A DNA stretch of 64,000 bases. Source: an uncultured Bacteroidales bacterium (GTDB taxonomy: Bacteria; Bacteroidota; Bacteroidia; Bacteroidales; Muribaculaceae). Location: assembly GCA_947644715.1 (NCBI GenBank), contig CANSAP010000005.1, forward strand, positions 29,256 through 93,255, in the 5' to 3' direction. The notes under the pieces were generated by a model, which was given only the letters and a program-made list of their open reading frames with translations, searched no databases and was not told the DNA's origin. Below, piece after piece: positions 1 to 64,000 of this stretch. The position numbers and the translations under genes are program-made. Numbering within the stretch: position 1 is the first letter of the stretch; each line of letters begins with the position of its first letter.

Positions 1-46
1 CGGGTTCTAACTACCATCCTCACCGGATTCTAACGACCATCCTCAC
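1..46. repeat. two direct copies of a 23-bp unit
   Basis: Two adjacent 23-bp units (1-23 and 24-46) differ at only two positions; both contain the words TTCTAAC and ACCATCCTCAC. A degenerate start of a third unit may follow at 47. The array is cut by the window edge, so its length is unknown. It lies directly upstream of the RelA/SpoT gene. Confidence 0.6.
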
Positions 47-80
47 CGAATCTCTCTGATACCTTCAACTTCAAACAGCT

Positions 81-1835
81 ATGAATCTCACCGCCGTCGA
101 GCAAGCCATGATTGACAGCGCCTTCCGCGAGGTGCTGGATGCCTACGTCTCCAGCCACCACCGCAAAAAAGTGGAGCTGATTACCCGCGCCTTTGAATTT
201 GCCCAGATGGCTCACAAGGGGATGCGGCGCCGCAGCGGCGAGCCTTACATAATGCACCCCCTGGCCGTGGCCCGCATCGTTATCTGCGACCTTGGACTGG
301 GATCCACCTCAATCTGCGCCGCGCTCCTGCATGACGTGATTGAACGCACGGAGTTTACCCGCGAGGACATAGCCCGCAACTTCGGCTCCCGCATAGCTGA
401 CATAGTGGAGGGTATCACCAAAATCTCCGGCGGCATCTTCGGCATCAATGCTTCAGTGCAGGCCGAGAATTTCCGCCGCCTGCTGCTGTCGATGAGCACC
501 GACGTGCGAGTGGTGCTGATTAAAATGGCCGACCGTCTTCACAACATGCGCTCAATCAGCTTCATGCGCAAGGAGAAGCAGAAGAAGGTGGCCGGCGAGA
601 CACTTTACGTCTATGCCCCCTTGGCAGAGCGTCTCGGCCTCTTCAGAATGAAAGAGGAGTTTGAGGATCTGGCTTTCCGCTACGAACACCCCGACAAATA
701 TGCCGAGATTACAGCCCTCGTGCAGGAGGGCATGAGTCAGCGCGACCGGATGGTCGAAGAGTTTGTGGCGCCGGTGCGTCGCCAGCTCGACGAAGCCGGA
801 TTCCGCTACACCATCAAGGCGCGCGTCAAGAGTGCTTACAGCATTTGGCGCAAGATGGAGAAGAAGAAAGTGGGGTTTCATGACATCTACGACATATACG
901 CCGTCAGAGTGGTCTTCGAGAATGATGACGACTCGCTTGAAGCGCTTCGCTGCTGGCAAATATATACTTTCTTCTCCGACGGGCGCCGCATTCACCCCGA
1001 CCGGCTGCGCGACTGGGTCACCGCACCGAAGAGCAACGGCTACCGCGCGCTGCATCTGACCGTGATGGGACCGGAAGGCAAATGGATTGAGGTGCAGATA
1101 CGCTCCGAGAAAATGGACCGGCTGGCTGAGCAGGGCTTGGCCGCCCATTGGAAATACAAAACCGGCGAAGGGGATGACGAAACCGAGCTGGACACCTTCA
1201 TGAATACCATCAAGGATATTCTGGCTAATCCCGAGCCAAATGCAATTGACTTCCTTGACACGGTTCAGTTCAATCTCTTTGCCCGCAAAATCTACGTCTT
1301 CACCCCGAAGGGTGACCTGATATCGCTCCCCTCGGGAGCAACCGTGCTCGACATGGCCTTCGCCATCCACACCCATCTCGGGCTGAAATGCATCGGAGGA
1401 AAGATAGCCCACCGGCTCGTGCCGCTGAGCCACACTTTGGAAAGTGGCGACCAGGTGGAAATCATCACCTCCGAATCGCAGATGCCCGTGGCTGAATGGC
1501 TCGAGTTCTGCCACACTCCCACGGCCAAGAACCGTCTGCGCACAGCCCTGCGCAAGGAGAAAGATGCCGGGCTGAAAATCCATGCCACCCGGCCGGCCAA
1601 ACGCGACATCTCGCTGGCACTGGAAGCTGCTCCGCGCCACACATTGGCTGAGGAGCTGATGAGGGTCGTGTGCAGCGGAATGCGCATCGAGCTTTGCCTC
1701 CTGGCCATGAAGCGGGAGCAGGGATGCGTGCGCTGCACTCTGAATCTGCGCATCTCCGAGCACACCCCGGTTGAGGCCATCATAACCGAATTGCAAAAGT
1801 TGAAAGGGATTACCCGCTGTCTTCAAATTGGTTGA
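81..1835 (+). CDS. RelA/SpoT family (p)ppGpp synthetase/hydrolase, short form
   Basis: 584 aa. RelA/SpoT enzymes make and/or degrade the alarmone (p)ppGpp in the stringent response. The N-terminal HD hydrolase domain (about residues 25-190) shows the SGEPYIMHP and ADRLHNMR motifs, but the catalytic HDxxED signature reads HDVIER (residues 84-89), so its last acidic residue is Arg. The synthetase domain (about 215-370) looks intact: KSAYSIWRKM, IYDIYAVRV, the PKSNGYRALH loop and EVQIR with Glu337. A TGS domain follows from about residue 404 (IYVFTPKGD). After a helical stretch the protein ends in what resembles only the last part of an ACT domain, making it about 150 aa shorter than the usual roughly 730-750 aa enzymes. 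The next gene starts 7 nt downstream, probably in the same transcript. It may be mainly a synthetase. Confidence 0.9.
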   Translation: MNLTAVEQAMIDSAFREVLDAYVSSHHRKKVELITRAFEFAQMAHKGMRRRSGEPYIMHPLAVARIVICDLGLGSTSICAALLHDVIERTEFTREDIARNFGSRIADIVEGITKISGGIFGINASVQAENFRRLLLSMSTDVRVVLIKMADRLHNMRSISFMRKEKQKKVAGETLYVYAPLAERLGLFRMKEEFEDLAFRYEHPDKYAEITALVQEGMSQRDRMVEEFVAPVRRQLDEAGFRYTIKARVKSAYSIWRKMEKKKVGFHDIYDIYAVRVVFENDDDSLEALRCWQIYTFFSDGRRIHPDRLRDWVTAPKSNGYRALHLTVMGPEGKWIEVQIRSEKMDRLAEQGLAAHWKYKTGEGDDETELDTFMNTIKDILANPEPNAIDFLDTVQFNLFARKIYVFTPKGDLISLPSGATVLDMAFAIHTHLGLKCIGGKIAHRLVPLSHTLESGDQVEIITSESQMPVAEWLEFCHTPTAKNRLRTALRKEKDAGLKIHATRPAKRDISLALEAAPRHTLAEELMRVVCSGMRIELCLLAMKREQGCVRCTLNLRISEHTPVEAIITELQKLKGITRCLQIG

Positions 1836-1842
1836 CTGACTT

Positions 1843-3864
1843 ATGAAAACAAAGAATCACATCTACCGCATACTCATCATGCTCGCCGCCGTGGCTCTCA
1901 TTGTAGTGGCTCTGCCGCGCAATGACCGCCAGACCTATGCCTATGAGCAGGGACACCCCTGGCGCTATCCGCTGCTGACGGCTCCCTTCGACATCCCGAT
2001 CTATCTGGATTCGGCCACCGTGCAACGCGCCACCGACAGCGTCACGCGCAACTTCGCCCCATTCGTGGTCTATGCCGACACGGCTCGCAGCGCTTCGCTC
2101 TCACGCCTGGAGCATAGCGGCATTCCCGCCGTCAAGCTCAGTCAGCTGCGCTCGCTGCTGGCAAACGTCTACGAGAAGGGGGTGATGAGCACGCAACTGC
2201 GCAAGCGCGTGAAAAGCACGGCCGACCGACAGGTGCGCGTGCTTGCCAAAGACAACTCAGCCACAGCCATCGATGCCTCCGAAGCCATGTCGACCGAAGA
2301 GGCCTGCAAATGGATCACCGACCACTATCAGGAGGGCTGGGGCGGAACCTTCTCGCTGACCGCTGAAGATGTGGAGCGCCTGCGCAAATCCCTTGCGCCC
2401 AACATTATCTCCGACGCTGCCACTGACAGCGTCTTCCTCGGACAGGCTCTGCTGAGCATCAGTTCCGGCCAGGGAAAGATTACCCAGGGACAACGCATCG
2501 TTGACCGTGGCGAAATCGTCACTCCGCAGATTTACACCAACCTGCGCACCTACGAGGAAATGCTTGCCAAGAATGGCAACGATGCCTCCGAAACCCTCAT
2601 GGTGATTCTCGGCCAGCTGCTCTACGTCATAGCCATCTTCTCCACCTTATATATATATATGGCTCTCTACCGGCCTGCGGTCTACCGGAATCTGCGCATG
2701 ATGGTCTTCCTGATGAGCATCATAACCCTGTTCGTGCTCTTTGCCGTGCTCATGTTCGAGACCTTCACGCTGGGCATCTACATTGTGCCCTTCGCCACAG
2801 TGCCGGTCATGGTGCTGATTTTCATCGACTCGCGCACAGCCGTGTTCTCGCTCGTAGCCACCGTGCTTATCTCGGCGCTCATAGCCATCTACCAATTCCA
2901 GTTCATCTTCATGGAGTTCCTGGTTGGGGTCATGGCCGCCTTCAGCCTGCGGCAGCTCTCGCGCCGCTCGCAGTTGCTGCGCACTTCGCTGGTCACCTTT
3001 CTCACCTACTGCCTCTCCTTCACCATAGCAGCGCTCGTCTCGCAGGGTTCATTCGACGGACTCGACCCGAAGCTCTATCTTTCCTTCGGCATCAACGCCG
3101 TGCTGCTCTCGCTCACCTACGTGCTTATCTTCCTGATTGAGAAGATATTCGGCTTCACCTCCCGAGTGACTCTCGTTGAGCTTAGCGACATCAACAACCC
3201 GCTGCTGCGCCGGCTGGCCGAGGAGGCTCCCGGCACCTTCCAGCACTCCATGCAGGTCAGCACACTGGCCACCGAGGGAGCGCGCGCCATCGGTGCCAAC
3301 ACGACTCTAGTGCGCACCGGCGCCCTCTATCATGACATAGGCAAGCTCACCAGCCCCATCTTCTTCACTGAGAATCAGCATGGTGTCAACCCGCATGACG
3401 GACTCGACCCGGCCACCTCCGCCCGCAAAATCATCAGCCACGTGACCGAGGGGGACAAGATGGCCGAACATGCCAAGCTGCCCCAGGTGATTCGCAACTT
3501 CATCCTTGAGCATCATGGCCGCGGCCTGACGAAATATTTCTACAACACGGCCTGCAACACCGCCGGAGGCCCGGTTGATCCGACCCCGTTCCGATACCCC
3601 GGACCAAACCCGCGCTCACGCGAGACGGCTATCCTGATGATGGCCGATGCCGTGGAGGCTGCATCCCGAAGCCTTAAGGAATACACCCCGGAGGCTATCG
3701 ACTCTCTCGTCAATAAGATTATCGATGGCCAGGTGGCCGACGGACTCTTCCGCGAAAGCCCTATCAGCTTCGCCGACGTTGAGAAAATCAAAGACACTTT
3801 CAAGAAGCGACTGGCCACAATCTACCACACCCGCGTGGCCTATCCTGACCGCAAGCAGGCCTGA
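1843..3864 (+). CDS. 7TM-HD (PgpH-type) membrane phosphodiesterase
   Basis: 673 aa. Order: an N-terminal membrane anchor (about residues 8-25), a long extracytoplasmic 7TMR-HD region, a block of about seven hydrophobic helices (roughly 255-460), and a cytoplasmic HD domain. The HDIG signature YHDIGKL (H497) and the later EHHG motif are the metal-binding residues expected for this superfamily. The architecture is that of PgpH, the membrane c-di-AMP phosphodiesterase characterised in Listeria; c-di-AMP as substrate here is inference from architecture. It begins 7 nt after the RelA/SpoT gene, so two nucleotide-second-messenger enzymes are probably co-transcribed. Confidence 0.88.
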   Translation: MKTKNHIYRILIMLAAVALIVVALPRNDRQTYAYEQGHPWRYPLLTAPFDIPIYLDSATVQRATDSVTRNFAPFVVYADTARSASLSRLEHSGIPAVKLSQLRSLLANVYEKGVMSTQLRKRVKSTADRQVRVLAKDNSATAIDASEAMSTEEACKWITDHYQEGWGGTFSLTAEDVERLRKSLAPNIISDAATDSVFLGQALLSISSGQGKITQGQRIVDRGEIVTPQIYTNLRTYEEMLAKNGNDASETLMVILGQLLYVIAIFSTLYIYMALYRPAVYRNLRMMVFLMSIITLFVLFAVLMFETFTLGIYIVPFATVPVMVLIFIDSRTAVFSLVATVLISALIAIYQFQFIFMEFLVGVMAAFSLRQLSRRSQLLRTSLVTFLTYCLSFTIAALVSQGSFDGLDPKLYLSFGINAVLLSLTYVLIFLIEKIFGFTSRVTLVELSDINNPLLRRLAEEAPGTFQHSMQVSTLATEGARAIGANTTLVRTGALYHDIGKLTSPIFFTENQHGVNPHDGLDPATSARKIISHVTEGDKMAEHAKLPQVIRNFILEHHGRGLTKYFYNTACNTAGGPVDPTPFRYPGPNPRSRETAILMMADAVEAASRSLKEYTPEAIDSLVNKIIDGQVADGLFRESPISFADVEKIKDTFKKRLATIYHTRVAYPDRKQA

Positions 3865-3902
3865 CAAGCAGCCCCTGCCTAACCGGAGTGGCGGAAAAGT
3901 TT

Positions 3903-3934
3903 TTTGGCACTTTTACGATTTTTTTGTAATTTAG
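3903..3934 (+). promoter_or_regulatory. Bacteroidetes-type promoter for the TPR/PD40 gene
   Basis: A -33 box TTTG (3903-3906) is followed after 20 bp by TAATTTAG (3927-3934), a one-mismatch version of the TAnnTTTG -7 box. The start codon at 3940 lies 5 bp downstream of the box, implying a leaderless or very short leader transcript. Confidence 0.55.
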
Positions 3935-3939
3935 CGCTC

Positions 3940-5313
3940 ATGAAACTATTTGCCACTCTTTTCGCATCTCTGGCAGTTGCAGCAAGCGCCTCTGCACAGA
4001 GTCTTGATGAGGTCAATGCCCTGATTGCCGCCGGCAACTATGGCGAAGCTCAGGAAATGCTCGACTATCTTATTGCCACCACCAAGGCCAACAATGCCGG
4101 TCAGCTTAACCTCATGGCCGGCGAATGTGCTCTGAATCTTCAGGACACGGATGCCGCCGCCAACTATTTCAATAAAGCGGCACAGCGCGGTGTGGCCGAT
4201 GCGCATCTGTATCTCGGCCGAATGGCTATGGCCGACTATGACTTCGCGCGCGCCAAAGAGCAATATGGCAAATACATCTCCCTGCGTGAAAAAGCAGGCA
4301 AAGAGACCGACGAGGGGCGCGCCGCCCTCGCCTCCGCCAACATGGCCACCGACATGCTCGACCGCGTGGAGCAGCTGGAATTCATCGATGCCGTGGATGT
4401 CCCGGCTGACCGTGTGCTCAGCGCCTTACTGATTTCGCCTGAGGCCGGCTCGGTCTTCACCGACGAGCAGGGGGAGCCGGGATTCCTCAGCAGCGACGGG
4501 CGGCTGAAATACACCACGGCGACCTTCACCGACGAAGAGGGGAATGAATACACCCGAATCTTCGAGCAGACCCGCCTCCTCTCCGGAGACTATGACACCC
4601 CGGAGCCAATCATGGACGAAGAGCAGGCCTCATACCCCTTCATGATGCCTGACGGCTGCACCTTCTATTTCGCCTCCGCCCGCGAGGGGGGACTCGGAGG
4701 CCTGGATATTTACCGCTCCAACCGCGACTCTGAGGATGGCTCTTTCATGGGGGCGGTCAATATGGGTATGCCTTACAACTCCCCGGCTAACGATTACATG
4801 CTGGCCATTGATGAGTACACCGGGGTTGGCTGGCTGATAACAGACCGCGGACATGATGCCGACGGACTTGCCACGGCCTATGTCTTCGTTCCCCGCGATG
4901 TGCGCAAGAACTACGACCCTGACACTGAAGATATTATCTCCTACGCCCGCATCGATAACATAGAAGCCACCCGCGACCCCGCAAAGGACTACACCACGCT
5001 GCTGCAAGCCGTGGACGCGCTCCGCACTCCGGCTGTCCGGAAGGAAGCCCGCTACAGTTTCACTATGCCTGACGGCCGAGTTGTCACCGACTTCTCCGAC
5101 AATAAGTCGCTGATGGCCATGAAGCAATACGCCACTAACCTCGATGCGCTCAACAAAGCCGAGCAGAGACTCACTGACCTGCGGTCCCGATATGGCGCCG
5201 GGCGCACAGACCTCGCTCAGGAAATACTGGAAGCAGAGTCCACAATGGAGAGTCTGGCGCGCACCGTGCGCGAGCAGAAACAGCGGCTCATCAACATTCT
5301 CAGCTCCCGCTGA
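3940..5313 (+). CDS. secreted TPR and PD40 (WD40-like propeller) protein
   Basis: 457 aa. The start at 3940 is preferred over an in-frame ATG at 3904 because it gives a clean signal peptide (MKLFATLFASLAVAASASA) and the 3904 codon sits inside the promoter. After the signal peptide, residues about 20-150 are helical TPR-like repeats (NYGEAQEMLDYLIA, DAHLYLGRMA, ARAKEQYGKYIS). Residues about 220-310 carry PD40 motifs (YPFMMPDGCTFYFAS, GGLGGLDIYRS). The C-terminus (about 400-457) is charged and probably coiled-coil. Proteins with this order in Bacteroidetes are often envelope-associated, sometimes with OmpA-like partners; no such partner is seen here. Specific function unknown. Confidence 0.8.
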   Translation: MKLFATLFASLAVAASASAQSLDEVNALIAAGNYGEAQEMLDYLIATTKANNAGQLNLMAGECALNLQDTDAAANYFNKAAQRGVADAHLYLGRMAMADYDFARAKEQYGKYISLREKAGKETDEGRAALASANMATDMLDRVEQLEFIDAVDVPADRVLSALLISPEAGSVFTDEQGEPGFLSSDGRLKYTTATFTDEEGNEYTRIFEQTRLLSGDYDTPEPIMDEEQASYPFMMPDGCTFYFASAREGGLGGLDIYRSNRDSEDGSFMGAVNMGMPYNSPANDYMLAIDEYTGVGWLITDRGHDADGLATAYVFVPRDVRKNYDPDTEDIISYARIDNIEATRDPAKDYTTLLQAVDALRTPAVRKEARYSFTMPDGRVVTDFSDNKSLMAMKQYATNLDALNKAEQRLTDLRSRYGAGRTDLAQEILEAESTMESLARTVREQKQRLINILSSR

Positions 5314-5324
5314 GGGACGGAAGG

Positions 5325-5362
5325 CATCTTGACTTTTTGCGAAAACAGAAAAAGTCAAGATG
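5325..5362. terminator. 14-bp perfect hairpin between the TPR/PD40 gene and cstA
   Basis: Arms 5325-5338 and 5349-5362 are perfect inverted repeats (CATCTTGACTTTTT and its complement) around a 10-nt loop, with T and A runs at the inner ends of the arms. It probably terminates the upstream gene, or acts in the leader of the downstream carrier. There is no T-tract after the stem. The right arm overlaps the palindrome at 5352-5366. Confidence 0.6.
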
Positions 5363-5366
5363 ACTT
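5352..5366. promoter_or_regulatory. 15-bp palindrome AAGTCA-N3-TGACTT, candidate operator
   Basis: The site is a perfect dyad, AAGTCA and TGACTT separated by 3 bp, lying 47 bp upstream of the TTG start of the CstA-type gene. The same 15-mer in inverse orientation occurs at 63958-63972, upstream of frc. A regulator-binding role is inference. Confidence 0.35.
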
Positions 5367-5412
5367 CCCGCGTCAAAATCATTCCGGCTAACCATTCCAA
5401 ACCTATACAACC

Positions 5413-6885
5413 TTGATATCCTTTACCTTAGCTCTTCTGCTGCTCATTGGCGGCTATTTCATCTACGGCACCTTCGTGAGCCGTGTGTTCGGTCAGGACA
5501 ACTCCCGCCCCACCCCGGTCAAGACCATGGCCGACGGAGTGGACTACGTGCCTCTGCCCGCATGGAAAATCTTCCTTATCCAGTTTCTGAACATTGCCGG
5601 CCTCGGCCCCATCTTCGGTGCCATCATGGGCGTGATGTTCGGTCCGGCAGCATTCCTCTGGATAGTGCTGGGCACCATCTTTGCCGGCGGTGTGCATGAC
5701 TACATCTCCGGGATGCTCTCTCTGCGCATGAACGGCGCATCCCTTCCCGAAATTGTGGGTAGCCAGCTGGGAGGGGGCGTGAAGAACGTAATGCGCGTCT
5801 TCGCCCTGCTGCTGATGATTCTCGTGGGAGCAGTCTTCGTCTACAACCCCGCGGATCTTCTGGCGCGACTCACCCCCGACCATCTCGACTCGATGTTCTG
5901 GATTGTGGTCATTTTCATCTACTACATGGCCGCCACCCTCCTTCCCATCGATAAACTCATAGGCAAGCTCTACCCTATCTTCGGCTTCGCCCTCCTGTTT
6001 ATGGCTGTCGGCATCTGCGTGATGCTCTACGTCCATGCAGACTCAGTGCCGGAATTCTGGGCGGAGTTCTACAACCACAAGCCTGACCCGCAGGCCAACC
6101 CGATTTTTCCGATGATGTTTGTCTCGATAGCCTGCGGCGCCATCAGCGGCTTCCATGCCACGCAGTCACCCATGATGGCACGCTGCATGAGCAGCGAGCG
6201 CCACGCGCGCCCCATCTTCTACGGCGCCATGGTGGCCGAAGGGATTGTGGCACTCATCTGGGCTGCGGCAGCCGTGGCCTTCACCGGCGGCTACGGCGAA
6301 CTTCAGCAATACCTGGGAAGCGGCTCTCCGGCCCCCCTCGTCGACCACCTGTCGCGCACCTGGCTCGGCACCTTCGGCGGCATCCTGGCCATACTCGGTG
6401 TGATTGCCGCCCCCATCACCAGCGGCGACACCGCCCTGCGCTCCGCCCGCCTCATCGCCGCCGACTTCCTGCGCATCTCCCAGCGCCACATCTTCAAGCG
6501 CCTGCTCGTGAGTGTGCCCATCTTCCTGCTCTGCTTTGTCATAATGTTAATGCCCTACGACGTGCTGTGGCGTTACTTCGCTTGGTGCAACCAGGTGCTG
6601 GCTGTCTTCACTCTCTGGACCGCCACCGTCTGGCTGGCGCGCCGATGCAAGTTCTATCTCATCACTCTCATTCCGGCTCTGTTCATGACCTGCGTGACCG
6701 TCACCTATATAATTTTCGCACCTGAAGGGATGCAGGGAATCACACAAAATATGTGGGGAATCAGCATAAGTTACAATGTGGCATGCGCCGCCGGTTGCCT
6801 CGTTGCTCTCATCTTTCTTGCACTCTTCGCACGCATGCTATCAAAATTTTCCGCACAAAAAATGCTCGAAAATTTGGAAAAGTAA
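5413..6885 (+). CDS. CstA-type carbon starvation carrier
   Basis: 490 aa, highly hydrophobic with about 13 predicted membrane helices; shorter than E. coli CstA (about 700 aa), as in the short CstA forms of Bacteroidetes. Conserved blocks include LNIAGLGPIFGAIMG (about residues 50-65), AGGVHDYISGMLSLR, ISGFHATQSPMMARC and APITSGDTALRSARL. CstA-family proteins import peptides or pyruvate under carbon limitation; the substrate here is not determined. The reading frame opens with TTG at 5413: an in-frame TAA lies at 5389, and the ATG at 5360 is out of frame. It runs to just before the promoter of the secreted-protein cluster. Confidence 0.88.
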   Translation: MISFTLALLLLIGGYFIYGTFVSRVFGQDNSRPTPVKTMADGVDYVPLPAWKIFLIQFLNIAGLGPIFGAIMGVMFGPAAFLWIVLGTIFAGGVHDYISGMLSLRMNGASLPEIVGSQLGGGVKNVMRVFALLLMILVGAVFVYNPADLLARLTPDHLDSMFWIVVIFIYYMAATLLPIDKLIGKLYPIFGFALLFMAVGICVMLYVHADSVPEFWAEFYNHKPDPQANPIFPMMFVSIACGAISGFHATQSPMMARCMSSERHARPIFYGAMVAEGIVALIWAAAAVAFTGGYGELQQYLGSGSPAPLVDHLSRTWLGTFGGILAILGVIAAPITSGDTALRSARLIAADFLRISQRHIFKRLLVSVPIFLLCFVIMLMPYDVLWRYFAWCNQVLAVFTLWTATVWLARRCKFYLITLIPALFMTCVTVTYIIFAPEGMQGITQNMWGISISYNVACAAGCLVALIFLALFARMLSKFSAQKMLENLEK

Positions 6886-6904
6886 AGTTTATGACTTAAA
6901 TTTG
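6873..6904 (+). promoter_or_regulatory. Bacteroidetes-type promoter for the T9SS cargo cluster
   Basis: TTTG (6873-6876), a 20-bp spacer, and TAAATTTG (6897-6904) match the consensus exactly. It overlaps the last codons of the CstA-type gene and would give a leader of about 105 nt before the start at 7020. Confidence 0.6.
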
Positions 6905-7019
6905 TCGGCGAATAAATACGTTGATTTACGCTTTTTATCTTACCCTTCCTATTCTCTCACATCATTAATTTGATGTTATTGCAATAAAACCTAAGATCTT
7001 CACTTTTTATTCTTACCAT

Positions 7020-9386
7020 ATGGTGAAATTTTTACATTTACTACCGACAGCAGCCTTGGCGTTGGCAATGGGCTGGACGTCTGCCGCACAAGCGGAAACT
7101 TTTGAAATCGAAGAGAACTTCGATAATTCCGCATCCTTCAGTCAGGGAGGTGAACTCCCCGACGGATGGACTCAGGCAGCTCCGGCCAATTTCCTCCACC
7201 GCACCGGGTCATACTACGGTCTGACTCCCCATTCCGGCGACTATGTGCTCGGCATGTCAACCGGCCAGCCCGGCGGTGTGCTGTACTCCGCTCCCGTGAA
7301 GCTGGCTGCCGGTGGTGAGGCTGCCATTGAGTTCCAGGCTTATATGCCCGGCGGAACTTCGGCCTACTACAATCTGGGTCTTACCGTTTTTGCAGGCACT
7401 TCAGCCGACATTGCCTCCATGAAGGAGATTGGCAAGCGCGAGGCCGGCGCCGGATCCGCTTGGGAAAAACTCGTATATACTTTCACTCCCGAAACTGACG
7501 GAGAATATTACTACGCCATCCGCATCGATGCCGGCCAGCTCACTCCCGGCGGCACCGTGCTGCTCGACACTTTCTTCTTCTCCGGAAATGCTCCCGAGGA
7601 GATTAACGAGGGTGATCCCCCCAGCACTTACGCTGGTATGGAGCTGCTTGAGCCGGACCCCGAGAACCTTTCTCTCTGTCAGGAACTCCCCTACTTCGAG
7701 AACTTCTCCGATCCCTCTCACTATGACGGTCTCTCCGTGCTCCCGAAAGGATGGAGCAACACCGGCTCCAACATCTGGCGCACAGCCAGCACCGACGACC
7801 TGCCCGCAGCCTCCGGCGACTGGTATATGATTACAGATGAGAGTGGCCTGGACCGCGACGAGCGTGCCTACACCCCCTTCTTCAACCTGCAGAAAGGTGT
7901 GACCTACACTCTGACCTTCAGCTCCTATCAGCAGAGCACTCTCTATGATGAGGACAACAACATCCGCCGCATCACCACCATCGACGTGAAGGTGGGCACC
8001 CAGCATGATGCCGAATTCATCCCCGTGCGCATGCTCGAAATCGAGCAGGACAACCCCGCCGGCCGCTGGATTGAACACAGCGTGACCTTCTGTCCCGCCG
8101 AAAGCGGTCCCTACTGCTTCTGCTTCCAGCTCCATGGTCTTCCCTGGTCAGGTCTTGCCGCCATCGACGATATCCGCATCACCTCTCCCGTAGACCTGGC
8201 TCGCCCCGAACCCGGCTTCGCTCCCATGGGCATCTTCAACCTCATGAACTCCAGCCTGTTGAGCATGGACCAGGATCCCGTGCGCTTCATCAACATTTCC
8301 AACTACGCTGAAGAATATGAATGGGACACCCACGGCGCCCAATTCAATCAGCTGCCCAACGGCGACATTGATGTGTTCATGCCCTCAAGCAACCTCTACA
8401 CCATCGAGCTGACCGCCACCAACGCCCGCGGCTCACGCTCCACCAGCCGCTCCTTCAACGTGGAGCACGTGGCTGAAGAGTCAAGCCAGATGGCACTGAT
8501 GGGCTACGACCCCGAGCTCTCCAACATGTACACCCGCATGACCCTGCCCAAGTTCCCCACCGACCCCGAATTTGACTTCGTCAGCGGCTACAACCACTAC
8601 TATCGCACCTACGCTGAATACTATCAGCTCCCCCCCTCCGCCGAGTTCAATATCACCAACATCTCCGTGTGGCTCTCCTGGCTCAACTACCGCAGCCTCA
8701 CCACCTCTTCCGACGACCAGCGCATCAAGCCCTTCAACGTGAAGATTTATGGTGCCGACGAGAATGGCAAGCTCGACGAAAGCAAATACTTCGGCGGTGT
8801 TGAAACCACTATGGACAAAGTCTTCGGCGGCTCAGGCACCAACGAGCTCAATGCCCGCGACGTAACCTTCCCCGAGCCCGTGCACTGCCAGGGTCCCATC
8901 TACATCGTCTTCGAATACTCCGAAGAGATGGATATGCACCCCACTGACCCCAACTTCACCCGCTCCTACATCGCTCTGAACATGCTCCGCCACAACCATG
9001 GCCGCACCACAATGTATGTTAAGCCCTACGCCGTGCCCGAAGACAGCAATGCAAAGGTTGGCGAATGGTGCCCCGTGACTGACATTGACAAGTCTCTGAA
9101 GGGTCTTGGCCTTGCTTTCCAGCTCTGGGCAGCCTATAAGCCCGGCGAATCGTCAGTGGCAGTTAACAATGTAGGCGAGACTCTCTTCGCTGCCCGCTAT
9201 GCCGACGGCAACATCCAGGTGAGCGGCACCGTTGAGGGTGAATGGCTGGCCGTATATGACCTCGCAGGCAAGTGCGTGGCTATGGCTCAGGCTTCCAACA
9301 ACGCCACCGTAATCGAAGCTTCCGAGCTGCCCGCAGGTCTCTACATCGTGCGCGGCAACAACGGTTCTGCCCGATTCCTGAAATAA
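7020..9386 (+). CDS. T9SS-secreted protein with two choice-of-anchor J domains
   Basis: 788 aa. A signal peptide (about residues 1-25, ending SAAQA) is followed by two choice-of-anchor J / cleaved-adhesin-like beta domains: about 27-195 (ENFDN...GWTQAAP...HSGDYVLGMS) and about 215-395 (ENFSD...GWSNTGSNIWRT...CFCFQLHG...AIDDIRIT). A PKD-like stretch lies at about 400-485 (FINISNYAEEYEWDTHGA, YTIELTATNARGS), then a conserved region without a family I can name, and a T9SS type A sorting domain in the last 70 residues (YADGNIQVSG, VYDLAGKCV, LPAGLYIVRG). It should be exported and anchored or released by type IX secretion. Residues about 200-788 are paralogous to the next gene. Confidence 0.85.
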   Translation: MVKFLHLLPTAALALAMGWTSAAQAETFEIEENFDNSASFSQGGELPDGWTQAAPANFLHRTGSYYGLTPHSGDYVLGMSTGQPGGVLYSAPVKLAAGGEAAIEFQAYMPGGTSAYYNLGLTVFAGTSADIASMKEIGKREAGAGSAWEKLVYTFTPETDGEYYYAIRIDAGQLTPGGTVLLDTFFFSGNAPEEINEGDPPSTYAGMELLEPDPENLSLCQELPYFENFSDPSHYDGLSVLPKGWSNTGSNIWRTASTDDLPAASGDWYMITDESGLDRDERAYTPFFNLQKGVTYTLTFSSYQQSTLYDEDNNIRRITTIDVKVGTQHDAEFIPVRMLEIEQDNPAGRWIEHSVTFCPAESGPYCFCFQLHGLPWSGLAAIDDIRITSPVDLARPEPGFAPMGIFNLMNSSLLSMDQDPVRFINISNYAEEYEWDTHGAQFNQLPNGDIDVFMPSSNLYTIELTATNARGSRSTSRSFNVEHVAEESSQMALMGYDPELSNMYTRMTLPKFPTDPEFDFVSGYNHYYRTYAEYYQLPPSAEFNITNISVWLSWLNYRSLTTSSDDQRIKPFNVKIYGADENGKLDESKYFGGVETTMDKVFGGSGTNELNARDVTFPEPVHCQGPIYIVFEYSEEMDMHPTDPNFTRSYIALNMLRHNHGRTTMYVKPYAVPEDSNAKVGEWCPVTDIDKSLKGLGLAFQLWAAYKPGESSVAVNNVGETLFAARYADGNIQVSGTVEGEWLAVYDLAGKCVAMAQASNNATVIEASELPAGLYIVRGNNGSARFLK

Positions 9387-9398
9387 TTTCCACCTCCC

Positions 9399-9476
9399 GA
9401 GGGTGTGTCAAAAGAGGACCGGGCGGAGCGCAATTCCGCATTGAGGCTTCGATTGACACACCTCTCCATTTTTTAG
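9399..9476 (+). terminator. rho-independent terminator after the first cargo gene
   Basis: GAGGGTGTGTCAA (9399-9411) pairs with TTGACACACCTC (9453-9464), with one bulge, and a T-run follows at 9468-9474. The stem uses the same TGTGTCAAAA word seen in the repeat loci at 16 kb and 58 kb. Confidence 0.65.
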
Positions 9477-9510
9477 TTAATTATATTTCAATCATACAGC
9501 TTACTCCATT

Positions 9511-11349
9511 ATGACTTACAGACTACTGACCTCCATCCTTCTGTCTGCATCTCTGGCTGCCCCGGTGATTGCAGCAGACTACAATGACCCGGCAAGCACA
9601 TATGCCGGCATGGAGCTGCTCGAACCGGATCCTGAGAATCTGAACCTTTGCCAGCCGCTCCCCCTCGCAGAGAACTTCTCTGACGCCACCCACTATGACG
9701 GACAGTCCTACCTGCCCATCGGCTGGGCCACCACCGGCTCCGCCATTTGGCGCACCGGCTCCGTCGATGCCCTCAGCCCCTACTCAGGCACTTATTATAT
9801 GCTCACTACGGAGACCATGCTCAACCGCGATGAGCGTGCTTACACCCCCTTCTTCAATCTGCAAAAGGGTATCACCTACACCATCTCCTTCGCTACCCAC
9901 CAGGATGCCACCGAGCTGAACGGCGTCACCAATCTGAACACCATCGTTCTGAAGGTAGGCACTCAGCAGGATGCCGACTTCCTGCCCGTGACCATCGCCT
10001 CCATCTCCAAAGCCAACAAGCCCAACGTCTGGGATCTTCATTCCTACACTTTCTGCCCCGCTGAGAGCGGCCCTTATTGCTTCTGCTTTGAGCTGCAGGG
10101 TGTGCCCCTCTCCGGCTTCCCGGCCATCGACGATGTGCGCATCACCTCTGCCGTTGACCTGGAACGCGTGGAACCTCTGTTCCATCCCTTCGGCATCTAC
10201 AATGTGGCCGACGATGGTCTGATTTCCATGAAGGATGACCCGGTTTACATGGTCAGCTACACCCCCAACGGCACCCCCACCGCATGGACCGCCGACGGCG
10301 CCTCCACCATCGACATGCTCCCCTCCGGACATGCTGCCGCCCGCTTCAATGCATCAGGCGAATATGAAGTGACTCTTGAGGCTGCCAATGCTGTCTCCAC
10401 AAAGACACTGACAAAGACCGTTAAGATCTCTCATTTCGATGAGGCCACTGACAACCTCACTATCCGTTCCTTCGACATTAACACCGCCAAGACCTACGGT
10501 CGCCGCGAAGTGCCCGCCTACGCATCCGACCCCAATGGTCTGGACTACATCACCGGCCCCAACCACTACTACTCAGCTTTCGGTGAATATTTCCAGGTGC
10601 CCTGGAACGCCGAGCTCTCAATCTCCTCCATCCAGATTCTGCTGACCGGCATCCGCTACTGCCCCACTCAGAGCAACAAGGATTATCAGGCTGACAAAAT
10701 CATCCGCGTGAAATTCTACGGCACCGATGGCGCCGGACGTCCTGACGAGTCAAAGAACTACGGACAGTTCACCTACAAGCTGGGCGACGTGCTCGGCACT
10801 ACCGGGCTGGGTGCCTCCGGCGGCGAGCTCCGCAACTTCATGCTCCCCCGCCCCGTGAACGTGACCGGGCCCTTCTTCCTCGTCTTTGAATTCTCTGAGG
10901 ATATCATCATCGACCCCATCGATCCCAACGTGGGCCGCACATTCGGCTCCTTCGGCGTAGGCCAGCACATGCATGGCTACACCACTCTCTGGTGCAAGCC
11001 CTACGCTCTGCCCTTGTACTGCCCCGCCGAGCTTGACGAATGGTGTCCCGTGAGCGATCTGGACAAGAACCTCAAAGGCATGGCTCTCAACGCCGTGCTG
11101 AGCGCCTCCTACACCCCGAGCTCCTCCGGCGTAAGCATCGAAGAGGCTCAGAACGAAATCAGCTGCCGCCTGGAGGGTTCCTCCATCATCATCAGCGGTG
11201 CCGAGGCTTCAGCCCCCGTGAAGGTGTACAACACTGCCGGCGCTCTGCTCATCAACACCACTGCCGCAGGCTCAATCGACGCTTCCGCTCTCGATTCCGG
11301 CATCTATCTTATCACTGTGAATAACCACACCTTCCGCATTGCGAAATGA
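9511..11349 (+). CDS. T9SS-secreted choice-of-anchor J protein, paralogue of the preceding gene
   Basis: 612 aa. A signal peptide (about 1-22) is followed immediately by TYAGMELLEPDPENLNLCQ, which aligns with residue about 205 onward of the upstream protein; the first anchor-J domain of that protein is missing here. Shared landmarks are ENFSDATHYDG, GSAIWRT, RDERAYTPFFNLQKGITYT, ESGPYCFCFELQG, GPNHYYSAFGEYFQVPW, and DEWCPVSDLDKNLKGMALN before the tail. The C-terminal 65 residues form a T9SS type A sorting domain (VKVYNTAGALL, DSGIYLITVNN). The stop codon overlaps the ATG of the protease gene (ATGA), indicating translational coupling. The binding target is unknown. Confidence 0.84.
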   Translation: MTYRLLTSILLSASLAAPVIAADYNDPASTYAGMELLEPDPENLNLCQPLPLAENFSDATHYDGQSYLPIGWATTGSAIWRTGSVDALSPYSGTYYMLTTETMLNRDERAYTPFFNLQKGITYTISFATHQDATELNGVTNLNTIVLKVGTQQDADFLPVTIASISKANKPNVWDLHSYTFCPAESGPYCFCFELQGVPLSGFPAIDDVRITSAVDLERVEPLFHPFGIYNVADDGLISMKDDPVYMVSYTPNGTPTAWTADGASTIDMLPSGHAAARFNASGEYEVTLEAANAVSTKTLTKTVKISHFDEATDNLTIRSFDINTAKTYGRREVPAYASDPNGLDYITGPNHYYSAFGEYFQVPWNAELSISSIQILLTGIRYCPTQSNKDYQADKIIRVKFYGTDGAGRPDESKNYGQFTYKLGDVLGTTGLGASGGELRNFMLPRPVNVTGPFFLVFEFSEDIIIDPIDPNVGRTFGSFGVGQHMHGYTTLWCKPYALPLYCPAELDEWCPVSDLDKNLKGMALNAVLSASYTPSSSGVSIEEAQNEISCRLEGSSIIISGAEASAPVKVYNTAGALLINTTAAGSIDASALDSGIYLITVNNHTFRIAK

Positions 11350-14084
11350 AACTGAGACAGCTCCTTCCCGCATCCCTGCTTGCGCTCACAGCCGTGGGCG
11401 CACAGGGGGTGCCGGCTGTGCCCGGGCTTATAACCACCCGCCAGCCTGACGGCACCTCAATCTCCATAAACCTGTATGGCGACGAGACCTTCTCCTGGGC
11501 CCGCAGCGCCGACGGCTACACCCTGCTGCGCGACGCTCAGGGTTACTGGACCGTCGCCCGCCCCGAGCCTTCAGGTAAACTCGTGGCCTCCGACATGCGT
11601 CTGACCGGCACCTCAGCCGCCGCTCAGGCCGCCCGAATCGGAGTGAACCCGATGCTCCCCATGACCATCGAGACAGCCAACGCCCTGCGTCGCGCTCCGC
11701 AGCGTGCCGCCGTCTCCAACCTGCAGGTGGACGCAACATTCCCCACCACCGGCAAGCGCAAGTTGCTCATGCTGCTCGTGAACTTCGCCGACACCCGCAC
11801 CACTTATTCCCGCACTGATTTCGACAACTTCATGAATCAGAAGGGCTACAAGGGTATCGGCTCCTTCCGCGACTTCTATCTGGAGAACTCCTACGGTCAG
11901 TTTGACATCGAGACAACCGTGACCGAATGGATTACGCTCCCCTCTGACAAGCGCGAATATAACGCCGACAACGTGGCCAACATGATTAAATGGGCGCTCA
12001 CGCTCGTGGCTCAGGAGATGGATATCACGCAGTTTGACAACGACGGCGACGGCATCCTCGACGGCCTGGCAATCATTCACCAGGGTCCCGGCGGTGAGGC
12101 CACCGGCAGCTCCGCTGACATATGGAGTCACTCAAGCATCATCTACGGCCTGGAAGTGGGTGGTCTGGAAGTGCGCCGCTACACAATCCAGCCCGAGACC
12201 TTCGGCAACACCGGCAAGATGAGTGAGATCGGCGTTATGTGCCACGAGTTCGGACATAACCTCGGCGCTCCCGACTTCTATGACACTGACTATTCCGGCT
12301 CCGGAGGTGAATACTGCGGCACCGGAGTCTGGGACCTTCTCGGTTCCGGCGCATGGAACGGCCCGGACGATGCCAAAGGCAGCCGTCCTCCCCACGTGAA
12401 CATGTGGCAGAAAATCCAATTCGGATGGGTCACTCCGGAGATTCTCTCCGACAGCAAGAGCATTGCCGCCATGCCCGACGCCACAAATTCTCCTGCGGCT
12501 TATCGCTTCGACACGACCGCAGCCAATGACTATTTCATCATTGAGAACCGTCAGGCCTCAGGTGAGTTCAACTCTGCTCTTCCCGGCCATGGCCTGATTA
12601 TCACTCATGCCAACGACAAGATTATCTCGACCAACGTGATGGCCAACACCATCAATGCGACCTATCCGCAGGGATGCTACACGGTAGCGGCCAACGCCAC
12701 CACCGACCCCGGCGTCGAGACCTATTCCTACGGCTATCTGCAGCTCCCCACTGCACCCTTCCCCTCAGAGGGCAAGAATGAGTTCACCGATACTTCGGTG
12801 CCCTCCTGCCGCGCCGTAGATGGCCGCTGGGCTTACAAGGGCCTCAAGAATATCACTGAGGCTGCCGACGGCTCCATCAGCTTTGACTTCGTGGCCACTG
12901 ATGTGCCCGCCTCACCTTCCGACCTTCAGGCCGCCTCCGAAGGTGCCGACGTGCGTCTCTCTTGGAACGCTCCGGCCGGTGCCGCTCCCGTGGGCTATAA
13001 CATCTATCGCAACACCAAGCTGATTGACTTCGTGACCGAGACCTCATATCTCGACCCCGCTCCCGAAGCCACAGGCCGCATTGAGTACATGGTTGATGCC
13101 AAGTATGCCGATGACCGTGTTTCTCCTCCGGTAGAAATCGCTATCCGCGTGCCCGCTCCGAAAGTGACTAAACTCACCGGCACTACCCATGAGGATGCCG
13201 TGCAGCTCAGCTGGGAACTTGAGCCTAACATCTCCCGCATCCAGAATCCCGGCAACGTGCCCGGCGACTTCCAGATCAGCGACGTGCGCGGCGAGACAAT
13301 CGAATTCGGCCACCGCTTCACGGCTGCCGACCTCGTGACCTATGTGGGCACCAAGATTCGTCGTGTGTCCTTCATCCCATACCAGAGCCTCCAGGAAGCA
13401 AAATACGTAATCAACATCTATGAGGCTGACGCCGACGGCTCCAATCCTCAGGTGGTTTCCTCCCGTGAGGTCAAAGAGATGGGCACCGGCATCTGGAACA
13501 GTATCCTGCTCACCAAGGCCGTTGAAATCAAGGCTGACCATGAGTATCTCATCACCATAGAAGCCACCCCGACCGTGAAGGTAGCCCAGCTGCTCACCGA
13601 ACCGTCAGACATGCTTGACGGCTTCGGCAACATCCTCCGCATCAACGGCGGCGACTGGACCACCAACGCCGATGGTGCCGGCAATTTCTTCATCTACGCC
13701 ATCACGGCCGATGCCGCTTCCGAGCAGGCAGCTCCCGTGGCCAACGATGACTCCGAGATTGACCCCGACATCGACCTCTACTTCCCCGTAGGCTTCCGCG
13801 TTTACCGCGACGGACAGCTGATTGGCGAAACCTCCACCCGCACCTTCTTTGAATCCCCCCGCCCCGGCGGCGAGCACAGCTACACTGTGACCACCCTCTA
13901 CAAGGGTAACAGTGAGACCGCTCCCTGCGAGGCTGTCAAAGTTGACTCCGGCGTGGTCGGCATCCAGTCAGTAGGCACAACAACTGAAGAACAACCCCTC
14001 TATCGTCTTGACGGCACCCGTGTGCCCGCCGGCACTACGGCCAAAGGCCTGTATCTGCGCAAAGGGGAAAAGATTCTGAAATAG
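11346..14084 (+). CDS. M6-family secreted metalloprotease with FN3 domains and T9SS-like tail
   Basis: 912 aa. Signal peptide (about 1-20), a propeptide-like region, then an M6 (immune inhibitor A-like) peptidase domain of about residues 135-480. Zinc-binding HEFGH is at residues 300-304, continuing NLGAPDFYD. A DNDGDGILDG calcium-binding-type loop at about 231-240 is also typical of M6 enzymes. At least one fibronectin type III-like domain follows (about 520-600, LSWNAPAGAAPVGYNIYRN), then further beta modules, and a C-terminal tail (YRLDGTRVPAGTTAKGLYLRKGEKILK) of the T9SS-associated type. It overlaps the preceding paralogue by 4 nt, so protease and adhesin-like protein are probably produced together. 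Likely acts on extracellular proteins; substrate unknown. Confidence 0.88.
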   Translation: MKLRQLLPASLLALTAVGAQGVPAVPGLITTRQPDGTSISINLYGDETFSWARSADGYTLLRDAQGYWTVARPEPSGKLVASDMRLTGTSAAAQAARIGVNPMLPMTIETANALRRAPQRAAVSNLQVDATFPTTGKRKLLMLLVNFADTRTTYSRTDFDNFMNQKGYKGIGSFRDFYLENSYGQFDIETTVTEWITLPSDKREYNADNVANMIKWALTLVAQEMDITQFDNDGDGILDGLAIIHQGPGGEATGSSADIWSHSSIIYGLEVGGLEVRRYTIQPETFGNTGKMSEIGVMCHEFGHNLGAPDFYDTDYSGSGGEYCGTGVWDLLGSGAWNGPDDAKGSRPPHVNMWQKIQFGWVTPEILSDSKSIAAMPDATNSPAAYRFDTTAANDYFIIENRQASGEFNSALPGHGLIITHANDKIISTNVMANTINATYPQGCYTVAANATTDPGVETYSYGYLQLPTAPFPSEGKNEFTDTSVPSCRAVDGRWAYKGLKNITEAADGSISFDFVATDVPASPSDLQAASEGADVRLSWNAPAGAAPVGYNIYRNTKLIDFVTETSYLDPAPEATGRIEYMVDAKYADDRVSPPVEIAIRVPAPKVTKLTGTTHEDAVQLSWELEPNISRIQNPGNVPGDFQISDVRGETIEFGHRFTAADLVTYVGTKIRRVSFIPYQSLQEAKYVINIYEADADGSNPQVVSSREVKEMGTGIWNSILLTKAVEIKADHEYLITIEATPTVKVAQLLTEPSDMLDGFGNILRINGGDWTTNADGAGNFFIYAITADAASEQAAPVANDDSEIDPDIDLYFPVGFRVYRDGQLIGETSTRTFFESPRPGGEHSYTVTTLYKGNSETAPCEAVKVDSGVVGIQSVGTTTEEQPLYRLDGTRVPAGTTAKGLYLRKGEKILK

Positions 14085-14103
14085 AATCCGATAATTCCAA
14101 CAC

Positions 14104-14144
14104 CTGCCGGGCAGCTAAAAATCAGAGCTGCCCGGCAGTTTTTT
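14104..14144 (+). terminator. strong rho-independent terminator after the M6 protease
   Basis: A 13-bp perfect stem (CTGCCGGGCAGCT at 14104-14116 with its complement at 14126-14138) is followed by six T residues. It ends the three-gene secreted-protein unit. Confidence 0.92.
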
Positions 14145-14145
14145 C

Positions 14146-14176
14146 TTTGGAGGTATGCAAATTTTTCGTAACTTTG
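14146..14176 (+). promoter_or_regulatory. Bacteroidetes-type promoter
   Basis: TTTG (14146-14149), a 19-bp spacer, and TAACTTTG (14169-14176). It lies immediately after the terminator and 26 nt before the lipoprotein start at 14203. Confidence 0.75.
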
Positions 14177-14202
14177 TCGCGAAACCAAAACACAACTACA
14201 CC

Positions 14203-15054
14203 ATGACACAGAAATTTCTTTGTTTCGCAGCCGCCGCGCTGCTCTGTCTTGTTTCCGCATGTTCAAAAAAGGAAATAAAACCGGTGTCAACCGAAGTTGA
14301 AGGCCCCCTGTCAGGCGCCTTCACGGTTGTTGACGAAGTCTACCCCATAGAGACCGAGGGGGATGTGAGCACCGTAGTAATCAAGCTGAAGCGCACCGAC
14401 GTATCTCTCCCCTTCACCTCCGAAACCGTAGGCAACATCGCCTCCCCCAATGATGAGGCCTGTGTGCTGGCCGGCATCGGCTACAACCTCCTCGACGCCG
14501 CCGGTGATGAAATCAAATCCTGCCCGGCCGACAAAAATCAGAAAGCAGAGAAAGAAGTGCTCGCACTGCTGACGCTCCAACCCGGCGAAACCGGCACCCT
14601 CACCCTCACTTTCAACAAAGAATCAAACCCCACAGAATTCAAGCTGACCTCCGACATGAAGCTGCTGCGCACAGGCAAAGTGCGTTTTGACGGCGCCATC
14701 GGCAAATACACCGTAAAGAACTTCGACCTCGAGACCAGCTTTGAGAATGGCACCATTAAGGGTCAATATCAATACAGCAGCTCGCCGGCCGGTGCGTTCC
14801 TCCCCCTGACCGGCTTTGGCGAAATGCAAAAGCCCGACAACGGAGTCTACACCTTCAACTGCTCAATCACCGAAGAGGGCAACGGCGCAATGCGCTCAGG
14901 CGCATTCGTAGGCAAGCTCCAGCTCACCCGCGACTCAAAGACCTCCCCTTATTATTACGTGCTTGAGGGCGAATTCACCAACTTTAACTACGAAATCTTC
15001 AAATTCAACCTCGTGTCTGCACCCCTGACCGACACCAAGGAAGTCGCCAAATAA
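14203..15054 (+). CDS. lipoprotein of unknown function
   Basis: 283 aa. The start at 14203 gives a lipoprotein signal peptide with lipobox LVSAC (Cys at residue 20); an upstream in-frame ATG at 14155 falls inside the promoter and is rejected. The mature part is mostly predicted beta strand (VVDEVYPIETEGDVSTVVIKL, GTLTLTFN, TIKGQYQYSSSPAG) without a family I recognise. It has its own promoter and terminator, so it is monocistronic. The Cys is followed by SKKE. Confidence 0.72.
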   Translation: MTQKFLCFAAAALLCLVSACSKKEIKPVSTEVEGPLSGAFTVVDEVYPIETEGDVSTVVIKLKRTDVSLPFTSETVGNIASPNDEACVLAGIGYNLLDAAGDEIKSCPADKNQKAEKEVLALLTLQPGETGTLTLTFNKESNPTEFKLTSDMKLLRTGKVRFDGAIGKYTVKNFDLETSFENGTIKGQYQYSSSPAGAFLPLTGFGEMQKPDNGVYTFNCSITEEGNGAMRSGAFVGKLQLTRDSKTSPYYYVLEGEFTNFNYEIFKFNLVSAPLTDTKEVAK

Positions 15055-15081
15055 CGACTGAATAGGAAAACCTCCCATAGA

Positions 15082-15121
15082 GCGGGAAAGCTTGTGATTA
15101 CAGGCTTTCCCGCCGTTTTTT
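15082..15121 (+). terminator. rho-independent terminator
   Basis: Stem GCGGGAAAGC (15082-15091) with GCTTTCCCGC (15104-15113), followed by a T-run at 15116-15121. Confidence 0.88.
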
Positions 15122-15219
15122 GTATTACTTATACACAATACACACTTTTTGACATGCAAGTCAATGCAACTATTTAATTTTGTTTAATCATATTATTTAT
15201 ATAAAAAGATTACAAAAAA

Positions 15220-15251
15220 TTTGGAATCCACAAAAATATCGATTATCTTTG
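15220..15251 (+). promoter_or_regulatory. Bacteroidetes-type promoter
   Basis: TTTG (15220-15223), a 20-bp spacer, and TATCTTTG (15244-15251), in an AT-rich stretch. It lies 32 nt before the lipoprotein start at 15284. Confidence 0.78.
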
Positions 15252-15283
15252 CAGCGAAGTATCAACCCAAAAACTCTCGACCA

Positions 15284-16042
15284 ATGAAACATTTCCTCTC
15301 GTTCATCGCTGTCTTAGGCCTTCTGCTGACTGCTTGCAGCAGCGAAGAGCCGGCTATGCCTGATGGCGCTATGACCCGTAGCACTGAACAGGCTGATATG
15401 CCCCATGTCAGAAAAGCTGACTTCGATAAATATGTGTCCGGCAAAATATGGACTTCCCTCGCAACAGAGTCGGATCCTATCTCTCCGACAACATTTGTGA
15501 ATGCCTACGGCGCATACGACCTATTGCCATGGAGCGGCACGTGGCACTCACGCAGAGGATTCCGCATTTCCGGCGACCGTTATCAGCAGTTTGACCAGAT
15601 GGGACCCGGTTGGGATGACCGGAACGGGCCTCGTATGCAAATCAATTCTTGCAGTTTTGTATATGACGAAACTACGGGAATGCTTACTTGCAGCGACTGC
15701 ATCAATTATTTTTCCGCACACCCGCAATCGCTGTATGTCGAGTCAGTGTCGGAGGATAGGATTGTAATTCGCGAAGAGTATGGCTGCCTGCCGGTAGGCT
15801 ATCGCGGAGACATCAATGAGGAATGCAGCGGAGAGATTGACCCGGAGAGTTATTTCCGTACTGAATACCATGCAGTGCCCCAACAGGAGGAGGCAAAATG
15901 GTATGGCTCCTATACCGATATCCGCCTTTGGAGGCAGATAGTCAACTCTCCGGAGTATCAGCTGCAACCGACTCAGTCAATCTTAGAACGCATCCGGGCT
16001 ATCCAGCTTCAAGATATCGAACTCTTGGAGACTGCAATCTGA
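15284..16042 (+). CDS. lipoprotein of unknown function
   Basis: 252 aa. The ATG at 15284 gives a lipoprotein signal (LLLTACSS; Cys about residue 18); the in-frame ATG further upstream at 15221 lies inside the promoter. The mature protein has aromatic- and charge-rich segments (ISGDRYQQFDQMGPGWDDRNGP, VYDETTGMLTCSDCIN) that suggest a compact beta-rich domain, but I do not recognise the family. Base use is less GC-rich than in the neighbours. It ends just before the repeat locus and is convergent with the RsmF-like gene. Confidence 0.68.
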   Translation: MKHFLSFIAVLGLLLTACSSEEPAMPDGAMTRSTEQADMPHVRKADFDKYVSGKIWTSLATESDPISPTTFVNAYGAYDLLPWSGTWHSRRGFRISGDRYQQFDQMGPGWDDRNGPRMQINSCSFVYDETTGMLTCSDCINYFSAHPQSLYVESVSEDRIVIREEYGCLPVGYRGDINEECSGEIDPESYFRTEYHAVPQQEEAKWYGSYTDIRLWRQIVNSPEYQLQPTQSILERIRAIQLQDIELLETAI

Positions 16043-16156
16043 CAACAGCGCCCACACCCGGGGCTTCAGTTTTTGTTGAATCCATATTTTGGCTCACCCA
16101 CACTGACGATGGCGGTCAGCTCCCCGGATTTGCTTTCGAATGTCTGAGAGTGTGTG

Positions 16157-16181
16157 TCAAAATTCTTACTGAAGCAAACGC
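16157..16181. repeat. 25-bp flank repeat shared with the 58-kb repeat locus
   Basis: The 25 bp here are identical to 58100-58124 and sit just left of the palindrome in both loci. They form the left border of the shared repeat family. Confidence 0.8.
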
Positions 16182-16183
16182 AT

Positions 16184-16380
16184 GGCGCGGAGCGCCTATC
16201 CCTTGTTAGCCGGGGGGCTTCAGCCCCCCGGTCGCCCGGCAGACAGATCCAGCCCCGGAAGGGCTGCCCAATACATTGACAACCAACGATATAGGGCAGC
16301 CCTTCCGGGGCTGGGTTGTCGCTACATGCATACCGGGGGGCTGAAGCCCCCCGGCTAACAAAGGATAGGCGCTCCGCGCC
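16184..16380. repeat. 197-bp nested palindromic element (repeat copy 1)
   Basis: The outer arms 16184-16231 and 16333-16380 are 48-bp inverted repeats matching at 47 positions. Inside, 16250-16269 and 16294-16313 are a perfect 20-bp inverted repeat. Each outer arm contains two smaller palindromes: GGCGCGGAGCGCC and CCGGGGGGCTTCAGCCCCCCGG. The RNA or single strand would fold into a cruciform-like structure with side hairpins. No transposase is present. It lies between two convergent genes (ends at 16042 and 16594). The right half recurs, in inverse orientation, at 58161-58270. Confidence 0.9.
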
Positions 16381-16562
16381 ATTCAGCGTCGGGTTCACGT
16401 TTTGACACACTCGCCCTCATTAAGCGTCGGGTTTACGTTTTGACACACACTCCCTCATTCAGCGTCGGGTTCACGTTTTGACACACCCGCCCTCATTAAG
16501 CGTCGAGTTTACGTTTTGACACACTCCCTCATGCAGCGTCGGGTTCACGTTTTGACACACTC
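16381..16562. repeat. five tandem 38-bp units in an alternating A/B pattern
   Basis: Units begin at 16381, 16419, 16457, 16495 and 16531 (lengths 38, 38, 38, 36 and a final partial unit). Each has the core AGCGTCGGGTT(C/T)ACGTTTTGACACAC. Units 1, 3 and 5 share a C-containing variant (ATTCAGCG or ATGCAGCG...GGTTCACG); units 2 and 4 share ATTAAGCG...GTTTACG, giving a 76-bp higher-order period. There are no spacers, so this is not a CRISPR array. With the palindrome it fills the 551-bp gene-free gap 16043-16593. Confidence 0.88.
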
Positions 16563-16593
16563 TGAGGGGTTGACCGCTATGGCTGTCCCCGCA

Positions 16594-17967
16594 TTAGAGA
16601 TTGCGAATGCGCCAGGGAGCGGGATAGAGGTTGTTGGCGCGATTGCCGAGATTCTTCAGGAAGCCGAGGGGGAGTCCGGCGTAGGTAGCCAGCAGATAGC
16701 CTCGCGGTGCGTCCGGCGAGAGGGTGAGTGGCTGACGACGCAGGTAGTCAAGCGCTTGCTCTCGGCTCAAGGAGCATGAGGGGAAGTGCTCCGGATTCAA
16801 TTCTCGACTCAGGGCGAGAGCCTGGTGAGGTATCAGGTCACGCCCTTTTTCAGTGACGAGCGGAATGCCGGCCTGAAGTACTTTGGTCTGTGAGGCGAGC
16901 TGCTGATAGAGCGGGAGATAAGCCTTCGGAATAGCGCTCCATTCCCCCTCGCCGATTGGCACCGGTTCATAAGCGGAAGGGGTGCGAAGTAATTCGCGCA
17001 GCCCTGAGGGTGACGCCTTGCCGCTGCCCCCTTTCCTTTTCTTGGAGGGGCGGGGAGTGATGCGCTGACCGTTACCCGGTTTGCGCAGCATGGAGAGAAA
17101 GAGTCCCTCGCCGCGGGTGAGGTGAGGCATGAAGCGCAGGGCATGCAGATCCGGCAGACGGGAGGCACCTATCCCCCACTCAGTCGGACAGGGTATTTCG
17201 ACTGACTCCGCGCCATATTCGTGCATCAGGAATCTCACCTGCATCTCGTCTTCCGCAAGGTTGAAGGTGCAGGTGGAATAAATGAGTATTCCCCCCGGGC
17301 GCAGTGTCGGCCATAGATTGGATAGAATCTCTTGTTGCAGAGTGGCACACTGCCGCACGAGTCCCTGACTCCACTGCGAGCGGGCAGTCTCATCCTTGCG
17401 CATCATTCCCTCGCCGGAGCAGGGGGCATCCACAAGAATCAGGTCGAAGCATTCGCGCATTGCCGAGAGGCGTGCGGTGTCTCCCTGCGTGACTATTACA
17501 TTGGGAAGCCCCCACTTCGTTAAATTCTCAACAAGGATTTGCGCCCTGCGGGCATCATATTCGTTGGCCACCAGCAGACTCCCCTCCGGCAGTGCGTCGG
17601 CGGCCGCGGTGCTCTTTCCCCCGGGTGCGGCGCAGGCATCGAGCATGGTCAGCTCCCCCGGGAGCAGCGTGGCGGCATGAGCCACGGCATGAGATATGAA
17701 CATTGAAGAGGGGTCCTGCACATAAAAGGCGCCGGCATGAAACTCCGGCATCAGAGTGAATTGCGGTCTGTCGGTCAGTCGGCGGGATTGCGGATGCCAC
17801 TCCACCGGCTCACCTTCCGGCAGGGGAGACGCAATCGGGCGCGCCGGATTCATTCTGACGGCTACCGTAGCCGGTTCATCAAGCGCCCGGCAAAGTGCCT
17901 GACACTCCTGCTCGCCAAGCAGCGAGCGCATTTCATCGATAAATCCCTGTGGTATCTCAGTAGTCAT
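16594..17967 (-). CDS. rsmF: RsmF-like 16S rRNA (cytosine-C5) methyltransferase
   Basis: 457 aa. The NOL1/NOP2/sun catalytic core spans about residues 90-300: the SAM-binding motif DACAAPGGKST, VANEYDARRAQILVENL, and the two Cys motifs of m5C enzymes, DAPCSGEGMMRKD and YSTCTFNLAEDE (catalytic nucleophile and releasing Cys). A C-terminal region resembling the RNA-binding domain of RsmF-type enzymes follows. By homology it methylates 16S rRNA, position C1407 in E. coli numbering. Its ATG overlaps the stop of the S41 protease gene (ATGA), making it the last gene of the parC operon. The 3' end abuts the 38-bp repeat array. Confidence 0.85.
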   Translation of the reverse strand: MTTEIPQGFIDEMRSLLGEQECQALCRALDEPATVAVRMNPARPIASPLPEGEPVEWHPQSRRLTDRPQFTLMPEFHAGAFYVQDPSSMFISHAVAHAATLLPGELTMLDACAAPGGKSTAAADALPEGSLLVANEYDARRAQILVENLTKWGLPNVIVTQGDTARLSAMRECFDLILVDAPCSGEGMMRKDETARSQWSQGLVRQCATLQQEILSNLWPTLRPGGILIYSTCTFNLAEDEMQVRFLMHEYGAESVEIPCPTEWGIGASRLPDLHALRFMPHLTRGEGLFLSMLRKPGNGQRITPRPSKKRKGGSGKASPSGLRELLRTPSAYEPVPIGEGEWSAIPKAYLPLYQQLASQTKVLQAGIPLVTEKGRDLIPHQALALSRELNPEHFPSCSLSREQALDYLRRQPLTLSPDAPRGYLLATYAGLPLGFLKNLGNRANNLYPAPWRIRNL

Positions 17968-18980
17968 TGCAAATGATTTAACGCGTAATCGAGAATCGGG
18001 TCGCGCCCTTCCGCGAGGTCAACATCAGGACTGTGCACCTCGATGTCGGGGTCAATCCCCTCCTCGGTCGAGCGCCCCTGAGCATCAGTAGTTGGGCAGG
18101 CTGAGAAGCGCACGTTCCAGCCATTGGGAAGCCCGGCAGAGAAGGGCATACCGGCACCTCCCCCCGTGCGCGCACCTATAATAGACACCTGCGGCAGCTG
18201 CTTCATAACCATCACGAAGTCATTGGCCGCTGAGAAGCAGGCTCGGTTAGTGAGCACCGCTACTGAGCCGTTCCAGGAGAGTTGCCCCTGCGGAGCCGGG
18301 TCATAAACAAGGGGATAAGGCTCTGAGAAATCGGAGTGCCCGGGGCCGGTCTTATGCCGGATGTAACCCACAGTCGTGGGGGCAAAGATGAAACGGCGGG
18401 CGAGCGTCTCGGCTGAGGTGAGAAGCCCACCCCCATTGTTGCGGATGTCGATAATGAGGTGGTCACAATCGGCGAATGAGGCGAGAATGTAGCTGAGGCT
18501 CGTCTCGCTGATTACGGAGGAGAAGGAGCCGCAATAGATGTAGCCTGCCTTCCGGCCGGAGTCGTTGGTCAGCACCTTATAGTTCAGGCCGCTGACGGTG
18601 TGATAGTCGAAGTTCAGGTAGTATTGCTGGAGAGTGCGCAGATTGAAGTCCTGGGGATAGTCGGTCCACCAGGCGCGATAATAGGAGACGTCGAAACGGG
18701 AAGAGAGGTTCACATGTCCGTCCCTGAGTTCCGCAAGCATCTCGGCGCAGAGGTCAAACAGGGCGCGCTGCGACATATCAGGGGTAACTCTCGCCCGATA
18801 GCGGGAGGTAACCTCCTGCCAATCAATTCCTTTTTCGTCAAGATAGCAGTAATGCTCATCGATTATTGTGGCGAGCGCATCGAAATTACCGGCAGGGTCG
18901 TCAGGCCATTCCTCGAATGAATGACAGCCCGCGAGGCTGAGGCTGAGCAGCAGCGTCAGTATATAACAGAGGATTTTCAT
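17964..18980 (-). CDS. S41-family peptidase lipoprotein
   Basis: 338 aa from the ATG at 18980, chosen over an upstream in-frame ATG at 19040 because it yields a lipoprotein signal peptide with lipobox SLAGC (Cys19) and overlaps the previous stop by 4 nt. The tail-specific protease (S41) domain spans about residues 150-335: DHLIIDIRNNGGGLL, then NRACFSAANDFVMVMKQLP with the candidate nucleophile Ser, then TGGGAGMPFSAGLPNGW. No PDZ domain is evident, as in several Bacteroidetes S41 lipoproteins. Probably processes or degrades envelope proteins in the periplasm. Confidence 0.85.
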   Translation of the reverse strand: MKILCYILTLLLSLSLAGCHSFEEWPDDPAGNFDALATIIDEHYCYLDEKGIDWQEVTSRYRARVTPDMSQRALFDLCAEMLAELRDGHVNLSSRFDVSYYRAWWTDYPQDFNLRTLQQYYLNFDYHTVSGLNYKVLTNDSGRKAGYIYCGSFSSVISETSLSYILASFADCDHLIIDIRNNGGGLLTSAETLARRFIFAPTTVGYIRHKTGPGHSDFSEPYPLVYDPAPQGQLSWNGSVAVLTNRACFSAANDFVMVMKQLPQVSIIGARTGGGAGMPFSAGLPNGWNVRFSACPTTDAQGRSTEEGIDPDIEVHSPDVDLAEGRDPILDYALNHLQ

Positions 18981-19795
18981 GGGCGCAAGCGGGTTTTGCG
19001 GGTTACATTGACCCAGTCGGTGCTGATGCCCACCACGCATTCATGCGTAGTGATTCGGGTGTTTATTCCGGAGGCAAGCGACGAGAGGATGCTGAAGCGA
19101 TAGCCAAGCCGCAGGCGAATGCCGCAGACTGAGGCCTCGGCTGCCAGCAGGTTGCGCAGCTGGAAGCGGTTGCCCCACCATCCGCAGTGCGCCAGTCCGG
19201 CACGTTCGCCGAGGTAGATTTCATAGTAGGACTGACCGTAGTGAGGCGAGAAGAAAACCCCGAGCGAGGGGAGCGAGACACGGTCAATGAGGCGCATGGG
19301 GAGAGGGCCAAGCTGAAAATCGTAAGCTGCGGAGAGATTGAGCGTGAGCGCCACTGCGACGCGAGCCGCCACCGGATTATTACTGTTGCGTGGCAGGTAG
19401 AGGAGGCCGCCGTCGAGTTGCAGGCCGGCACCGGCACCGAGAAGCAGCCCCTCCGCGGGGCGGAACTCGCGCTGCAAATCCCAGGCCAGGAGCAGCGAGA
19501 GGTCGGTCATGGCTGACGCCCCGGCAGCATCAGTCAGGAAGCCCATGCCAAAGGTGGCCTCATAGGTCTGACGCAGAGGAAAGCGCCGGCAGCCGAGCGC
19601 CCGGCTCCATTCGCCATTGAGGGAGAGGGTCGTGCCTGAGTGAGGAATCGGAGTGAGATAGGAGCAGCGGGCGCTCGAGCGGCCCACCCCCACCTGATAG
19701 GTCGAAGTGAGCGGACGTGGCGCGGGAATACTGTCGGCAAACGCACCGAGCGCCCCCAACAGCAAAGCAGTCAGCAACTTAATCCTGCGCATCAC
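18977..19795 (-). CDS. DUF3316-like secreted/outer-membrane protein
   Basis: 272 aa with an N-terminal signal peptide (about residues 1-20). The body alternates hydrophobic and polar residues as in a small beta barrel, and the end (RLGYRFSILSSLASGINTRITTHECVVGISTDWV) matches the DUF3316 pattern of Bacteroidetes proteins. The function of that family is unknown. The start overlaps the 3' end of parC by 17 nt, and the stop overlaps the S41 start by 4 nt, so the four genes are tightly coupled. An outer-membrane location is inference from composition. Confidence 0.75.
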   Translation of the reverse strand: MMRRIKLLTALLLGALGAFADSIPAPRPLTSTYQVGVGRSSARCSYLTPIPHSGTTLSLNGEWSRALGCRRFPLRQTYEATFGMGFLTDAAGASAMTDLSLLLAWDLQREFRPAEGLLLGAGAGLQLDGGLLYLPRNSNNPVAARVAVALTLNLSAAYDFQLGPLPMRLIDRVSLPSLGVFFSPHYGQSYYEIYLGERAGLAHCGWWGNRFQLRNLLAAEASVCGIRLRLGYRFSILSSLASGINTRITTHECVVGISTDWVNVTRKTRLRP

Positions 19796-22478
19796 CCTCC
19801 TCCTGCTCCGGCGTGAAGAGTTGCTGCTGGCCGGTCAGCTCATCGCGCACATCAACCATGCTGACAGGCTCCTCCTCAATGTTTTCATCGGAGTCACCCT
19901 CCGGTTCGGCGGGGGCCTCGGGCTGACGGGTAGGCTCAAGCTCCTCTACGGAAGCCAGTTCGTAGGTAGTAAGCCGCTTGCCGCGAGCCTTGTAGCTCTT
20001 CACGGCAATATACTCTTCCGCATCCACCTCCTGCGCCGGGCGCTCGGCATCAGCACCGCCGAACGTCAGCAGCAGACGGGGGAAGGGGGTGGAGGTGAGC
20101 AGCAACAGTCGGGATTTCTCATCCTCCCCCACGAAGCGCTGGCGCTTGGAGGCCGCCTCGAAGCTGAAGCGCTTCAGATAAGGATAGCCTTGCGAGGCAT
20201 CGAACAGGGCGGCAGTCCACACCTGTGCGGAATTGAATTTGCCGATGTAGCGGATACCCTCGTCATAGTGATTGGTGTCGGAGAAGGTGGTCGTGTAGTA
20301 CTCACCGTTGTTCATCACCACGAGCACGAGGTCAGTGGGCTGGAACTCACCGAGATACTCTCCACGGCCATCATAGTTGAGGCGGAGCACGTCAGGATCC
20401 CACCAGACCTTGCGCCCCCCCAGTGTGCTCGTGCCCTTCTCTTTGAGCGTGATGCGCGCCACCGGATTCTTGGTCACGAGATTGCCAAGCGCATCCTTGC
20501 CCTTGATTTCCAGATCGGCGAAGTTGACGTCAAGCTGGAGCACTTTCAGGCGCTTCTGCGGGCGCAGAGTGACGCGCAGCACCTCAGCCTCGCCGTTGGG
20601 ATTGGCCGTGAACCAAAGCACACGGCTGCCGGGGAGACCCTTGGTCAGGTCATATTCTTTGTCGCGGGTAAGGCCGGTTAGTTTGAAGCGCTTCTTATAG
20701 TAGGCGCCACCCTTACCGTTCAGATAGACAGCATTGTAGACCATGCGCTTGTCGCCGCGCTTGAAGACCTGCATGTGGATTACACCGGGACCGACATAGA
20801 ACTTGTCGGCCACCTTGACGAGCTTATACTTGCCATCCTTATAGAAAATCAGAATGTCATCAATGTCGGAGCACATGGTCACAAACTCGGCATCCTTCAG
20901 TGCCGTGCCGGCAAATCCCCCCTCACGGTCGAGGCAGAGGCGCTTGTTGGCTTCAGCCACACGGGTTGCCTCGATGGAGTCGAAACCGCGAATCACCGTG
21001 CGACGGGGGAAGCGTTCTCCATATTTGGAGTCGAGATGCTCGAACCAGGATATGGTGTAGTCAGTGATATGCTCTATGTCATGAGTGAGCTGCGCTATGA
21101 TGCCGTTCAAGGCCTCGATGCGGTCAGTGGCCTTGTCAGCATTGAACTTGAGGATGCGCCCCATGCGAATCTCCCACAGCTTCATGATGTCGTCGCGCGT
21201 AATCTCACGATAGAACTGCGGCTTCCACGGCTCCAGGCGCTTGTCGATATGCGCCACGGCGGCATCCATGTGGGGCGCCTGCTCCAGAGGCTTGTCCTTG
21301 TAAATGCGCTCCTCGATGAAGATTTTCTCCAACGAGGCAAAGAGCTGCTCCTCGCGGGCTTCGCCAAGCTTTATCTCCAGCTCGGCATGAAGCATGCGGC
21401 GGGTGTGGTCGGCGCTGTGGCGGAGCACATCGGAGATGGATAGGAAGTGGGGCTTCCTGTCGCAGATTACGCAGCAGTTCGGCGAAATGCTCACCTCGCA
21501 GTCAGTGAAGGCATAGAGGGCATCAATGGCCTTGTCGGAGGAGGTGCCGGGCATCAGGTGCACCAGAATGTTGGCTGTGGCAGCCGTGTGGTCTACCACA
21601 GAGCGTATCTTGATTTTACCCTTCTCCTGAGCCGATATGATAGAGGTAATCAGCGACGAGGTGGTCTTGCCGAAGGGGAGTTCGGTGATGGCGAGCGTCT
21701 TGGAGTCAATCTTGTCAATCTTGGCGCGCACCTTCACCGCCCCGCCCCGCTCGCCGTCGTTATAGCGGGAGACATCGATGTAGCCTCCGGTCTGGAAGTC
21801 GGGGAACAGTCGGAACTCCTCCCCTTTCAGGCAGGCTATGGCCGCCTTACAGATTTCCGAGAAGTTGTGCGGAAGAATCTTTGAGCTGAGACCCACGGCA
21901 ATACCCTCCACACCCTGCGCCAGCAGCAGCGGGAACTTGACGGGGAGCGTCACAGGCTCCTTCTTTCGGCCGTCATAGGAGGGTGTCCACTCCGTAATCT
22001 TCGGGCTGTAGACGGCCTCCAGCGCGAACTCCGAGAGGCGGGCTTCAATGTAACGGGGTGCGGCGGCCGAGTCGCCGGTCAGGATGTTGCCCCAGTTACC
22101 CTGGGTGTCAATGAGCAGCTCTTTCTGGCCGAGCTGCACGAGTGCGTCGCCGATGGAGGCATCGCCGTGCGGGTGATACTGCATGGTGTTGCCCACCACG
22201 TTGGCCACTTTGTTGAAGCGGCCATCGTCAAGCGTGTACATGGAATGCAGAATGCGCCTCTGCACCGGTTTGAGTCCATCCTCAATGTGAGGCACGGCGC
22301 GCTCCAGGATAACGTAGGAGGCATACTCCAGGAACCAACCCTGGAACATGCCGGAGAGCTGAGTGCTCCGGTCAGCGCCGGGGAATGTATAGTTTTTTGC
22401 AGCCGATTCTGTTGCGGAGTCGGCTGCTTGATTTAATGTATTTTCGTTGTTGGGATCACTCGGATTTTTCTCGGCCAT
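19779..22478 (-). CDS. parC: DNA topoisomerase IV subunit A
   Basis: 899 aa. The breakage-reunion domain begins after a roughly 40-residue acidic leader: SYVILERAVPHIEDGLKPVQRRIL, YHPHGDASIGDALVQLGQ and GDSAAAPRYIEARL with catalytic Tyr143. A coiled region (DIMKLWEIRMGRI) and degenerate beta-pinwheel repeats follow, then an acidic, Pro/Glu-rich C-terminal tail. With the B subunit it decatenates chromosomes after replication. The length fits Bacteroidetes ParC. No parE lies in the window, so the ParC rather than GyrA assignment rests on sequence features and the weak C-terminal pinwheel. First gene of a four-gene operon with its own promoter. Confidence 0.87.
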   Translation of the reverse strand: MAEKNPSDPNNENTLNQAADSATESAAKNYTFPGADRSTQLSGMFQGWFLEYASYVILERAVPHIEDGLKPVQRRILHSMYTLDDGRFNKVANVVGNTMQYHPHGDASIGDALVQLGQKELLIDTQGNWGNILTGDSAAAPRYIEARLSEFALEAVYSPKITEWTPSYDGRKKEPVTLPVKFPLLLAQGVEGIAVGLSSKILPHNFSEICKAAIACLKGEEFRLFPDFQTGGYIDVSRYNDGERGGAVKVRAKIDKIDSKTLAITELPFGKTTSSLITSIISAQEKGKIKIRSVVDHTAATANILVHLMPGTSSDKAIDALYAFTDCEVSISPNCCVICDRKPHFLSISDVLRHSADHTRRMLHAELEIKLGEAREEQLFASLEKIFIEERIYKDKPLEQAPHMDAAVAHIDKRLEPWKPQFYREITRDDIMKLWEIRMGRILKFNADKATDRIEALNGIIAQLTHDIEHITDYTISWFEHLDSKYGERFPRRTVIRGFDSIEATRVAEANKRLCLDREGGFAGTALKDAEFVTMCSDIDDILIFYKDGKYKLVKVADKFYVGPGVIHMQVFKRGDKRMVYNAVYLNGKGGAYYKKRFKLTGLTRDKEYDLTKGLPGSRVLWFTANPNGEAEVLRVTLRPQKRLKVLQLDVNFADLEIKGKDALGNLVTKNPVARITLKEKGTSTLGGRKVWWDPDVLRLNYDGRGEYLGEFQPTDLVLVVMNNGEYYTTTFSDTNHYDEGIRYIGKFNSAQVWTAALFDASQGYPYLKRFSFEAASKRQRFVGEDEKSRLLLLTSTPFPRLLLTFGGADAERPAQEVDAEEYIAVKSYKARGKRLTTYELASVEELEPTRQPEAPAEPEGDSDENIEEEPVSMVDVRDELTGQQQLFTPEQEEGDAQD

Positions 22479-22499
22479 GGTTTATGGGTAATTTACGCA

Positions 22500-22531
22500 C
22501 AAATTTACACATTATTCTCCGCACGCACAAA
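22500..22531 (-). promoter_or_regulatory. Bacteroidetes-type promoter of the parC operon
   Basis: Read on the minus strand: TTTG (22531-22528), a 20-bp spacer, and TAAATTTG (22507-22500). It lies 22 nt upstream of the parC ATG at 22478 and is divergent from the promoter at 22545-22576. Confidence 0.75.
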
Positions 22532-22544
22532 TTTTACCTCTGAA

Positions 22545-22576
22545 ATTGCTCTCTCGAAATTAATTGTTTAATTTTG
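22545..22576 (+). promoter_or_regulatory. Bacteroidetes-type promoter of the TIGR02757 gene
   Basis: ATTG (22545-22548), a 20-bp spacer, and TAATTTTG (22569-22576). The ATG at 22581 follows 4 bp later, so the transcript is probably leaderless or nearly so. Confidence 0.72.
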
Positions 22577-22580
22577 CACC

Positions 22581-23354
22581 ATGAAGTTGAGTGACCACCT
22601 GGCCGAGCGGCTCGAAGCAGCCTGCCGGCGCATCAATACGCCTGATTTTATCGCCGACGACCCGGTGCAGTTTCCGCGCCGCTTTGCCTCGCAGCCTGAC
22701 ATCGAGATTATGTCGCTGCTGGCCGCAGTGATTGCCTGGGGCAGACGTCCGCAGATCCTAAAGGACTGCGAGAAACTGGTGGAGATTATGGACGCACAGC
22801 CCCACCGCTATCTGATGAGCGGCGAGTGGCAGAGCCTCGACCCCCGGCTGAATATTCATCGCACTTGCTTCGGCTCCCATCTCCAATACCTGCTGCGCGG
22901 CCTCCGCGCCATCTATCAACGTTACGGCTCTCTGGAAGAGTTTGCGGCAGCCTGCGGCGCACCCGCCTCTGAAGCCCCCGCGTGGACTCTGATTCAGGCT
23001 ATGCAGCAGGTGATGCGTGATGAGAACGAGGGGGCTTATTGCCCCGAGGTGCTCCCATCAAACCTCGCCTCCACGGCTCTGAAGCGCTACAATATGGCGC
23101 TGCGCTGGCTCGTGCGCGACGACGGTATTGTCGACATGGGAGTCTGGAAAGCACTCAAGCCCTCGCAGCTGTTCATTCCGCTCGATGTGCATGTGGGCAA
23201 CACATCACGCGCTCTCGGGCTGCTTGAGCGCAAGAGCAATGACCGCAAGGCTGTGGTGCAGCTGACTGAGGCCCTCCGCAGGTTCGACAGCCATGACCCG
23301 GTGCGCTTTGATTTCGCGCTTTTCGGGCTGGGCATTGAGGGTTCCGAACTTTAA
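22581..23354 (+). CDS. TIGR02757 (DUF2400) family protein
   Basis: 257 aa, the usual length of this family. Recognisable blocks are DDPVQFPRRF, IEIMSLLAAVIAWGRRPQIL, KRYNMALRWLVRDDGIVDMGVWK and LFIPLDVHVGNTSRALGLL, ending GLGIEGSEL. The helical layout and the lone LDVHVGNTSR segment recall HhH-type DNA glycosylase folds, but no enzymatic role is established. No signal peptide or membrane segments; cytoplasmic. Followed 40 nt later by the NADH dehydrogenase gene. Confidence 0.88.
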   Translation: MKLSDHLAERLEAACRRINTPDFIADDPVQFPRRFASQPDIEIMSLLAAVIAWGRRPQILKDCEKLVEIMDAQPHRYLMSGEWQSLDPRLNIHRTCFGSHLQYLLRGLRAIYQRYGSLEEFAAACGAPASEAPAWTLIQAMQQVMRDENEGAYCPEVLPSNLASTALKRYNMALRWLVRDDGIVDMGVWKALKPSQLFIPLDVHVGNTSRALGLLERKSNDRKAVVQLTEALRRFDSHDPVRFDFALFGLGIEGSEL

Positions 23355-23394
23355 TTGATTTTCCGTGGTTTAATATATAGTAGTATCTACAGAC

Positions 23395-24675
23395 ATGGCA
23401 GAAGTACACGAAAAAGAAAAGGTAGTAATCATTGGCGGCGGCTTCGCGGGGATGAATCTCGCGAATAAGCTCGACCGCAACAAATATGCAGTGGAGGTTA
23501 TTGACCGCAATAATTTCCACTCTTTCCCCCCTCTGTTTTATCAGATAGCATCCTCCGGCCTGGATGCCTCCAACATCTCTTTCCCGCTGCGCCGCGAGTT
23601 CAAGAAGCGTCCTGACACGACTTACCACATGGGCCACATCAAGAAGATTGATGTGCAGGCGCGCACGGTGACCACCAGCTATGAGACCCTCCCCTATGAC
23701 CGGCTGATTATCGCTGCCGGCTCCACCAACAATTATTTCGGAATGCAGGGTCTGGCAGAGACCGTGTTCGGCATCAAGACTGTGGCTGAGGCCTCCCACA
23801 CTCGCGACGAGATTCTTGACCGTCTGGAGCGTGGTGCCATCGAAAAGGATCCAGACCGACGTCGCAAGCTGCTCTCCTTCCTCGTGGTTGGAGGTGGCCC
23901 GAGCGGTGTGGAGATTGCCGGGGCGCTGGGCGAGATGAAGCGCGACATTCTCCCCCGGGAGTATCCGGAACTGAATCCCGATGATGTGCGCATAGTGCTC
24001 GTGGAGGGTGCTCCGCAGCTGCTTGGCGCAATGGGTGAGAAAGCCGGTCAGAAGGCGCTGGAGTATCTGAAAGACCTGCTTGTGGAGGTGCGACTGAACA
24101 CGGTCATGAAAGGATACGACGATAAGCTCGTGACCTTCGCCGACGGCACCCGCGAGTATTGGGAGACGCTGATATGGACGGCCGGTGTCTGCGGCGAACC
24201 TATGCCCGGACTTCCGGCTGAGACTTTGGGTCGCGGTGGTCGCATCAAGGTGGATGAATACAACCGTGTGGAGGGGCTGGAAAATGTCTTTGCCATCGGA
24301 GATATCTGCCTGATGACCACACCTGATTATCCCCACGGACATCCGCAGGTGGCGCAGGTGGCCATCCAGCAGGCCCGCAATCTCGCCCGGATGATGAATG
24401 ATGTGAAGCAGGCCCGCCCGTTCCGCTACCGCGACAAAGGGTCGATGGCCACCGTGGGCAAGAACCGTGCGGTTGTGAACATCGGCAACAGCTTCCTGAG
24501 CGGCCGCATCGCCTGGTGGGCATGGATGTTCATCCATCTGATTTCAATCATGGGTATGCGCAACAAGCTGAACGTTATGCTCAACTGGGTTTGGAACTAT
24601 GTGACCTATTCCACTTCGCTGCGTCTGCTCATGCGCCCGGCTAAATATCCGCTGCGCAAGCACTGGGGTGATTAA
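23395..24675 (+). CDS. ndh: type II NADH:quinone oxidoreductase (NDH-2)
   Basis: 426 aa. N-terminal FAD dinucleotide motif GGGFAGMNLA (about residues 14-23) and a second Rossmann motif VVGGGPSGVEIAGAL (about 163-177) for NADH. The FAD-contact segment IGDICLM lies near residue 300, and the C-terminal amphipathic region (WMFIHLISIMGMRNKLNVMLNWVW) is typical of membrane-associated NDH-2. It passes electrons from NADH to menaquinone without proton pumping. No signal peptide. Stands alone between TIGR02757 and a META-domain lipoprotein. Confidence 0.92.
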   Translation: MAEVHEKEKVVIIGGGFAGMNLANKLDRNKYAVEVIDRNNFHSFPPLFYQIASSGLDASNISFPLRREFKKRPDTTYHMGHIKKIDVQARTVTTSYETLPYDRLIIAAGSTNNYFGMQGLAETVFGIKTVAEASHTRDEILDRLERGAIEKDPDRRRKLLSFLVVGGGPSGVEIAGALGEMKRDILPREYPELNPDDVRIVLVEGAPQLLGAMGEKAGQKALEYLKDLLVEVRLNTVMKGYDDKLVTFADGTREYWETLIWTAGVCGEPMPGLPAETLGRGGRIKVDEYNRVEGLENVFAIGDICLMTTPDYPHGHPQVAQVAIQQARNLARMMNDVKQARPFRYRDKGSMATVGKNRAVVNIGNSFLSGRIAWWAWMFIHLISIMGMRNKLNVMLNWVWNYVTYSTSLRLLMRPAKYPLRKHWGD

Positions 24676-24729
24676 TCCCCGGGCACAGAGGATTGGTCTA
24701 ATCAATTAAGAATAAAAAAGAATACTGTT

Positions 24730-25587
24730 ATGAATAAGTCATTATTGGCAATCGGCGCCGCAATGTTGTGCGTCATGATGGGGAGCTGCTCCCTGTTCCA
24801 GAAGAATGTGCGTACGGAGGCTCAACTCCCCTCCGACCGCCATAGTGTAGAGGCAGGTTCCACCCGCAAGCCCTATCGCTCGCAGAAGCTCGAGCAGGGA
24901 GAAATCGGTGGTGACTGGCTGATTGAAAAGGTGTTCGGGCAGGTGGCCAAAGGGCAGGATACACCTTACCTGAAGTTTGAGCCCTCCACCCATATGGTGT
25001 ATGGTTCCAACGGCTGCAACACGGTCAATGCAACGTATAAGAACAATGCGGCTGACTCCACTCTCTCGTTCGACAATATGATTACCACCATGCGCCTGTG
25101 TGCCGAAGAGGGGCTTTCGGAGACCGCTATCAATGAGGCTCTCGACATGACTGCCCGCTACACTTGGGCCCTTAACTCAGGCCGCTACACGCTGCAATTC
25201 TATAATGCCGCCGGGGAGCCGATTATGACCTTGGCCCGTCAGGACTTCGATTTCCTGAACGGCACTTGGGGCGTGGCTGAGATTGACGGCCAGAAGATTG
25301 ACAACGATGAGATGCAGCTCGTGCTCGACATCGACGAGATGAAGATCCATGGCAACACGGGTTGCAATGTGCTGAACGGAAGCATAGTCACTGATATGGC
25401 TGTGCAGGGTTCCATCTCCTTCCAGAATATGGCCACGACCCGCATGATGTGTCCCGACATCAATCAGGAGACTGCGCTGCTCGTGGCTCTGGAGGCTGCC
25501 GCTCAGGTGCGCCCCGTTGACAAGAATACGGTTGAACTGCTGAATGCACATGGCGACGTAGTGCTCCGCCTTGTGCGCGAAAACTGA
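24730..25587 (+). CDS. lipoprotein with two META domains
   Basis: 285 aa. Lipoprotein signal peptide (MMGSCS; Cys about 20). Two META (HslJ-like) domains follow: about residues 55-165 (GGDWLIEKVFG, VYGSNGCNTVNATY, ITTMRLCAEE) and about 170-285 (NGTWGVAEIDGQKI, KIHGNTGCNVLNGS, ATTRMMCPD). The paired GCN motif and M(R/M)xC motif in each repeat are the family signature. HslJ-type proteins are linked to outer-membrane stability and novobiocin tolerance in E. coli; the role here is unknown. The next gene starts 7 nt downstream. Confidence 0.88.
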   Translation: MNKSLLAIGAAMLCVMMGSCSLFQKNVRTEAQLPSDRHSVEAGSTRKPYRSQKLEQGEIGGDWLIEKVFGQVAKGQDTPYLKFEPSTHMVYGSNGCNTVNATYKNNAADSTLSFDNMITTMRLCAEEGLSETAINEALDMTARYTWALNSGRYTLQFYNAAGEPIMTLARQDFDFLNGTWGVAEIDGQKIDNDEMQLVLDIDEMKIHGNTGCNVLNGSIVTDMAVQGSISFQNMATTRMMCPDINQETALLVALEAAAQVRPVDKNTVELLNAHGDVVLRLVREN

Positions 25588-25594
25588 TGCGGCG

Positions 25595-26242
25595 ATGAGG
25601 AAATTCGTAACGACGTTGCTCCTGGGAGTGCTCTGTGTGTTGAGTTCATCGGCCTCGGTTAGCCGAGTGCTCTTTATAGGGGATTCTATGACCGGCTGGC
25701 TCAGTGAGCGTCTGGAAGCTTACGGCGCTCTGAACGGCTTCGAGGTGTCAACCGTGATTTGGGACGGCTCTACGCTGACCAAGTGGGTTAACACGGGCAA
25801 AATTCCCGGCTTCATCGCGCAGTATAAGCCTGACGTGGTCTTCGTCTGCCTCGGGCTGAATGAGCTGCTTGTGAAGAATCCCGGCACACGCATGGCCGCT
25901 CCGCTCGAGAAGCTTGAGAAGCAGCTTGGAGATGTGCCGATGGTGTGGGTAGGTCCCCCGACATGGCCCGGCAAGGGTGACGGCGCTGCCTTCAATCAAT
26001 GGATGGGGGCGCATATGCCCGCAGACGGCCATTACTTCAACTCTCAGAGCCAGCAGCTCGCGCGGCAGTCAGCCACAAACCCGCACCCCACTCGCCCGGC
26101 CTGCGCCAAATGGATGGATGCAGTCGTGAAGTGGCTCCCCTCCACCGGGCTCGGCTTCCCGGCTCAATTCAAGGCTCCGGCTGCCGGAGAGATGAAGAGG
26201 AGCAAGAACTACATCTATCGCCGCATGAAGCAGACTCTGTGA
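25595..26242 (+). CDS. SGNH/GDSL-like hydrolase, catalytic Asp apparently lost
   Basis: 215 aa from the ATG at 25595 (signal peptide MRKFVTTLLLGVLCVLSSSA); an in-frame ATG at 25571 lies inside the preceding gene. Block I is VLFIGDSMTGWLSERL with the GDS nucleophile motif, and block III is VFVCLGLNELL (GxND-like, with GLNE). Block V should read DxxH but reads TNPHPT, so the triad Asp is replaced by Thr while His is kept. It may be a Ser-His dyad enzyme or inactive. A predicted periplasmic esterase/acetylhydrolase-like protein; substrate unknown. It converges with the YitT gene across a long inverted repeat. Confidence 0.78.
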   Translation: MRKFVTTLLLGVLCVLSSSASVSRVLFIGDSMTGWLSERLEAYGALNGFEVSTVIWDGSTLTKWVNTGKIPGFIAQYKPDVVFVCLGLNELLVKNPGTRMAAPLEKLEKQLGDVPMVWVGPPTWPGKGDGAAFNQWMGAHMPADGHYFNSQSQQLARQSATNPHPTRPACAKWMDAVVKWLPSTGLGFPAQFKAPAAGEMKRSKNYIYRRMKQTL

Positions 26243-26267
26243 GGAGGCTGACGCGCTCCTTGAGAGC

Positions 26268-26341
26268 GGAATAAGCGAAATGAGAGGAATAATGTTGCAG
26301 CAGCCGTCTGCCGAACTTATTCCTCTCATTTCGCTTATTCC
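26268..26341. terminator. 25-bp perfect inverted repeat between convergent genes
   Basis: Arms 26268-26292 and 26317-26341 are perfect 25-bp complements around a 24-nt loop. Located between the convergent SGNH and YitT genes, it is a plausible bidirectional terminator, although no clean T-tract follows in either direction. Confidence 0.6.
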
Positions 26342-26377
26342 TCTCATGAAGAGAATAGCCTTACCCCGGCCTCTGCC

Positions 26378-27388
26378 TCAATCGCCGGCGAGGTTCGGAG
26401 CCTCTTCGGGGCGATAGGGATGCGCGGCCTCCTCGGCTTTGTGGGCAGGGAGGGTCGGAATGTGTTTCTTTTTGATTTTGACTTTCATGGTGTCGAAGCC
26501 TTTGCCATAGACTCCGTTGGCTTTCGTCTGGGCTATGAAGGCATCCGGGTCGATGCTCTTGATGATGCGGAACAGGGTTACGCTCTCAATCTTTCTGCAC
26601 CACACGAGCAGCACCTTCACTTCATGCTTTGTGTACCAACCCATTCCATCCATGACCGTCACGCCGCGGTGAGCCTCGTTGTTGATGGCGTCGGCTATGG
26701 CTCTCCATTCGCGGGAGAAGATGGTAAACTGCACCGCCTGACGATTGGTGTTGATAATCAGGTCGGTCATGAATGAGATTATGTAGGTAACCACCAGACC
26801 GTAGACAATAATCGGGAGGCGCACTTCCAGGCGCTCGGCGAAGGTTCCCTCGAAGGGGAGGAAGATGGAGCATGAGACGATGCCCATGTCGACGAAAATC
26901 ATTGTGCGCCCGATGGAGACATTGCTGAGTTTGCTGACCATGGCGGCCACGATATCGGTGCCACCGCTGGAGCCGTTGTGGATGAAAATAGTGCCAACGC
27001 CTGCGCCACACATGATTGCACCGAGCACCACGCTGATGGTTATGTCATCCATCAGGGGCTTGTGAAGGTTCATGAAGATGGGCTGCATCCAGCCAATCAT
27101 GATAGCCACTACGGTTGCACCGAAGATGGTGCGCTTCACGAAGGCTTTGCCCACGATTTTGAAGGCAATGGCAAGCAGTGTGAGGTTGAGCACGTAGCCG
27201 GTGACGGCCACCGGGATATGCTCGTTGGAGGCGTAGAAGACGAGTGTACCGACACCGGTCAATCCCCCCATCACGACTTTGTGAGGAAGGATGAAGGCGC
27301 AGAAGCCCAAAGCGTAGAGCGCCAGGCCAAAGACTATGAAGAAATAGTCCTTGGCATTGTGGAATAGAGAATCGTAGTGTGGTTTCAT
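26378..27388 (-). CDS. YitT-family membrane protein
   Basis: 336 aa from the ATG at 27388; a 20-residue extension from 27448 lacks similarity and is not used. Five to six membrane helices of the DUF161 type lie between about residues 15 and 210 (FFIVFGLALYALGFCAFILPH, GGLTGVGTLVFYASN, GTIFIHNGSSGGTDIVAAMVSKL). A cytoplasmic DUF2179 domain follows (TIFSREWRAIADAINNEAHRGVTVMDGMGWYT), ending in a basic then acidic tail. Widespread in Bacteroidetes; transport function unproven. Same strand and close behind the EamA transporter gene (26 nt), possibly co-transcribed. Confidence 0.85.
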   Translation of the reverse strand: MKPHYDSLFHNAKDYFFIVFGLALYALGFCAFILPHKVVMGGLTGVGTLVFYASNEHIPVAVTGYVLNLTLLAIAFKIVGKAFVKRTIFGATVVAIMIGWMQPIFMNLHKPLMDDITISVVLGAIMCGAGVGTIFIHNGSSGGTDIVAAMVSKLSNVSIGRTMIFVDMGIVSCSIFLPFEGTFAERLEVRLPIIVYGLVVTYIISFMTDLIINTNRQAVQFTIFSREWRAIADAINNEAHRGVTVMDGMGWYTKHEVKVLLVWCRKIESVTLFRIIKSIDPDAFIAQTKANGVYGKGFDTMKVKIKKKHIPTLPAHKAEEAAHPYRPEEAPNLAGD

Positions 27389-27414
27389 AGATTGAATGTT
27401 CAGAATTTCACCTG

Positions 27415-28353
27415 TCAGTCCCTGCGGCTGAGGCGCAGCTCGGGGCATTTGTCGCTGAGCACGAGTCCGCCGACGATGAGCACGCAGCCGATGGCGCCAC
27501 CGATGGTCAGGGGGTCATGCAGAATTATGGCTGCTGCAATCATTGTCACGAGCGGCTGTCCGTAGAGGTAGTTGTTGGCTGTCACGGAGCCGAGGATTTT
27601 CATCGACTCGTTCCAAAGCAGATAGGCCGCTACGGAGCACATCACCACAAGGAATGCAAAGTTAAGCAAAAATTCCGGATGGCTCAAATCCACGAGCACG
27701 CCTATGTGCAACGGCTGTTGCTGGCTCAGCAGCAGGGGGAGCGAGGTGAGCACGCCGTAGAAGAAGAGTTTGCGCGTGATAAAGAAGGAGTTGTAGTGGG
27801 GAATCAGGCGTTTTACGGCTATGGAGTAGACACCCCATGAGAGCGCGGCTGAGAGTGCCAGCAGGTCGCCGGCAGGATGGATTTCCACACCTTCCCCCTT
27901 GCCAAAGACTATGAAACCGACCCCGACGGCTGCTATGAGCGAGCCGAGGATTACTCCGGGACCGATGCGCATCTTATAGAAGATGCCGAGCAGGATGGTG
28001 GTGAAGATGGGTGACAGCGACGCCAGGAGCGAAACGTTGCCGGCCGTGGTGTGGAGCAACGCTACATTCTCTGTGATAAAGTAGAGCGAGCCGGAACAGA
28101 CACCGCAGAGCAGGAATAATGCTTCGTCGCTCCAGCTCTTGGAGAGCAGTGAGCGGCGGCAGGTGTATAGCAACAGTAAAAGGTAGGCGCAGGCAAAACG
28201 ATAGGTGAACATCTCTACCGGGGTCAGTCCCCCTTTGTCCATGAGCACTTTGGTACTGATGAAAGATGAGCCCCAAGCAGCCACGGTAATGATGGTGGCC
28301 ACGTGGGCTATTAGCTTGATGTATTTGCTGCGCAGTGGATTAGACTGTGACAT
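27415..28353 (-). CDS. EamA/DMT-family transporter
   Basis: 312 aa with about ten membrane helices arranged as two EamA repeats (about residues 12-145 and 155-300): WGSSFISTKVLMDKGGLTPVEMFTYRFACA in the first, ALSWGVYSIAVKRLIPHY in the second. The C-terminal helix is GGAIGCVLIVGGLVLSD. Drug/metabolite exporters of this type usually move amino acids or other metabolites; the substrate is unknown. Transcription starts from a promoter that overlaps the glycosyltransferase promoter. Confidence 0.88.
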   Translation of the reverse strand: MSQSNPLRSKYIKLIAHVATIITVAAWGSSFISTKVLMDKGGLTPVEMFTYRFACAYLLLLLYTCRRSLLSKSWSDEALFLLCGVCSGSLYFITENVALLHTTAGNVSLLASLSPIFTTILLGIFYKMRIGPGVILGSLIAAVGVGFIVFGKGEGVEIHPAGDLLALSAALSWGVYSIAVKRLIPHYNSFFITRKLFFYGVLTSLPLLLSQQQPLHIGVLVDLSHPEFLLNFAFLVVMCSVAAYLLWNESMKILGSVTANNYLYGQPLVTMIAAAIILHDPLTIGGAIGCVLIVGGLVLSDKCPELRLSRRD

Positions 28354-28394
28354 GGTAAAAGATTCTCTAAAGGTTGTGCGAAATTACTCATTTT

Positions 28395-28426
28395 TTTGCA
28401 CACGGCAAAAATAATTCGTAATTTTG
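28395..28426 (+). promoter_or_regulatory. Bacteroidetes-type promoter of the glycosyltransferase gene
   Basis: TTTG (28395-28398), a 20-bp spacer, and TAATTTTG (28419-28426), 4 bp before the ATG at 28431. Confidence 0.75.
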
Positions 28427-28437
28427 CCACATGCAAA
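28406..28437 (-). promoter_or_regulatory. overlapping divergent promoter of the EamA/YitT genes
   Basis: On the minus strand: TTTG (28437-28434), a 20-bp spacer, and TATTTTTG (28413-28406). It overlaps the plus-strand promoter over 21 bp, so the two polymerases cannot bind at once. Confidence 0.65.
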
Positions 28438-29423
28438 CCTCCCCCATAAACCCGCATCCGGTCCGGAACGATGAACGCCCTCCCCGGCTGGCAATTGTTG
28501 TGCCCTGCTATAAGGAAACGGAGGCGCTTCCGGCCTCGTTGCCCCGCCTGCTTGAAGTGCTCGACGAGCTTGCCTGCGAAGGGCTTGCCTCTGCGGAGAG
28601 CTTTCTGCTCTGTGTGGATGACGGCTCTCCTGACGCCACTTGGCAGACCATTCTTGCTGCCGCGTGCAATGACAGCCGCGTGCGGGGGCTCGCACTGGCT
28701 CACAATGCGGGGCATCAGTATGCTCTGCTGGCCGGGTTGATGGAGGTCAGGGAGCAGTGTGAGGCGGCAGTGAGCATTGATGCCGATCTTCAGGATGACC
28801 CGCGCGCTATCATTGACATGGTGCGCGCTTTCAGAGCCGGGGCGGAGATTGTCTATGGCGTGCGCCGTTCGCGCGCTACCGACACTTGGTTCAAGCGCAA
28901 TTCGGCCCGCGCCTTCTATAAGCTTCAGCGCTCCATGGGGCTGGAGAGCATCTACGACCATGCTGACTACCGCCTGATGAGTGCCCGCGCCTTGCAGGAG
29001 CTGAGCAGATTCCGGGAGCAGAATCTTTTCCTGCGCGGCATAGTCCCCCTGATTGGTCTATCCACATCAATAGTCTATTATGACCGGGCCGAACGTGTAG
29101 CAGGGGAGTCGAAGTATCCTTTTGCCAAGATGCTGTCGTTCAGCGTGGATGGCATCACCTCCTTCTCGGCGCGCCCGCTGCGCTGGATTTTCTTCACCGG
29201 ACTCACACTGCTGGGTGTGGATTTGCTCGTCGGGCTCTACGTTTTAATCTCTATTTTGCGCGGCCACACGGTGTGGGGTTGGAGTTCGCTGATGCTGTCA
29301 GTGTGGTTCTTGGGGAGTCTGATTCTGATGGCCGTCGGAGTTGTGGGGGAATACATCGGCAAAATCTTCACCGAAGTCAAAGCGCGCCCGCGATACATTG
29401 TTCGCGAGCGCACTGTCAAGTAA
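28431..29423 (+). CDS. family 2 glycosyltransferase with C-terminal membrane helices (GtrB/DPM-like)
   Basis: 330 aa. The GT-A domain spans about residues 18-235: LAIVVPCYKETEALPASLPRLL, LLCVDDGSPDATW, and SIDADLQDDP containing the DxD metal motif. FYKLQRSMGLESIYDHADYRLMSARAL follows. Two membrane helices at about 243-315 (WIFFTGLTLLGVDLLVGLYVLIS, WFLGSLILMAVGVVGEYIGK) mark it as a polyprenyl-phosphate glycosyltransferase of the GtrB/DPM1 kind, which loads a sugar on a lipid carrier. Single gene with its own promoter. Confidence 0.9.
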   Translation: MQTSPINPHPVRNDERPPRLAIVVPCYKETEALPASLPRLLEVLDELACEGLASAESFLLCVDDGSPDATWQTILAAACNDSRVRGLALAHNAGHQYALLAGLMEVREQCEAAVSIDADLQDDPRAIIDMVRAFRAGAEIVYGVRRSRATDTWFKRNSARAFYKLQRSMGLESIYDHADYRLMSARALQELSRFREQNLFLRGIVPLIGLSTSIVYYDRAERVAGESKYPFAKMLSFSVDGITSFSARPLRWIFFTGLTLLGVDLLVGLYVLISILRGHTVWGWSSLMLSVWFLGSLILMAVGVVGEYIGKIFTEVKARPRYIVRERTVK

Positions 29424-29468
29424 CATCGTCGGACGGAGCCCCCGGCAGTGGTCCGGCCAAAGGTTCGA

Positions 29469-31760
29469 TTACCGTTGCAGGATAGCGGAGCCGGAGTCTT
29501 TATTCTCAAGCGAGCGGCGGCCGGTGCGGAAGATGGAACCGAAGTCTGTGTTATAGCTTACGGAGAGCAGAACCATGTTGCCGTTGTTTTTGATGTATCT
29601 CTCGCGATGTCCCGGGTTTATCTCCGAGTAATTCCACGTGGGATACTTCGTTCCTTTAGGGTCAAACATGTAGTTCCAGCTCAGCTCAACAGAGAAATGC
29701 CGATTGGGCTTCCATTCAAATGACAGGGCGTCGCCATTCTCTTCCTGACTCACCATATAGCCACTCAGGGTTTTAGCCGGCAACTTCCGCCAATATGATA
29801 TGGTGTAAGGGCCGTGGTTCCACCATAGGTTGATGGCTCCGGAAAAATTAGTCAGGTGAGTGTTCCAATGTTCTACGGCGCTGTAATAATGGCTAAGTCG
29901 GAGGTTGATGTTAAAACCGAAGCCGTAGATGTCGCTCATCTGCACCTGAAGCATTCCTACATAGCAGCGGTTGCCTGTGGAGTTTACGGATTGGGAGAGG
30001 AATTTGCCGTCACCCAGATAGGAGATGTCAGAGAAAGTCGCATTATGCATATCGTTGACGTATCCCATCAGTGAAGCCGAGAGTTTTTTATAGGTGTAGC
30101 TGGCAGAGAGTTGGTAGGTAAAAGTCTGAGTGGATTTCAGGTTTGGGTTACCGTTAGTGAAAAGGTAGGGGGTTGATTGCTGGTAATAGTCAGTCAGCGA
30201 CGCCAGTCCGGGGATTCCCGGCATATAGTAGAACTGACCGGTCAGTTGCCAGTTTGGGGAAATGCGCCAGGAAGCGAGCAGGGTCGTGCGGTTTCTCAGG
30301 AAGTGGCGTTTCACTTCATCATTCTTCAGCCAAAAGAATTTGGCTCCGGTGGATGCAGAGAGATAGACATTACCAATCTGCTGACTCAGTCGCGCATACA
30401 GATAATTATTATTCTCTGTCAACACCGGTTCATAGTCAGAGGTAGTGTAGGTGTTGCGGCTGTGGGAGATTGTATTCTGATAGCCTACGGCCAACGAAGT
30501 GAAGTCGCTGAAGCTGTGGGTATAGTTCAGTTCTGTTATGAGCGAACGGCGATGGCTGTCGATATCAAGCGGATAGGAGAAGTTTTCTCCGGAATCATAT
30601 TTATACTGATTCGTGCGTTTATAATCCTGAGAGTTGAGCGTTCCGGTCACTTCTGCTTCCAGCGAATTTTTCTCGTTGAAATCCTGACGGAAGAATATGT
30701 CGAGCGATGGTGAGAAGCTATTCGAGGATTGAGTGTTATAGTAGTCGTAAGCCCCCATATAGGAGTCAGCGGCATCGCCGATAGCCCGGCGTGCGCTCGT
30801 AAGCCTTTCTCCGGAAAATGTTACTGACAGCAGTGTCTTCGTTGAAGGCACGAAGTTGTAGCGCAGTCTGAAGGGATTCATGAAGTAGTGGAACGGGTTG
30901 CGGTCATGCTCCTCCATATCAACGCGGAAGTCAGGTGCAATCAGGGATTCAGTCACATTGTCATACACTTGGGCATAATTACGCCAGGAGGGGCTATAGG
31001 CTATTGTGAATTCCGACGGACCCTGATGGTAGGAGGTTTGCAATGTGCCATCCATAAAGGCGGTATTGAGCGCGCTGCGCCCCCATAGATACAATCGGCC
31101 TCCATCGTCGCGTTTCTTCAGCGTTATGCTCAGAAAGCCCGTTGTCCCTTTGTCGGCATATCTTGCGGGTGTAAGACGTGTGAATTCTATTTTCTCAATC
31201 TCCTTGGGCTGGAGTGCGTTGACATCATCCATTGATGAGGGCACTCCGTTAATCAAAATCATTGGTGAGCCTCCATCGACACTCAGGGTGCGGCTGAAGG
31301 GATTGGCTGTCAGCCCGGGCAACGGAAGTTTCTGAAAAAGGCTCAGGCTTGACGATGAGGCTTTCACTTCATGGTCAGAGGGGAAAACTATGGTACGCCC
31401 ACGCGCGTCAATCATAGCTTTGCCGGTGACGGTCACCTCTTCCAACTCTGTGCCGCTGTTGAGAAAAATGATGCCGAGAGTGATGTTCTTTTTCCCGTTT
31501 TCAATGAGGATGTTGGTTGAATTGAATCCGGGGGCACTCACCTCAAGGCGCAAAGCCGTCTTCTCCTCAGTGGAAAGCTGAAATCTTCCGGCCTCGTCAG
31601 TCATTACGTTCAGCAGAGTTTTGTCAGAGGTCTGCAGGCGGCAGGTAGCACCTATGACCGCTGTGGAGTCTTTGTCGGAAAGCACTGTTCCCGAAATGGT
31701 ACGCGCGCATAGAGGAAGCGCGGCAAGCGTTAAAAGCAATAGGGATAGGAAGCGTGTCAT
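29469..31760 (-). CDS. TonB-dependent-receptor-like outer-membrane barrel protein
   Basis: 763 aa. Signal peptide (about 1-19), a CarboxypepD_reg-like beta domain (about 20-110, ISGTVLSDKDSTAVIGATCRL), a plug-like region (about 115-215, LTANPFSRTLSVDGGSPMILINGVPSS), then a long region of alternating beta strands ending in a barrel closing strand (GNMVLLSVSYNTDFGS). It corresponds to the 'outer membrane beta-barrel family' proteins of Bacteroidetes rather than classic SusC, being shorter and without a SusD partner nearby. Probably takes up a ligand or acts as a signalling barrel; substrate unknown. Single gene. Confidence 0.84.
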   Translation of the reverse strand: MTRFLSLLLLTLAALPLCARTISGTVLSDKDSTAVIGATCRLQTSDKTLLNVMTDEAGRFQLSTEEKTALRLEVSAPGFNSTNILIENGKKNITLGIIFLNSGTELEEVTVTGKAMIDARGRTIVFPSDHEVKASSSSLSLFQKLPLPGLTANPFSRTLSVDGGSPMILINGVPSSMDDVNALQPKEIEKIEFTRLTPARYADKGTTGFLSITLKKRDDGGRLYLWGRSALNTAFMDGTLQTSYHQGPSEFTIAYSPSWRNYAQVYDNVTESLIAPDFRVDMEEHDRNPFHYFMNPFRLRYNFVPSTKTLLSVTFSGERLTSARRAIGDAADSYMGAYDYYNTQSSNSFSPSLDIFFRQDFNEKNSLEAEVTGTLNSQDYKRTNQYKYDSGENFSYPLDIDSHRRSLITELNYTHSFSDFTSLAVGYQNTISHSRNTYTTSDYEPVLTENNNYLYARLSQQIGNVYLSASTGAKFFWLKNDEVKRHFLRNRTTLLASWRISPNWQLTGQFYYMPGIPGLASLTDYYQQSTPYLFTNGNPNLKSTQTFTYQLSASYTYKKLSASLMGYVNDMHNATFSDISYLGDGKFLSQSVNSTGNRCYVGMLQVQMSDIYGFGFNINLRLSHYYSAVEHWNTHLTNFSGAINLWWNHGPYTISYWRKLPAKTLSGYMVSQEENGDALSFEWKPNRHFSVELSWNYMFDPKGTKYPTWNYSEINPGHRERYIKNNGNMVLLSVSYNTDFGSIFRTGRRSLENKDSGSAILQR

Positions 31761-31810
31761 AGGCCTTTGTTGTTAGAGTTATGGAGAACACAATATCTTT
31801 TCTCCGGCAA

Positions 31811-31844
31811 CAAAGGTAGGCAAAATAATCTAAATCACAACAAA
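31811..31844 (-). promoter_or_regulatory. probable promoter of the outer-membrane barrel gene
   Basis: On the minus strand TACCTTTG (31818-31811) matches the -7 consensus. The best TTTG (31844-31841) is 22 bp away, slightly long. Leader of about 50 nt to the ATG at 31760. Confidence 0.5.
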
Positions 31845-31895
31845 TTTACTGAAATATTTTCAAGAAACAGACAAAGGCGTCATCTGCGAGTGTGA

Positions 31896-32879
31896 TTAAT
31901 GGAAGGCGTACCAACGGGTCGGTTGGAAACGGGGAAGGGCTTGCAATTGCAGGTCGGCAGCTCTGTCTTCAATGGTTTCATTCCCCTCCCCTACTGTGAA
32001 GCCTTTTTCTTCCAGTGCTGTGCGCACGGCTGTCAGTGCCTTTTCGGGGGTATTGTTATCGTTGCTAAGGTGACAGAGGAAGATGTGGTGCAGGTGAGGA
32101 CCGGCAATTTCGCTGACGAGACGGGCCGTGTCTGCGTTGTCGAGGTGGCCGCGCTCGGTGGCAATGCGGGCTTTCAGGTATTCGGGATATGGGCCGCGCC
32201 GCAGCATCTGAAGGTCGTAGTTAGCTTCAATCATCAGGTAGTTGGCCATGCTCATGTAGTGGCGCGCACGGTCGGATACAGCCCCGAGGTCAGTGGCCAT
32301 TACGAAGTGTTTGCCTCCGGGGGTGAGGAAGTGGAAGCCGGCGTTGTCGTTGGCATCATGCGGCACATCAAAGGCGGTTATCTCGAAGTCGGCAATCTTG
32401 AAGGGTATCTCTTTGAAGATGGGCTGATGATAGTCCTTTATGCGCTTTGAGATGCCGTGGCGACGCAGGATTGCGTTCAGCACACGCAGGGTGCAGTAAA
32501 GACGCAGGTGCTTGTGAGCACGCAGCAGGGAGTAAGCGTAGCGCACATGGTCGGAATGATCATGCGTCAGGCAGACTCCTTTCACCATTTTCATATCCAC
32601 GCCGTTAGCCTTCAGGGCACTCTCTATCACATCAGCCTTCACTCCGACATCCACTATGACACCACCACGCGGGGTGCCTATGTAGCATGAATTGCCTGAG
32701 GAGCCTGACCCGAACGACATGTAGTAAATCGGCTCGCGCTTGCGGTCCTCTTCGAGGATGCGGTTGCGCATGGCCACAGATGCCTCGATTGACAAATCAG
32801 GGCGGGAGGGGATGGATGCCGGCGCTGCCTCGTCGTCGAAATTAATGGTGAACTGCAGAGGGTTGTGTTTGCCGGTCAT
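31896..32879 (-). CDS. MBL-fold metallohydrolase, YycJ/WalJ-like
   Basis: 327 aa. A roughly 50-residue N-terminal extension precedes the metallo-beta-lactamase fold: FGSGSSGNSCYIGTPRGGVIVDVG (the GSGSSGNS signature of YycJ/WalJ), then LTHDHSDHVRYAYSLL with the HxHxDH zinc motif. Further metal-site segments are DVPHDANDNAGFHF and MIEANYDLQML. YycJ-type proteins are implicated in DNA metabolism and cell-wall coordination in Firmicutes; the exact substrate here is unknown. It overlaps the RsmI-like gene by 4 nt and ends the pyrG operon. Confidence 0.85.
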   Translation of the reverse strand: MTGKHNPLQFTINFDDEAAPASIPSRPDLSIEASVAMRNRILEEDRKREPIYYMSFGSGSSGNSCYIGTPRGGVIVDVGVKADVIESALKANGVDMKMVKGVCLTHDHSDHVRYAYSLLRAHKHLRLYCTLRVLNAILRRHGISKRIKDYHQPIFKEIPFKIADFEITAFDVPHDANDNAGFHFLTPGGKHFVMATDLGAVSDRARHYMSMANYLMIEANYDLQMLRRGPYPEYLKARIATERGHLDNADTARLVSEIAGPHLHHIFLCHLSNDNNTPEKALTAVRTALEEKGFTVGEGNETIEDRAADLQLQALPRFQPTRWYAFH

Positions 32880-33586
32880 GATCGGGAATGGATAAGGAAG
32901 ATGGTCGGCACTTTATCGAGCGTGGGCTTATGGCGCCGCCAATCGGCCACGCTGCGGGTCAGGATGCTTTCCCCCTCGGGGGAGGTAATGTCGCGCCCGA
33001 TGCAGAGCTGCGTGGAGGGTTGCAGTGTGCGCAGCAGGCTCTCAAGGAGTTTGGCGTTACGATAGGGGGTCTCTATGAAGATGTGTGTGCGACCGGAATT
33101 GCGGGAGTCTGCCTCCATCCCCCGCAGCGCTTTGTCGCGGGCTGACTGCTCGATGGGGAGATAGCCATGGAAGGTGAATCCCTGACCATTGAAGCCGCTT
33201 GCCATCAGGGATAGCAGAATGGAGCTTGGACCGGTCAGTGGCACTACTTTATAGCCTCGCTGCTGGGCTATGGCCACAACCTGTGAGCCGGGATCGGCTA
33301 TCGCCGGGCATCCGGCCTCGCTCATGACCCCCATATCCTCGCCGCGCTCCATGGGAGCGAGCAGCGAGGGGATGGAGGCCGGCGGGGTGTGGCCGTTAAG
33401 TTCCTGAAAAGTGAGGGCATCGATGTCGGTGGCCGGGTCACATTTCTTTAGAAAGCGACGGGCGGTGCGCACATTCTCGACAATGAAGTGACGCAGACGG
33501 GCTGCCACCTCCAGATTGTAGGCGGGGAGCACACGACGCGGGTCGACGTCGCTTAGCGTCACGGGGAGCAGATAGAGTGTGGGCAT
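32876..33586 (-). CDS. RsmI-like tetrapyrrole-methylase-fold SAM methyltransferase
   Basis: 236 aa, shorter than the canonical RsmI (about 280 aa). The SAM-binding segments are GVMSEAGCPAIADPGSQVVAIAQQ and PLTGPSSILLSLMASGF, with TFHGYLP and RTHIFIETPYRN further on. The first motif of RsmI (LYVVATPIGN) is replaced by LYLLPVTLSD, as in the RsmI-related short family of Bacteroidetes. By homology it may 2'-O-methylate C1402 of 16S rRNA, but the short form may have another target. Located between yidC (13 nt) and the MBL gene (4-nt overlap). Confidence 0.8.
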   Translation of the reverse strand: MPTLYLLPVTLSDVDPRRVLPAYNLEVAARLRHFIVENVRTARRFLKKCDPATDIDALTFQELNGHTPPASIPSLLAPMERGEDMGVMSEAGCPAIADPGSQVVAIAQQRGYKVVPLTGPSSILLSLMASGFNGQGFTFHGYLPIEQSARDKALRGMEADSRNSGRTHIFIETPYRNAKLLESLLRTLQPSTQLCIGRDITSPEGESILTRSVADWRRHKPTLDKVPTIFLIHSRS

Positions 33587-33599
33587 CGATGCGTTTTAA

Positions 33600-35726
33600 T
33601 TATCGGCGGTTCTTGCGATTGGCGGCCTGCTGGGCTTTGAGCATCTCCTGCTGCTTGCGCTGAGCCTCTTCAAGACGAGCCATGAAGCCACTCTTCTTTT
33701 TGGGCTTCTTGGCATTCTCAGCCATGGCTTTACGCACATCTTCTTCCTTCACAAACCAGCGGCGGATGGCGTAGGTCTGCGCTATGGTGATGAGCAGGGA
33801 GAGGAAATAGTAGTAAGACAGGCCGGCAGCGTAGTTGTTGAAGAAAATCATGAAGAAGACGGGCATCATGTACATCATCCACTTCATGCCGGGAGCGCCG
33901 GCGCTCTGTGTCTGCATGTTGATGCGGGTGTAGATGATGTTGGTCACGGTCATCAGCAGACAGAACAGGGAGATGTGGTTGCCGAAGTAGTCAGACACCA
34001 GGGGGATGTGGGTGTTCCAGGAGATGATTGCATCCGGGGCTGACAGGTCGTGAGCCCAAAGGAAGGACTGGCCGCGCAGTTCGATGGCTGAGGGGAAGAA
34101 GCTGAACATGGCGAAGAGAATGGGCATCTGCAAGAGCAGGGGGAGACAGCCTGACAGGGGGCTTGCTCCGGCCTTGGAGTAGAGCGCCATGGTTTTCTGC
34201 TGACGCACCATTGCGTTCTCCTGCCCGGGATATTTATCGTTGATTGCCTTCACATCGGGGGCCAGCACACGCATCTTGGCCTGACTCACGTAGCTCTTAT
34301 AGGTGAGCGGGAAGAGCACTATCTTGATGAAGATGGTGAGCAGCAGGATGATGATGCCGTAGTTCCAATTGAATGAGCCGAGGAAGTTGAAGACAGGGAT
34401 GATAACGCATGTGTTAATCCAGCGGAAGAGGCTCCAACCCAGGGGTATGAGTTTGGTCAGATGGAGGTCTTCGTCGGTTTCGATACGGTCATCGAGGTCA
34501 GAGAGCAGCGGATAGAGGTTCGGGCCGAGGAAGAGGTCGAATGTTGCAGGGTTGGCCGCACTCCAGTCATAGTCGGTCACTGTGGCTGAGGCTGTCAGAT
34601 ACTTCAGGTAGTAGTCGCTTTCTTCTCCGTAGTTGTCTTTGTCGAGCTTGATGGAGGCCAAGTCGGTACTGTTGAAGGGTTTGCGGGGAATCAGCACTGA
34701 TGAGAAGAACTGGTTTTTGAAGCCAATCCATTTCACTTTCATCTGGCGCTGCTCGGCGTCGTCGGCATTGGCGTTGAGATCTTCCACATTGCCGCCGTCA
34801 AACTTATAGTAGATGCCGGAGTTGCGTTCCTCAAACATTTTGCCTTTCTCCTGACGGCGGAGAGCCTGCTGCCAGTTCACACCCAGCTCGCGGCCATTGC
34901 TGCGCAGGGCTTTGTCCATTCCTTTCTGCTCGATAGCAATGGTCACGACGTAGTCCTTGCCGGGCTTGATGGTGTAGCGGATGCCCCAGTAAGCGCCGCC
35001 GGGGAAGGGAAGGGCGAGCAGCACGGAGTTGGGCTGCACATCCATCGGGGTGAAGTAGAGGTCAGAGGTTTTGACTTCGCCATTCACCGGAAGAGTGAAT
35101 GACATCTTGTCGCTGCCACCCTCAAAAATCACTACGGGAGCTTTCGTGGATTTCGTCTCGTCGGGGTTATACTCAGTGTCGTAATCCTTCAGCTCGGCGC
35201 GGGTGAGCTGCGCTCCTTTTGAGCTGAGAGTCAGCGAGAAAGCATCATTTGCGAGATTGAAGGTTTTCTCCTCGCCGGTTGCGAATGAAGCGAAGCTGCC
35301 GTAGCGGGCCAGCTGCTTGCGTATGTCGGTCAGGCGGCTGACGGCCAGGCGGCGGTCGGAGGCTGAGAGAGTGGAGTCAGCGCTCATGACGCGCGCCACA
35401 TCAATATCTTTGCCACCAACGTTCACGGTGCCTGAAAGGGTATCACCCTTCAGCATCAGCCGATAATCGCTGTCGGTGAGCAGTTTGGCCTGCGAGCCAT
35501 CTTCCAGGCGGGTGACAGTTCCATTGTCGGCTATGTTCTCGCGCAGCCATTCCTGCTCCTGCTCTGAGAGCAGATCGGGCAGAGCAGCCTCGGCCTCATC
35601 TTCGGCCACTTGCTCCAGCTCCTGCCGCTCGGGAGTGGTGCGTTCGTCCTGCTTCGGACTCAGCCACATAAATACTATAAACACGAGGCCAATAAGCACG
35701 AGGCCCTGCAAGGTCTTCTTATCCAT
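33600..35726 (-). CDS. yidC: membrane protein insertase YidC
   Basis: 708 aa. N-terminal membrane anchor (about residues 8-25, LVLIGLVFIVFMWLS), an acidic linker, the large periplasmic beta domain typical of Gram-negative YidC (about 150-430), then five membrane helices of the Oxa1 core. Core motifs include WNYGIIILLLTIFIKIVLFPLTYKSYVSQAKMR, KAGASPLSGCLPLLLQMPILFAMF and FMIFFNNYAAGLSYYYFLS. A basic C-terminal tail ends KAQQAANRKNRR. It inserts inner-membrane proteins with or without SecYEG. It follows pyrG by 39 nt. Confidence 0.95.
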   Translation of the reverse strand: MDKKTLQGLVLIGLVFIVFMWLSPKQDERTTPERQELEQVAEDEAEAALPDLLSEQEQEWLRENIADNGTVTRLEDGSQAKLLTDSDYRLMLKGDTLSGTVNVGGKDIDVARVMSADSTLSASDRRLAVSRLTDIRKQLARYGSFASFATGEEKTFNLANDAFSLTLSSKGAQLTRAELKDYDTEYNPDETKSTKAPVVIFEGGSDKMSFTLPVNGEVKTSDLYFTPMDVQPNSVLLALPFPGGAYWGIRYTIKPGKDYVVTIAIEQKGMDKALRSNGRELGVNWQQALRRQEKGKMFEERNSGIYYKFDGGNVEDLNANADDAEQRQMKVKWIGFKNQFFSSVLIPRKPFNSTDLASIKLDKDNYGEESDYYLKYLTASATVTDYDWSAANPATFDLFLGPNLYPLLSDLDDRIETDEDLHLTKLIPLGWSLFRWINTCVIIPVFNFLGSFNWNYGIIILLLTIFIKIVLFPLTYKSYVSQAKMRVLAPDVKAINDKYPGQENAMVRQQKTMALYSKAGASPLSGCLPLLLQMPILFAMFSFFPSAIELRGQSFLWAHDLSAPDAIISWNTHIPLVSDYFGNHISLFCLLMTVTNIIYTRINMQTQSAGAPGMKWMMYMMPVFFMIFFNNYAAGLSYYYFLSLLITIAQTYAIRRWFVKEEDVRKAMAENAKKPKKKSGFMARLEEAQRKQQEMLKAQQAANRKNRR

Positions 35727-35765
35727 TGATTGTCAGTGGTTTTTCAGATTAGTTAGCGTGTTGCC

Positions 35766-37391
<1,626 letters not shown>

Positions 37392-37459
37392 TTAATTAGT
37401 ATTCAATTAGTTAAGCGAAGTAACGCACGCATCAGCGCACACCACCGCACTTTAAGCTG

Positions 37460-37490
37460 CAAAATTAGCAAAAATACCCGAAACCGCAAA
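37460..37490 (-). promoter_or_regulatory. Bacteroidetes-type promoter of the pyrG operon
   Basis: On the minus strand: TTTG (37490-37487), a 19-bp spacer, and TAATTTTG (37467-37460). Leader of about 70 nt to the pyrG ATG at 37382. I see nothing else in the rest of the 37383-37592 gap beyond A/T-rich sequence and a G-run at about 37556-37561. Confidence 0.72.
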
Positions 37491-37592
37491 ATCCCCCTCC
37501 TCAGGAAATACTCATGAAATACTTCACCCCCAAATCCCTGTTTTTACATTTTTTTGGGGGGCACGCTCTGAGGCCGGTCGCTCTCTCCCGCA

Positions 37593-37636
37593 CAAAAAAA
37601 AGACAGCCGGTCACTCTCAAGAGGCAACCAGCTGTC
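37593..37636 (-). terminator. rho-independent terminator of tRNA-Leu
   Basis: On the minus strand GACAGCTGGTTGC (37636-37624) pairs with GTGACCGGCTGTC (37614-37602), including wobbles, and is followed by an uninterrupted T-run (A-run on the plus strand, 37593-37601). Confidence 0.8.
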
Positions 37637-37656
37637 ATTATTTAACAGTTTCTTAG

Positions 37657-37741
37657 TACAGAAAGCGGGACTTGAACCCGCACGAGGCTTCCGCCTCAAC
37701 AGATTTTAAGTCTGTCGTGTCTACCATTCCACCATTTCTGC
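37657..37741 (-). tRNA. tRNA-Leu (anticodon TAA)
   Basis: An 85-nt cloverleaf: acceptor GCAGAAA with TTTCTGT, anticodon stem-loop ACAGA-CTTAAAA-TCTGT giving TAA, a long class II variable arm (GAGGCGGAAGCCTC) as expected for Leu, and T-arm GCGGG-TTCAAGT-CCCGC. Position 73 is A. CCA is not encoded. The first acceptor pair is G-U. Confidence 0.95.
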
Positions 37742-37862
37742 ATCTCTAAACTCGCCGGCGCGCGGCGGTTCAGGTCTATGGACATGCCCTCTATCGGCAT
37801 CTTTTGGGCTGCAAAGATAAGCATTTTCCGCGATATGCGCAAGCTGCCGGGCAGCCTTAATG

Positions 37863-37888
37863 AAAAAAGGTCTTCAAGCGAAGACCTT
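37863..37888 (-). terminator. rho-independent terminator of tRNA-His
   Basis: On the minus strand AAGGTCTTC (37888-37880) pairs with GAAGACCTT (37875-37867) around a GCTT loop, followed by a T-run (37868-37863). Confidence 0.85.
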
Positions 37889-37894
37889 CTCAGG

Positions 37895-37969
37895 GGTGGA
37901 AGATGGGGCTCGAACCCACGACCTACGGAACCACAATCCGTCGCTCTAACCAACTGAGCTACATCCACC
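37895..37969 (-). tRNA. tRNA-His (anticodon GTG)
   Basis: Cloverleaf with anticodon stem-loop ACGGA-TTGTGGT-TCCGT giving GTG. The extra 5' G at position -1 (37969) opposite C73 (37895) is the tRNA-His identity pair. D-arm GCTC/GAGC and T-arm GTGGG-TTCGAGC-CCCAT are normal. The acceptor stem GTGGATG with CTTCCAC has a T:T mismatch at pair 6:67. Confidence 0.93.
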
Positions 37970-38073
37970 ATGTATTGCTCAGGCTTCAAGTGCCTTTTGC
38001 GGTGCAAAGTTACACATTATTTCCTAACTGCACAAATATTTTTGCAATTATTTTATATCCCTCTGACTTGCAC

Positions 38074-38718
38074 TCAGTTACGACACAGCAAAGCATTTGC
38101 ATGAGTGACAAAATCCCAATATTTGTGAGAGATTTTATGGATGCGTTCGCCGGTCACTCCTTCTTTGCGGAACTCGGGCAGAAAGATGGCGCTGCGTAGT
38201 TCCGGATGCGGGCTGCCCGTAAACAGTACTTTCTGCGGGTAGGGCAATGCATCGAAGCGCTGCATTATCTCATCGGTAATCGCATAGTTATCAGAGAGTT
38301 TGACTATGGCATTATTCCAATCAATGCGTCCCACTCGCTTGCTCCACTTTTCGCGAGCCTCCTGCTCCGAGCCGTAGTGCAGGAAGTGGATTTCAACACC
38401 ACAGGGGAGCACTCCTACGGGGTAAGTGCTCGTGTGATTGATATTATGCAGATGTCTCGACTCCGCTTTAGGAATGAAGCGCAACTCCCCAATCAGCAAC
38501 GAGGGGTCTTCCAGAATGCGCACAAAATCTTCCGGCATGACGAACAGGCCTATGAATGGCGAGTTGAACGGCAGGTGCAGGTAACGATACATGAAGCCTC
38601 CCCAGCAGTCATTGCTGATTATGCTCACACGCGGATTACGCAGACGGCGCCTCCAAAGCGGATGCAGCCAAAGCGCTTGCATGTCGAGCAACATATTTTG
38701 GAAGTTATTGACAGCCAT
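38074..38718 (-). CDS. DUF1919 (exopolysaccharide-type) protein
   Basis: 214 aa from the ATG at 38718, 4 nt after the glycosyltransferase stop; an in-frame ATG at 38760 would overlap that gene by 38 nt and is less likely. Landmarks of the family are RVSIISNDCWGGFMYRYLHLPFNSPFIGLFVMPEDFVRIL and GEIRF-like GELRFIPKAES, then EQEAREKWSKRVGRIDW and KVLFTGSPHP. DUF1919 proteins occur in capsule and exopolysaccharide loci and are thought to act in glycan transfer or modification. The adjacent glycosyltransferase supports a surface-glycan role. No signal peptide. Confidence 0.82.
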   Translation of the reverse strand: MAVNNFQNMLLDMQALWLHPLWRRRLRNPRVSIISNDCWGGFMYRYLHLPFNSPFIGLFVMPEDFVRILEDPSLLIGELRFIPKAESRHLHNINHTSTYPVGVLPCGVEIHFLHYGSEQEAREKWSKRVGRIDWNNAIVKLSDNYAITDEIMQRFDALPYPQKVLFTGSPHPELRSAIFLPEFRKEGVTGERIHKISHKYWDFVTHANALLCRN

Positions 38719-38722
38719 ATGT

Positions 38723-39472
38723 TTATCCAAATATTTTTCGTCGCAGACCCCGGAACGCAAACCCCACGTGGCGCAGAACGGTGGGCAGCGTGCCGAAGTT
38801 GCGGCACATTATATCGTAACGCTCGCGCAGCGAGGCCTTGTGATTTTTATCGGTCAGGCCGGCTGTGAGATAATCTATGGCAACCGTCCCGAGGTTGCGG
38901 CAGCGATCCGGCGAGGTGGATCGCAAGCAACGAAGACACCAGTCATAGTCAGCAGAGAAACGATAACGCACATCATACAGCGGCGCCTTCTCTCTGCGCA
39001 TGGCAAAAGCCTGATGGCAGACGAGCATTCCGCCGGCAAAGCTCCGGTAAGTCAACCGGCGGGGTGCACTCAGATGCCGCGGTCCCACCACCCGGCGTGC
39101 GGAGTCAACCAGCCGAGTGTCGGCATAGATGATATCGACGTCGTCGCCGGCGGCAGCCGCATAGCGCGCCAGAGTGTCCGGAGAGCTGAACGCATCTCCC
39201 GCATTCAGGAAGAGCACATAAGTGCCCCGAGCAAGCCCAAGACCCTTATTCATAGCGAAATACAGGCCATCATCCGGCTCAGAGAATGTGTGACGGCGAA
39301 GATTGCCGGGAGCATTTGCCAGGGCTAATGTGCCGTCGGTGGAAGCGCCATCTATAATAAGGTGCTCATAGTCAGTGCAGCTCTGAGCATCAACAGAGGC
39401 CAGCGTGGCCGGCAGTTCCTGCTCGGCGTTAAAGGTTATCGTGATTATTGAAAACAGAGGGGCATCAGTCAT
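38723..39472 (-). CDS. family 2 glycosyltransferase (WcaA-like)
   Basis: 249 aa. GT-A fold with FSIITITFNAEQELPATLASVDAQSCTDYEHLIIDGASTDGT at the N-terminus, NKGLGLARGTYVLFLNAGD with the metal-binding acid, and FSADYDWCLRCL in the acceptor region. No membrane helices, so a soluble or peripheral enzyme. Part of a run of closely spaced minus-strand genes (16 nt after tilS, 4 nt before DUF1919). Donor and acceptor unknown; surface polysaccharide synthesis is the likely context. Confidence 0.88.
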   Translation of the reverse strand: MTDAPLFSIITITFNAEQELPATLASVDAQSCTDYEHLIIDGASTDGTLALANAPGNLRRHTFSEPDDGLYFAMNKGLGLARGTYVLFLNAGDAFSSPDTLARYAAAAGDDVDIIYADTRLVDSARRVVGPRHLSAPRRLTYRSFAGGMLVCHQAFAMRREKAPLYDVRYRFSADYDWCLRCLRSTSPDRCRNLGTVAIDYLTAGLTDKNHKASLRERYDIMCRNFGTLPTVLRHVGFAFRGLRRKIFG

Positions 39473-39488
39473 AACTCTAAATACTTTT

Positions 39489-40733
39489 TCATTCCAAACA
39501 TACTCTCAAAACATATTCCGAATCAGGGAGCACAGGGAAAAGTGAGGAGCGCTTTATACCCGGCAGCCACACGGGTTGTTCGTCAGCATCAGCCACAAGC
39601 AGATATCGGGCGCGTAGTTCCGCAGCCAGGCGGGCATCTTTCAGCACTTTTCTGACGCTTGCGCGCCCTTTCATGCCCAAGGGTTGAATATAATCATCCT
39701 CGCGGAGAGGGCGCAGATGCAGTCCTTCGCAAGGAGCACAGTACAATACTTCCTGCCCTCTCTGCGCGACTATTTCGGCACGCAGCTCCGCTGAGTTTTC
39801 AAGCCGCTCCATCCGCAAGCGCGGGATGCGCGCCTCAACGGAGCCAATCAGCCGCAACCCTTCGGAGTTTTTAACCACTACCGCATCCGGGAGTTGCCAA
39901 CGGGAGCCGGAAACGGCCGAGCGCATATCAGAAATCTGGGTAGGGGTTGCTCCCTGCCCCCAAAGCCAAGCATGAATCAGTAGGGCGGGCGCCGGACAGG
40001 CCTCCAGGGATGCGGCCGGGAGGAAGCAGGGGTCAGAGGGGAGATAAGCTGCCAAAGCAGCATCAGCCAGCAGAGCAGTGTCAGCCAGGTGACTGCGAGT
40101 GCGGGCAAGAGTTTTGTCAAGACCGGGCCAACGGGTGCGGAGCGCAGGCAGAACCTCGTTGCGCAGGAAATTCCGCTTATAATCAGAGGAGAGGTTGGAA
40201 CTGTCAACAATCCATTCCGCACCGATTGACTTCAGATACATCTCAATCTCGCTGCGGCCGGCGCCGAGCAGCGGGCGCAGTATCTCACCATTGTCGGAGC
40301 TCATCCCCGTGAGACCTTTTATGCCTGTGCCGCGCAGCAGATTGAGGAGCATCGTCTCTGTGTCATCATCAGCGTTATGCGCCACGACTATCCGCTCGAG
40401 GCCACGCTCCGAGCGCAGGTGGCGGAACCAATCGTAGCGCAATTCGCGGCACGCCATTTCGATGCTGAGAGCGTTGCGCCGGGCATACTGCTGAGTGTCA
40501 AACTCCTTGACGAGCAACTCCACTCCGAGCCGGGTGCACTCGCGCCTGACGAACCGGCAGTCACGCTCACTCTCCTCGCCGCGCAGGCGGAAATTGCAAT
40601 GCGCCGCCACGCAATCCATGCCGCAGCTCACGCACAGATGCAGAAGCGCCATGGAGTCAGCGCCCCCGCTCACGCACACAAGCAGTCTCCCGGAGAAGCT
40701 CTTAAGTATTTGCCTCGCAGCAGCCAGCAACAT
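39489..40733 (-). CDS. tilS: tRNA(Ile)-lysidine synthase
   Basis: 414 aa. The PP-loop ATPase motif LVCVSGGADSMALLHLC (SGGADS at residues 22-27) is followed by HCNFRLRGEESERDCRFV, AHNADDDTETMLLNLLRGTGIKGLTGM and RNFLRNEVLPALR. C-terminal TilS domains follow. It modifies C34 of tRNA-Ile(CAU) to lysidine, essential for AUA decoding. Its first base overlaps the last base of the GH53 gene's stop, so these unrelated functions are co-transcribed. Confidence 0.93.
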   Translation of the reverse strand: MLLAAARQILKSFSGRLLVCVSGGADSMALLHLCVSCGMDCVAAHCNFRLRGEESERDCRFVRRECTRLGVELLVKEFDTQQYARRNALSIEMACRELRYDWFRHLRSERGLERIVVAHNADDDTETMLLNLLRGTGIKGLTGMSSDNGEILRPLLGAGRSEIEMYLKSIGAEWIVDSSNLSSDYKRNFLRNEVLPALRTRWPGLDKTLARTRSHLADTALLADAALAAYLPSDPCFLPAASLEACPAPALLIHAWLWGQGATPTQISDMRSAVSGSRWQLPDAVVVKNSEGLRLIGSVEARIPRLRMERLENSAELRAEIVAQRGQEVLYCAPCEGLHLRPLREDDYIQPLGMKGRASVRKVLKDARLAAELRARYLLVADADEQPVWLPGIKRSSLFPVLPDSEYVLRVCLE

Positions 40734-41974
40734 CAGCGCACAATGATTTTTTCTCCCCGACGCACATAAATCCCCCTCGGCAGCGGAGCGGAGACCTGTC
40801 TGCCGGTCAGGTCAAACCATATGTCTCCAGCTTTATCTCCGACCATCGGAAGGCGCTCCACGCCTGCAGTCCGGCTCCACGAGGCAAGAGTCAGGAAGGC
40901 CGGGGTGGCCTGCCCGGTAAGGCTGTCAAACAGTGGGGCATTATACCATCCGGAAAGTGAGGTCGAAAACGCATTATATTCCGGCCACCACCAGAAGAGG
41001 CCCTGCACACTATCATGAGCTGACAGCAGCTGCTCCAGCTCGGTCAGAAACTTGTTCTGCCCGACGGCTGACAGGGGCCATTGCCGGGAGAAATCATAGA
41101 TACTGCCCGGCACCTCCCATTTATATGAATATCCGGTCTCAACCACCATCACCAGCTTTCCGGGCTGAGAACTTTCGAGAGTAGTCAGCGCCTTCTCCAG
41201 CGTGGCGAGGTCGCCATGGAAATAGGGGTAATAGCTGAGGCCGATAACGTCATAATCCACCTCCATGCTCTCCATTCGGTCATAGAAGTAACGAAGCACC
41301 GCAGGCTCGGCCACCCGCTCGGTGTGAATAACAATGCGGGCCTGCGGACAAGCCTCGCGACATGCTCTGCCGGCGCTTCTCAGCAGCCGTCCGAACCGTT
41401 GCCAATTCTCGTCACTCCCCATGAAGCATTTCTTCTTGGCGGCATCAGCAGTCCCCTCAGGACCCCACAACATGCCGTAGCTGATTTCATTGCCAGTCTG
41501 AATCAGGTCAGGCTCCACCCCGTTCTCCTTCAGCGACAGCAGAGTGGTGAGCGTGTACTCATAGAGAGCCGTCTCCAGTTGCTCATCGCTCATGGAAGCC
41601 CAGGCTGCCGGAGTGTATTGCTTCGCCGGATCTGCCCACGTGTCGGAATAATGGAAATCCAGCAACAACTGCATGCCGCTATCCTTTATGCGGCGGCAGA
41701 GCGGGAGGATGTATTCCAATGTCTGACAGGCATTCGGATCGGCATCCGCCCCGTGATAGGCCGCAGGGTCGAGAAAGAGGCGCACTCGCATGGCATTCAT
41801 TCCCTGCTCGGCGCTGTAAGCAATCAGGTCAGGAATCACCTCGCCGGAGGAAGTTTTATAGACTGCGCCCGCTTTCTCGTAGTCAGGCAGCAGGGAGATG
41901 TCGCCTCCACTCAGGCGCTCGGCTCTCAGCCACAGAGCCGGCAACAGCAAGAGACAAAGAGAGATAATTCGCAT
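40733..41974 (-). CDS. GH53 endo-beta-1,4-galactanase, secreted
   Basis: 413 aa. Signal peptide (about 1-17, ending LWLRA). The GH53 barrel spans about residues 20-345: GGDISLLPDYEKAGAVYKT, MNAMRVRLFLDP, MQLLLDFHYSDTWADPAKQ, LIQTGNEISYGMLW (acid/base Glu) and LVMVVETGYSYKWEV (nucleophile Glu). The C-terminal tail (WFDLTGRQVSAPLPRGIYVRRGEKIIVR) is the Bacteroidetes T9SS-like or 'GxYIxxG' terminal motif. It degrades beta-1,4-galactan side chains of pectin (arabinogalactan I). No SusC/SusD pair is nearby, so this is an isolated glycanase in a housekeeping operon. Confidence 0.9.
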   Translation of the reverse strand: MRIISLCLLLLPALWLRAERLSGGDISLLPDYEKAGAVYKTSSGEVIPDLIAYSAEQGMNAMRVRLFLDPAAYHGADADPNACQTLEYILPLCRRIKDSGMQLLLDFHYSDTWADPAKQYTPAAWASMSDEQLETALYEYTLTTLLSLKENGVEPDLIQTGNEISYGMLWGPEGTADAAKKKCFMGSDENWQRFGRLLRSAGRACREACPQARIVIHTERVAEPAVLRYFYDRMESMEVDYDVIGLSYYPYFHGDLATLEKALTTLESSQPGKLVMVVETGYSYKWEVPGSIYDFSRQWPLSAVGQNKFLTELEQLLSAHDSVQGLFWWWPEYNAFSTSLSGWYNAPLFDSLTGQATPAFLTLASWSRTAGVERLPMVGDKAGDIWFDLTGRQVSAPLPRGIYVRRGEKIIVR

Positions 41975-41976
41975 GG

Positions 41977-42816
41977 TTATTTAAGGTTATAGACAGTTTC
42001 ACGTATTTCCGAGGCAAGCTCCACGGGTGTTTTCCCGCAGCCACGCAGGCTCTCGCAGGTAACCGGCTTGCCGAACGTAATTACAAAACGGCTCCCCCGG
42101 GCTTTGACAAGCTCGGAGGGGAGCAATATCTGCTCAAAGTTAAAACCTATGCGGAGCCGGCGGCGCCAGCGCGCCGTGCGATAGAAGCGCCGCGAGTTTT
42201 CGCCATGGAAGTACACGGGGATTATGTCGCGGTTATGCTCCAAAGCCTTGGCCACAAATGTTTTCTGCCACTGCAAATCGGCCACCACTCCCCCCTTGCC
42301 AAGACGCGAGACGAGCCCGGCCGGGAAGTAAAGAACCTGCGCTGCGGAGGCATACACCTGCTGCAACTGCCTGGCAGCCTCGCGACCCTGACGACCGAAC
42401 TTATTGATTGGGATGAAGACATCACGGAGCGGCTCAACGTTCATCAGCAGGTCATTCACCGGGAAACGAATCGCATCGTCGCCGTATCGCTCCCCGAGCA
42501 CAGCTATCAGGGCTATGCCATCAAGCCCTCCGAGCGGATGATTGGAGGCGAATATAAACCTCCCCTCGGCCGGAATATTCTCCAGTCCGCGGGTCTCGAC
42601 AGTTATGTCAAGATCTCTGAGCGCCGCCTGAGCGAACTTGACTCCGCGCGTCGGCCAGGTGCGTGCGAGAATGCCGTTCAGTTCCTCCTGACACACAAGT
42701 CGCTCAAGCCGGCGCACGAGCCAAGCCGGAATCCACCGCCTTTTGGAGCGGGGCACACGTTCACGCAGGATGCGCGACAGGTCAATTTGCAGAGGTCCGT
42801 CAGGAGATGTCGACAT
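41977..42816 (-). CDS. PlsC-like acyltransferase
   Basis: 279 aa. The acyltransferase core has FIFASNHPLGGLDGIALIAVLG, in which the usual HX4D motif appears as H-PLGGL-D (five residues between), then FPVNDLLMNVEPLRDVFIPINKFGRQGR and VLYFPAGLVSRLGKGGVVADLQWQKTF. This NHPLGGLD type is common in Bacteroidetes; some members are O-acyltransferases of amino-acid-containing lipids such as glycine lipids. The typical partner N-acyltransferase is not adjacent. Probably a membrane-associated lipid acyltransferase. Only 2 nt from the GH53 start. Confidence 0.8.
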   Translation of the reverse strand: MSTSPDGPLQIDLSRILRERVPRSKRRWIPAWLVRRLERLVCQEELNGILARTWPTRGVKFAQAALRDLDITVETRGLENIPAEGRFIFASNHPLGGLDGIALIAVLGERYGDDAIRFPVNDLLMNVEPLRDVFIPINKFGRQGREAARQLQQVYASAAQVLYFPAGLVSRLGKGGVVADLQWQKTFVAKALEHNRDIIPVYFHGENSRRFYRTARWRRRLRIGFNFEQILLPSELVKARGSRFVITFGKPVTCESLRGCGKTPVELASEIRETVYNLK

Positions 42817-42835
42817 AGCGAATGAGGTAATTAAT

Positions 42836-42883
42836 AAGAAAAAAGTCCCTCCGATACATTAACGGAAGAACTTGAAACGGAGT
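42836..42883 (-). terminator. probable terminator of rpmH
   Basis: On the minus strand CTCCG (42882-42878) pairs with CGGAG (42853-42849), then GGGAC and a T-run (42845-42838). The stem is short, so confidence is moderate. Confidence 0.45.
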
Positions 42884-42908
42884 CTTTAGTAAAGGCTCTT
42901 GCCGTGGC

Positions 42909-43064
42909 TTACTTGGAAGCGATGTGATCGCTTACGGTAAGAGAAGCGCGACCTTTGGCGCGACGACGGGCAAGCACTTTGCGGCCATCCTTGGAGGCCA
43001 TTCTTTCACGGAAACCGTGCTTGTTCACACGGCGACGGTTGGAGGGTTGAAAAGTTCTTTTCAT
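42909..43064 (-). CDS. rpmH: 50S ribosomal protein L34
   Basis: 51 aa ([20 protein letters not shown]...), with the [20 protein letters not shown] signature and a basic middle segment ([13 protein letters not shown]) typical of bacterial L34; the length is as in other Bacteroidetes. Too short for routine calling but unmistakable. It has its own consensus promoter. Unlike in many bacteria, no rnpA or dnaA is adjacent. Confidence 0.97.
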
Positions 43065-43136
43065 TGTATCGGAGTCTTATTATTAATCAATCAAGGGCAT
43101 ACGTCACCCCCGCAGGGGCATACATATTTCGGAGTG

Positions 43137-43167
43137 CAAAATTACAAAACGATTTTCACACAACAAA
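43137..43167 (-). promoter_or_regulatory. Bacteroidetes-type promoter of rpmH
   Basis: On the minus strand: TTTG (43167-43164), a 19-bp spacer, and TAATTTTG (43144-43137). Leader of about 70 nt to the ATG at 43064. Confidence 0.72.
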
Positions 43168-43233
43168 ATTTTCCGTTAAAAAAGTGCGTTTCACCCTATC
43201 AATCATATTTTTACACCTTACCAAGGGCGCATA

Positions 43234-43295
43234 AAAACAACCTGGAGTTGTCAGAACCGGCGGCACACCGCAGGTTGACAACTCCAGGTTGTTTT
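43234..43295. terminator. 19-bp perfect hairpin, terminator of the secreted-protein gene
   Basis: Arms 43234-43252 and 43277-43295 are perfect 19-bp complements, with a T-run at the outer end on both strands. It lies just after the stop (43317) of the minus-strand secreted-protein gene and before the rpmH promoter. Confidence 0.85.
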
Positions 43296-43316
43296 GCTAT
43301 ATCTTTTTTGGGGGGA

Positions 43317-44603
43317 TTACTTCACTACAACTTTGCTCACCTTTGTGCCCTGACGGCGGATAAAGATGCCGTCAGAAGGATTGGCTACCTTCACACCCTG
43401 AAGGTTGAAGTATTCCACCGGGGCATCGGCAGCATCAGCCTCGATACTCTCCACACCATTCACGCCAACATAGTCGGAATACACCAGACGACTGGAATTC
43501 GCCCACTCTGGCTGATAATCAGACTTCTCTTGCTGAATATATTCCTGCGGGTTGCCGGCGGCATCCAGGGTCAGAATACCTTTGCGATAGTATTCATAAT
43601 CAAGCACATTGTCTTCATCATACGATTGCGACATGTAGCTCAACTCATGTCCATATTCATCAAACACGGCTTTCTCGATGTAGGTCATTTCGCCGTCGTT
43701 ATAGATGGTGTCGGTCTCGTCGTCGTAGTCGAAGTCAATATCAAATGACTTCTCACTGTAGCTACCGTAAGCATCGAGCACCTCATATTCCACTGATTCA
43801 ATCAGCTCACCCTTGTATGTCATCTGATAGCTGAAGCTTCCCTTCGCGTCAGGATAAGTGGCCAGCAGATACACCGGGGCATCGAAATGGTCGAGCGTCG
43901 TGTAGGTGCCGCTCTTAATGCGATTATTGCCGCCCACAAAGACATCGCTATAGTCCTCGTTGAAATCCGGGATAATCTGGCCGTCAGTGCATTCCCACAC
44001 TATATCCTCGAGCACAAACTCCAGGTCTCCATATTCAGTCATCGTAATCTTATTAGCCTTGCCGTCAGCGCCATAGCCAATCTCAATGATATATTCCGGA
44101 GTGCTTGACCAAGAACTTATTCTTTCCACTCTCGTCACATTTCCATCGGCGGAGCGGGTAATACGTGTCTCGCTCACCTGAGTTTCAACAACAGTTCCAT
44201 CCTGATAGTTGGTGGTGACACACTTAACCTCAACCGTGGGCAACACAGTGTCATAGAAATACTCTCTCTTCTGAGCAAGAACCCAATCCTCCTCATAGAG
44301 CATCTTCTCCTCAACTGTGGCATATTTGCCCTCGGGAGTGTAGGTGTATTCAGTCTTGGAGTAATCAGACTGTCTGGAAAGAGTCTGCCCGTTTGACTTA
44401 TTATAAGTAAAGTCAACGTTTTCACCCAGCATCCATTCATTTTCTGCCCAATAGTAAGAAGAAATGCGTCCGGGCAGATAAGTCAACGTTCCTTCAGCCT
44501 TGGCCGGAGCGGTCATCAACTTATTGTAATGAGGTGTCTTAGCGTCTGCCATTGCGCCTGAGAGGGCGATAGCAGCGACTGTGATAAGTAAAGTTTTTTT
44601 CAT
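43317..44603 (-). CDS. secreted protein of unknown function with T9SS-like C-terminal tail
   Basis: 428 aa from the ATG at 44603, chosen because it begins a signal peptide (MKKTLLITVAAIALSGAMADA); an in-frame ATG at 44642 adds 13 residues with no signal character. The mature region is rich in Tyr, Glu and Asp and in repeated beta-hairpin-like lines (TEYTYTPEGKYATVEEKMLYE, REYFYDTVLPTVEVK, FSYQMTYKGELIESVEYE), similar to YD/RHS-like or DUF4595-type Bacteroidetes proteins. The last 30 residues (EYFNLQGVKVANPSDGIFIRRQG) are the common C-terminal export/anchoring tail. Family not firmly recognised. It sits between rpmH and efp. Confidence 0.72.
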   Translation of the reverse strand: MKKTLLITVAAIALSGAMADAKTPHYNKLMTAPAKAEGTLTYLPGRISSYYWAENEWMLGENVDFTYNKSNGQTLSRQSDYSKTEYTYTPEGKYATVEEKMLYEEDWVLAQKREYFYDTVLPTVEVKCVTTNYQDGTVVETQVSETRITRSADGNVTRVERISSWSSTPEYIIEIGYGADGKANKITMTEYGDLEFVLEDIVWECTDGQIIPDFNEDYSDVFVGGNNRIKSGTYTTLDHFDAPVYLLATYPDAKGSFSYQMTYKGELIESVEYEVLDAYGSYSEKSFDIDFDYDDETDTIYNDGEMTYIEKAVFDEYGHELSYMSQSYDEDNVLDYEYYRKGILTLDAAGNPQEYIQQEKSDYQPEWANSSRLVYSDYVGVNGVESIEADAADAPVEYFNLQGVKVANPSDGIFIRRQGTKVSKVVVK

Positions 44604-44646
44604 ATAAAGTATTAATAGACCACAAATAAAATCGTTATTCAAAGCG

Positions 44647-44654
44647 CAAAGGTA
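44647..44654 (-). promoter_or_regulatory. -7 box of the secreted-protein gene
   Basis: TACCTTTG on the minus strand matches the -7 consensus, 43 nt upstream of the start at 44603. A convincing -33 TTTG is not seen at the usual distance. Confidence 0.45.
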
Positions 44655-44715
44655 ATAAAAAAATCCGCACTCACGCCCATCGGTATCACAAAAACAAACG
44701 AATAGGATTCAAGGA

Positions 44716-44747
44716 ATTGGTGCTTTGCAAAGTTTTTAGTAACTTTG
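44716..44747 (+). promoter_or_regulatory. Bacteroidetes-type promoter of efp
   Basis: ATTG (44716-44719), a 20-bp spacer, and TAACTTTG (44740-44747). Leader of about 40 nt to the ATG at 44791. Confidence 0.7.
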
Positions 44748-44790
44748 CGTCTCCAAATCAGATACAAAATAAAAAATACCCTATACAGCA

Positions 44791-45357
44791 ATGATGAACG
44801 CTCAAGACATCAAGAACGGCACTTGCATCCGCATCGACGGCCGTCTCTACTTCGTAATCGAATTCCTTCACGTTAAGCCCGGTAAAGGCAACACATTCAT
44901 GCGCACCAAGCTCAAGGACGTGGTTGACGGCCGTGTGCTCGAACGCCGCTTCAACATCGGCGAAAAGCTCGAAGACGTGCGCGTGGAGCGTCGTCCCTAC
45001 CAGTTCCTCTACACCGAGGGTGAGGATGACATCTTCATGAACCAGGAAACTTTCGACCAGATTCCCATCAAGAAGGAACTCGTGACCGGCTCCGACTTCA
45101 TGAAGGAGGGTGACGTGGTAGAGGTTGTCAGCGACGCAAGCACCGACACCGTGCTCTACGCTGAGATGCCCACCAAGACTGTGCTTCAGATCACCTACAC
45201 CGAGCCCGGCCTTAAGGGTGACACCGCCACCAACACCCTCAAGCCCGCTACCGTTGAAACCGGCGCCACCGTGCGTGTGCCCCTCTTCATCAACGAAGGT
45301 GAGCTCATCGAGGTTGACACTCGCGACGGCTCCTACGTTGGCCGCGTAAAAGCATAA
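44791..45357 (+). CDS. efp: elongation factor P
   Basis: 188 aa, the standard length. Domain I carries the modifiable loop [15 protein letters not shown] with Lys32; domains II and III follow, with the EF-P signature region ([45 protein letters not shown]). It relieves ribosome stalling at polyproline stretches. The start may be either of two adjacent ATGs (44791 or 44794). Followed by two hairpins. Confidence 0.97.
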
Positions 45358-45367
45358 AAATGTTTTT

Positions 45368-45402
45368 AGAGTGTGTCTAAAATATATGTTAAGACACACT
45401 CT
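45368..45402 (+). terminator. hairpin after efp
   Basis: AGAGTGTGTCT (45368-45378) and its exact complement (45392-45402). The stem again contains the GTGTGTC word seen in the 9.4-, 16- and 58-kb repeats. No strong T-tract. Confidence 0.6.
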
Positions 45403-45443
45403 TAATAAGATATTGTCTACGCGACATATTTGGTTAAGTATTT

Positions 45444-45494
45444 GACCGGCAGCGGCTTCCGCTTCTTGCGGTTATCCACTGCCGGTCATTTTCT
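45444..45494 (+). terminator. rho-independent terminator
   Basis: GACCGGCAGCGG (45444-45455) pairs with CCACTGCCGGTC (45476-45487), one wobble, followed by ATTTTCT. It separates efp from the glycosyltransferase gene. Confidence 0.75.
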
Positions 45495-45542
45495 TACGTA
45501 AAAGCAAACGCCAACAGTTTCCAAGTCGGCACTCACTCCTAT

Positions 45543-46553
45543 ATGAACAGCCCTGAAACGCTTTTCTCAATCATAGTCCCGGTCTATAACCGCATTGACG
45601 AGGTTGAAGACCTGCTCCGCTCTTTGGCCGCACAGACCGACCGTGGCTTCGAGCTTATAATCGTGGAGGACGGATCTCCGCTCCCCTGCCGCGATGTGTG
45701 CGAACTGTATGCCGACCGTGTGCCCGTGCGCTACTATTTCAAAGAGAACGAGGGGCGTTCCCCGGCGCGTAACTATGGCATTGAGCAGGCGCGGGGAGAC
45801 TACTTCGTGTTCGTTGACTCCGACTGCATCCTCCCTCCCGACTATATCGCATCGCTGCGCGCTGCCTTGACTGAAAATTACTCTCCCTGCTTCGGCGGCC
45901 CCGACGATGCTCACGCATCTTTCTCCCCTCTTCAGAAAGCCATCAACGTCTCAATGACTTCGCTGCTCACCACCGGCGGCATACGCGGCGGAAAGGTCAG
46001 CATGGAGAAGTTCACTCCACGCACATTCAACATGGGTTTCTCCCGCGAGGTATATAATAAGGTGGGGGGCTTCCGCGAGATGTTCAGCGAAGACATCGAC
46101 ATGAGCACCCGCATCCGTCGTGCCGGATTCCCCATAGCCCTCTTCCGCACCGTCAAGGTCTTTCATAAGCGCCGAGTGAGCCTTCGCAAATTCTGGCGTC
46201 AGGTGCATGTCTTCGGCATGAGCCGCATTACTCTCAAACTCCTCTACCCCGGCTCCATGAAACTCGTGCACACGCTGCCGGCCATCTTCACGCTCGGCTG
46301 CGCGGCTCTCATCCTGCTCTCCATCTTCTGGCATTGGTGGTGCATTCTGCCCCTTGTGGCATGGATTATAGCCGTCTGGGTGGACGCCCTCGTCTCATCA
46401 AAGAGTCTGAAAGTCAGCCTGCTGACTCTACTCACCAGCCCCATTCAGCTCCTGGGCTACGGCACAGGCTTCCTGCGCGCCTACACCCGAGCCATCCTCC
46501 TGCGTCGAGGCCGCGACGAGAAGGGTGAGGTCGAGATGCGCCGAGGCAAATAA
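45543..46553 (+). CDS. family 2 glycosyltransferase, membrane-anchored
   Basis: 336 aa. N-terminal GT-A domain: FSIIVPVYNRIDEVEDLLRSLAAQ, LIIVEDGSPLPCRD, ARGDYFVFVDSDCILPPDYI (DxD), then GGVREMFSEDID-like GGFREMFSEDIDMSTRIRRAG. Two or three membrane helices follow at about 237-310 (TLPAIFTLGCAALILLSIFWHWWCILPLV). Such enzymes extend membrane-linked glycans. A basic C-terminus ends the protein. The radC gene follows 11 nt later, so they are probably co-transcribed. Confidence 0.88.
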   Translation: MNSPETLFSIIVPVYNRIDEVEDLLRSLAAQTDRGFELIIVEDGSPLPCRDVCELYADRVPVRYYFKENEGRSPARNYGIEQARGDYFVFVDSDCILPPDYIASLRAALTENYSPCFGGPDDAHASFSPLQKAINVSMTSLLTTGGIRGGKVSMEKFTPRTFNMGFSREVYNKVGGFREMFSEDIDMSTRIRRAGFPIALFRTVKVFHKRRVSLRKFWRQVHVFGMSRITLKLLYPGSMKLVHTLPAIFTLGCAALILLSIFWHWWCILPLVAWIIAVWVDALVSSKSLKVSLLTLLTSPIQLLGYGTGFLRAYTRAILLRRGRDEKGEVEMRRGK

Positions 46554-46564
46554 CCGTCTGCCGC

Positions 46565-47293
46565 ATGATTGTAAAGGAAGACTCCGCCGAGCTGCAAGCC
46601 CCGCTCCGTCAGCGCATCAAGGACATGGATGCCGACGACACTCCCCGCGAACGTGCCGAGAAGCATGGCTGCGGAGCGCTGAGTGTGCCTGACCTTTGGG
46701 CGCTCATCCTGCGCACCGGCACTGTGGGCAACCCAATCACCGCCCTCTGCCGCGATCTCATGCGCGCCAACGATGGCAAGCTCACACGCCTGGAGCGGCG
46801 CACACGAAAGGAGCTGCTCCAAATCAAAGGCTTGGGCAAACTGAAGGTGATTCAGATTGAGGCTGTGCTCGAACTGATTCGCCGCTACAACAGTGAGCAC
46901 CCGTTGGAGAACCCGATTGTTAAAGGTGCAGCCGACATATTCCGCGTCATGCGTCCGCATCTCGGCCACCTTGACCATGAAGAGGTCTGGGCAATCATAA
47001 TGAATCAGCGTCACGAAGTTCTGAAACTCTACCAGGCCTCAAAGGGTGGCATAGCATCCTCAATTTTCGACATCAAGTTGATAATCAAAGAGGCGCTGCT
47101 GGAGAACGCCTCTTCAATAGCCCTCTGTCACAACCACCCGAGCGGCAACCTCACCCCCTCGCCGCAGGATGACCAGATTACCCGCAAATGCCGAGAGGCA
47201 TGCGCACTGATGGATCTGCGCCTGCTTGACCACCTGATTATATCCAGCGATAATTACCGCTACTATTCCTATCACGACCAGGGGCGCCTGTGA
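46565..47293 (+). CDS. radC: RadC/JAMM-domain protein
   Basis: 242 aa. An N-terminal UPF0758 helix-hairpin-helix part (HGCGALSVPDLWALILRTGT, LLQIKGLGKLKVIQIEAVLEL) precedes the MPN/JAMM domain with the metal motif LCHNHPSGNLTPSPQDDQITRK and LLDHLIIS. Length normal. Despite the name, a direct DNA-repair role is not established; JAMM metal sites suggest a metalloprotease-like or related activity. It converges with the outer-membrane paralogue gene, 45 bp away. Confidence 0.92.
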   Translation: MIVKEDSAELQAPLRQRIKDMDADDTPRERAEKHGCGALSVPDLWALILRTGTVGNPITALCRDLMRANDGKLTRLERRTRKELLQIKGLGKLKVIQIEAVLELIRRYNSEHPLENPIVKGAADIFRVMRPHLGHLDHEEVWAIIMNQRHEVLKLYQASKGGIASSIFDIKLIIKEALLENASSIALCHNHPSGNLTPSPQDDQITRKCREACALMDLRLLDHLIISSDNYRYYSYHDQGRL

Positions 47294-47338
47294 GACAAAT
47301 TCTCCACAGACACCCCTTGCGGCAGTCTCCGCTGCCTG

Positions 47339-48208
47339 TCAATAGGCTATCAACAGACCGGTGGAGAGCGGCGTGAACTCCGGTCCCGAGCCTGACTTGA
47401 ACACCTTCATCGGGCTGTAACGCACATACAGGCTTATCATCGGACACACCTGCACTGCCAGCGAAAAATCCACGGAGAACTTCCGCAACTGCGACGACAC
47501 CTTGCTGAATTCCTCACTCTTTATTCCTTCCGGCGTGGTGTAAGTGGTCTTCAGACTGCCATACATGTTGGCATTCAGAATAACCGACAGCTCCAAAGCC
47601 TGCTTCTTGCCAAGCGTGTGCCTCCAGCTCACCGGGAAGGAGAGCGAGAAGGTCTTCAGGCGCGAAGCCTGCGGCACAAGCCCTTCGGCGTAACCACCGA
47701 TGCTGACGCTGCCCGTGGCTCGGTCAAGATAGAAGCGGGTGTCGGTGCTCATCTTGTAGTTGCGCCACACCATGCCGACACCGGCCATGAACCGGTTGCG
47801 GCCACCGGGCAGCTGCATGCTCACTGCCAACGCATTACGAATGCTGAATTCCAGCGACTTGCCCATCTCCAGTCCGCTGCCGGCAGGAGCATTGCAGGCG
47901 TTGACGAAACCGAAGCCGAGGCCACCTATGGTCAGGTCCCAATTCACCCCCTTCACCGAGTAGCTCCCCAGCGGCAACGAGTTTAACGCATGACCCTTCA
48001 CCGTCTTGCCCTCTTCATAAGGGAAGCGGAACATCTCCTGCTGCTCTCCTTCGGCATCCAGTACATGCACCATGAGTGCTTCCGGAGTTTCGGTCACAAT
48101 CACCCGCTCAGGGTTTTCCACGAATAGCGTTGTGTCGGCAGTTTCCTGCGCGCCAGCGTAGAGCGCAGCCGCCACAGCCGCTAATATTGCGAGTAAATAT
48201 CTGTTCAT
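47339..48208 (-). CDS. secreted outer-membrane-like protein, paralogue of the next gene upstream
   Basis: 289 aa from the ATG at 48208 (signal peptide MNRYLLAILAAVAAALYAGA); an in-frame ATG at 48238 overlaps the upstream gene. A short N-terminal beta segment (ERVIVTETPEALMVHVLD) is followed by a series of amphipathic strands and the end CPMISLYVRYSPMKVFKSGSGPEFTPLSTGLLIAY, which parallels the C-terminus of the neighbouring gene. Probably a small outer-membrane barrel. Family unknown to me. Last gene of the sigma/anti-sigma cluster. Confidence 0.72.
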   Translation of the reverse strand: MNRYLLAILAAVAAALYAGAQETADTTLFVENPERVIVTETPEALMVHVLDAEGEQQEMFRFPYEEGKTVKGHALNSLPLGSYSVKGVNWDLTIGGLGFGFVNACNAPAGSGLEMGKSLEFSIRNALAVSMQLPGGRNRFMAGVGMVWRNYKMSTDTRFYLDRATGSVSIGGYAEGLVPQASRLKTFSLSFPVSWRHTLGKKQALELSVILNANMYGSLKTTYTTPEGIKSEEFSKVSSQLRKFSVDFSLAVQVCPMISLYVRYSPMKVFKSGSGPEFTPLSTGLLIAY

Positions 48209-48215
48209 AAGCCTG

Positions 48216-49097
48216 TTAGAAATTAATAATACCACCAACTGAAATTGTGCTCATCTTCGGACCGTAATCCCCCTGCATCAAGCGCATCGGGCTGTATTTC
48301 ACATAGACTCCGAAAGCATCGAGCATACCGACTGAGGCCATCAGGTCAGCCGTAAAGATGTGCTGATGCAAGCCATCGAACGTCTGCTTGTAGCGCACCT
48401 CTTCGCGCCATGCCTGCGAATAGGCCGTGGCATTCAGATTCAGGTTCAGCACGACCCCTATTGAGAAGCCGAAGCCATTGTCGCCATCATTGTCGGAGAT
48501 AAGGTTTTGGGTCAACATGAGCGGGAACTTCATTGACCACATCCGGAAGCCGGAACTGACCTTCGTCTCATTCTCTGCGGCAGGCACTATGGCAAGTCGC
48601 TGTCCCTGCTTGGCGAAACGCTTGTCGCCGCTCAGCCTCAGCTCACTGAATCCGAAGCCAACACCGACTGAGAATTCCGGACCACGTGGGGAGGGCTGCC
48701 ATCCGTAGCCCACCAGCTCGGCCACACCTATCTCCCAACTCCCTTTGATTCCCTCGGCACTGCTGACCGGCAGCAACCCTCCGGCGTAAATATTCTTAAG
48801 AATGCGCAAGGAGGAGCGAGATATTCCGCCCCGGCTGCTGAAAGGGAAATCAAGCTTCAGACGCCCGGCAGGAGCTGAGAAGATTGAATCCTCCTGAGTC
48901 TGCACATTATAGGCATAGTAAGAGGCCCGGTCACCCTGCGAGCCAAGCACCTCGACATTAGCCCTGCCCTCGCTCACGGTCACTATCACCTTGTCAGGGC
49001 GCTGCACCACGGCCAGCGTGTCAGCCTCCGCCTGAGCCTTCAGGGCAAAAGGGGCTATGGCCGCGAGCAGCAACATAATAAAATTCAAATGCTTCAT
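48216..49097 (-). CDS. secreted outer-membrane-like protein
   Basis: 293 aa with signal peptide (MKHLNFIMLLLAAIAPFALKA). The N-terminal PDKVIVTVSEGRANVEVLG segment and the C-terminal FGVYVKYSPMRLMQGDYGPKMSTISVGGIINF mirror the downstream protein, so the pair arose by duplication (roughly 25-30% identical by eye). Between them are alternating strands of a predicted beta barrel. Only 7 nt separate its stop from the next start. Upstream lies the 49.1-kb inverted-repeat element. Function unknown; linkage to a sigma/anti-sigma pair suggests an envelope-stress or surface role. Confidence 0.72.
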   Translation of the reverse strand: MKHLNFIMLLLAAIAPFALKAQAEADTLAVVQRPDKVIVTVSEGRANVEVLGSQGDRASYYAYNVQTQEDSIFSAPAGRLKLDFPFSSRGGISRSSLRILKNIYAGGLLPVSSAEGIKGSWEIGVAELVGYGWQPSPRGPEFSVGVGFGFSELRLSGDKRFAKQGQRLAIVPAAENETKVSSGFRMWSMKFPLMLTQNLISDNDGDNGFGFSIGVVLNLNLNATAYSQAWREEVRYKQTFDGLHQHIFTADLMASVGMLDAFGVYVKYSPMRLMQGDYGPKMSTISVGGIINF

Positions 49098-49121
49098 ATT
49101 CTTATTTCAAGTTGTCTTTAT

Positions 49122-49321
49122 TTAAGTGACTGTTCAAAATTAATTTATATTATTTTCGAGGCTGTTTCCGAGAGATTTCAGCAAGCTGAAGAGGGAACGG
49201 TGCGGGCACCGTGACCGATGAGACTTGGCTGAAAGCGCCGGAAAGAGGCCTAAAATAATATAAATTAATGGCAGAACACAATCACTTGGTTAGTATAAAT
49301 TAATTTTGAACAGTCACTTAA
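49122..49321. mobile_element. 200-bp MITE-like element with 28-bp perfect terminal inverted repeats and a structured core
   Basis: Terminal inverted repeats 49122-49149 and 49294-49321 are identical over 28 bp. A second, inner pair (49139-49156 with 49252-49269, 18 bp perfect) overlaps the left arm, so two mutually exclusive folds are possible. The core 49157-49251 is much more GC-rich and contains the perfect hairpins TTCAGC-AA-GCTGAA (49177-49190) and CGGTGC-GG-GCACCG (49199-49212), closed by GGCTGTTTCCG with CGGAAAGAGGCC. There is no coding capacity. The right end supplies the stop codon of the neighbouring gene. It could be a non-autonomous mobile element or a structured RNA. Confidence 0.65.
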
Positions 49322-49754
49322 TCATTCGCCTGACATCATCGGCCGAGGCCTTTCCCTCCATGTAGAGCAACACAATCTTATTGGCGGTTCCGGAGCCTGT
49401 GTTCAGATATATAATGTAGCGGTTCAGCCCCCCTGAGGGTGGCAGCGTGTAGAAGCCATAGGTAAGCCTTCCGCCGGAGTATGAGACCTCCTTGTCAGTG
49501 GCCTTGGAGCCGTCGCGCCTGACTTTCGGCTCTATTGAAGAGGCTGCCTGCGGCATTCCTGTCAGCGACAGGCTCCGGTAAAGCCGCAGATTGAACTTCT
49601 TCAGCCGCTCGCCGGAGAGAGTTGACACCCGGCACTTCGGGTCACGCGTATAGTCTGCCGTAAAGGCTGACTCTATGTTCAGTCCGGTCTGCGCCATGGC
49701 CGAGGGAGCAGCCAAGCACATCAGCAGAACCGAAAGGAGAAGATAACGTATCAT
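49314..49754 (-). CDS. small secreted protein of the sigma/anti-sigma cluster
   Basis: 146 aa with a signal peptide (about 1-21, ending SAMA). Mature part: FTADYTRDPKCRVSTLSGERLKKFNLRLYRSLSL and GRLTYGFYTLPPSGGLNRYIIYLN, ending KASADDVRRMIK. It resembles the small DUF proteins encoded after ECF sigma and anti-sigma genes in Bacteroidales, but I cannot name the family with confidence. Its final codons and TGA lie inside the right terminal repeat of the 49.1-kb element. It starts 3 nt after the anti-sigma-like gene. Confidence 0.7.
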   Translation of the reverse strand: MIRYLLLSVLLMCLAAPSAMAQTGLNIESAFTADYTRDPKCRVSTLSGERLKKFNLRLYRSLSLTGMPQAASSIEPKVRRDGSKATDKEVSYSGGRLTYGFYTLPPSGGLNRYIIYLNTGSGTANKIVLLYMEGKASADDVRRMIK

Positions 49755-49757
49755 GGT

Positions 49758-50189
49758 CTAATCTATACTTTTAATAATGCGGATATCATCGGCAATCTGC
49801 TCATCGAAGGAGCGGGAGGCATCGCTGATGAGCGCCAGGTCCTGCTCCATCATCGACATCACGACGGCGGCGTCATCAATCCGTTGAGTGCCGACGTAGG
49901 CCACGCACTCACCTCTGTCACTCGTCTGCCAAAGAGTCACCCCAACGGTGCCGGCAAGTACAGCCGCACAACAAGCCACTTTCAGCCACACACCACGCCT
50001 GCGCGGCTGCTTCCGGCCCCCATCCACAGCGAGCCAGCTCACGACGGCACCCGTCTCTTCAGAGACCGCACCGGCTGCTGTCAGCGAACGCAGCAAGCGC
50101 TCCTCCTCAACCGTCGTTTCGCCGTCGAAATACTTCTGCTCCAGGCGGCGAATGAACTCTCTATCAGTTATTTCATTCCTGTTTCTCAT
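49758..50189 (-). CDS. single-pass membrane protein, probable anti-sigma factor
   Basis: 143 aa from the ATG at 50189, which overlaps the restored end of the sigma gene by 17 nt. The N-terminal cytoplasmic helix region (REFIRRLEQKYFDGETTVEEERLLRSLTAAG) resembles the zinc-free anti-sigma domains of Bacteroidetes. One membrane helix follows at about 73-90 (VACCAAVLAGTVGVTLW), then a periplasmic part with QRIDDAAVVMSMMEQDLALISDASRSFDEQ. By position it would hold the ECF sigma factor at the membrane; this is inference. Confidence 0.72.
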   Translation of the reverse strand: MRNRNEITDREFIRRLEQKYFDGETTVEEERLLRSLTAAGAVSEETGAVVSWLAVDGGRKQPRRRGVWLKVACCAAVLAGTVGVTLWQTSDRGECVAYVGTQRIDDAAVVMSMMEQDLALISDASRSFDEQIADDIRIIKSID

Positions 50190-50657
50190 GCTTATCTCTG
50201 TTTTCCCAGGCCTGACGCACTGTGCGACGTGCCCGTGACACAATCATTCTTACGTTCGCTTCCGACAGCCCGAAGCGCTCGGCCAGCTCGTCGAACTCCA
50301 GCCGTAGGCCTCCCTGAGCCTCAGGATATTGCGGTCTCGCTCCGAGAGAGCACGCTTCATCAAAGCGCTCACCTCCTGATAAAGACCGCCGACCTCCGCG
50401 GATGCCGGTTCCTCAACCGCCTCCTGCGCCTCCTCAATCGAAGAGAACTTCCTGCGTCGCATCATGTCGATGCGGGCATTTCGCAATGAGCGGGCGCCCA
50501 TGCGCTCCACATCGGGCTGCGAGGCGAGGGAGCTGCGACGGCTCCAAAGCCTGCAGAACACCTCCTGCAAAGCATCTGCCGCATCCTCCCCTTCGGAAGG
50601 AAGCAGCGAGGCTCGGAGCCTCCTGTAAGCCGATGCGAAAATCTCAGTCTTAATCAT
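50173..50657 (-). pseudogene. ECF sigma factor, frameshifted by loss of one base near 50301
   Basis: From the ATG at 50657 the frame reads as an ECF sigma factor (region 2: ALQEVFCRLWSRRSSLASQP, SLRNARIDMMRRRKF; region 4 start: LSERDRNILRLREAYG), then loses similarity and stops at 50250. Adding one C in the GGCTGG stretch (50301/50300) joins REAYG to LEFDELAERFGLSEANVRM and IVSRARRTVRQAWENRDKHEKQE, a complete helix-turn-helix, giving 161 aa with the stop at 50173-50175. That restored end overlaps the anti-sigma start, as expected for an intact operon. Either a recent inactivating deletion, phase variation or a sequencing error. Confidence 0.85.
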
Positions 50658-50792
50658 TATCTCGAAACCGGGACAGCCGCGAATCGGAACTGCCCTACAC
50701 CAAAATAACGTACAACCTCACTCTTTTGCAACAAGCCACCCTCAAAAAATTTCAATCCGCTCCTCTTTAGCAGAGGCGGCTTCAACCTTTGG

Positions 50793-50824
50793 TTTGCGTA
50801 ATTCGTTATTTATTTGTACTTTTG
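50793..50824 (+). promoter_or_regulatory. Bacteroidetes-type promoter of tig
   Basis: TTTG (50793-50796), a 20-bp spacer, and TACTTTTG (50817-50824). Leader of about 85 nt before the trigger factor ATG at 50916. Confidence 0.75.
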
Positions 50825-50915
50825 CGGCTGCATGATTTTGCTTGGAGAAATTATGCACTTACGTCACACTTTATTTTATAGATTTTATTCAAAACCCGAT
50901 TATAATTAGCATCAC

Positions 50916-52271
50916 ATGAATGTAACAATGAACAAGCTCGATGCCGTGAACGCTACGATCACCATCTCGCTTGAAGAAAAAGACTATCAGGACAAAATCA
51001 AGAAGATGCTGCGCGACATCAATAACAACCGCCCCGAACCGGGATTCCGCCCCGGCAAAGTGCCCGCAGCTCTCATACAGAAGAAATATGGCAAGGCTGT
51101 AAAGTCTGACGTCCTCAACAAGGAGGTGGCCGACGCTCTTTACAACTATATTCAGGAGAACAATATCCAGGTGCTCGGCCAGCCCGTGCCCGTGCCCGCC
51201 GCTGACTTCAGCCTCGACAACAAGGACTTCACTTTCGAATTCAAGGTTGGTGTGGCTCCCGAAATCGACACTCACGTGAACAAGGAGATGCACATCCCCT
51301 ACTACACCATCGAGGTGAGCGAGGAGATGATTCAGCGTCAGGACGAGATGCTGCGTCGCCGCTATGGCAAGCAGGAGCCGGGCGAGGAGGTTGAGCCCAA
51401 CGCTCTCGTGAAGGGTGTTATCACTGAGCTTGACGCCGAAGGCAAGCCCCTCGAAGGTGGCATCGTTGTTGAGAACGGCATTCTCTCTCCCGAATACTTC
51501 AAGAGCGAGGAGCAGAAGGCTCTCTTCGCCGGCAAGAAGGTGGGCGATGTAGTGGTCTTCAACCCCGCCGCCACTTGCGACGGCAATGAGACCGAGCTCT
51601 CCTCCATGCTCAACATCGACAAGGAGCAGACTGCCAACCACCACGGTGACTTCACCATGGACATCAAGGAAATCATCGTGCTCAAGCCCGCCGAGGATGG
51701 CGCAGAGTTCTTCGATGCAGCTTTCGGCAAGGACAATGTGCATGACGCCGAGGAATACAAGACTGCCATCAAGAATCTCATCGCTTCCCAGCTTGAGAAT
51801 GACTCCAACTTCCGCTTCACCATCGACGGCAAGGAGACTCTGCTCAAGGCCGTGGGTGAGATTGAGCTTCCCGACGCTGTGCTGAAGGACTACCTGAAGA
51901 TGCAGAACGAGAACCTCACCGACGAGAACATCGACGAGGAATACACCCGCATGCGTCCCGACCTGGTTTGGCAGCTCATCCGCGAGGCCGTAGCCCGTCA
52001 GCTCGAGGTTAAGGCCACAGCTGAGGACATGAAGACCTTCGCCCGCCAGATTGCCGCCAGCCGCTTCGCCCAGTACGGCATGGCCGGTGTGCCCGAGAAC
52101 ATCCTCGACAAGTATGCCGAAGAGATGCTCGCCAACGAGCAGACCCGTCGTCAGATTGCCGACCAGGTGTTCGACTCCATGATGTGGGGCGCACTGAAGG
52201 AGGCTGTCACCACCGACGACAAGACAGTCACCGTAGAGCAGTTCAACGAGCTCTTCAAGACTGAAGAATAA
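50916..52271 (+). CDS. tig: trigger factor
   Basis: 451 aa. N-terminal ribosome-binding domain with the signature region [24 protein letters not shown] (GFRxGxxP), a central PPIase-like region (about residues 150-245; [25 protein letters not shown]) that is weakly conserved as in other Bacteroidetes, and a C-terminal helical chaperone domain. It binds nascent chains at the ribosome exit. The tig-clpP-clpX order is conserved in many bacteria and links folding with ClpXP degradation. Confidence 0.95.
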
Positions 52272-52288
52272 TTCCGCGTCAACAACCG

Positions 52289-52330
52289 GAACAGAGGCGG
52301 GGGCGCGACTTGTCGCGTGCCCCGTTCTTT
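52289..52330 (+). terminator. probable terminator after tig
   Basis: A GC-rich stem (GGGGGCGCGAC at about 52299-52309 with GTCGCGTGCCCC at 52312-52323), outer GAAC/GTTC pairing, and a TTCTTT tail. Slight mismatching within the stem. Confidence 0.6.
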
Positions 52331-52425
52331 ATATGCAGAGTGCCGGAAAGAGACAGACGGCGCCGAACCCTTTTGGCACGGTGTTTGTTATCACTCCGGA
52401 CAATTTTCTTTCAACACACGAAACT

Positions 52426-53150
52426 ATGAATCAGACAGACTTCCGCAAGTTCGCCGTAGGACACCTCGGCCTCAATGGCAACACTCTCGACTCCTACACG
52501 GCTGCCGTCAACAATACTCCCGGCCTGGCTTCGCTCTCTTCAGCCGCTCCCCGCGCCGACTACATGAACCCCTACATCCTTGAGGAGCGCCAGCTCAACG
52601 TCACTCAGCTTGACGTGTTCTCGCGCCTGATGATGGACCGCATCATCTTCCTCGGCACGCAGGTTTCTGACCAGAGCGCCAACATCATCCAGGCACAGCT
52701 GCTCTATCTCGACTCAGCTGACCCGGGCAAGGATATCAACATCTACATCAACTCCCCCGGCGGCAGTGTCTACGCCGGTCTCGGCATCTACGACACGATG
52801 CAATACATCTCCTCCGACGTCTCCACCATCTGCACCGGCATGGCCGCCTCCATGGCCGCCGTGCTGCTCGTGGCCGGCGAGAAGGGTAAGCGCTTCGCCC
52901 TGCCCCACTCCCGCGTGATGATTCACCAGCCTCTGGGTGGAATTCAGGGTCAGGCCTCCGACATTGAAATCACCGCACGCGAAATCCTCAAACTCAAGGA
53001 TGAGCTTTACCGCATCATCTCCTCCCACTCCGGCCAGCCCTTCGAGAAAGTGGCGCGCGACTCTGACCGCGACTACTGGATGATTGCCGCCGAGGCTCAG
53101 GAGTATGGCATGATTGACCGTGTGCTCGTTAACCCCAACAAGAAGGACTG

Positions 53151-53151
<1 letters not shown>
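52426..53151 (+). CDS. clpP: ATP-dependent Clp protease proteolytic subunit
   Basis: 241 aa from the ATG at 52426 ([15 protein letters not shown]), preferred over an in-frame ATG at 52333 that adds 31 residues without similarity. Catalytic Ser142 in [13 protein letters not shown] and His167 in VMIHQPLGG have the normal 25-residue spacing; the Asp follows in [11 protein letters not shown]. The N-terminal extension of about 40 residues before the core is typical of Bacteroidetes. Forms the tetradecameric protease served by ClpX. Its TGA overlaps the clpX ATG by one base. Confidence 0.95.
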
Positions 53152-54413
<1,262 letters not shown>

Positions 54414-54431
54414 CTCCCGCCTCAAGACTTG

Positions 54432-54464
54432 CGAAGGCCGTCCTCAGCTTGGGGGCGGCTTTCG
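54432..54464 (+). terminator. possible terminator after clpX
   Basis: CGAAGGCCGTCC (54432-54443) can pair with GGGCGGCTTTCG (54453-54464), with wobbles. The T-tract is poor, so this is tentative. Confidence 0.4.
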
Positions 54465-54504
54465 TCATGTAACCTCACCTCTTCACACAAAAAAGCGGGT
54501 CTTG

Positions 54505-54537
54505 TTTGGGAATAATGGCCAATTTTTTATACCTTTG
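54505..54537 (+). promoter_or_regulatory. Bacteroidetes-type promoter of the phosphatase-kinase operon
   Basis: TTTG (54505-54508), a 21-bp spacer, and TACCTTTG (54530-54537). The ATG is at 54558, 20 bp downstream. Confidence 0.75.
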
Positions 54538-54557
54538 CATCAAAATCACTTCTCATC

Positions 54558-55859
54558 ATGAACTTTACTCTCAAAGCTGCAAATATCTGGGAATTCGGCG
54601 CCCGCAAGGATGCCGCAGGCAATCCGCATCAGGAAGACAGCCTGTTTCCCCCCTTCGGTCGAGTGCCCGACTCCTCCAGGCTCTTCATCGTCTGCGACGG
54701 CATGGGGGGCCATGAAGCCGGAGAGGTGGCCAGCGCCACTGTGGTGGAAGCTCTCTCGAAAGCCATTCCGGCCGACGGCGCCCAAGTCTTTACGGAGCTG
54801 GACTTCCGCAGAGCGCTGGATGCCGCCTATGATGCGCTGGATGGCATCGAGTGTCACGAGACCCGCAAGCCGGGCACGACCCTGACCCTGCTTAAGCTCC
54901 ATGCCGGGGGTGCCACCATCGCCCATATCGGCGACAGCCGTCTCTACCACATCCGTCCCGGAGAGACCGCCGAGCAGACCCGCATCCTCCACAAGACCTC
55001 TGACCACTCCCTGGTGAACGAACTCGTCAAGATGGGGGAGATGACCGAAGAGCAGGCCCGCACCTCCTCGCAACGCAACGTCATCACCCGCGCCATGCAG
55101 CCCAAGCTCTCCCCCCGCCCCGCGGCTGACCTGCACACCACGACCGACATCCGCCCCGGCGACTGGTTCTATCTCTGCTCTGACGGAATGCTGGAGCAGA
55201 TGACCGACGCCGACCTGCGCGCCCTCTTTTCCCGCGAGGGGGGCGACATGCAGCAAAAAATCAAGGAGCTGACCGAGGCCACCGCGCATAATCAGGACAA
55301 CCACACCGCCATCCTTGTGGAGATAACCGATGTGCAGGGCGCGGCCGCTGCGGAGCGTCCCGTCACCAGCATGCTCACCCCCGAGATGAGCAAGGAGGCC
55401 GACGCCGTGGCAGAGCGCATAGCCGGGAGCGAGCGTGAGGCAGACGCGCGCCAGAGCAAGCCCCGCAGCCGCACGATTCCAATCCTGCTGCTCATCATGG
55501 TCCTGCTGATAGCCGTGGCCGCATGGTTCTTCTTCACCCCCACAAAAAGCGCCGAGCCCCGGGCCGAAGCCGACACACAGGCTCCCCCGCCGACGGAAGC
55601 ACCCATGGCCGAAGCCGAGCCCCGCGCCGAAGCCCCGCAGAAAGAGCCTGCCGCGCCCCCGACCCGTGAGCGCCATGCGCATCAGAGTCCCCCCGCAGCT
55701 CCCGCGCCCAAACCGGCTGAAGAGCCTGCTGCCGCTCCCGTCTCCACCCCGGCCATAAAGCACATAAGCGGCCAGCCTGCAACCCGCCCCGCGCAGGAAC
55801 CCGCCGACGCCGACGACCACATGCAAAATTCCACTTCCAAAGAGAACCCCTATAACTAA
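54558..55859 (+). CDS. PP2C-type Ser/Thr phosphatase with membrane anchor and Ala/Pro-rich tail
   Basis: 433 aa. The PP2C domain (about 1-260) shows the metal-binding motifs LFIVCDGMGGHEAGEVAS, KPGTTLTLLKL, IGDSRLYHI, DHSLVNELVKMGE, WFYLCSDGM and the last-motif Asn in HNQDNHTAI. A linker leads to one membrane helix (about 306-325, IPILLLIMVLLIAVAAWFFF), then an Ala/Pro/Glu-rich extracytoplasmic segment of about 110 residues with no fold I recognise. It is the expected antagonist of the kinase encoded 9 nt downstream. An extracytoplasmic tail on PP2C is less common than on the kinase. Confidence 0.9.
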   Translation: MNFTLKAANIWEFGARKDAAGNPHQEDSLFPPFGRVPDSSRLFIVCDGMGGHEAGEVASATVVEALSKAIPADGAQVFTELDFRRALDAAYDALDGIECHETRKPGTTLTLLKLHAGGATIAHIGDSRLYHIRPGETAEQTRILHKTSDHSLVNELVKMGEMTEEQARTSSQRNVITRAMQPKLSPRPAADLHTTTDIRPGDWFYLCSDGMLEQMTDADLRALFSREGGDMQQKIKELTEATAHNQDNHTAILVEITDVQGAAAAERPVTSMLTPEMSKEADAVAERIAGSEREADARQSKPRSRTIPILLLIMVLLIAVAAWFFFTPTKSAEPRAEADTQAPPPTEAPMAEAEPRAEAPQKEPAAPPTRERHAHQSPPAAPAPKPAEEPAAAPVSTPAIKHISGQPATRPAQEPADADDHMQNSTSKENPYN

Positions 55860-55868
55860 CACACTCTA

Positions 55869-57503
55869 ATGTCAACCGCTCAATTATCCATAGGCTCTAC
55901 GCTGCTTGGCGGCAAATATCGCATTGAAGCCATTCTCGGCCAAGGTGGATTCGGCATTACCTACATGGCCGTCCACACCATTCTCGGCAAAAAAGTGGCT
56001 ATCAAGGAATTCTTCCCCAAGGAGTATTGCGACCGCGACGAGTCGACATCCCACATAACCCTCGGCACACAGAGCAACGCCGACTTCGTGACCCGCCTGC
56101 GCAACAAATTCATCAAAGAGGCGCAGAACATCTCCAAGCTCAACCACAAGAACATAATTCAGATTCAGGACATCTTCGAGCAGAACAACACGGCCTACTA
56201 CGTGATGGAATACATCGACGGAGCCTCGCTCGAAGACATCGTGGCCGGAAGCGGAGCCATTGCCCCCGAGAGCGCCGTGCGCTACATGACAGCCATCGGC
56301 GAGGCACTCAGCCACATGCACGCCTCCCACATGATTCACCTCGACGTGAAGCCCGCCAACATCATGATCCGCACAGCCGACGATTGCCCAATCCTCATCG
56401 ACTTCGGCCTCTCAAAGGGTTATGGCGACAACGGCGGCCAGACCTCTACCACCCCTCACGGTGTCAGCCACGGCTACTCCCCGCTCGAGCAATACAACGC
56501 CGACGGCGTCAGTCGCTTCTCCCCGCAGACCGACATCTATGCCTTCGGAGCCACCCTGTTCAAGCTCCTCACCGGCGACACACCCCCCGCCGCCACCAAA
56601 CGCCTGGAGCAGCCCCTCACCTTCCCCGAGACCATGAGCCCCTCGATGCGCCAATTCATCGACCACTGCATGGCACTCTCCAAGAACAGCCGCCCCGCCG
56701 ACATGCCCCGCGCCCTCGACATGCTGGCCACCTGCGACATTGCCGCCACTCCCCCGCTCAAAGACACCCCGGCACACGCTGACCCCACCGAGCCCACAAA
56801 AGTGCTCGGAGGCAAAAAGAAAGCCGCAGCCTCCCGCCCCAGCAAACCCGCCTCCGGCAGCAAGAAAGGGGGACCACTCAAATACATCTTCATCATTCTC
56901 GGCATAGTCGCAGCAGCCGTAATCGCCCTGGCACTCGCAGGCATCTTCACCTCAACAGAGCAACCGGCTGACACCCCCGCCGCCGACACGGCCACAGCAG
57001 CAATCGTGCCCGCCGAATCGGAACAGGCAATCACCCCGGCCGAACAGGAAGAGACCGAGACCCCGGCCCTGCAACCGGCAGAAGAGACCAAACCCTCCGA
57101 CAAGCCCGAACCCAAGAAAGAGGAGAAGAAAGCCACAGTCGAAAAGACCTCCCCCCAGAGTGCCGCTAAGGATGAGACCCCGGCCTCTGCCTCCTCTGCC
57201 CAGTCAAAACAGGCCGCCGTGAAGCTCGCCGCCTCCTCCGTGGGCGCAGGCACAATGGATGCCGGACTGCGTGTCACGGGAGCTACCGTAGCCGGAAGCG
57301 CCCTCGTCTTCAACGTCAACTGCGACCAAAACGTCTATGATGCCGACGACTGCACCCCCTCCAACGCCCACTTCCGCCGCGCCATAAACGCCTACATGGG
57401 CTCTTCCTCCGCAGCCGCAAGCGCCGCAAAAATAGCCAAACAGAACGGCATGAGCGTGCGCTTCAACTTCAATGGCGCCCGCAACTTCTCAATAGGATAT
57501 TAA
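55869..57503 (+). CDS. Hanks-type Ser/Thr protein kinase with membrane anchor
   Basis: 544 aa. The kinase domain (about 15-275) is complete: ILGQGGFGITYMA glycine loop, catalytic VAIKEFFP (Lys46), HLDVKPANIMI in place of HRD (His157, Asp159), and IDFGLSKG as the DFG motif (Asp178). An SPLEQY segment in the activation region is typical of bacterial kinases. One membrane helix (about 336-360, YIFIILGIVAAAVIALALAGIF) separates a long, acidic, Ala/Pro/Glu-rich linker and a C-terminal small domain (AGSALVFNVNCDQNVYDADD...). No PASTA repeats, so it is probably not a muropeptide sensor of the PrkC kind. Paired with the upstream phosphatase. Confidence 0.9.
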   Translation: MSTAQLSIGSTLLGGKYRIEAILGQGGFGITYMAVHTILGKKVAIKEFFPKEYCDRDESTSHITLGTQSNADFVTRLRNKFIKEAQNISKLNHKNIIQIQDIFEQNNTAYYVMEYIDGASLEDIVAGSGAIAPESAVRYMTAIGEALSHMHASHMIHLDVKPANIMIRTADDCPILIDFGLSKGYGDNGGQTSTTPHGVSHGYSPLEQYNADGVSRFSPQTDIYAFGATLFKLLTGDTPPAATKRLEQPLTFPETMSPSMRQFIDHCMALSKNSRPADMPRALDMLATCDIAATPPLKDTPAHADPTEPTKVLGGKKKAAASRPSKPASGSKKGGPLKYIFIILGIVAAAVIALALAGIFTSTEQPADTPAADTATAAIVPAESEQAITPAEQEETETPALQPAEETKPSDKPEPKKEEKKATVEKTSPQSAAKDETPASASSAQSKQAAVKLAASSVGAGTMDAGLRVTGATVAGSALVFNVNCDQNVYDADDCTPSNAHFRRAINAYMGSSSAAASAAKIAKQNGMSVRFNFNGARNFSIGY

Positions 57504-57537
57504 CTGACTAAAAACTAAAATAACCTTACACGCGACA

Positions 57538-58026
57538 ATGAAAAAGTATCTGTACACACTTCTGACCATGCTGCTCTGCGCAACCTTCGGCGCACAGGCC
57601 GCCAACGACAAAAACGCTAAGGAACAAGCCTTTACAAATCAGGTTTCAACATTCTTGAAAGGTGAGGGTTACGCCCCCACAATCGACTCTGACGGCGATG
57701 TGAAATTCAAGTACCAGGGTGACACCTACTATGTTACGCCCGAGGAATATGGCGACGGCTTCTACATCAAGCTCTTCGGCTTCATGGGCTGTGCCGACAC
57801 CTCCCGCCGTGGCATACTGGAGTCATGCAACAAAGTGGAAAGCGGCTTGAAATTCCTGCGCTGCTATGTTACTAACGACGGCGAGAACATCATCTACGAA
57901 TGCGCCGGGTATTTCAGCAATCTCTATCAGTTCAAACTGATGTTCCCCGACTTCATGGACGTGCTCCAGAAGGCTGACGACCGTCTTAAGAAAGCTTACG
58001 CGGAATACGAGCGCGAAAACCGTTAA
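57538..58026 (+). CDS. small secreted protein, YbjN-like
   Basis: 162 aa with signal peptide (MKKYLYTLLTMLLCATFGAQA). Mature part: VSTFLKGEGYAPTIDSDGDVKFKYQGDTYYVTPEE, then LESCNKVESGLKFLRCYVTNDGENIIYECAGYF, ending in a helix (FMDVLQKADDRLKKAYAEY). The 'hydrophobic helix plus strand with GDVKFKYQG' pattern recalls the YbjN / type III chaperone-like fold. It is 34 nt after the kinase gene, probably co-transcribed, and could be a ligand or sensor partner of the kinase; this is inference. A perfect 17-bp hairpin follows. Confidence 0.7.
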   Translation: MKKYLYTLLTMLLCATFGAQAANDKNAKEQAFTNQVSTFLKGEGYAPTIDSDGDVKFKYQGDTYYVTPEEYGDGFYIKLFGFMGCADTSRRGILESCNKVESGLKFLRCYVTNDGENIIYECAGYFSNLYQFKLMFPDFMDVLQKADDRLKKAYAEYERENR

Positions 58027-58043
58027 TCCCCATCCTCCCCACA

Positions 58044-58085
58044 GCGTTAGCCCACACCCCTGCCACAGGGGGTGTGGGCTAACGC
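58044..58085. terminator. 17-bp perfect hairpin after the YbjN-like gene
   Basis: GCGTTAGCCCACACCCC (58044-58060) and its exact complement (58069-58085) around an 8-nt loop. There is no T-tract. It lies directly before the second copy of the palindromic repeat, in a convergent intergenic region. Confidence 0.65.
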
Positions 58086-58099
58086 ACCAATAGGGTGTA

Positions 58100-58298
58100 T
58101 CAAAATTCTTACTGAAGCAAACGCTTGAGGGTGTGTCAAATTGCGAACCCGACACTGAATGGCGCGGAGCGCCTTCCCATTGTTAGCCGGGGGGCTTCAG
58201 CCCCCCGGTATGCATGTAGCGACAACCCAGCCCCGGAAGGGCTGCCCTATATCGTTGGCTGTCAATATATTGGACACTCCTTCATGCAGCGTCGGGTT
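58100..58298. repeat. second, half-size copy of the palindromic repeat family
   Basis: 58100-58124 is identical to 16157-16181. An inverted 38-bp unit lies at about 58127-58160, then 58161-58270 matches the reverse complement of the right half of the 197-bp element, including the GC-rich palindrome CCGGGGGGCTTCAGCCCCCCGG. The element then breaks off before its second half. A partial direct 38-bp unit (ATGCAGCGTCGGGTTC) sits at 58283-58298. The locus fills the 289-bp gap between two convergent genes (ends 58026 and 58316), like the 16-kb locus. Confidence 0.85.
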
Positions 58299-58315
58299 CC
58301 CATGCCTACACTCTC

Positions 58316-59506
58316 TCAGAGCGTTTCGGCGTAGAGCAGGGCGCGGGCTTGCAGAAAGTCGCGGCGCGACTCGAGGTAGTTCTTGTAGTGGGTGGAGAAA
58401 TCCTCCTGCGCCGTCAGATATTCAAGCACGGTGATGGTCCCCTTGTCGAGCGCCATGCGCAGATACGCCTCATTGGAATCCTTGATGCGGTTGTAGAGCG
58501 CGTCCATGTCGGCACAGGCGCGCTGCAACTGCAAGGCGCGCTCATATTGCGCCTGCTTCTCCAGACGGAACTGCTGCTCGGCGCTCTCCAGCTCAAGCTC
58601 GCCCGCCACCTCAAGCGCCTTGGCCGCCTTCACCCTGCCACGGTTTCCCCACAGCGGAAGCGACAGTGTCACCCCGGCACCATGATAGGTGCCATCCTTA
58701 ACTATCTGGCCAATGTAGCCCACCGAAAATTCGGGCAGCCCCTCCTTGCGACGCAGATTCACGTCGGCACGACTCTTCTCCAAATTCGCACGCATCACCT
58801 CAAGCGCGCCGCTGCGTGCGGACGCCTCGCTGAGCCAGCTCTCAAAATCCGAAGGAAGCTGAGCCTGCGGCCAATCCTCGGGTAGCTCCATAGCGGCACC
58901 ACCGTTAAGGCTTTCCACCGCGCGGCGAGCGGCGTCAAGATTCACCCGCGCCATCTTCAGCTCATTGCCCACTGAGAGTGTCTCCAGTTCTATCTTGTTA
59001 TAGTCCAGCTGGTTGATTGCCCCTGACTCAAGAGCCTTGCCGGCTGCGGCAAACATCGTCTGCAACCGCTCATTCTGCCGCTCCATCTCCCTGACCATCG
59101 CCCGGCAATAGCTGTATTCAATCAGCGCCTTCTCGGCCTGAAGCATAATCTCGGCACGGGAGGCTCGCAACGAAGCGCGGGCTACACCCACGTCAGCCTT
59201 CGACACACGGCTCTTGGCGCCGCTCAAAGTGGCGAAATCGAAGCCTTGGGTCACCTCAACGTCAGTCTCATTCGGAAGCTCATGGCCGGAGCCGAACAGA
59301 TAGGCCACACTCACCTCCGGATTCGGAAGCGAGAGACCGGTGCGGGCATCAAGAGCCGTGGCATCAGCCGTGGCGCTCAGGGCGCGGAGCGCAGCATTAT
59401 TTGACTCAATCGATTTTATCTGCTCAGGATACAGACTCTGAGCCGAAGCGGGCAATGCCGCTAAACCCGCCATGATGGCAGGCAGGAGTTTATGCAGGTT
59501 TTTCAT
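58316..59506 (-). CDS. TolC-family outer-membrane factor, orphan
   Basis: 396 aa from the ATG at 59506, which begins the signal peptide (MKNLHKLLPAIMAGLAALPASA); upstream ATGs at 59533 and 59539 add residues without signal character. Two outer-membrane efflux (OEP) repeats span about residues 45-220 and 230-390, mostly long helices (VEVTQGFDFATLSGAKSRVSKADVGVARASLRASRAEIMLQAEKALIEYSY, EFSVGYIGQIVKDG). TolC-like trimers join inner-membrane exporters to the outside. No HlyD-like adaptor or RND/ABC pump is adjacent, so its partner must be elsewhere. The stop lies just beyond the second repeat copy. Confidence 0.85.
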   Translation of the reverse strand: MKNLHKLLPAIMAGLAALPASAQSLYPEQIKSIESNNAALRALSATADATALDARTGLSLPNPEVSVAYLFGSGHELPNETDVEVTQGFDFATLSGAKSRVSKADVGVARASLRASRAEIMLQAEKALIEYSYCRAMVREMERQNERLQTMFAAAGKALESGAINQLDYNKIELETLSVGNELKMARVNLDAARRAVESLNGGAAMELPEDWPQAQLPSDFESWLSEASARSGALEVMRANLEKSRADVNLRRKEGLPEFSVGYIGQIVKDGTYHGAGVTLSLPLWGNRGRVKAAKALEVAGELELESAEQQFRLEKQAQYERALQLQRACADMDALYNRIKDSNEAYLRMALDKGTITVLEYLTAQEDFSTHYKNYLESRRDFLQARALLYAETL

Positions 59507-59561
59507 CGTCAGATTCTTATGCGAGGCATTCATCGTCAATCAGAAGCCGTCTTATGCGGGG

Positions 59562-59593
59562 CAAAATTAGTAAATAATTTACTTTCTTACAAA
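59562..59593 (-). promoter_or_regulatory. Bacteroidetes-type promoter of the TolC-like gene
   Basis: On the minus strand: TTTG (59593-59590), a 20-bp spacer, and TAATTTTG (59569-59562). It lies upstream of all candidate starts of the TolC gene and is independent of the oxalate operon. Confidence 0.75.
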
Positions 59594-59598
59594 CAGCG

Positions 59599-59632
59599 AC
59601 CGAGAGTCGGGGGTCATACCCTGACTCTCGGT
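59599..59632 (-). terminator. hairpin at the end of the oxalate operon
   Basis: ACCGAGAGTC (59599-59608) and GACTCTCGGT (59623-59632) form a perfect 10-bp stem, 23 bp past the AEC transporter stop and before the TolC promoter. The T-tract is weak. Confidence 0.65.
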
Positions 59633-59654
59633 ACATATATAATCATATATCCGG

Positions 59655-60644
59655 TTATGCTGCGGGGAACATATTAAGCGCTACATCCGTGAGCCATATC
59701 CACAACGGGCAGAACCCGATGAAGAGGATGACCGAGAGGGTCAGCGACGAAGTGCCGGTCGCTACATACGTATCATATTCGTCGGCTATGATGATGCCGG
59801 AGAATGCCGGGGGAAGAGCGGCGGCCACTACGAGCATCTTGAGGTTATTGGGATCCATGTGCCAAAGCATTCCGAGCACGAGCACCACAAGCGGCATCAT
59901 AATCATCTTCATTATGGAGCCGAGCACAGCCTGCCAGTTCAGAGTGAACTTAATGGCGCTCAGGGTGATACCGGCTGAGAAGACGGCCATTGACGCATTG
60001 GCCTTGGAGAGCAGCGTGAAGGAGGGGCTCAGGTCAGTGGGCCAAGGAATTCCGACAAGCACCCAGACAACAGCCAAGATAGGCGCCCAGGCCACCGGCT
60101 GCGCCAGCGCGTGAAGCACAGGCTTCCAGGCTGACTCCGACTTCATGCTCGGGTTCTGCTTGGCCAGCGAAGAATTCATCAGCGAGAGGCCCACAGGGAT
60201 ACCCACCGCATTAACCACAATGCCCACGATTGCTACCACAAGCGCCACGGCCGGCAGACCCACAGTGGAGTCAAAGATAGGCTCCAGCACCGCAAAGCCA
60301 AGGAAGCCGATGGTAGGGCTGCCGCTGATCAGCGCCGAAACAGCCGCGTCGGCACCCGTATTTTTCTTAAAGCAGTATTTGAACACGAAGTAGACTATCA
60401 TGAAGCAGGCCATGATGCCTATCAGGGAGACAAGCGTCAGCTTGAGATCCTTGGCAAGGTCTTCGCGTGTGGACTGCACAATGCTCACAAACAGGTCCGC
60501 AGGCAAAGCGTAGTTCAGGACTACCTTATTGAACTTCTTCGAGTCCTGCCCGTTGAAGACGCCCCTCTTCCCGGAGACGAAACCGAGAAGCATCACTACG
60601 ATAATCGGGACGATGGCGTAGAGAATAATATGTTCCATAATCAA
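59655..60644 (-). CDS. AEC-family transporter of the oxalate cassette (YfdV-like)
   Basis: 329 aa with about ten membrane helices in two halves (IILYAIVPIIVVMLLGFVSGKRG...; ALAQPVAWAPILAVVWVLVG...). Conserved AEC features include the N-terminal Asn/Pro region KVVLNYALPADLFVSIV and the SPTIGFLGFAVL segment. It follows oxc by 13 nt. In E. coli the equivalent gene yfdV lies beside yfdW (frc) and yfdU (oxc), which supports an oxalate/formate or related organic-acid transport role; direct function is unproven. The start may be 60644 or the ATG at 60638. Confidence 0.85.
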   Translation of the reverse strand: MIMEHIILYAIVPIIVVMLLGFVSGKRGVFNGQDSKKFNKVVLNYALPADLFVSIVQSTREDLAKDLKLTLVSLIGIMACFMIVYFVFKYCFKKNTGADAAVSALISGSPTIGFLGFAVLEPIFDSTVGLPAVALVVAIVGIVVNAVGIPVGLSLMNSSLAKQNPSMKSESAWKPVLHALAQPVAWAPILAVVWVLVGIPWPTDLSPSFTLLSKANASMAVFSAGITLSAIKFTLNWQAVLGSIMKMIMMPLVVLVLGMLWHMDPNNLKMLVVAAALPPAFSGIIIADEYDTYVATGTSSLTLSVILFIGFCPLWIWLTDVALNMFPAA

Positions 60645-60657
60645 TGTTTTTAATTCG

Positions 60658-62406
60658 TTAGACTGTATAGTTGATCAGCGGCGTGGGGTTAAGATAGCCA
60701 ATATGGCCACTCTCCTTGCCCGAATTGCCGGCGAGCTGCACATCTATCAACGCAGGTTTGCGCGAAGCTATTGCCTCACTCAGAGCTTTTGTCAGCTCCT
60801 CGGGGGTGGTGACATAGTAGGTCTGTGCCCCCCAGGTGGCCCCAAGCTTATCGTAGCGGGCCTGAAGGTCGAGAGTGGTCGGAGCCGGGTCCTTGTCATT
60901 GGCAGGATTCGTCGAAGGATTCACACCCTCACTGTTGTAGATACCACCATTGTTGAAGATAACCACCGTGCAGGGGAGATTAAAGCGGCAGATGGTCGAG
61001 AAGTCCATGCCGGAGAAGCCGAACGCCGAGTCACCCTCGATGGCAACCACACTCTTGCCGGTGGCCACGGCCGCACCCACGGTGGAACCCATGCCCATAC
61101 CCATGATGGCCCACGTAGCGCAATCCACACGGTGGCGGGGCAGCGACATATCAATGGCATCGCGCGTATCGTCAAGCGTATTCGCACCCTCATTCACGAG
61201 AATCACATCAGGATTGGCGGCAAGCACCGGCTTGATGGCCGACAGCGCAGTCCAGTGAGTCATCGGGCTGGCAGAGGAGGCCTCCTTCAGCCGAGCCGCA
61301 AACTTAGTGTTCTCCAAAGCCGTGTGGTCAGCCAAAGCCTTCAGCCAGGCAGGGTCAGTGCTCATGCTCTTACCCTTCAGAGCAGCCAGCAGGGCATCCA
61401 GAGAAAGCCCCATGTCACCCACAACGGGTGCTGCTATCGGACGATTGACATCCATCTCCTCAGGATCCACATCAAGCTGAATGAACTGAATCCCCTCATT
61501 CCATTTTCCGCGGCCGAAGGAATTCATCCAGTTAAGACGGGCACCGATAACCATCACCACATCAGCCTGCTCCATAATCATCGAGCGGCAGGAGAGAGCT
61601 GACAGCGGACCTGCGTCAGGCATCAGCCCCTTGGCCATCGACATCGGCAGATAAGGAATCTTATAGGTCTCAATCAGCTCCTTGAGCTTATCGTCAACCT
61701 GAGCATAGGCCGCACCCTTGCCAAGCAGAATGGCCGGACGCCGAGCCTTGGTCAGAAGCTCCGCGGCACGCTCCACAGCCTGCTCATTGGGAGCCACCGG
61801 AGAGTATAGATCCACCGGAGTATAGAAGAGTTTCTCAGCCTCCGAGGCATCCATAATCTCACCCAAGGCAGGGGTAGTCATATCAATATATACACCCCCG
61901 GGACGCCCGCTGATGGCGGCGCGATAAGCGCGGGCTACGGCCGAAGGAATATCCTTGGCGTGAGAGCAACGGAAGGCCGCCTTAACCAAAGGCTTCGCCG
62001 TATTTAACTGATCCAGCTGCTCATAAGTACCCATATTCATGTCGACCATCGTGGGGTCAGAGGCACCGGAAATCTGAATCACAGGATAGCAATTGACCGT
62101 AGCATTCGCCGTGGCTCCAAGACCATTGAGGAAACCCAGAGAGCTGACTGTGAGGAAAACACCCGGCTTCTTAGTCAGAAAACCATGGGTGGCGGCGGCA
62201 TGACCCGCCTGCTGCTCAAAACGGAAAGAGACGAACTTCATGCCAAGCTTCTGCATGGCATAGGCAGTCTCAGTCACCGGAATGCCCACAAGACCATAGA
62301 CCGTGTCAATGCCGATACGCTTCAGGGCTTCCGCCAGGATATACATGCCCGTAACCTGCTCCGGAAATTTGGGAGCTGTCGTCGGGGTGGTAGTTGTGTT
62401 ATTCAT
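60658..62406 (-). CDS. oxc: oxalyl-CoA decarboxylase
   Basis: 582 aa. A ThDP-dependent enzyme that converts oxalyl-CoA to formyl-CoA and CO2. N-terminal pyrimidine-binding domain with GIDTVYGLVGIPVTETAYAMQ and the catalytic Glu in VSFRFEQQAGHAA. C-terminal ThDP domain with EGDSAFGFSGMDFSTICRF...NNGGIYNSEG (GDS/NN motif). LSLPRHRVDCATWAIMGMGMGSTVGAAVATG is specific to Oxc rather than acetolactate synthases. Length is close to O. formigenes Oxc (568 aa). It follows frc with a 114-bp gap containing a hairpin and precedes the transporter by 13 nt. Confidence 0.94.
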   Translation of the reverse strand: MNNTTTTPTTAPKFPEQVTGMYILAEALKRIGIDTVYGLVGIPVTETAYAMQKLGMKFVSFRFEQQAGHAAATHGFLTKKPGVFLTVSSLGFLNGLGATANATVNCYPVIQISGASDPTMVDMNMGTYEQLDQLNTAKPLVKAAFRCSHAKDIPSAVARAYRAAISGRPGGVYIDMTTPALGEIMDASEAEKLFYTPVDLYSPVAPNEQAVERAAELLTKARRPAILLGKGAAYAQVDDKLKELIETYKIPYLPMSMAKGLMPDAGPLSALSCRSMIMEQADVVMVIGARLNWMNSFGRGKWNEGIQFIQLDVDPEEMDVNRPIAAPVVGDMGLSLDALLAALKGKSMSTDPAWLKALADHTALENTKFAARLKEASSASPMTHWTALSAIKPVLAANPDVILVNEGANTLDDTRDAIDMSLPRHRVDCATWAIMGMGMGSTVGAAVATGKSVVAIEGDSAFGFSGMDFSTICRFNLPCTVVIFNNGGIYNSEGVNPSTNPANDKDPAPTTLDLQARYDKLGATWGAQTYYVTTPEELTKALSEAIASRKPALIDVQLAGNSGKESGHIGYLNPTPLINYTV

Positions 62407-62464
62407 GGAGATACTTGTTTTTTAATGATGAAAGCAGAGAAAGTCTTCCGAAAATTTTGAATTA

Positions 62465-62501
62465 TGGGAGCCACGGGGGAACAGCCCCCCGATAACTCCC
62501 A
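62465..62501 (-). terminator. intercistronic hairpin between frc and oxc
   Basis: TGGGAG (62465-62470) pairs with CTCCCA (62496-62501), with an inner CGGGGG/CCCCCCG stem (62474-62479 with 62485-62491). No T-tract. It may be a partial terminator or an mRNA-stabilising or processing structure that sets unequal expression of frc and oxc. Confidence 0.55.
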
Positions 62502-62520
62502 CATTCTCATTGTTTTATTA

Positions 62521-63834
62521 TTACTTCTTGGCTGCTGCGGGGTTCTCGGTAGTAGTGCCATTGGCGGCAAACTGCGCGATTTGCTCGTCAGTATAGCCGT
62601 AAGCCTTCAGCACCTCATCGGTATTCTCGCCCAGCGCGGGAGCAGGGCCGTAAGTAGGCTGGAAATTGCTCAGAGTGAACGGGCAACCCACAGTCACGAA
62701 CTCACCAATCTCACCACCCTGGTTAATGCGCACCAAAGTGTTGCCGTCATACAGACTCTCATCACTCATAATCTCCTTGGTGGAGAGCACAGGACCCACA
62801 GGCACACCCGCCTTGCCCAAAAGCTCCGTCACCTCAAACTTAGTCTTGTCAGCCGTCCACTCACCAATGCGCTTATAGATGGCCTGCTTATTGCGGTCAC
62901 GCGCATCGGCTGTGTTGAAATCCGGATTAGTCAGCCAGTCCGTAAAGCCCGTGGCCTGACAGAAAAGCTCGAAGTCCTTGGCTCCGCGCTGAAGCACGAT
63001 ATAGACAAAGTTATTAGCGTCAATCTCAGAGTCATAGCCACCGGCAGGCTTGCACTTATAAGTCCAGCCAAGCACACCACCACCCTCGATATTACCCGAG
63101 CGGGGCACACAGTCGCCGAACTTCCCGTCAGGATACTGCGGGAACTGAGTCAGATAGCCGATTTTCTCCAGCGTGAGCTGGTCACGCGTCTTAATGCGGC
63201 ACAGATTCAGACAGGCATTGTGCATACTCTGATAGACATAGCAACCCTCCCCCGTCTTGGTGCGCTGCTGAAGAGCAGCCAGCAGACCGATGAGCAGGTG
63301 CATACCCGTGTTAGAGTCACCCAGCGCTGCGCCGCTCTGAGTCGGCACATTATACTGACCCTCATACCAGCCCGTGGTCGAAGCCGCAGCCGCAGTCACC
63401 TGAGCGATAGGTTCATAAGCCTTCAGATTCGCATACTTTGACGAGAGAGGGAAACCCTTGATAGTGCCATAGATGCACTTAGGATTCAGCTTATGTACCT
63501 CCTCCCAGCTGAAGCCCAGCTTATCCATAGCGCCCGGGTGAAGATTCTCCACAAAGATATCAGCCGTCTCAAGCAACTTGGTCAGGATGGCTTTACCGTC
63601 AGGAGTCTTGGCATCCAGCGTCAGCGACTTCTTGTCACTGTTCAGCTGGAGATAATAATATGAAGGGAGATTGGGATTCCACTGAAGTTCCTTACGAGTG
63701 GCGTCACCCACACCCGGACGTTCAATCTTAATTACATCGGCACCGAGCCAAGCGAGCATCTGAGTGCATGACGGACCTGACTGTACCTCAGTAAAGTCAA
63801 TCACCTTAATTCCTTGAAGAGGGGCTGTGTTCAT
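62521..63834 (-). CDS. frc: formyl-CoA:oxalate CoA-transferase
   Basis: 437 aa. A class III CoA-transferase that moves CoA from formyl-CoA to oxalate. GIKVIDFTEVQSGPSCTQMLAWLGADVIKIERPGVGDATR is the family N-terminus; GDSNTGMHLLIGLLAAL contains the catalytic Asp (residue 173, Asp169 in O. formigenes numbering). VENLHPGAMDKLGFSWEEV and the Gly-rich loop segment SGNIEGGGVLGWTYKCK are also present; the loop is slightly altered from the GGGGQ of O. formigenes. First gene of the frc-oxc-AEC unit. No consensus promoter is evident immediately upstream; a 15-bp palindrome lies at 63958-63972. Confidence 0.94.
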   Translation of the reverse strand: MNTAPLQGIKVIDFTEVQSGPSCTQMLAWLGADVIKIERPGVGDATRKELQWNPNLPSYYYLQLNSDKKSLTLDAKTPDGKAILTKLLETADIFVENLHPGAMDKLGFSWEEVHKLNPKCIYGTIKGFPLSSKYANLKAYEPIAQVTAAAASTTGWYEGQYNVPTQSGAALGDSNTGMHLLIGLLAALQQRTKTGEGCYVYQSMHNACLNLCRIKTRDQLTLEKIGYLTQFPQYPDGKFGDCVPRSGNIEGGGVLGWTYKCKPAGGYDSEIDANNFVYIVLQRGAKDFELFCQATGFTDWLTNPDFNTADARDRNKQAIYKRIGEWTADKTKFEVTELLGKAGVPVGPVLSTKEIMSDESLYDGNTLVRINQGGEIGEFVTVGCPFTLSNFQPTYGPAPALGENTDEVLKAYGYTDEQIAQFAANGTTTENPAAAKK

Positions 63835-63957
63835 AATTCTTGCGTGTTTTTATAGATTAAATTATATGTTCTTCATAGCGGCCGCCCGCGGCGACCTTCG
63901 TAGTTAAAACATATTCACCCTGAAAAGGTTTACACACACCAATAATTTTAGAGTGTG

Positions 63958-63972
63958 AAGTCATCTTGACTT
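63958..63972. promoter_or_regulatory. 15-bp palindrome upstream of frc, candidate operator
   Basis: AAGTCA-TCT-TGACTT is the reverse complement of the palindrome at 5352-5366 upstream of the CstA-type gene. It lies about 124 bp upstream of the frc ATG, near the window edge. A shared regulator is inference. Confidence 0.35.
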
Positions 63973-64000
63973 ATTTTCAACATACAAAATACAATAAGGA

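Follow-up and report, generated by a model that had tools for sequence, protein, structure and literature searches.

A nested palindrome of a Muribaculaceae genome as a probable REPIN-like pair of three-hairpin units linked to Y1/HUH transposases

What is the layered, gene-free palindrome that lies between two convergent genes of an uncultured Bacteroidales bacterium, and by what means might it have spread? The locus (positions 16,184 to 16,380) is part of a contig stretch of 64,000 nucleotides, hereafter called the window, from a member of the Muribaculaceae. With a probability of roughly three in four, we conclude that the element consists of two inverted compound units, with no gene between them, of the type associated with subclass-1.2 transposases, and that it spread as a REPIN-like passenger of a Y1/HUH transposase acting in trans. 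We read the whole as a REPIN-like arm pair enclosed in a shell of terminal repeats, and the sequence comparisons below suggest that a transposase mobilizes it.

Measurement upheld the nested architecture that an initial annotation had claimed for the locus. The outer arms (16182-16232 and 16332-16382), described as nearly perfect, comprise 51 nt that are 98% complementary. The inner inverted repeat (16249-16273 and 16290-16314), described as perfect, extends over 25 nt at 96% and includes a perfect run of 21 nt, and the smaller GC-rich palindromes were found within both arms of the 16184-16380 element. The RNA fold of the element has an energy of -184.4 kcal/mol compared to -85.2 kcal/mol (sd 4.8) for shuffled sequences (z = -20.8; 0 of 200 shuffles). 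Each half of the palindrome forms a compound unit, roughly 85 nt long, that consists of a hairpin with a CGGAG apex (h1), a GTTA(A/G)CC motif, a GC hairpin (h2), and a further hairpin (h3). The units at 16182-16265 (+) and 16298-16382 (-) form an inverted pair with a gap of 32. Because each half represents one three-hairpin, transposase-associated unit, the layering of the fold is accounted for. Furthermore, the segment from 16184 to 16380 is only the middle of a larger element with an outer terminal-repeat shell. The features are as follows, where R1 is the covariance model described below.

15221-16042 (+): upstream convergent ORF, no Pfam family
16147-16181 (+): left shell end, terminal repeat AGAGTGTGTGTCAAAAT with subterminal TCTTACTGAAGCAAACGC (search with the terminal-repeat pattern)
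16182-16265 (+): left compound unit, h1-GTTAGCC-h2-h3 (R1, 33.7 bits, E 3.2e-7 in 64 kb)
16184-16196: hairpin h1, GGCGCGGAGCGCC (from the sequence; aligned to R1 helix 1)
16210-16231: hairpin h2, CCGGGGGGCTTCAGCCCCCCGG (GC palindrome; R1 helix 2)
16250-16266: hairpin h3, CAGCCCCGGAAGGGCTG (R1 helix 3; one of four pairs is non-standard here)
16267-16296: central loop, the position of the gene in transposase-bearing relatives (comparison with loci L205, L221, L282, and L287)
16298-16382 (-): right compound unit, inverted (R1, 35.3 bits, E 1.2e-7)
16380-16562 (+): 38-bp tandem array, the right shell end iterated in about 4.9 units (TRF)
16594-17967 (-): downstream convergent gene for an RsmF-like 16S rRNA methyltransferase (PF01189, E 2.9e-42; PF17125; PF13636)
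58092-58124 (+): shell end of the 58-kb copy (94% to 16149-16181 over 33 nt)
58159-58243 (+): single compound unit, the half copy (R1, 33.9 bits, E 2.9e-7)

Both loci lie between convergent genes, as had been stated: 15221-16042 (+) and 16594-17967 (-) surround the palindrome, and 57538-58026 (+) and 58316-59539 (-) surround the half copy at 58 kb. This half copy was said to have a left flank in common with the palindrome. The half copy exists, and 33 nt of flank agree at 94%; between that flank and the arm, however, lie 34 additional bases that constitute another shell end. Directly to the left of the half copy, the window also carries a perfect 17-bp inverted repeat with an 8-nt loop (58044-58085) that is unrelated to the arms. 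An Rfam scan of the 64-kb window at the gathering score returned two tRNAs and left the element unmatched, and the same approach applied to loci L205, L221, and L155 (E of at most 0.1) gave a single sub-threshold match, to mir-87 (27.2 bits versus 49).

Model R1 was derived from 13 transposase-flanking arms at 7 loci in 5 genomes (G074, G091, G056, G037, and G110), and both the host and its nearest relative, G016, were excluded from its construction. It has 86 positions and three helices, and its E-values are rough. The underlying alignment (A1) was used with a structure given by hand, and two rows from L224 that are misaligned in h1 were kept. Alignments A2 and A3, in which h2 is out of register, were left unused. 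In A1, whose rows are non-independent because both arms of one gene are included, 95.9% of cells pair and 9 of the 15 pairs vary in both partners, figures attained by 0 of 500 shuffles. Sliding the partners abolishes this covariation.

The central result of our study is that R1, which holds no sequence from the host or G016, recovers both halves of the palindrome and the half copy. These are its three matches in the 64-kb window (E 1.2e-7 to 3.2e-7), and the next matches have E-values of 5.5 (5.7 bits) and 8.6. In 79 unrelated bacterial loci (589 kb), R1 gave one match, with an E-value of 0.99. Each of these control loci had been fetched for an exact match to the 17-mer CATGGCGCGGAGCGCCT, which holds h1. 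This 17-mer occurs exactly in 103 stretches of genome contigs, nearly all from unrelated bacteria, of which 80 were fetched and one (L120, a G016 contig) was left out. A search of viral contigs with the h2 pattern yielded 0 matches.

The host carries three Y1_Tnp genes, all of which encode the HUH motif and the Y---Q--HH signature on which assignment to subclass 1.2 rests. All three exceed the NCBIfam cut-off for IS200/IS605 transposases and remain below that for REP-associated tyrosine transposases. Inverted arms (GTCGCGGAGCGAC..TTAGCCGGGGG..AACCCCGTGAGGGGTT) lie on both sides of the gene on contig C19, and each part of its arm occurs in the same order as in the element: GTCGCGGAGCGAC, then ATTATTAGCC with a GC hairpin, then AACCCC..GGGGTT, and then the gene. 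There are 31 matches to the C19 arm in the host genome, itself included, and the few inspected are mostly single arms. These arms score weakly with R1 (E 0.095 for one, the other unlisted), and a sequence search of the PDB with the C19 protein returned nothing at E 0.01. The layout in which one repeat family lies on both sides of a Y1 gene is present at C19 and at 30 of the 35 genus loci described below, and the exact letters of the element family bracket none of the three Y1 genes in the host assembly. The cognate enzyme might therefore be missing, be unassembled, or act across families. A second host subclass-1.2 gene (L204; G000:C36:21800-23843, where G000 is the host genome) is bracketed by CCGCTTCGGAGAAGCGG hairpins that are unmatched by R1. 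Similar hairpins are found near the G016 palindromes (L163 and L165), and therefore these probably constitute another repeat family.

Across the genus, HUH and Y---Q--HH were observed at 36 of 38 strong Y1 loci, with L181 and L234 outside the pattern. We then compared the 300 bp upstream of each gene with the reverse complement of the 300 bp downstream, leaving out L233, which is at a contig end. Inverted flanking arms were present at 30 of the 35 loci tested when a local score of at least 33 was applied, a threshold chosen after the first scores had been seen; in a shuffle test, 31 of 36 loci outscored every one of 100 shuffles. Among controls, 0 of 45 window genes reached this score (maximum 19), as did 1.3% of 1190 cross-locus pairs. 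The five loci below the threshold (L183, L185, L203, L226, and L230) include the host gene on C55; arms are one-sided at L185 and short at L226. Furthermore, of 27 held-out subclass-1.2 genes, 16 have an R1 match (E of at most 0.01) no more than 400 bp away; at 13 of these 16 a match points at the gene, and at 5 there are matches on both sides. No such match was present at the other 11. Even up to E 0.1, R1 gave no match at 20 loci of the other Y1 type (Y-x-x-x-N) or at the subclass-1.2 locus L246. Other inverted flanks occur at three or four of those 20 loci (L208, L236, and L247, plus L239 with one start choice). At L208 (G016:C33:19500-22300), the Y1 gene of the other type (NHVH, YITENP) is flanked by GGAGAGGAGGTTTCCAACCTCC repeats, a distinct type of repeat that goes with this other Y1 class. 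A REP-type tyrosine transposase had been suggested as something to look for, and a Y1 transposase is indeed linked to this kind of unit, by the C19 layout and by the 30 of 35 genus loci.

Full DNA matches to the element family were confined to the host, with partial ones in G016, when 111 genus genomes were searched and up to six candidates were scored in each. The G016 palindromes have the same layout with other letters and other outer ends, and R1 detects them at an E-value of about 1e-8. Arms recognized by R1 were found in at least 48 of the 111 genus genomes (E of at most 0.01; host and five model genomes included), in at least 113 of 397 family genomes representing at least 20 of 30 genera, and in at least 64 of 393 order genomes representing at least 51 of 207 genera (E of at most 0.001), where the three samples overlap and part of the candidates was scored per genome. 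Within the genus, arms are present in 18 of the 25 genomes that carry a strong Y1 gene and in 30 of the 86 others (Fisher p = 0.001), and the corresponding values are 13 of 20 versus 30 of 86 (p = 0.02) when the five model genomes are removed. Seven of the 25 genomes with a strong Y1 gene are devoid of arms. Nine genomes (G043, G046, G063, G064, G067, G072, G076, G084, and G105) have arms and no Y1 match, three of them with 16 to 34 arms, and in further arm-bearing genomes the only Y1 matches are weak or of the other type.

Arm pairs that point at each other about 470 bp apart would be expected to hold a gene. At all four loci fetched for this spacing, the arms enclose a Y---Q--HH gene, and there are five such genes in total (L279, L282, L287, and two in L288). 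They come from G275, G378, G704, and G616 (twice), which belong to other genera and families, and for L287 and L288 the prediction was recorded before the sequences were fetched. Arms beside subclass-1.2 genes are now seen in the genus of the element, in two more genera of its family, and in two genomes that belong to other families. Seven other genomes contain 17 inverted pairs that enclose no gene and have loops of 2 to 68 nt: G037 (5), G074 (3), G017 (2), G244 (2), G349 (2), G626 (2), and G452 (1). Two of these 17 pairs lie within 600 bp of the gene in L221.

When the element was compared by BLAST to the host genome (2.4 Mb in 73 contigs), 97 matches were obtained, and the other copies are up to 98% identical, which points to recent spread. 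After merging, 41 clusters remained, 40 of which include a segment of 81 bp or more; 33 of these 40 extend over 190 bp or more. Dispersal was therefore correctly proposed from two copies, and the picture of two copies is replaced by dozens. Contigs C3, C33, and C59 start inside a copy, and C6, C16, and C50 end inside one. At the 30 best-matching loci (29 distinct places), an ORF longer than 600 nt crosses the copy once, and neighbors were called on both sides at 23, of which 15 are convergent, 7 are co-directional, and 1 is divergent. In the window, 5 of 29 gaps of at least 30 bp are convergent, and the element occupies two of these five (Fisher p = 6e-4 against 15 of 23, with orientation based on long-ORF gene calls).

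There was no excess of target duplications among 17 clean copies, whose boundaries are uncertain (mean 0.29 versus 0.37 for swapped flanks). Inverted complementarity of the outer flanks is modestly elevated (2.76 of 6 versus 2.03 for swapped flanks; p = 0.007) in 17 copies with readable ends that were picked by eye. Loci L001, L003, L004, L005, L007, L013, L015, L019, L020, L025, L026, and L044 were left out because of arrays, contig ends, or doubtful ends. A search for a clean empty site at two loci found none, all neighbors being non-syntenic; G016 has the RsmF gene end without the element, but the adjoining gene differs. A scan for terminators and promoters gave results at chance level (1 terminator found, shuffles mean 0.9). 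One host copy of the element (C26:8642) is inside a unit of another repeat family, that of the C19 arm. In L018/L213 (G000:C26:8389-8899), the C19-family unit around this copy is without the 5' half of h2, and the arrangement looks like a nested insertion.

The initial annotation mentions neither the 38-bp array nor the shell of terminal inverted repeats outside the arms, whose left repeat is AGAGTGTGTGTCAAAAT and whose right repeat is GTTTTGACACACTC. Allowing up to two mismatches, the terminal pattern GAGGGTGTGTCAAAAT occurs 58 times forward and 47 times in reverse in the host genome, and the reversed-pattern control gave 0 in both directions. The array has a higher or lower unit number in other copies, with about 5 units at window positions 16380-16562 and 9 at G000:C12:51099-51417 (L042). 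Since this number varies among copies, the array could be a VNTR for strain typing. Forms of 83 bp that have shell ends but hardly any core also exist (L039, L040, and L043), and L026 shows that the core is found in both orientations relative to the shell ends. Facing shell-end pairs with room for a transposase gene were absent from 20 stretches fetched around shell ends, although contig ends could hide one. Two long ORFs lie between outward-facing shell ends of neighboring copies, and both encode acyltransferases: these acyltransferase-3 genes (PF01757) are at L042:1663-2754 (-) and L050:2086-3138 (-), each between the ends of adjacent copies.

Two DDE_Tnp_1 genes, which we take to be IS5-like, are present in the host, and one sits between ends starting AGAGTGTGTTTA. 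They are close together at a contig end (L206; G000:C1:141500-147921), where one has a stop inside the match and one is located between AGAGTGTGTTTACTTTTAAC-type ends. The shell ends and those of one host DDE element are alike in their first bases only, a resemblance by which a second route of movement is possible. Relative to the definition of a MITE, terminal inverted repeats are present and a target site duplication was not seen in the 17 clean copies with uncertain boundaries. No full-length IS with the ends of the element was found in the 20 stretches.

Several known systems resemble parts of this arrangement. In IS200/IS605 elements of the IS608 type, the hairpins are subterminal and on the same strand. 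The common ground is the Y1 enzyme, including the three host genes above the NCBIfam cut-off; the arms here are instead inverted, and dispersed gene-less arms outnumber genes in the host. Another member of the Bacteroidales is Porphyromonas gingivalis. Its BrickBuilt and PgRS MITEs share terminal repeats and a minisatellite with the element, and BrickBuilt, with 19 copies in ATCC 33277, is intergenic, whereas the terminal letters are GAGACC... and a three-hairpin core is not described in the available portions of the source (PMC4596501). TIRtrons (TIRYT) also have long inverted repeats that bracket a Y1 gene, some of them dispersed as families (excerpts of PMC3733652), but 20 of 26 belong to subclass 2.1, mostly with a GGGG[AT][CG]A[CG] motif, and the enzyme type here differs (excerpts of PMC6006769).

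The closest parallels in form are REPINs or BIMEs and the REPtrons of TnpA-REP (RAYT), which, in excerpts of PMC6006769 and PMC3733652, likewise consist of two palindromic units in inverted orientation around a short loop, occur in many intergenic copies, bracket a Y1 transposase gene with their units, and have family-specific letters. The REPIN unit of these excerpts is one hairpin of 20 to 40 nt, whereas the unit here is about 85 nt with three hairpins, and the transposase here is of subclass 1.2 by signature rather than of class 2. A GT[AG]G 0 to 2 nt 5' of a hairpin foot is not observed: GCAT precedes h1, TTAG (GTTAG) precedes h2, GATC precedes h3, and the arm consensus has GTTAACC. Because the element appears REPIN-like in its working and is without this feature, we do not file it as a canonical REP. 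The likeness to REP/REPIN or MITE families drawn in the initial annotation therefore holds in that the element is REPIN-like (40 host clusters, 64 of 393 order genomes, and the Y1 link), and its unusual layering is explained by the three-hairpin units. The roles in termination, as a structured RNA, or in chromosome organization that the same annotation put forward are candidate functions. The genes resemble TnpA-Y1 subclass 1.2 as described in 2018 in their Y---Q--HH signature, their occurrence in Bacteroidetes, and their low gene copy number. In the excerpts of that description (PMC6006769), the subclass is listed with REP "no", without IS properties, and generally without typical terminal secondary structures, in contrast to the inverted arms at 30 of 35 genes and the R1 matches near 16 of 27 held-out genes reported here. 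The same excerpts state, for IS608 and TnpA-REP, that single-stranded DNA with hairpins is the substrate of Y1 enzymes. No prior description of compound REPs for subclass 1.2 was recognized among the literature matches listed, which are mostly open-access and include no preprints.

The main alternative, which we consider improbable, is that a DDE (IS5-type) insertion sequence gave rise to the element as a conventional MITE, in which the AGAGGGTGTGTCAAAAT terminal repeats move and the hairpin core is cargo or a chance capture. The conservation of terminal repeats in 105 places versus 0 in controls, the 83-bp forms with little core, the DDE_Tnp_1 gene between ends starting AGAGTGTGTTTA and its companion, the position of copy C26:8642 inside a unit of another family, and the precedent of BrickBuilt MITEs with IS5-type GAGACC... 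ends and a minisatellite (excerpts of PMC4596501) all agree with such a history. However, this account sits poorly with the lack of a target duplication excess, with the acyltransferase identity of both long ORFs between outward-facing ends, and with the lack of a facing pair with transposase-sized room in 20 stretches, where contig ends could hide one. Moreover, G016 keeps the core layout in a different outer sequence, and the match of the core to transposase arms of other genera and families is left unexplained.

We judge it unlikely that the element is a bidirectional terminator or structured RNA that is selected at convergent gene ends and has no current mobility. Its convergent setting (15 of 23 two-sided copies versus 5 of 29 window gaps), its fold (z = -20.8), and the inverted, locus-specific character that its outer flanks tend to show in 17 hand-picked copies (2.8 of 6 versus 2.0) are compatible with this role, but the terminator scan was at chance, full DNA matches are confined to the host and partial ones to G016 among up to six candidates scored in each of 111 genus genomes, and the near identity of copies points to recent spread. 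We consider it very improbable that the palindrome is a self-folding sequence that spread through template switching or recombination, with convergence on GC hairpins behind its likeness to transposase arms. The core in both orientations at L026, the local slippage evident in tandem arrays, and the nine arm-bearing genus genomes without a Y1 match could be cited for it. Opposed to it are the specificity of R1, which gives three matches and no other with E below 5 in 64 kb and a best E of 0.99 in 589 kb of unrelated DNA in which each locus has an h1-type hairpin, and the enclosure of genes at four of four loci. The pairing of arms at each locus also suggests that arms and gene co-vary in families.

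We therefore favor the gene-less pair of subclass-1.2-type units as a REPIN-like passenger. Under this proposal, a subclass-1.2 transposase would recognize and cut the units as single-stranded DNA in trans, and might then copy or move them. Hairpins h1, h2, and h3 would be the recognition hairpins, read as single-stranded DNA perhaps while the lagging strand is open, and the GTTA(A/G)CC at the foot of h2 is a possible guide. Two inverted units may suffice for copying, as has been proposed for REPINs. In this species, the REPIN core would have become set in a second, MITE-like shell with AGAGGGTGTGTCAAAAT ends, perhaps of the IS5-family type, whose right end seems prone to tandem duplication. 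The main sites of settlement for the whole 260-bp palindrome would be gaps between convergent genes, in which it is tolerated or possibly aids transcription termination.

On a broader view, to which we incline by a small degree, the substrate that the orphan subclass-1.2 HUH transposases have so far lacked would be the compound three-hairpin units. They would form an order-wide REPIN system with the code h1, GTTARCC, h2, h3 that is independent of GTAG and that has here merged with an IS-type shell, making it doubly mobile. Subclass 1.2 thereby gains a candidate substrate, and an open question becomes a cutting assay. Likewise, the GC palindromes between Bacteroidales genes, where the contigs of the host break, gain an identity and a model for annotation.
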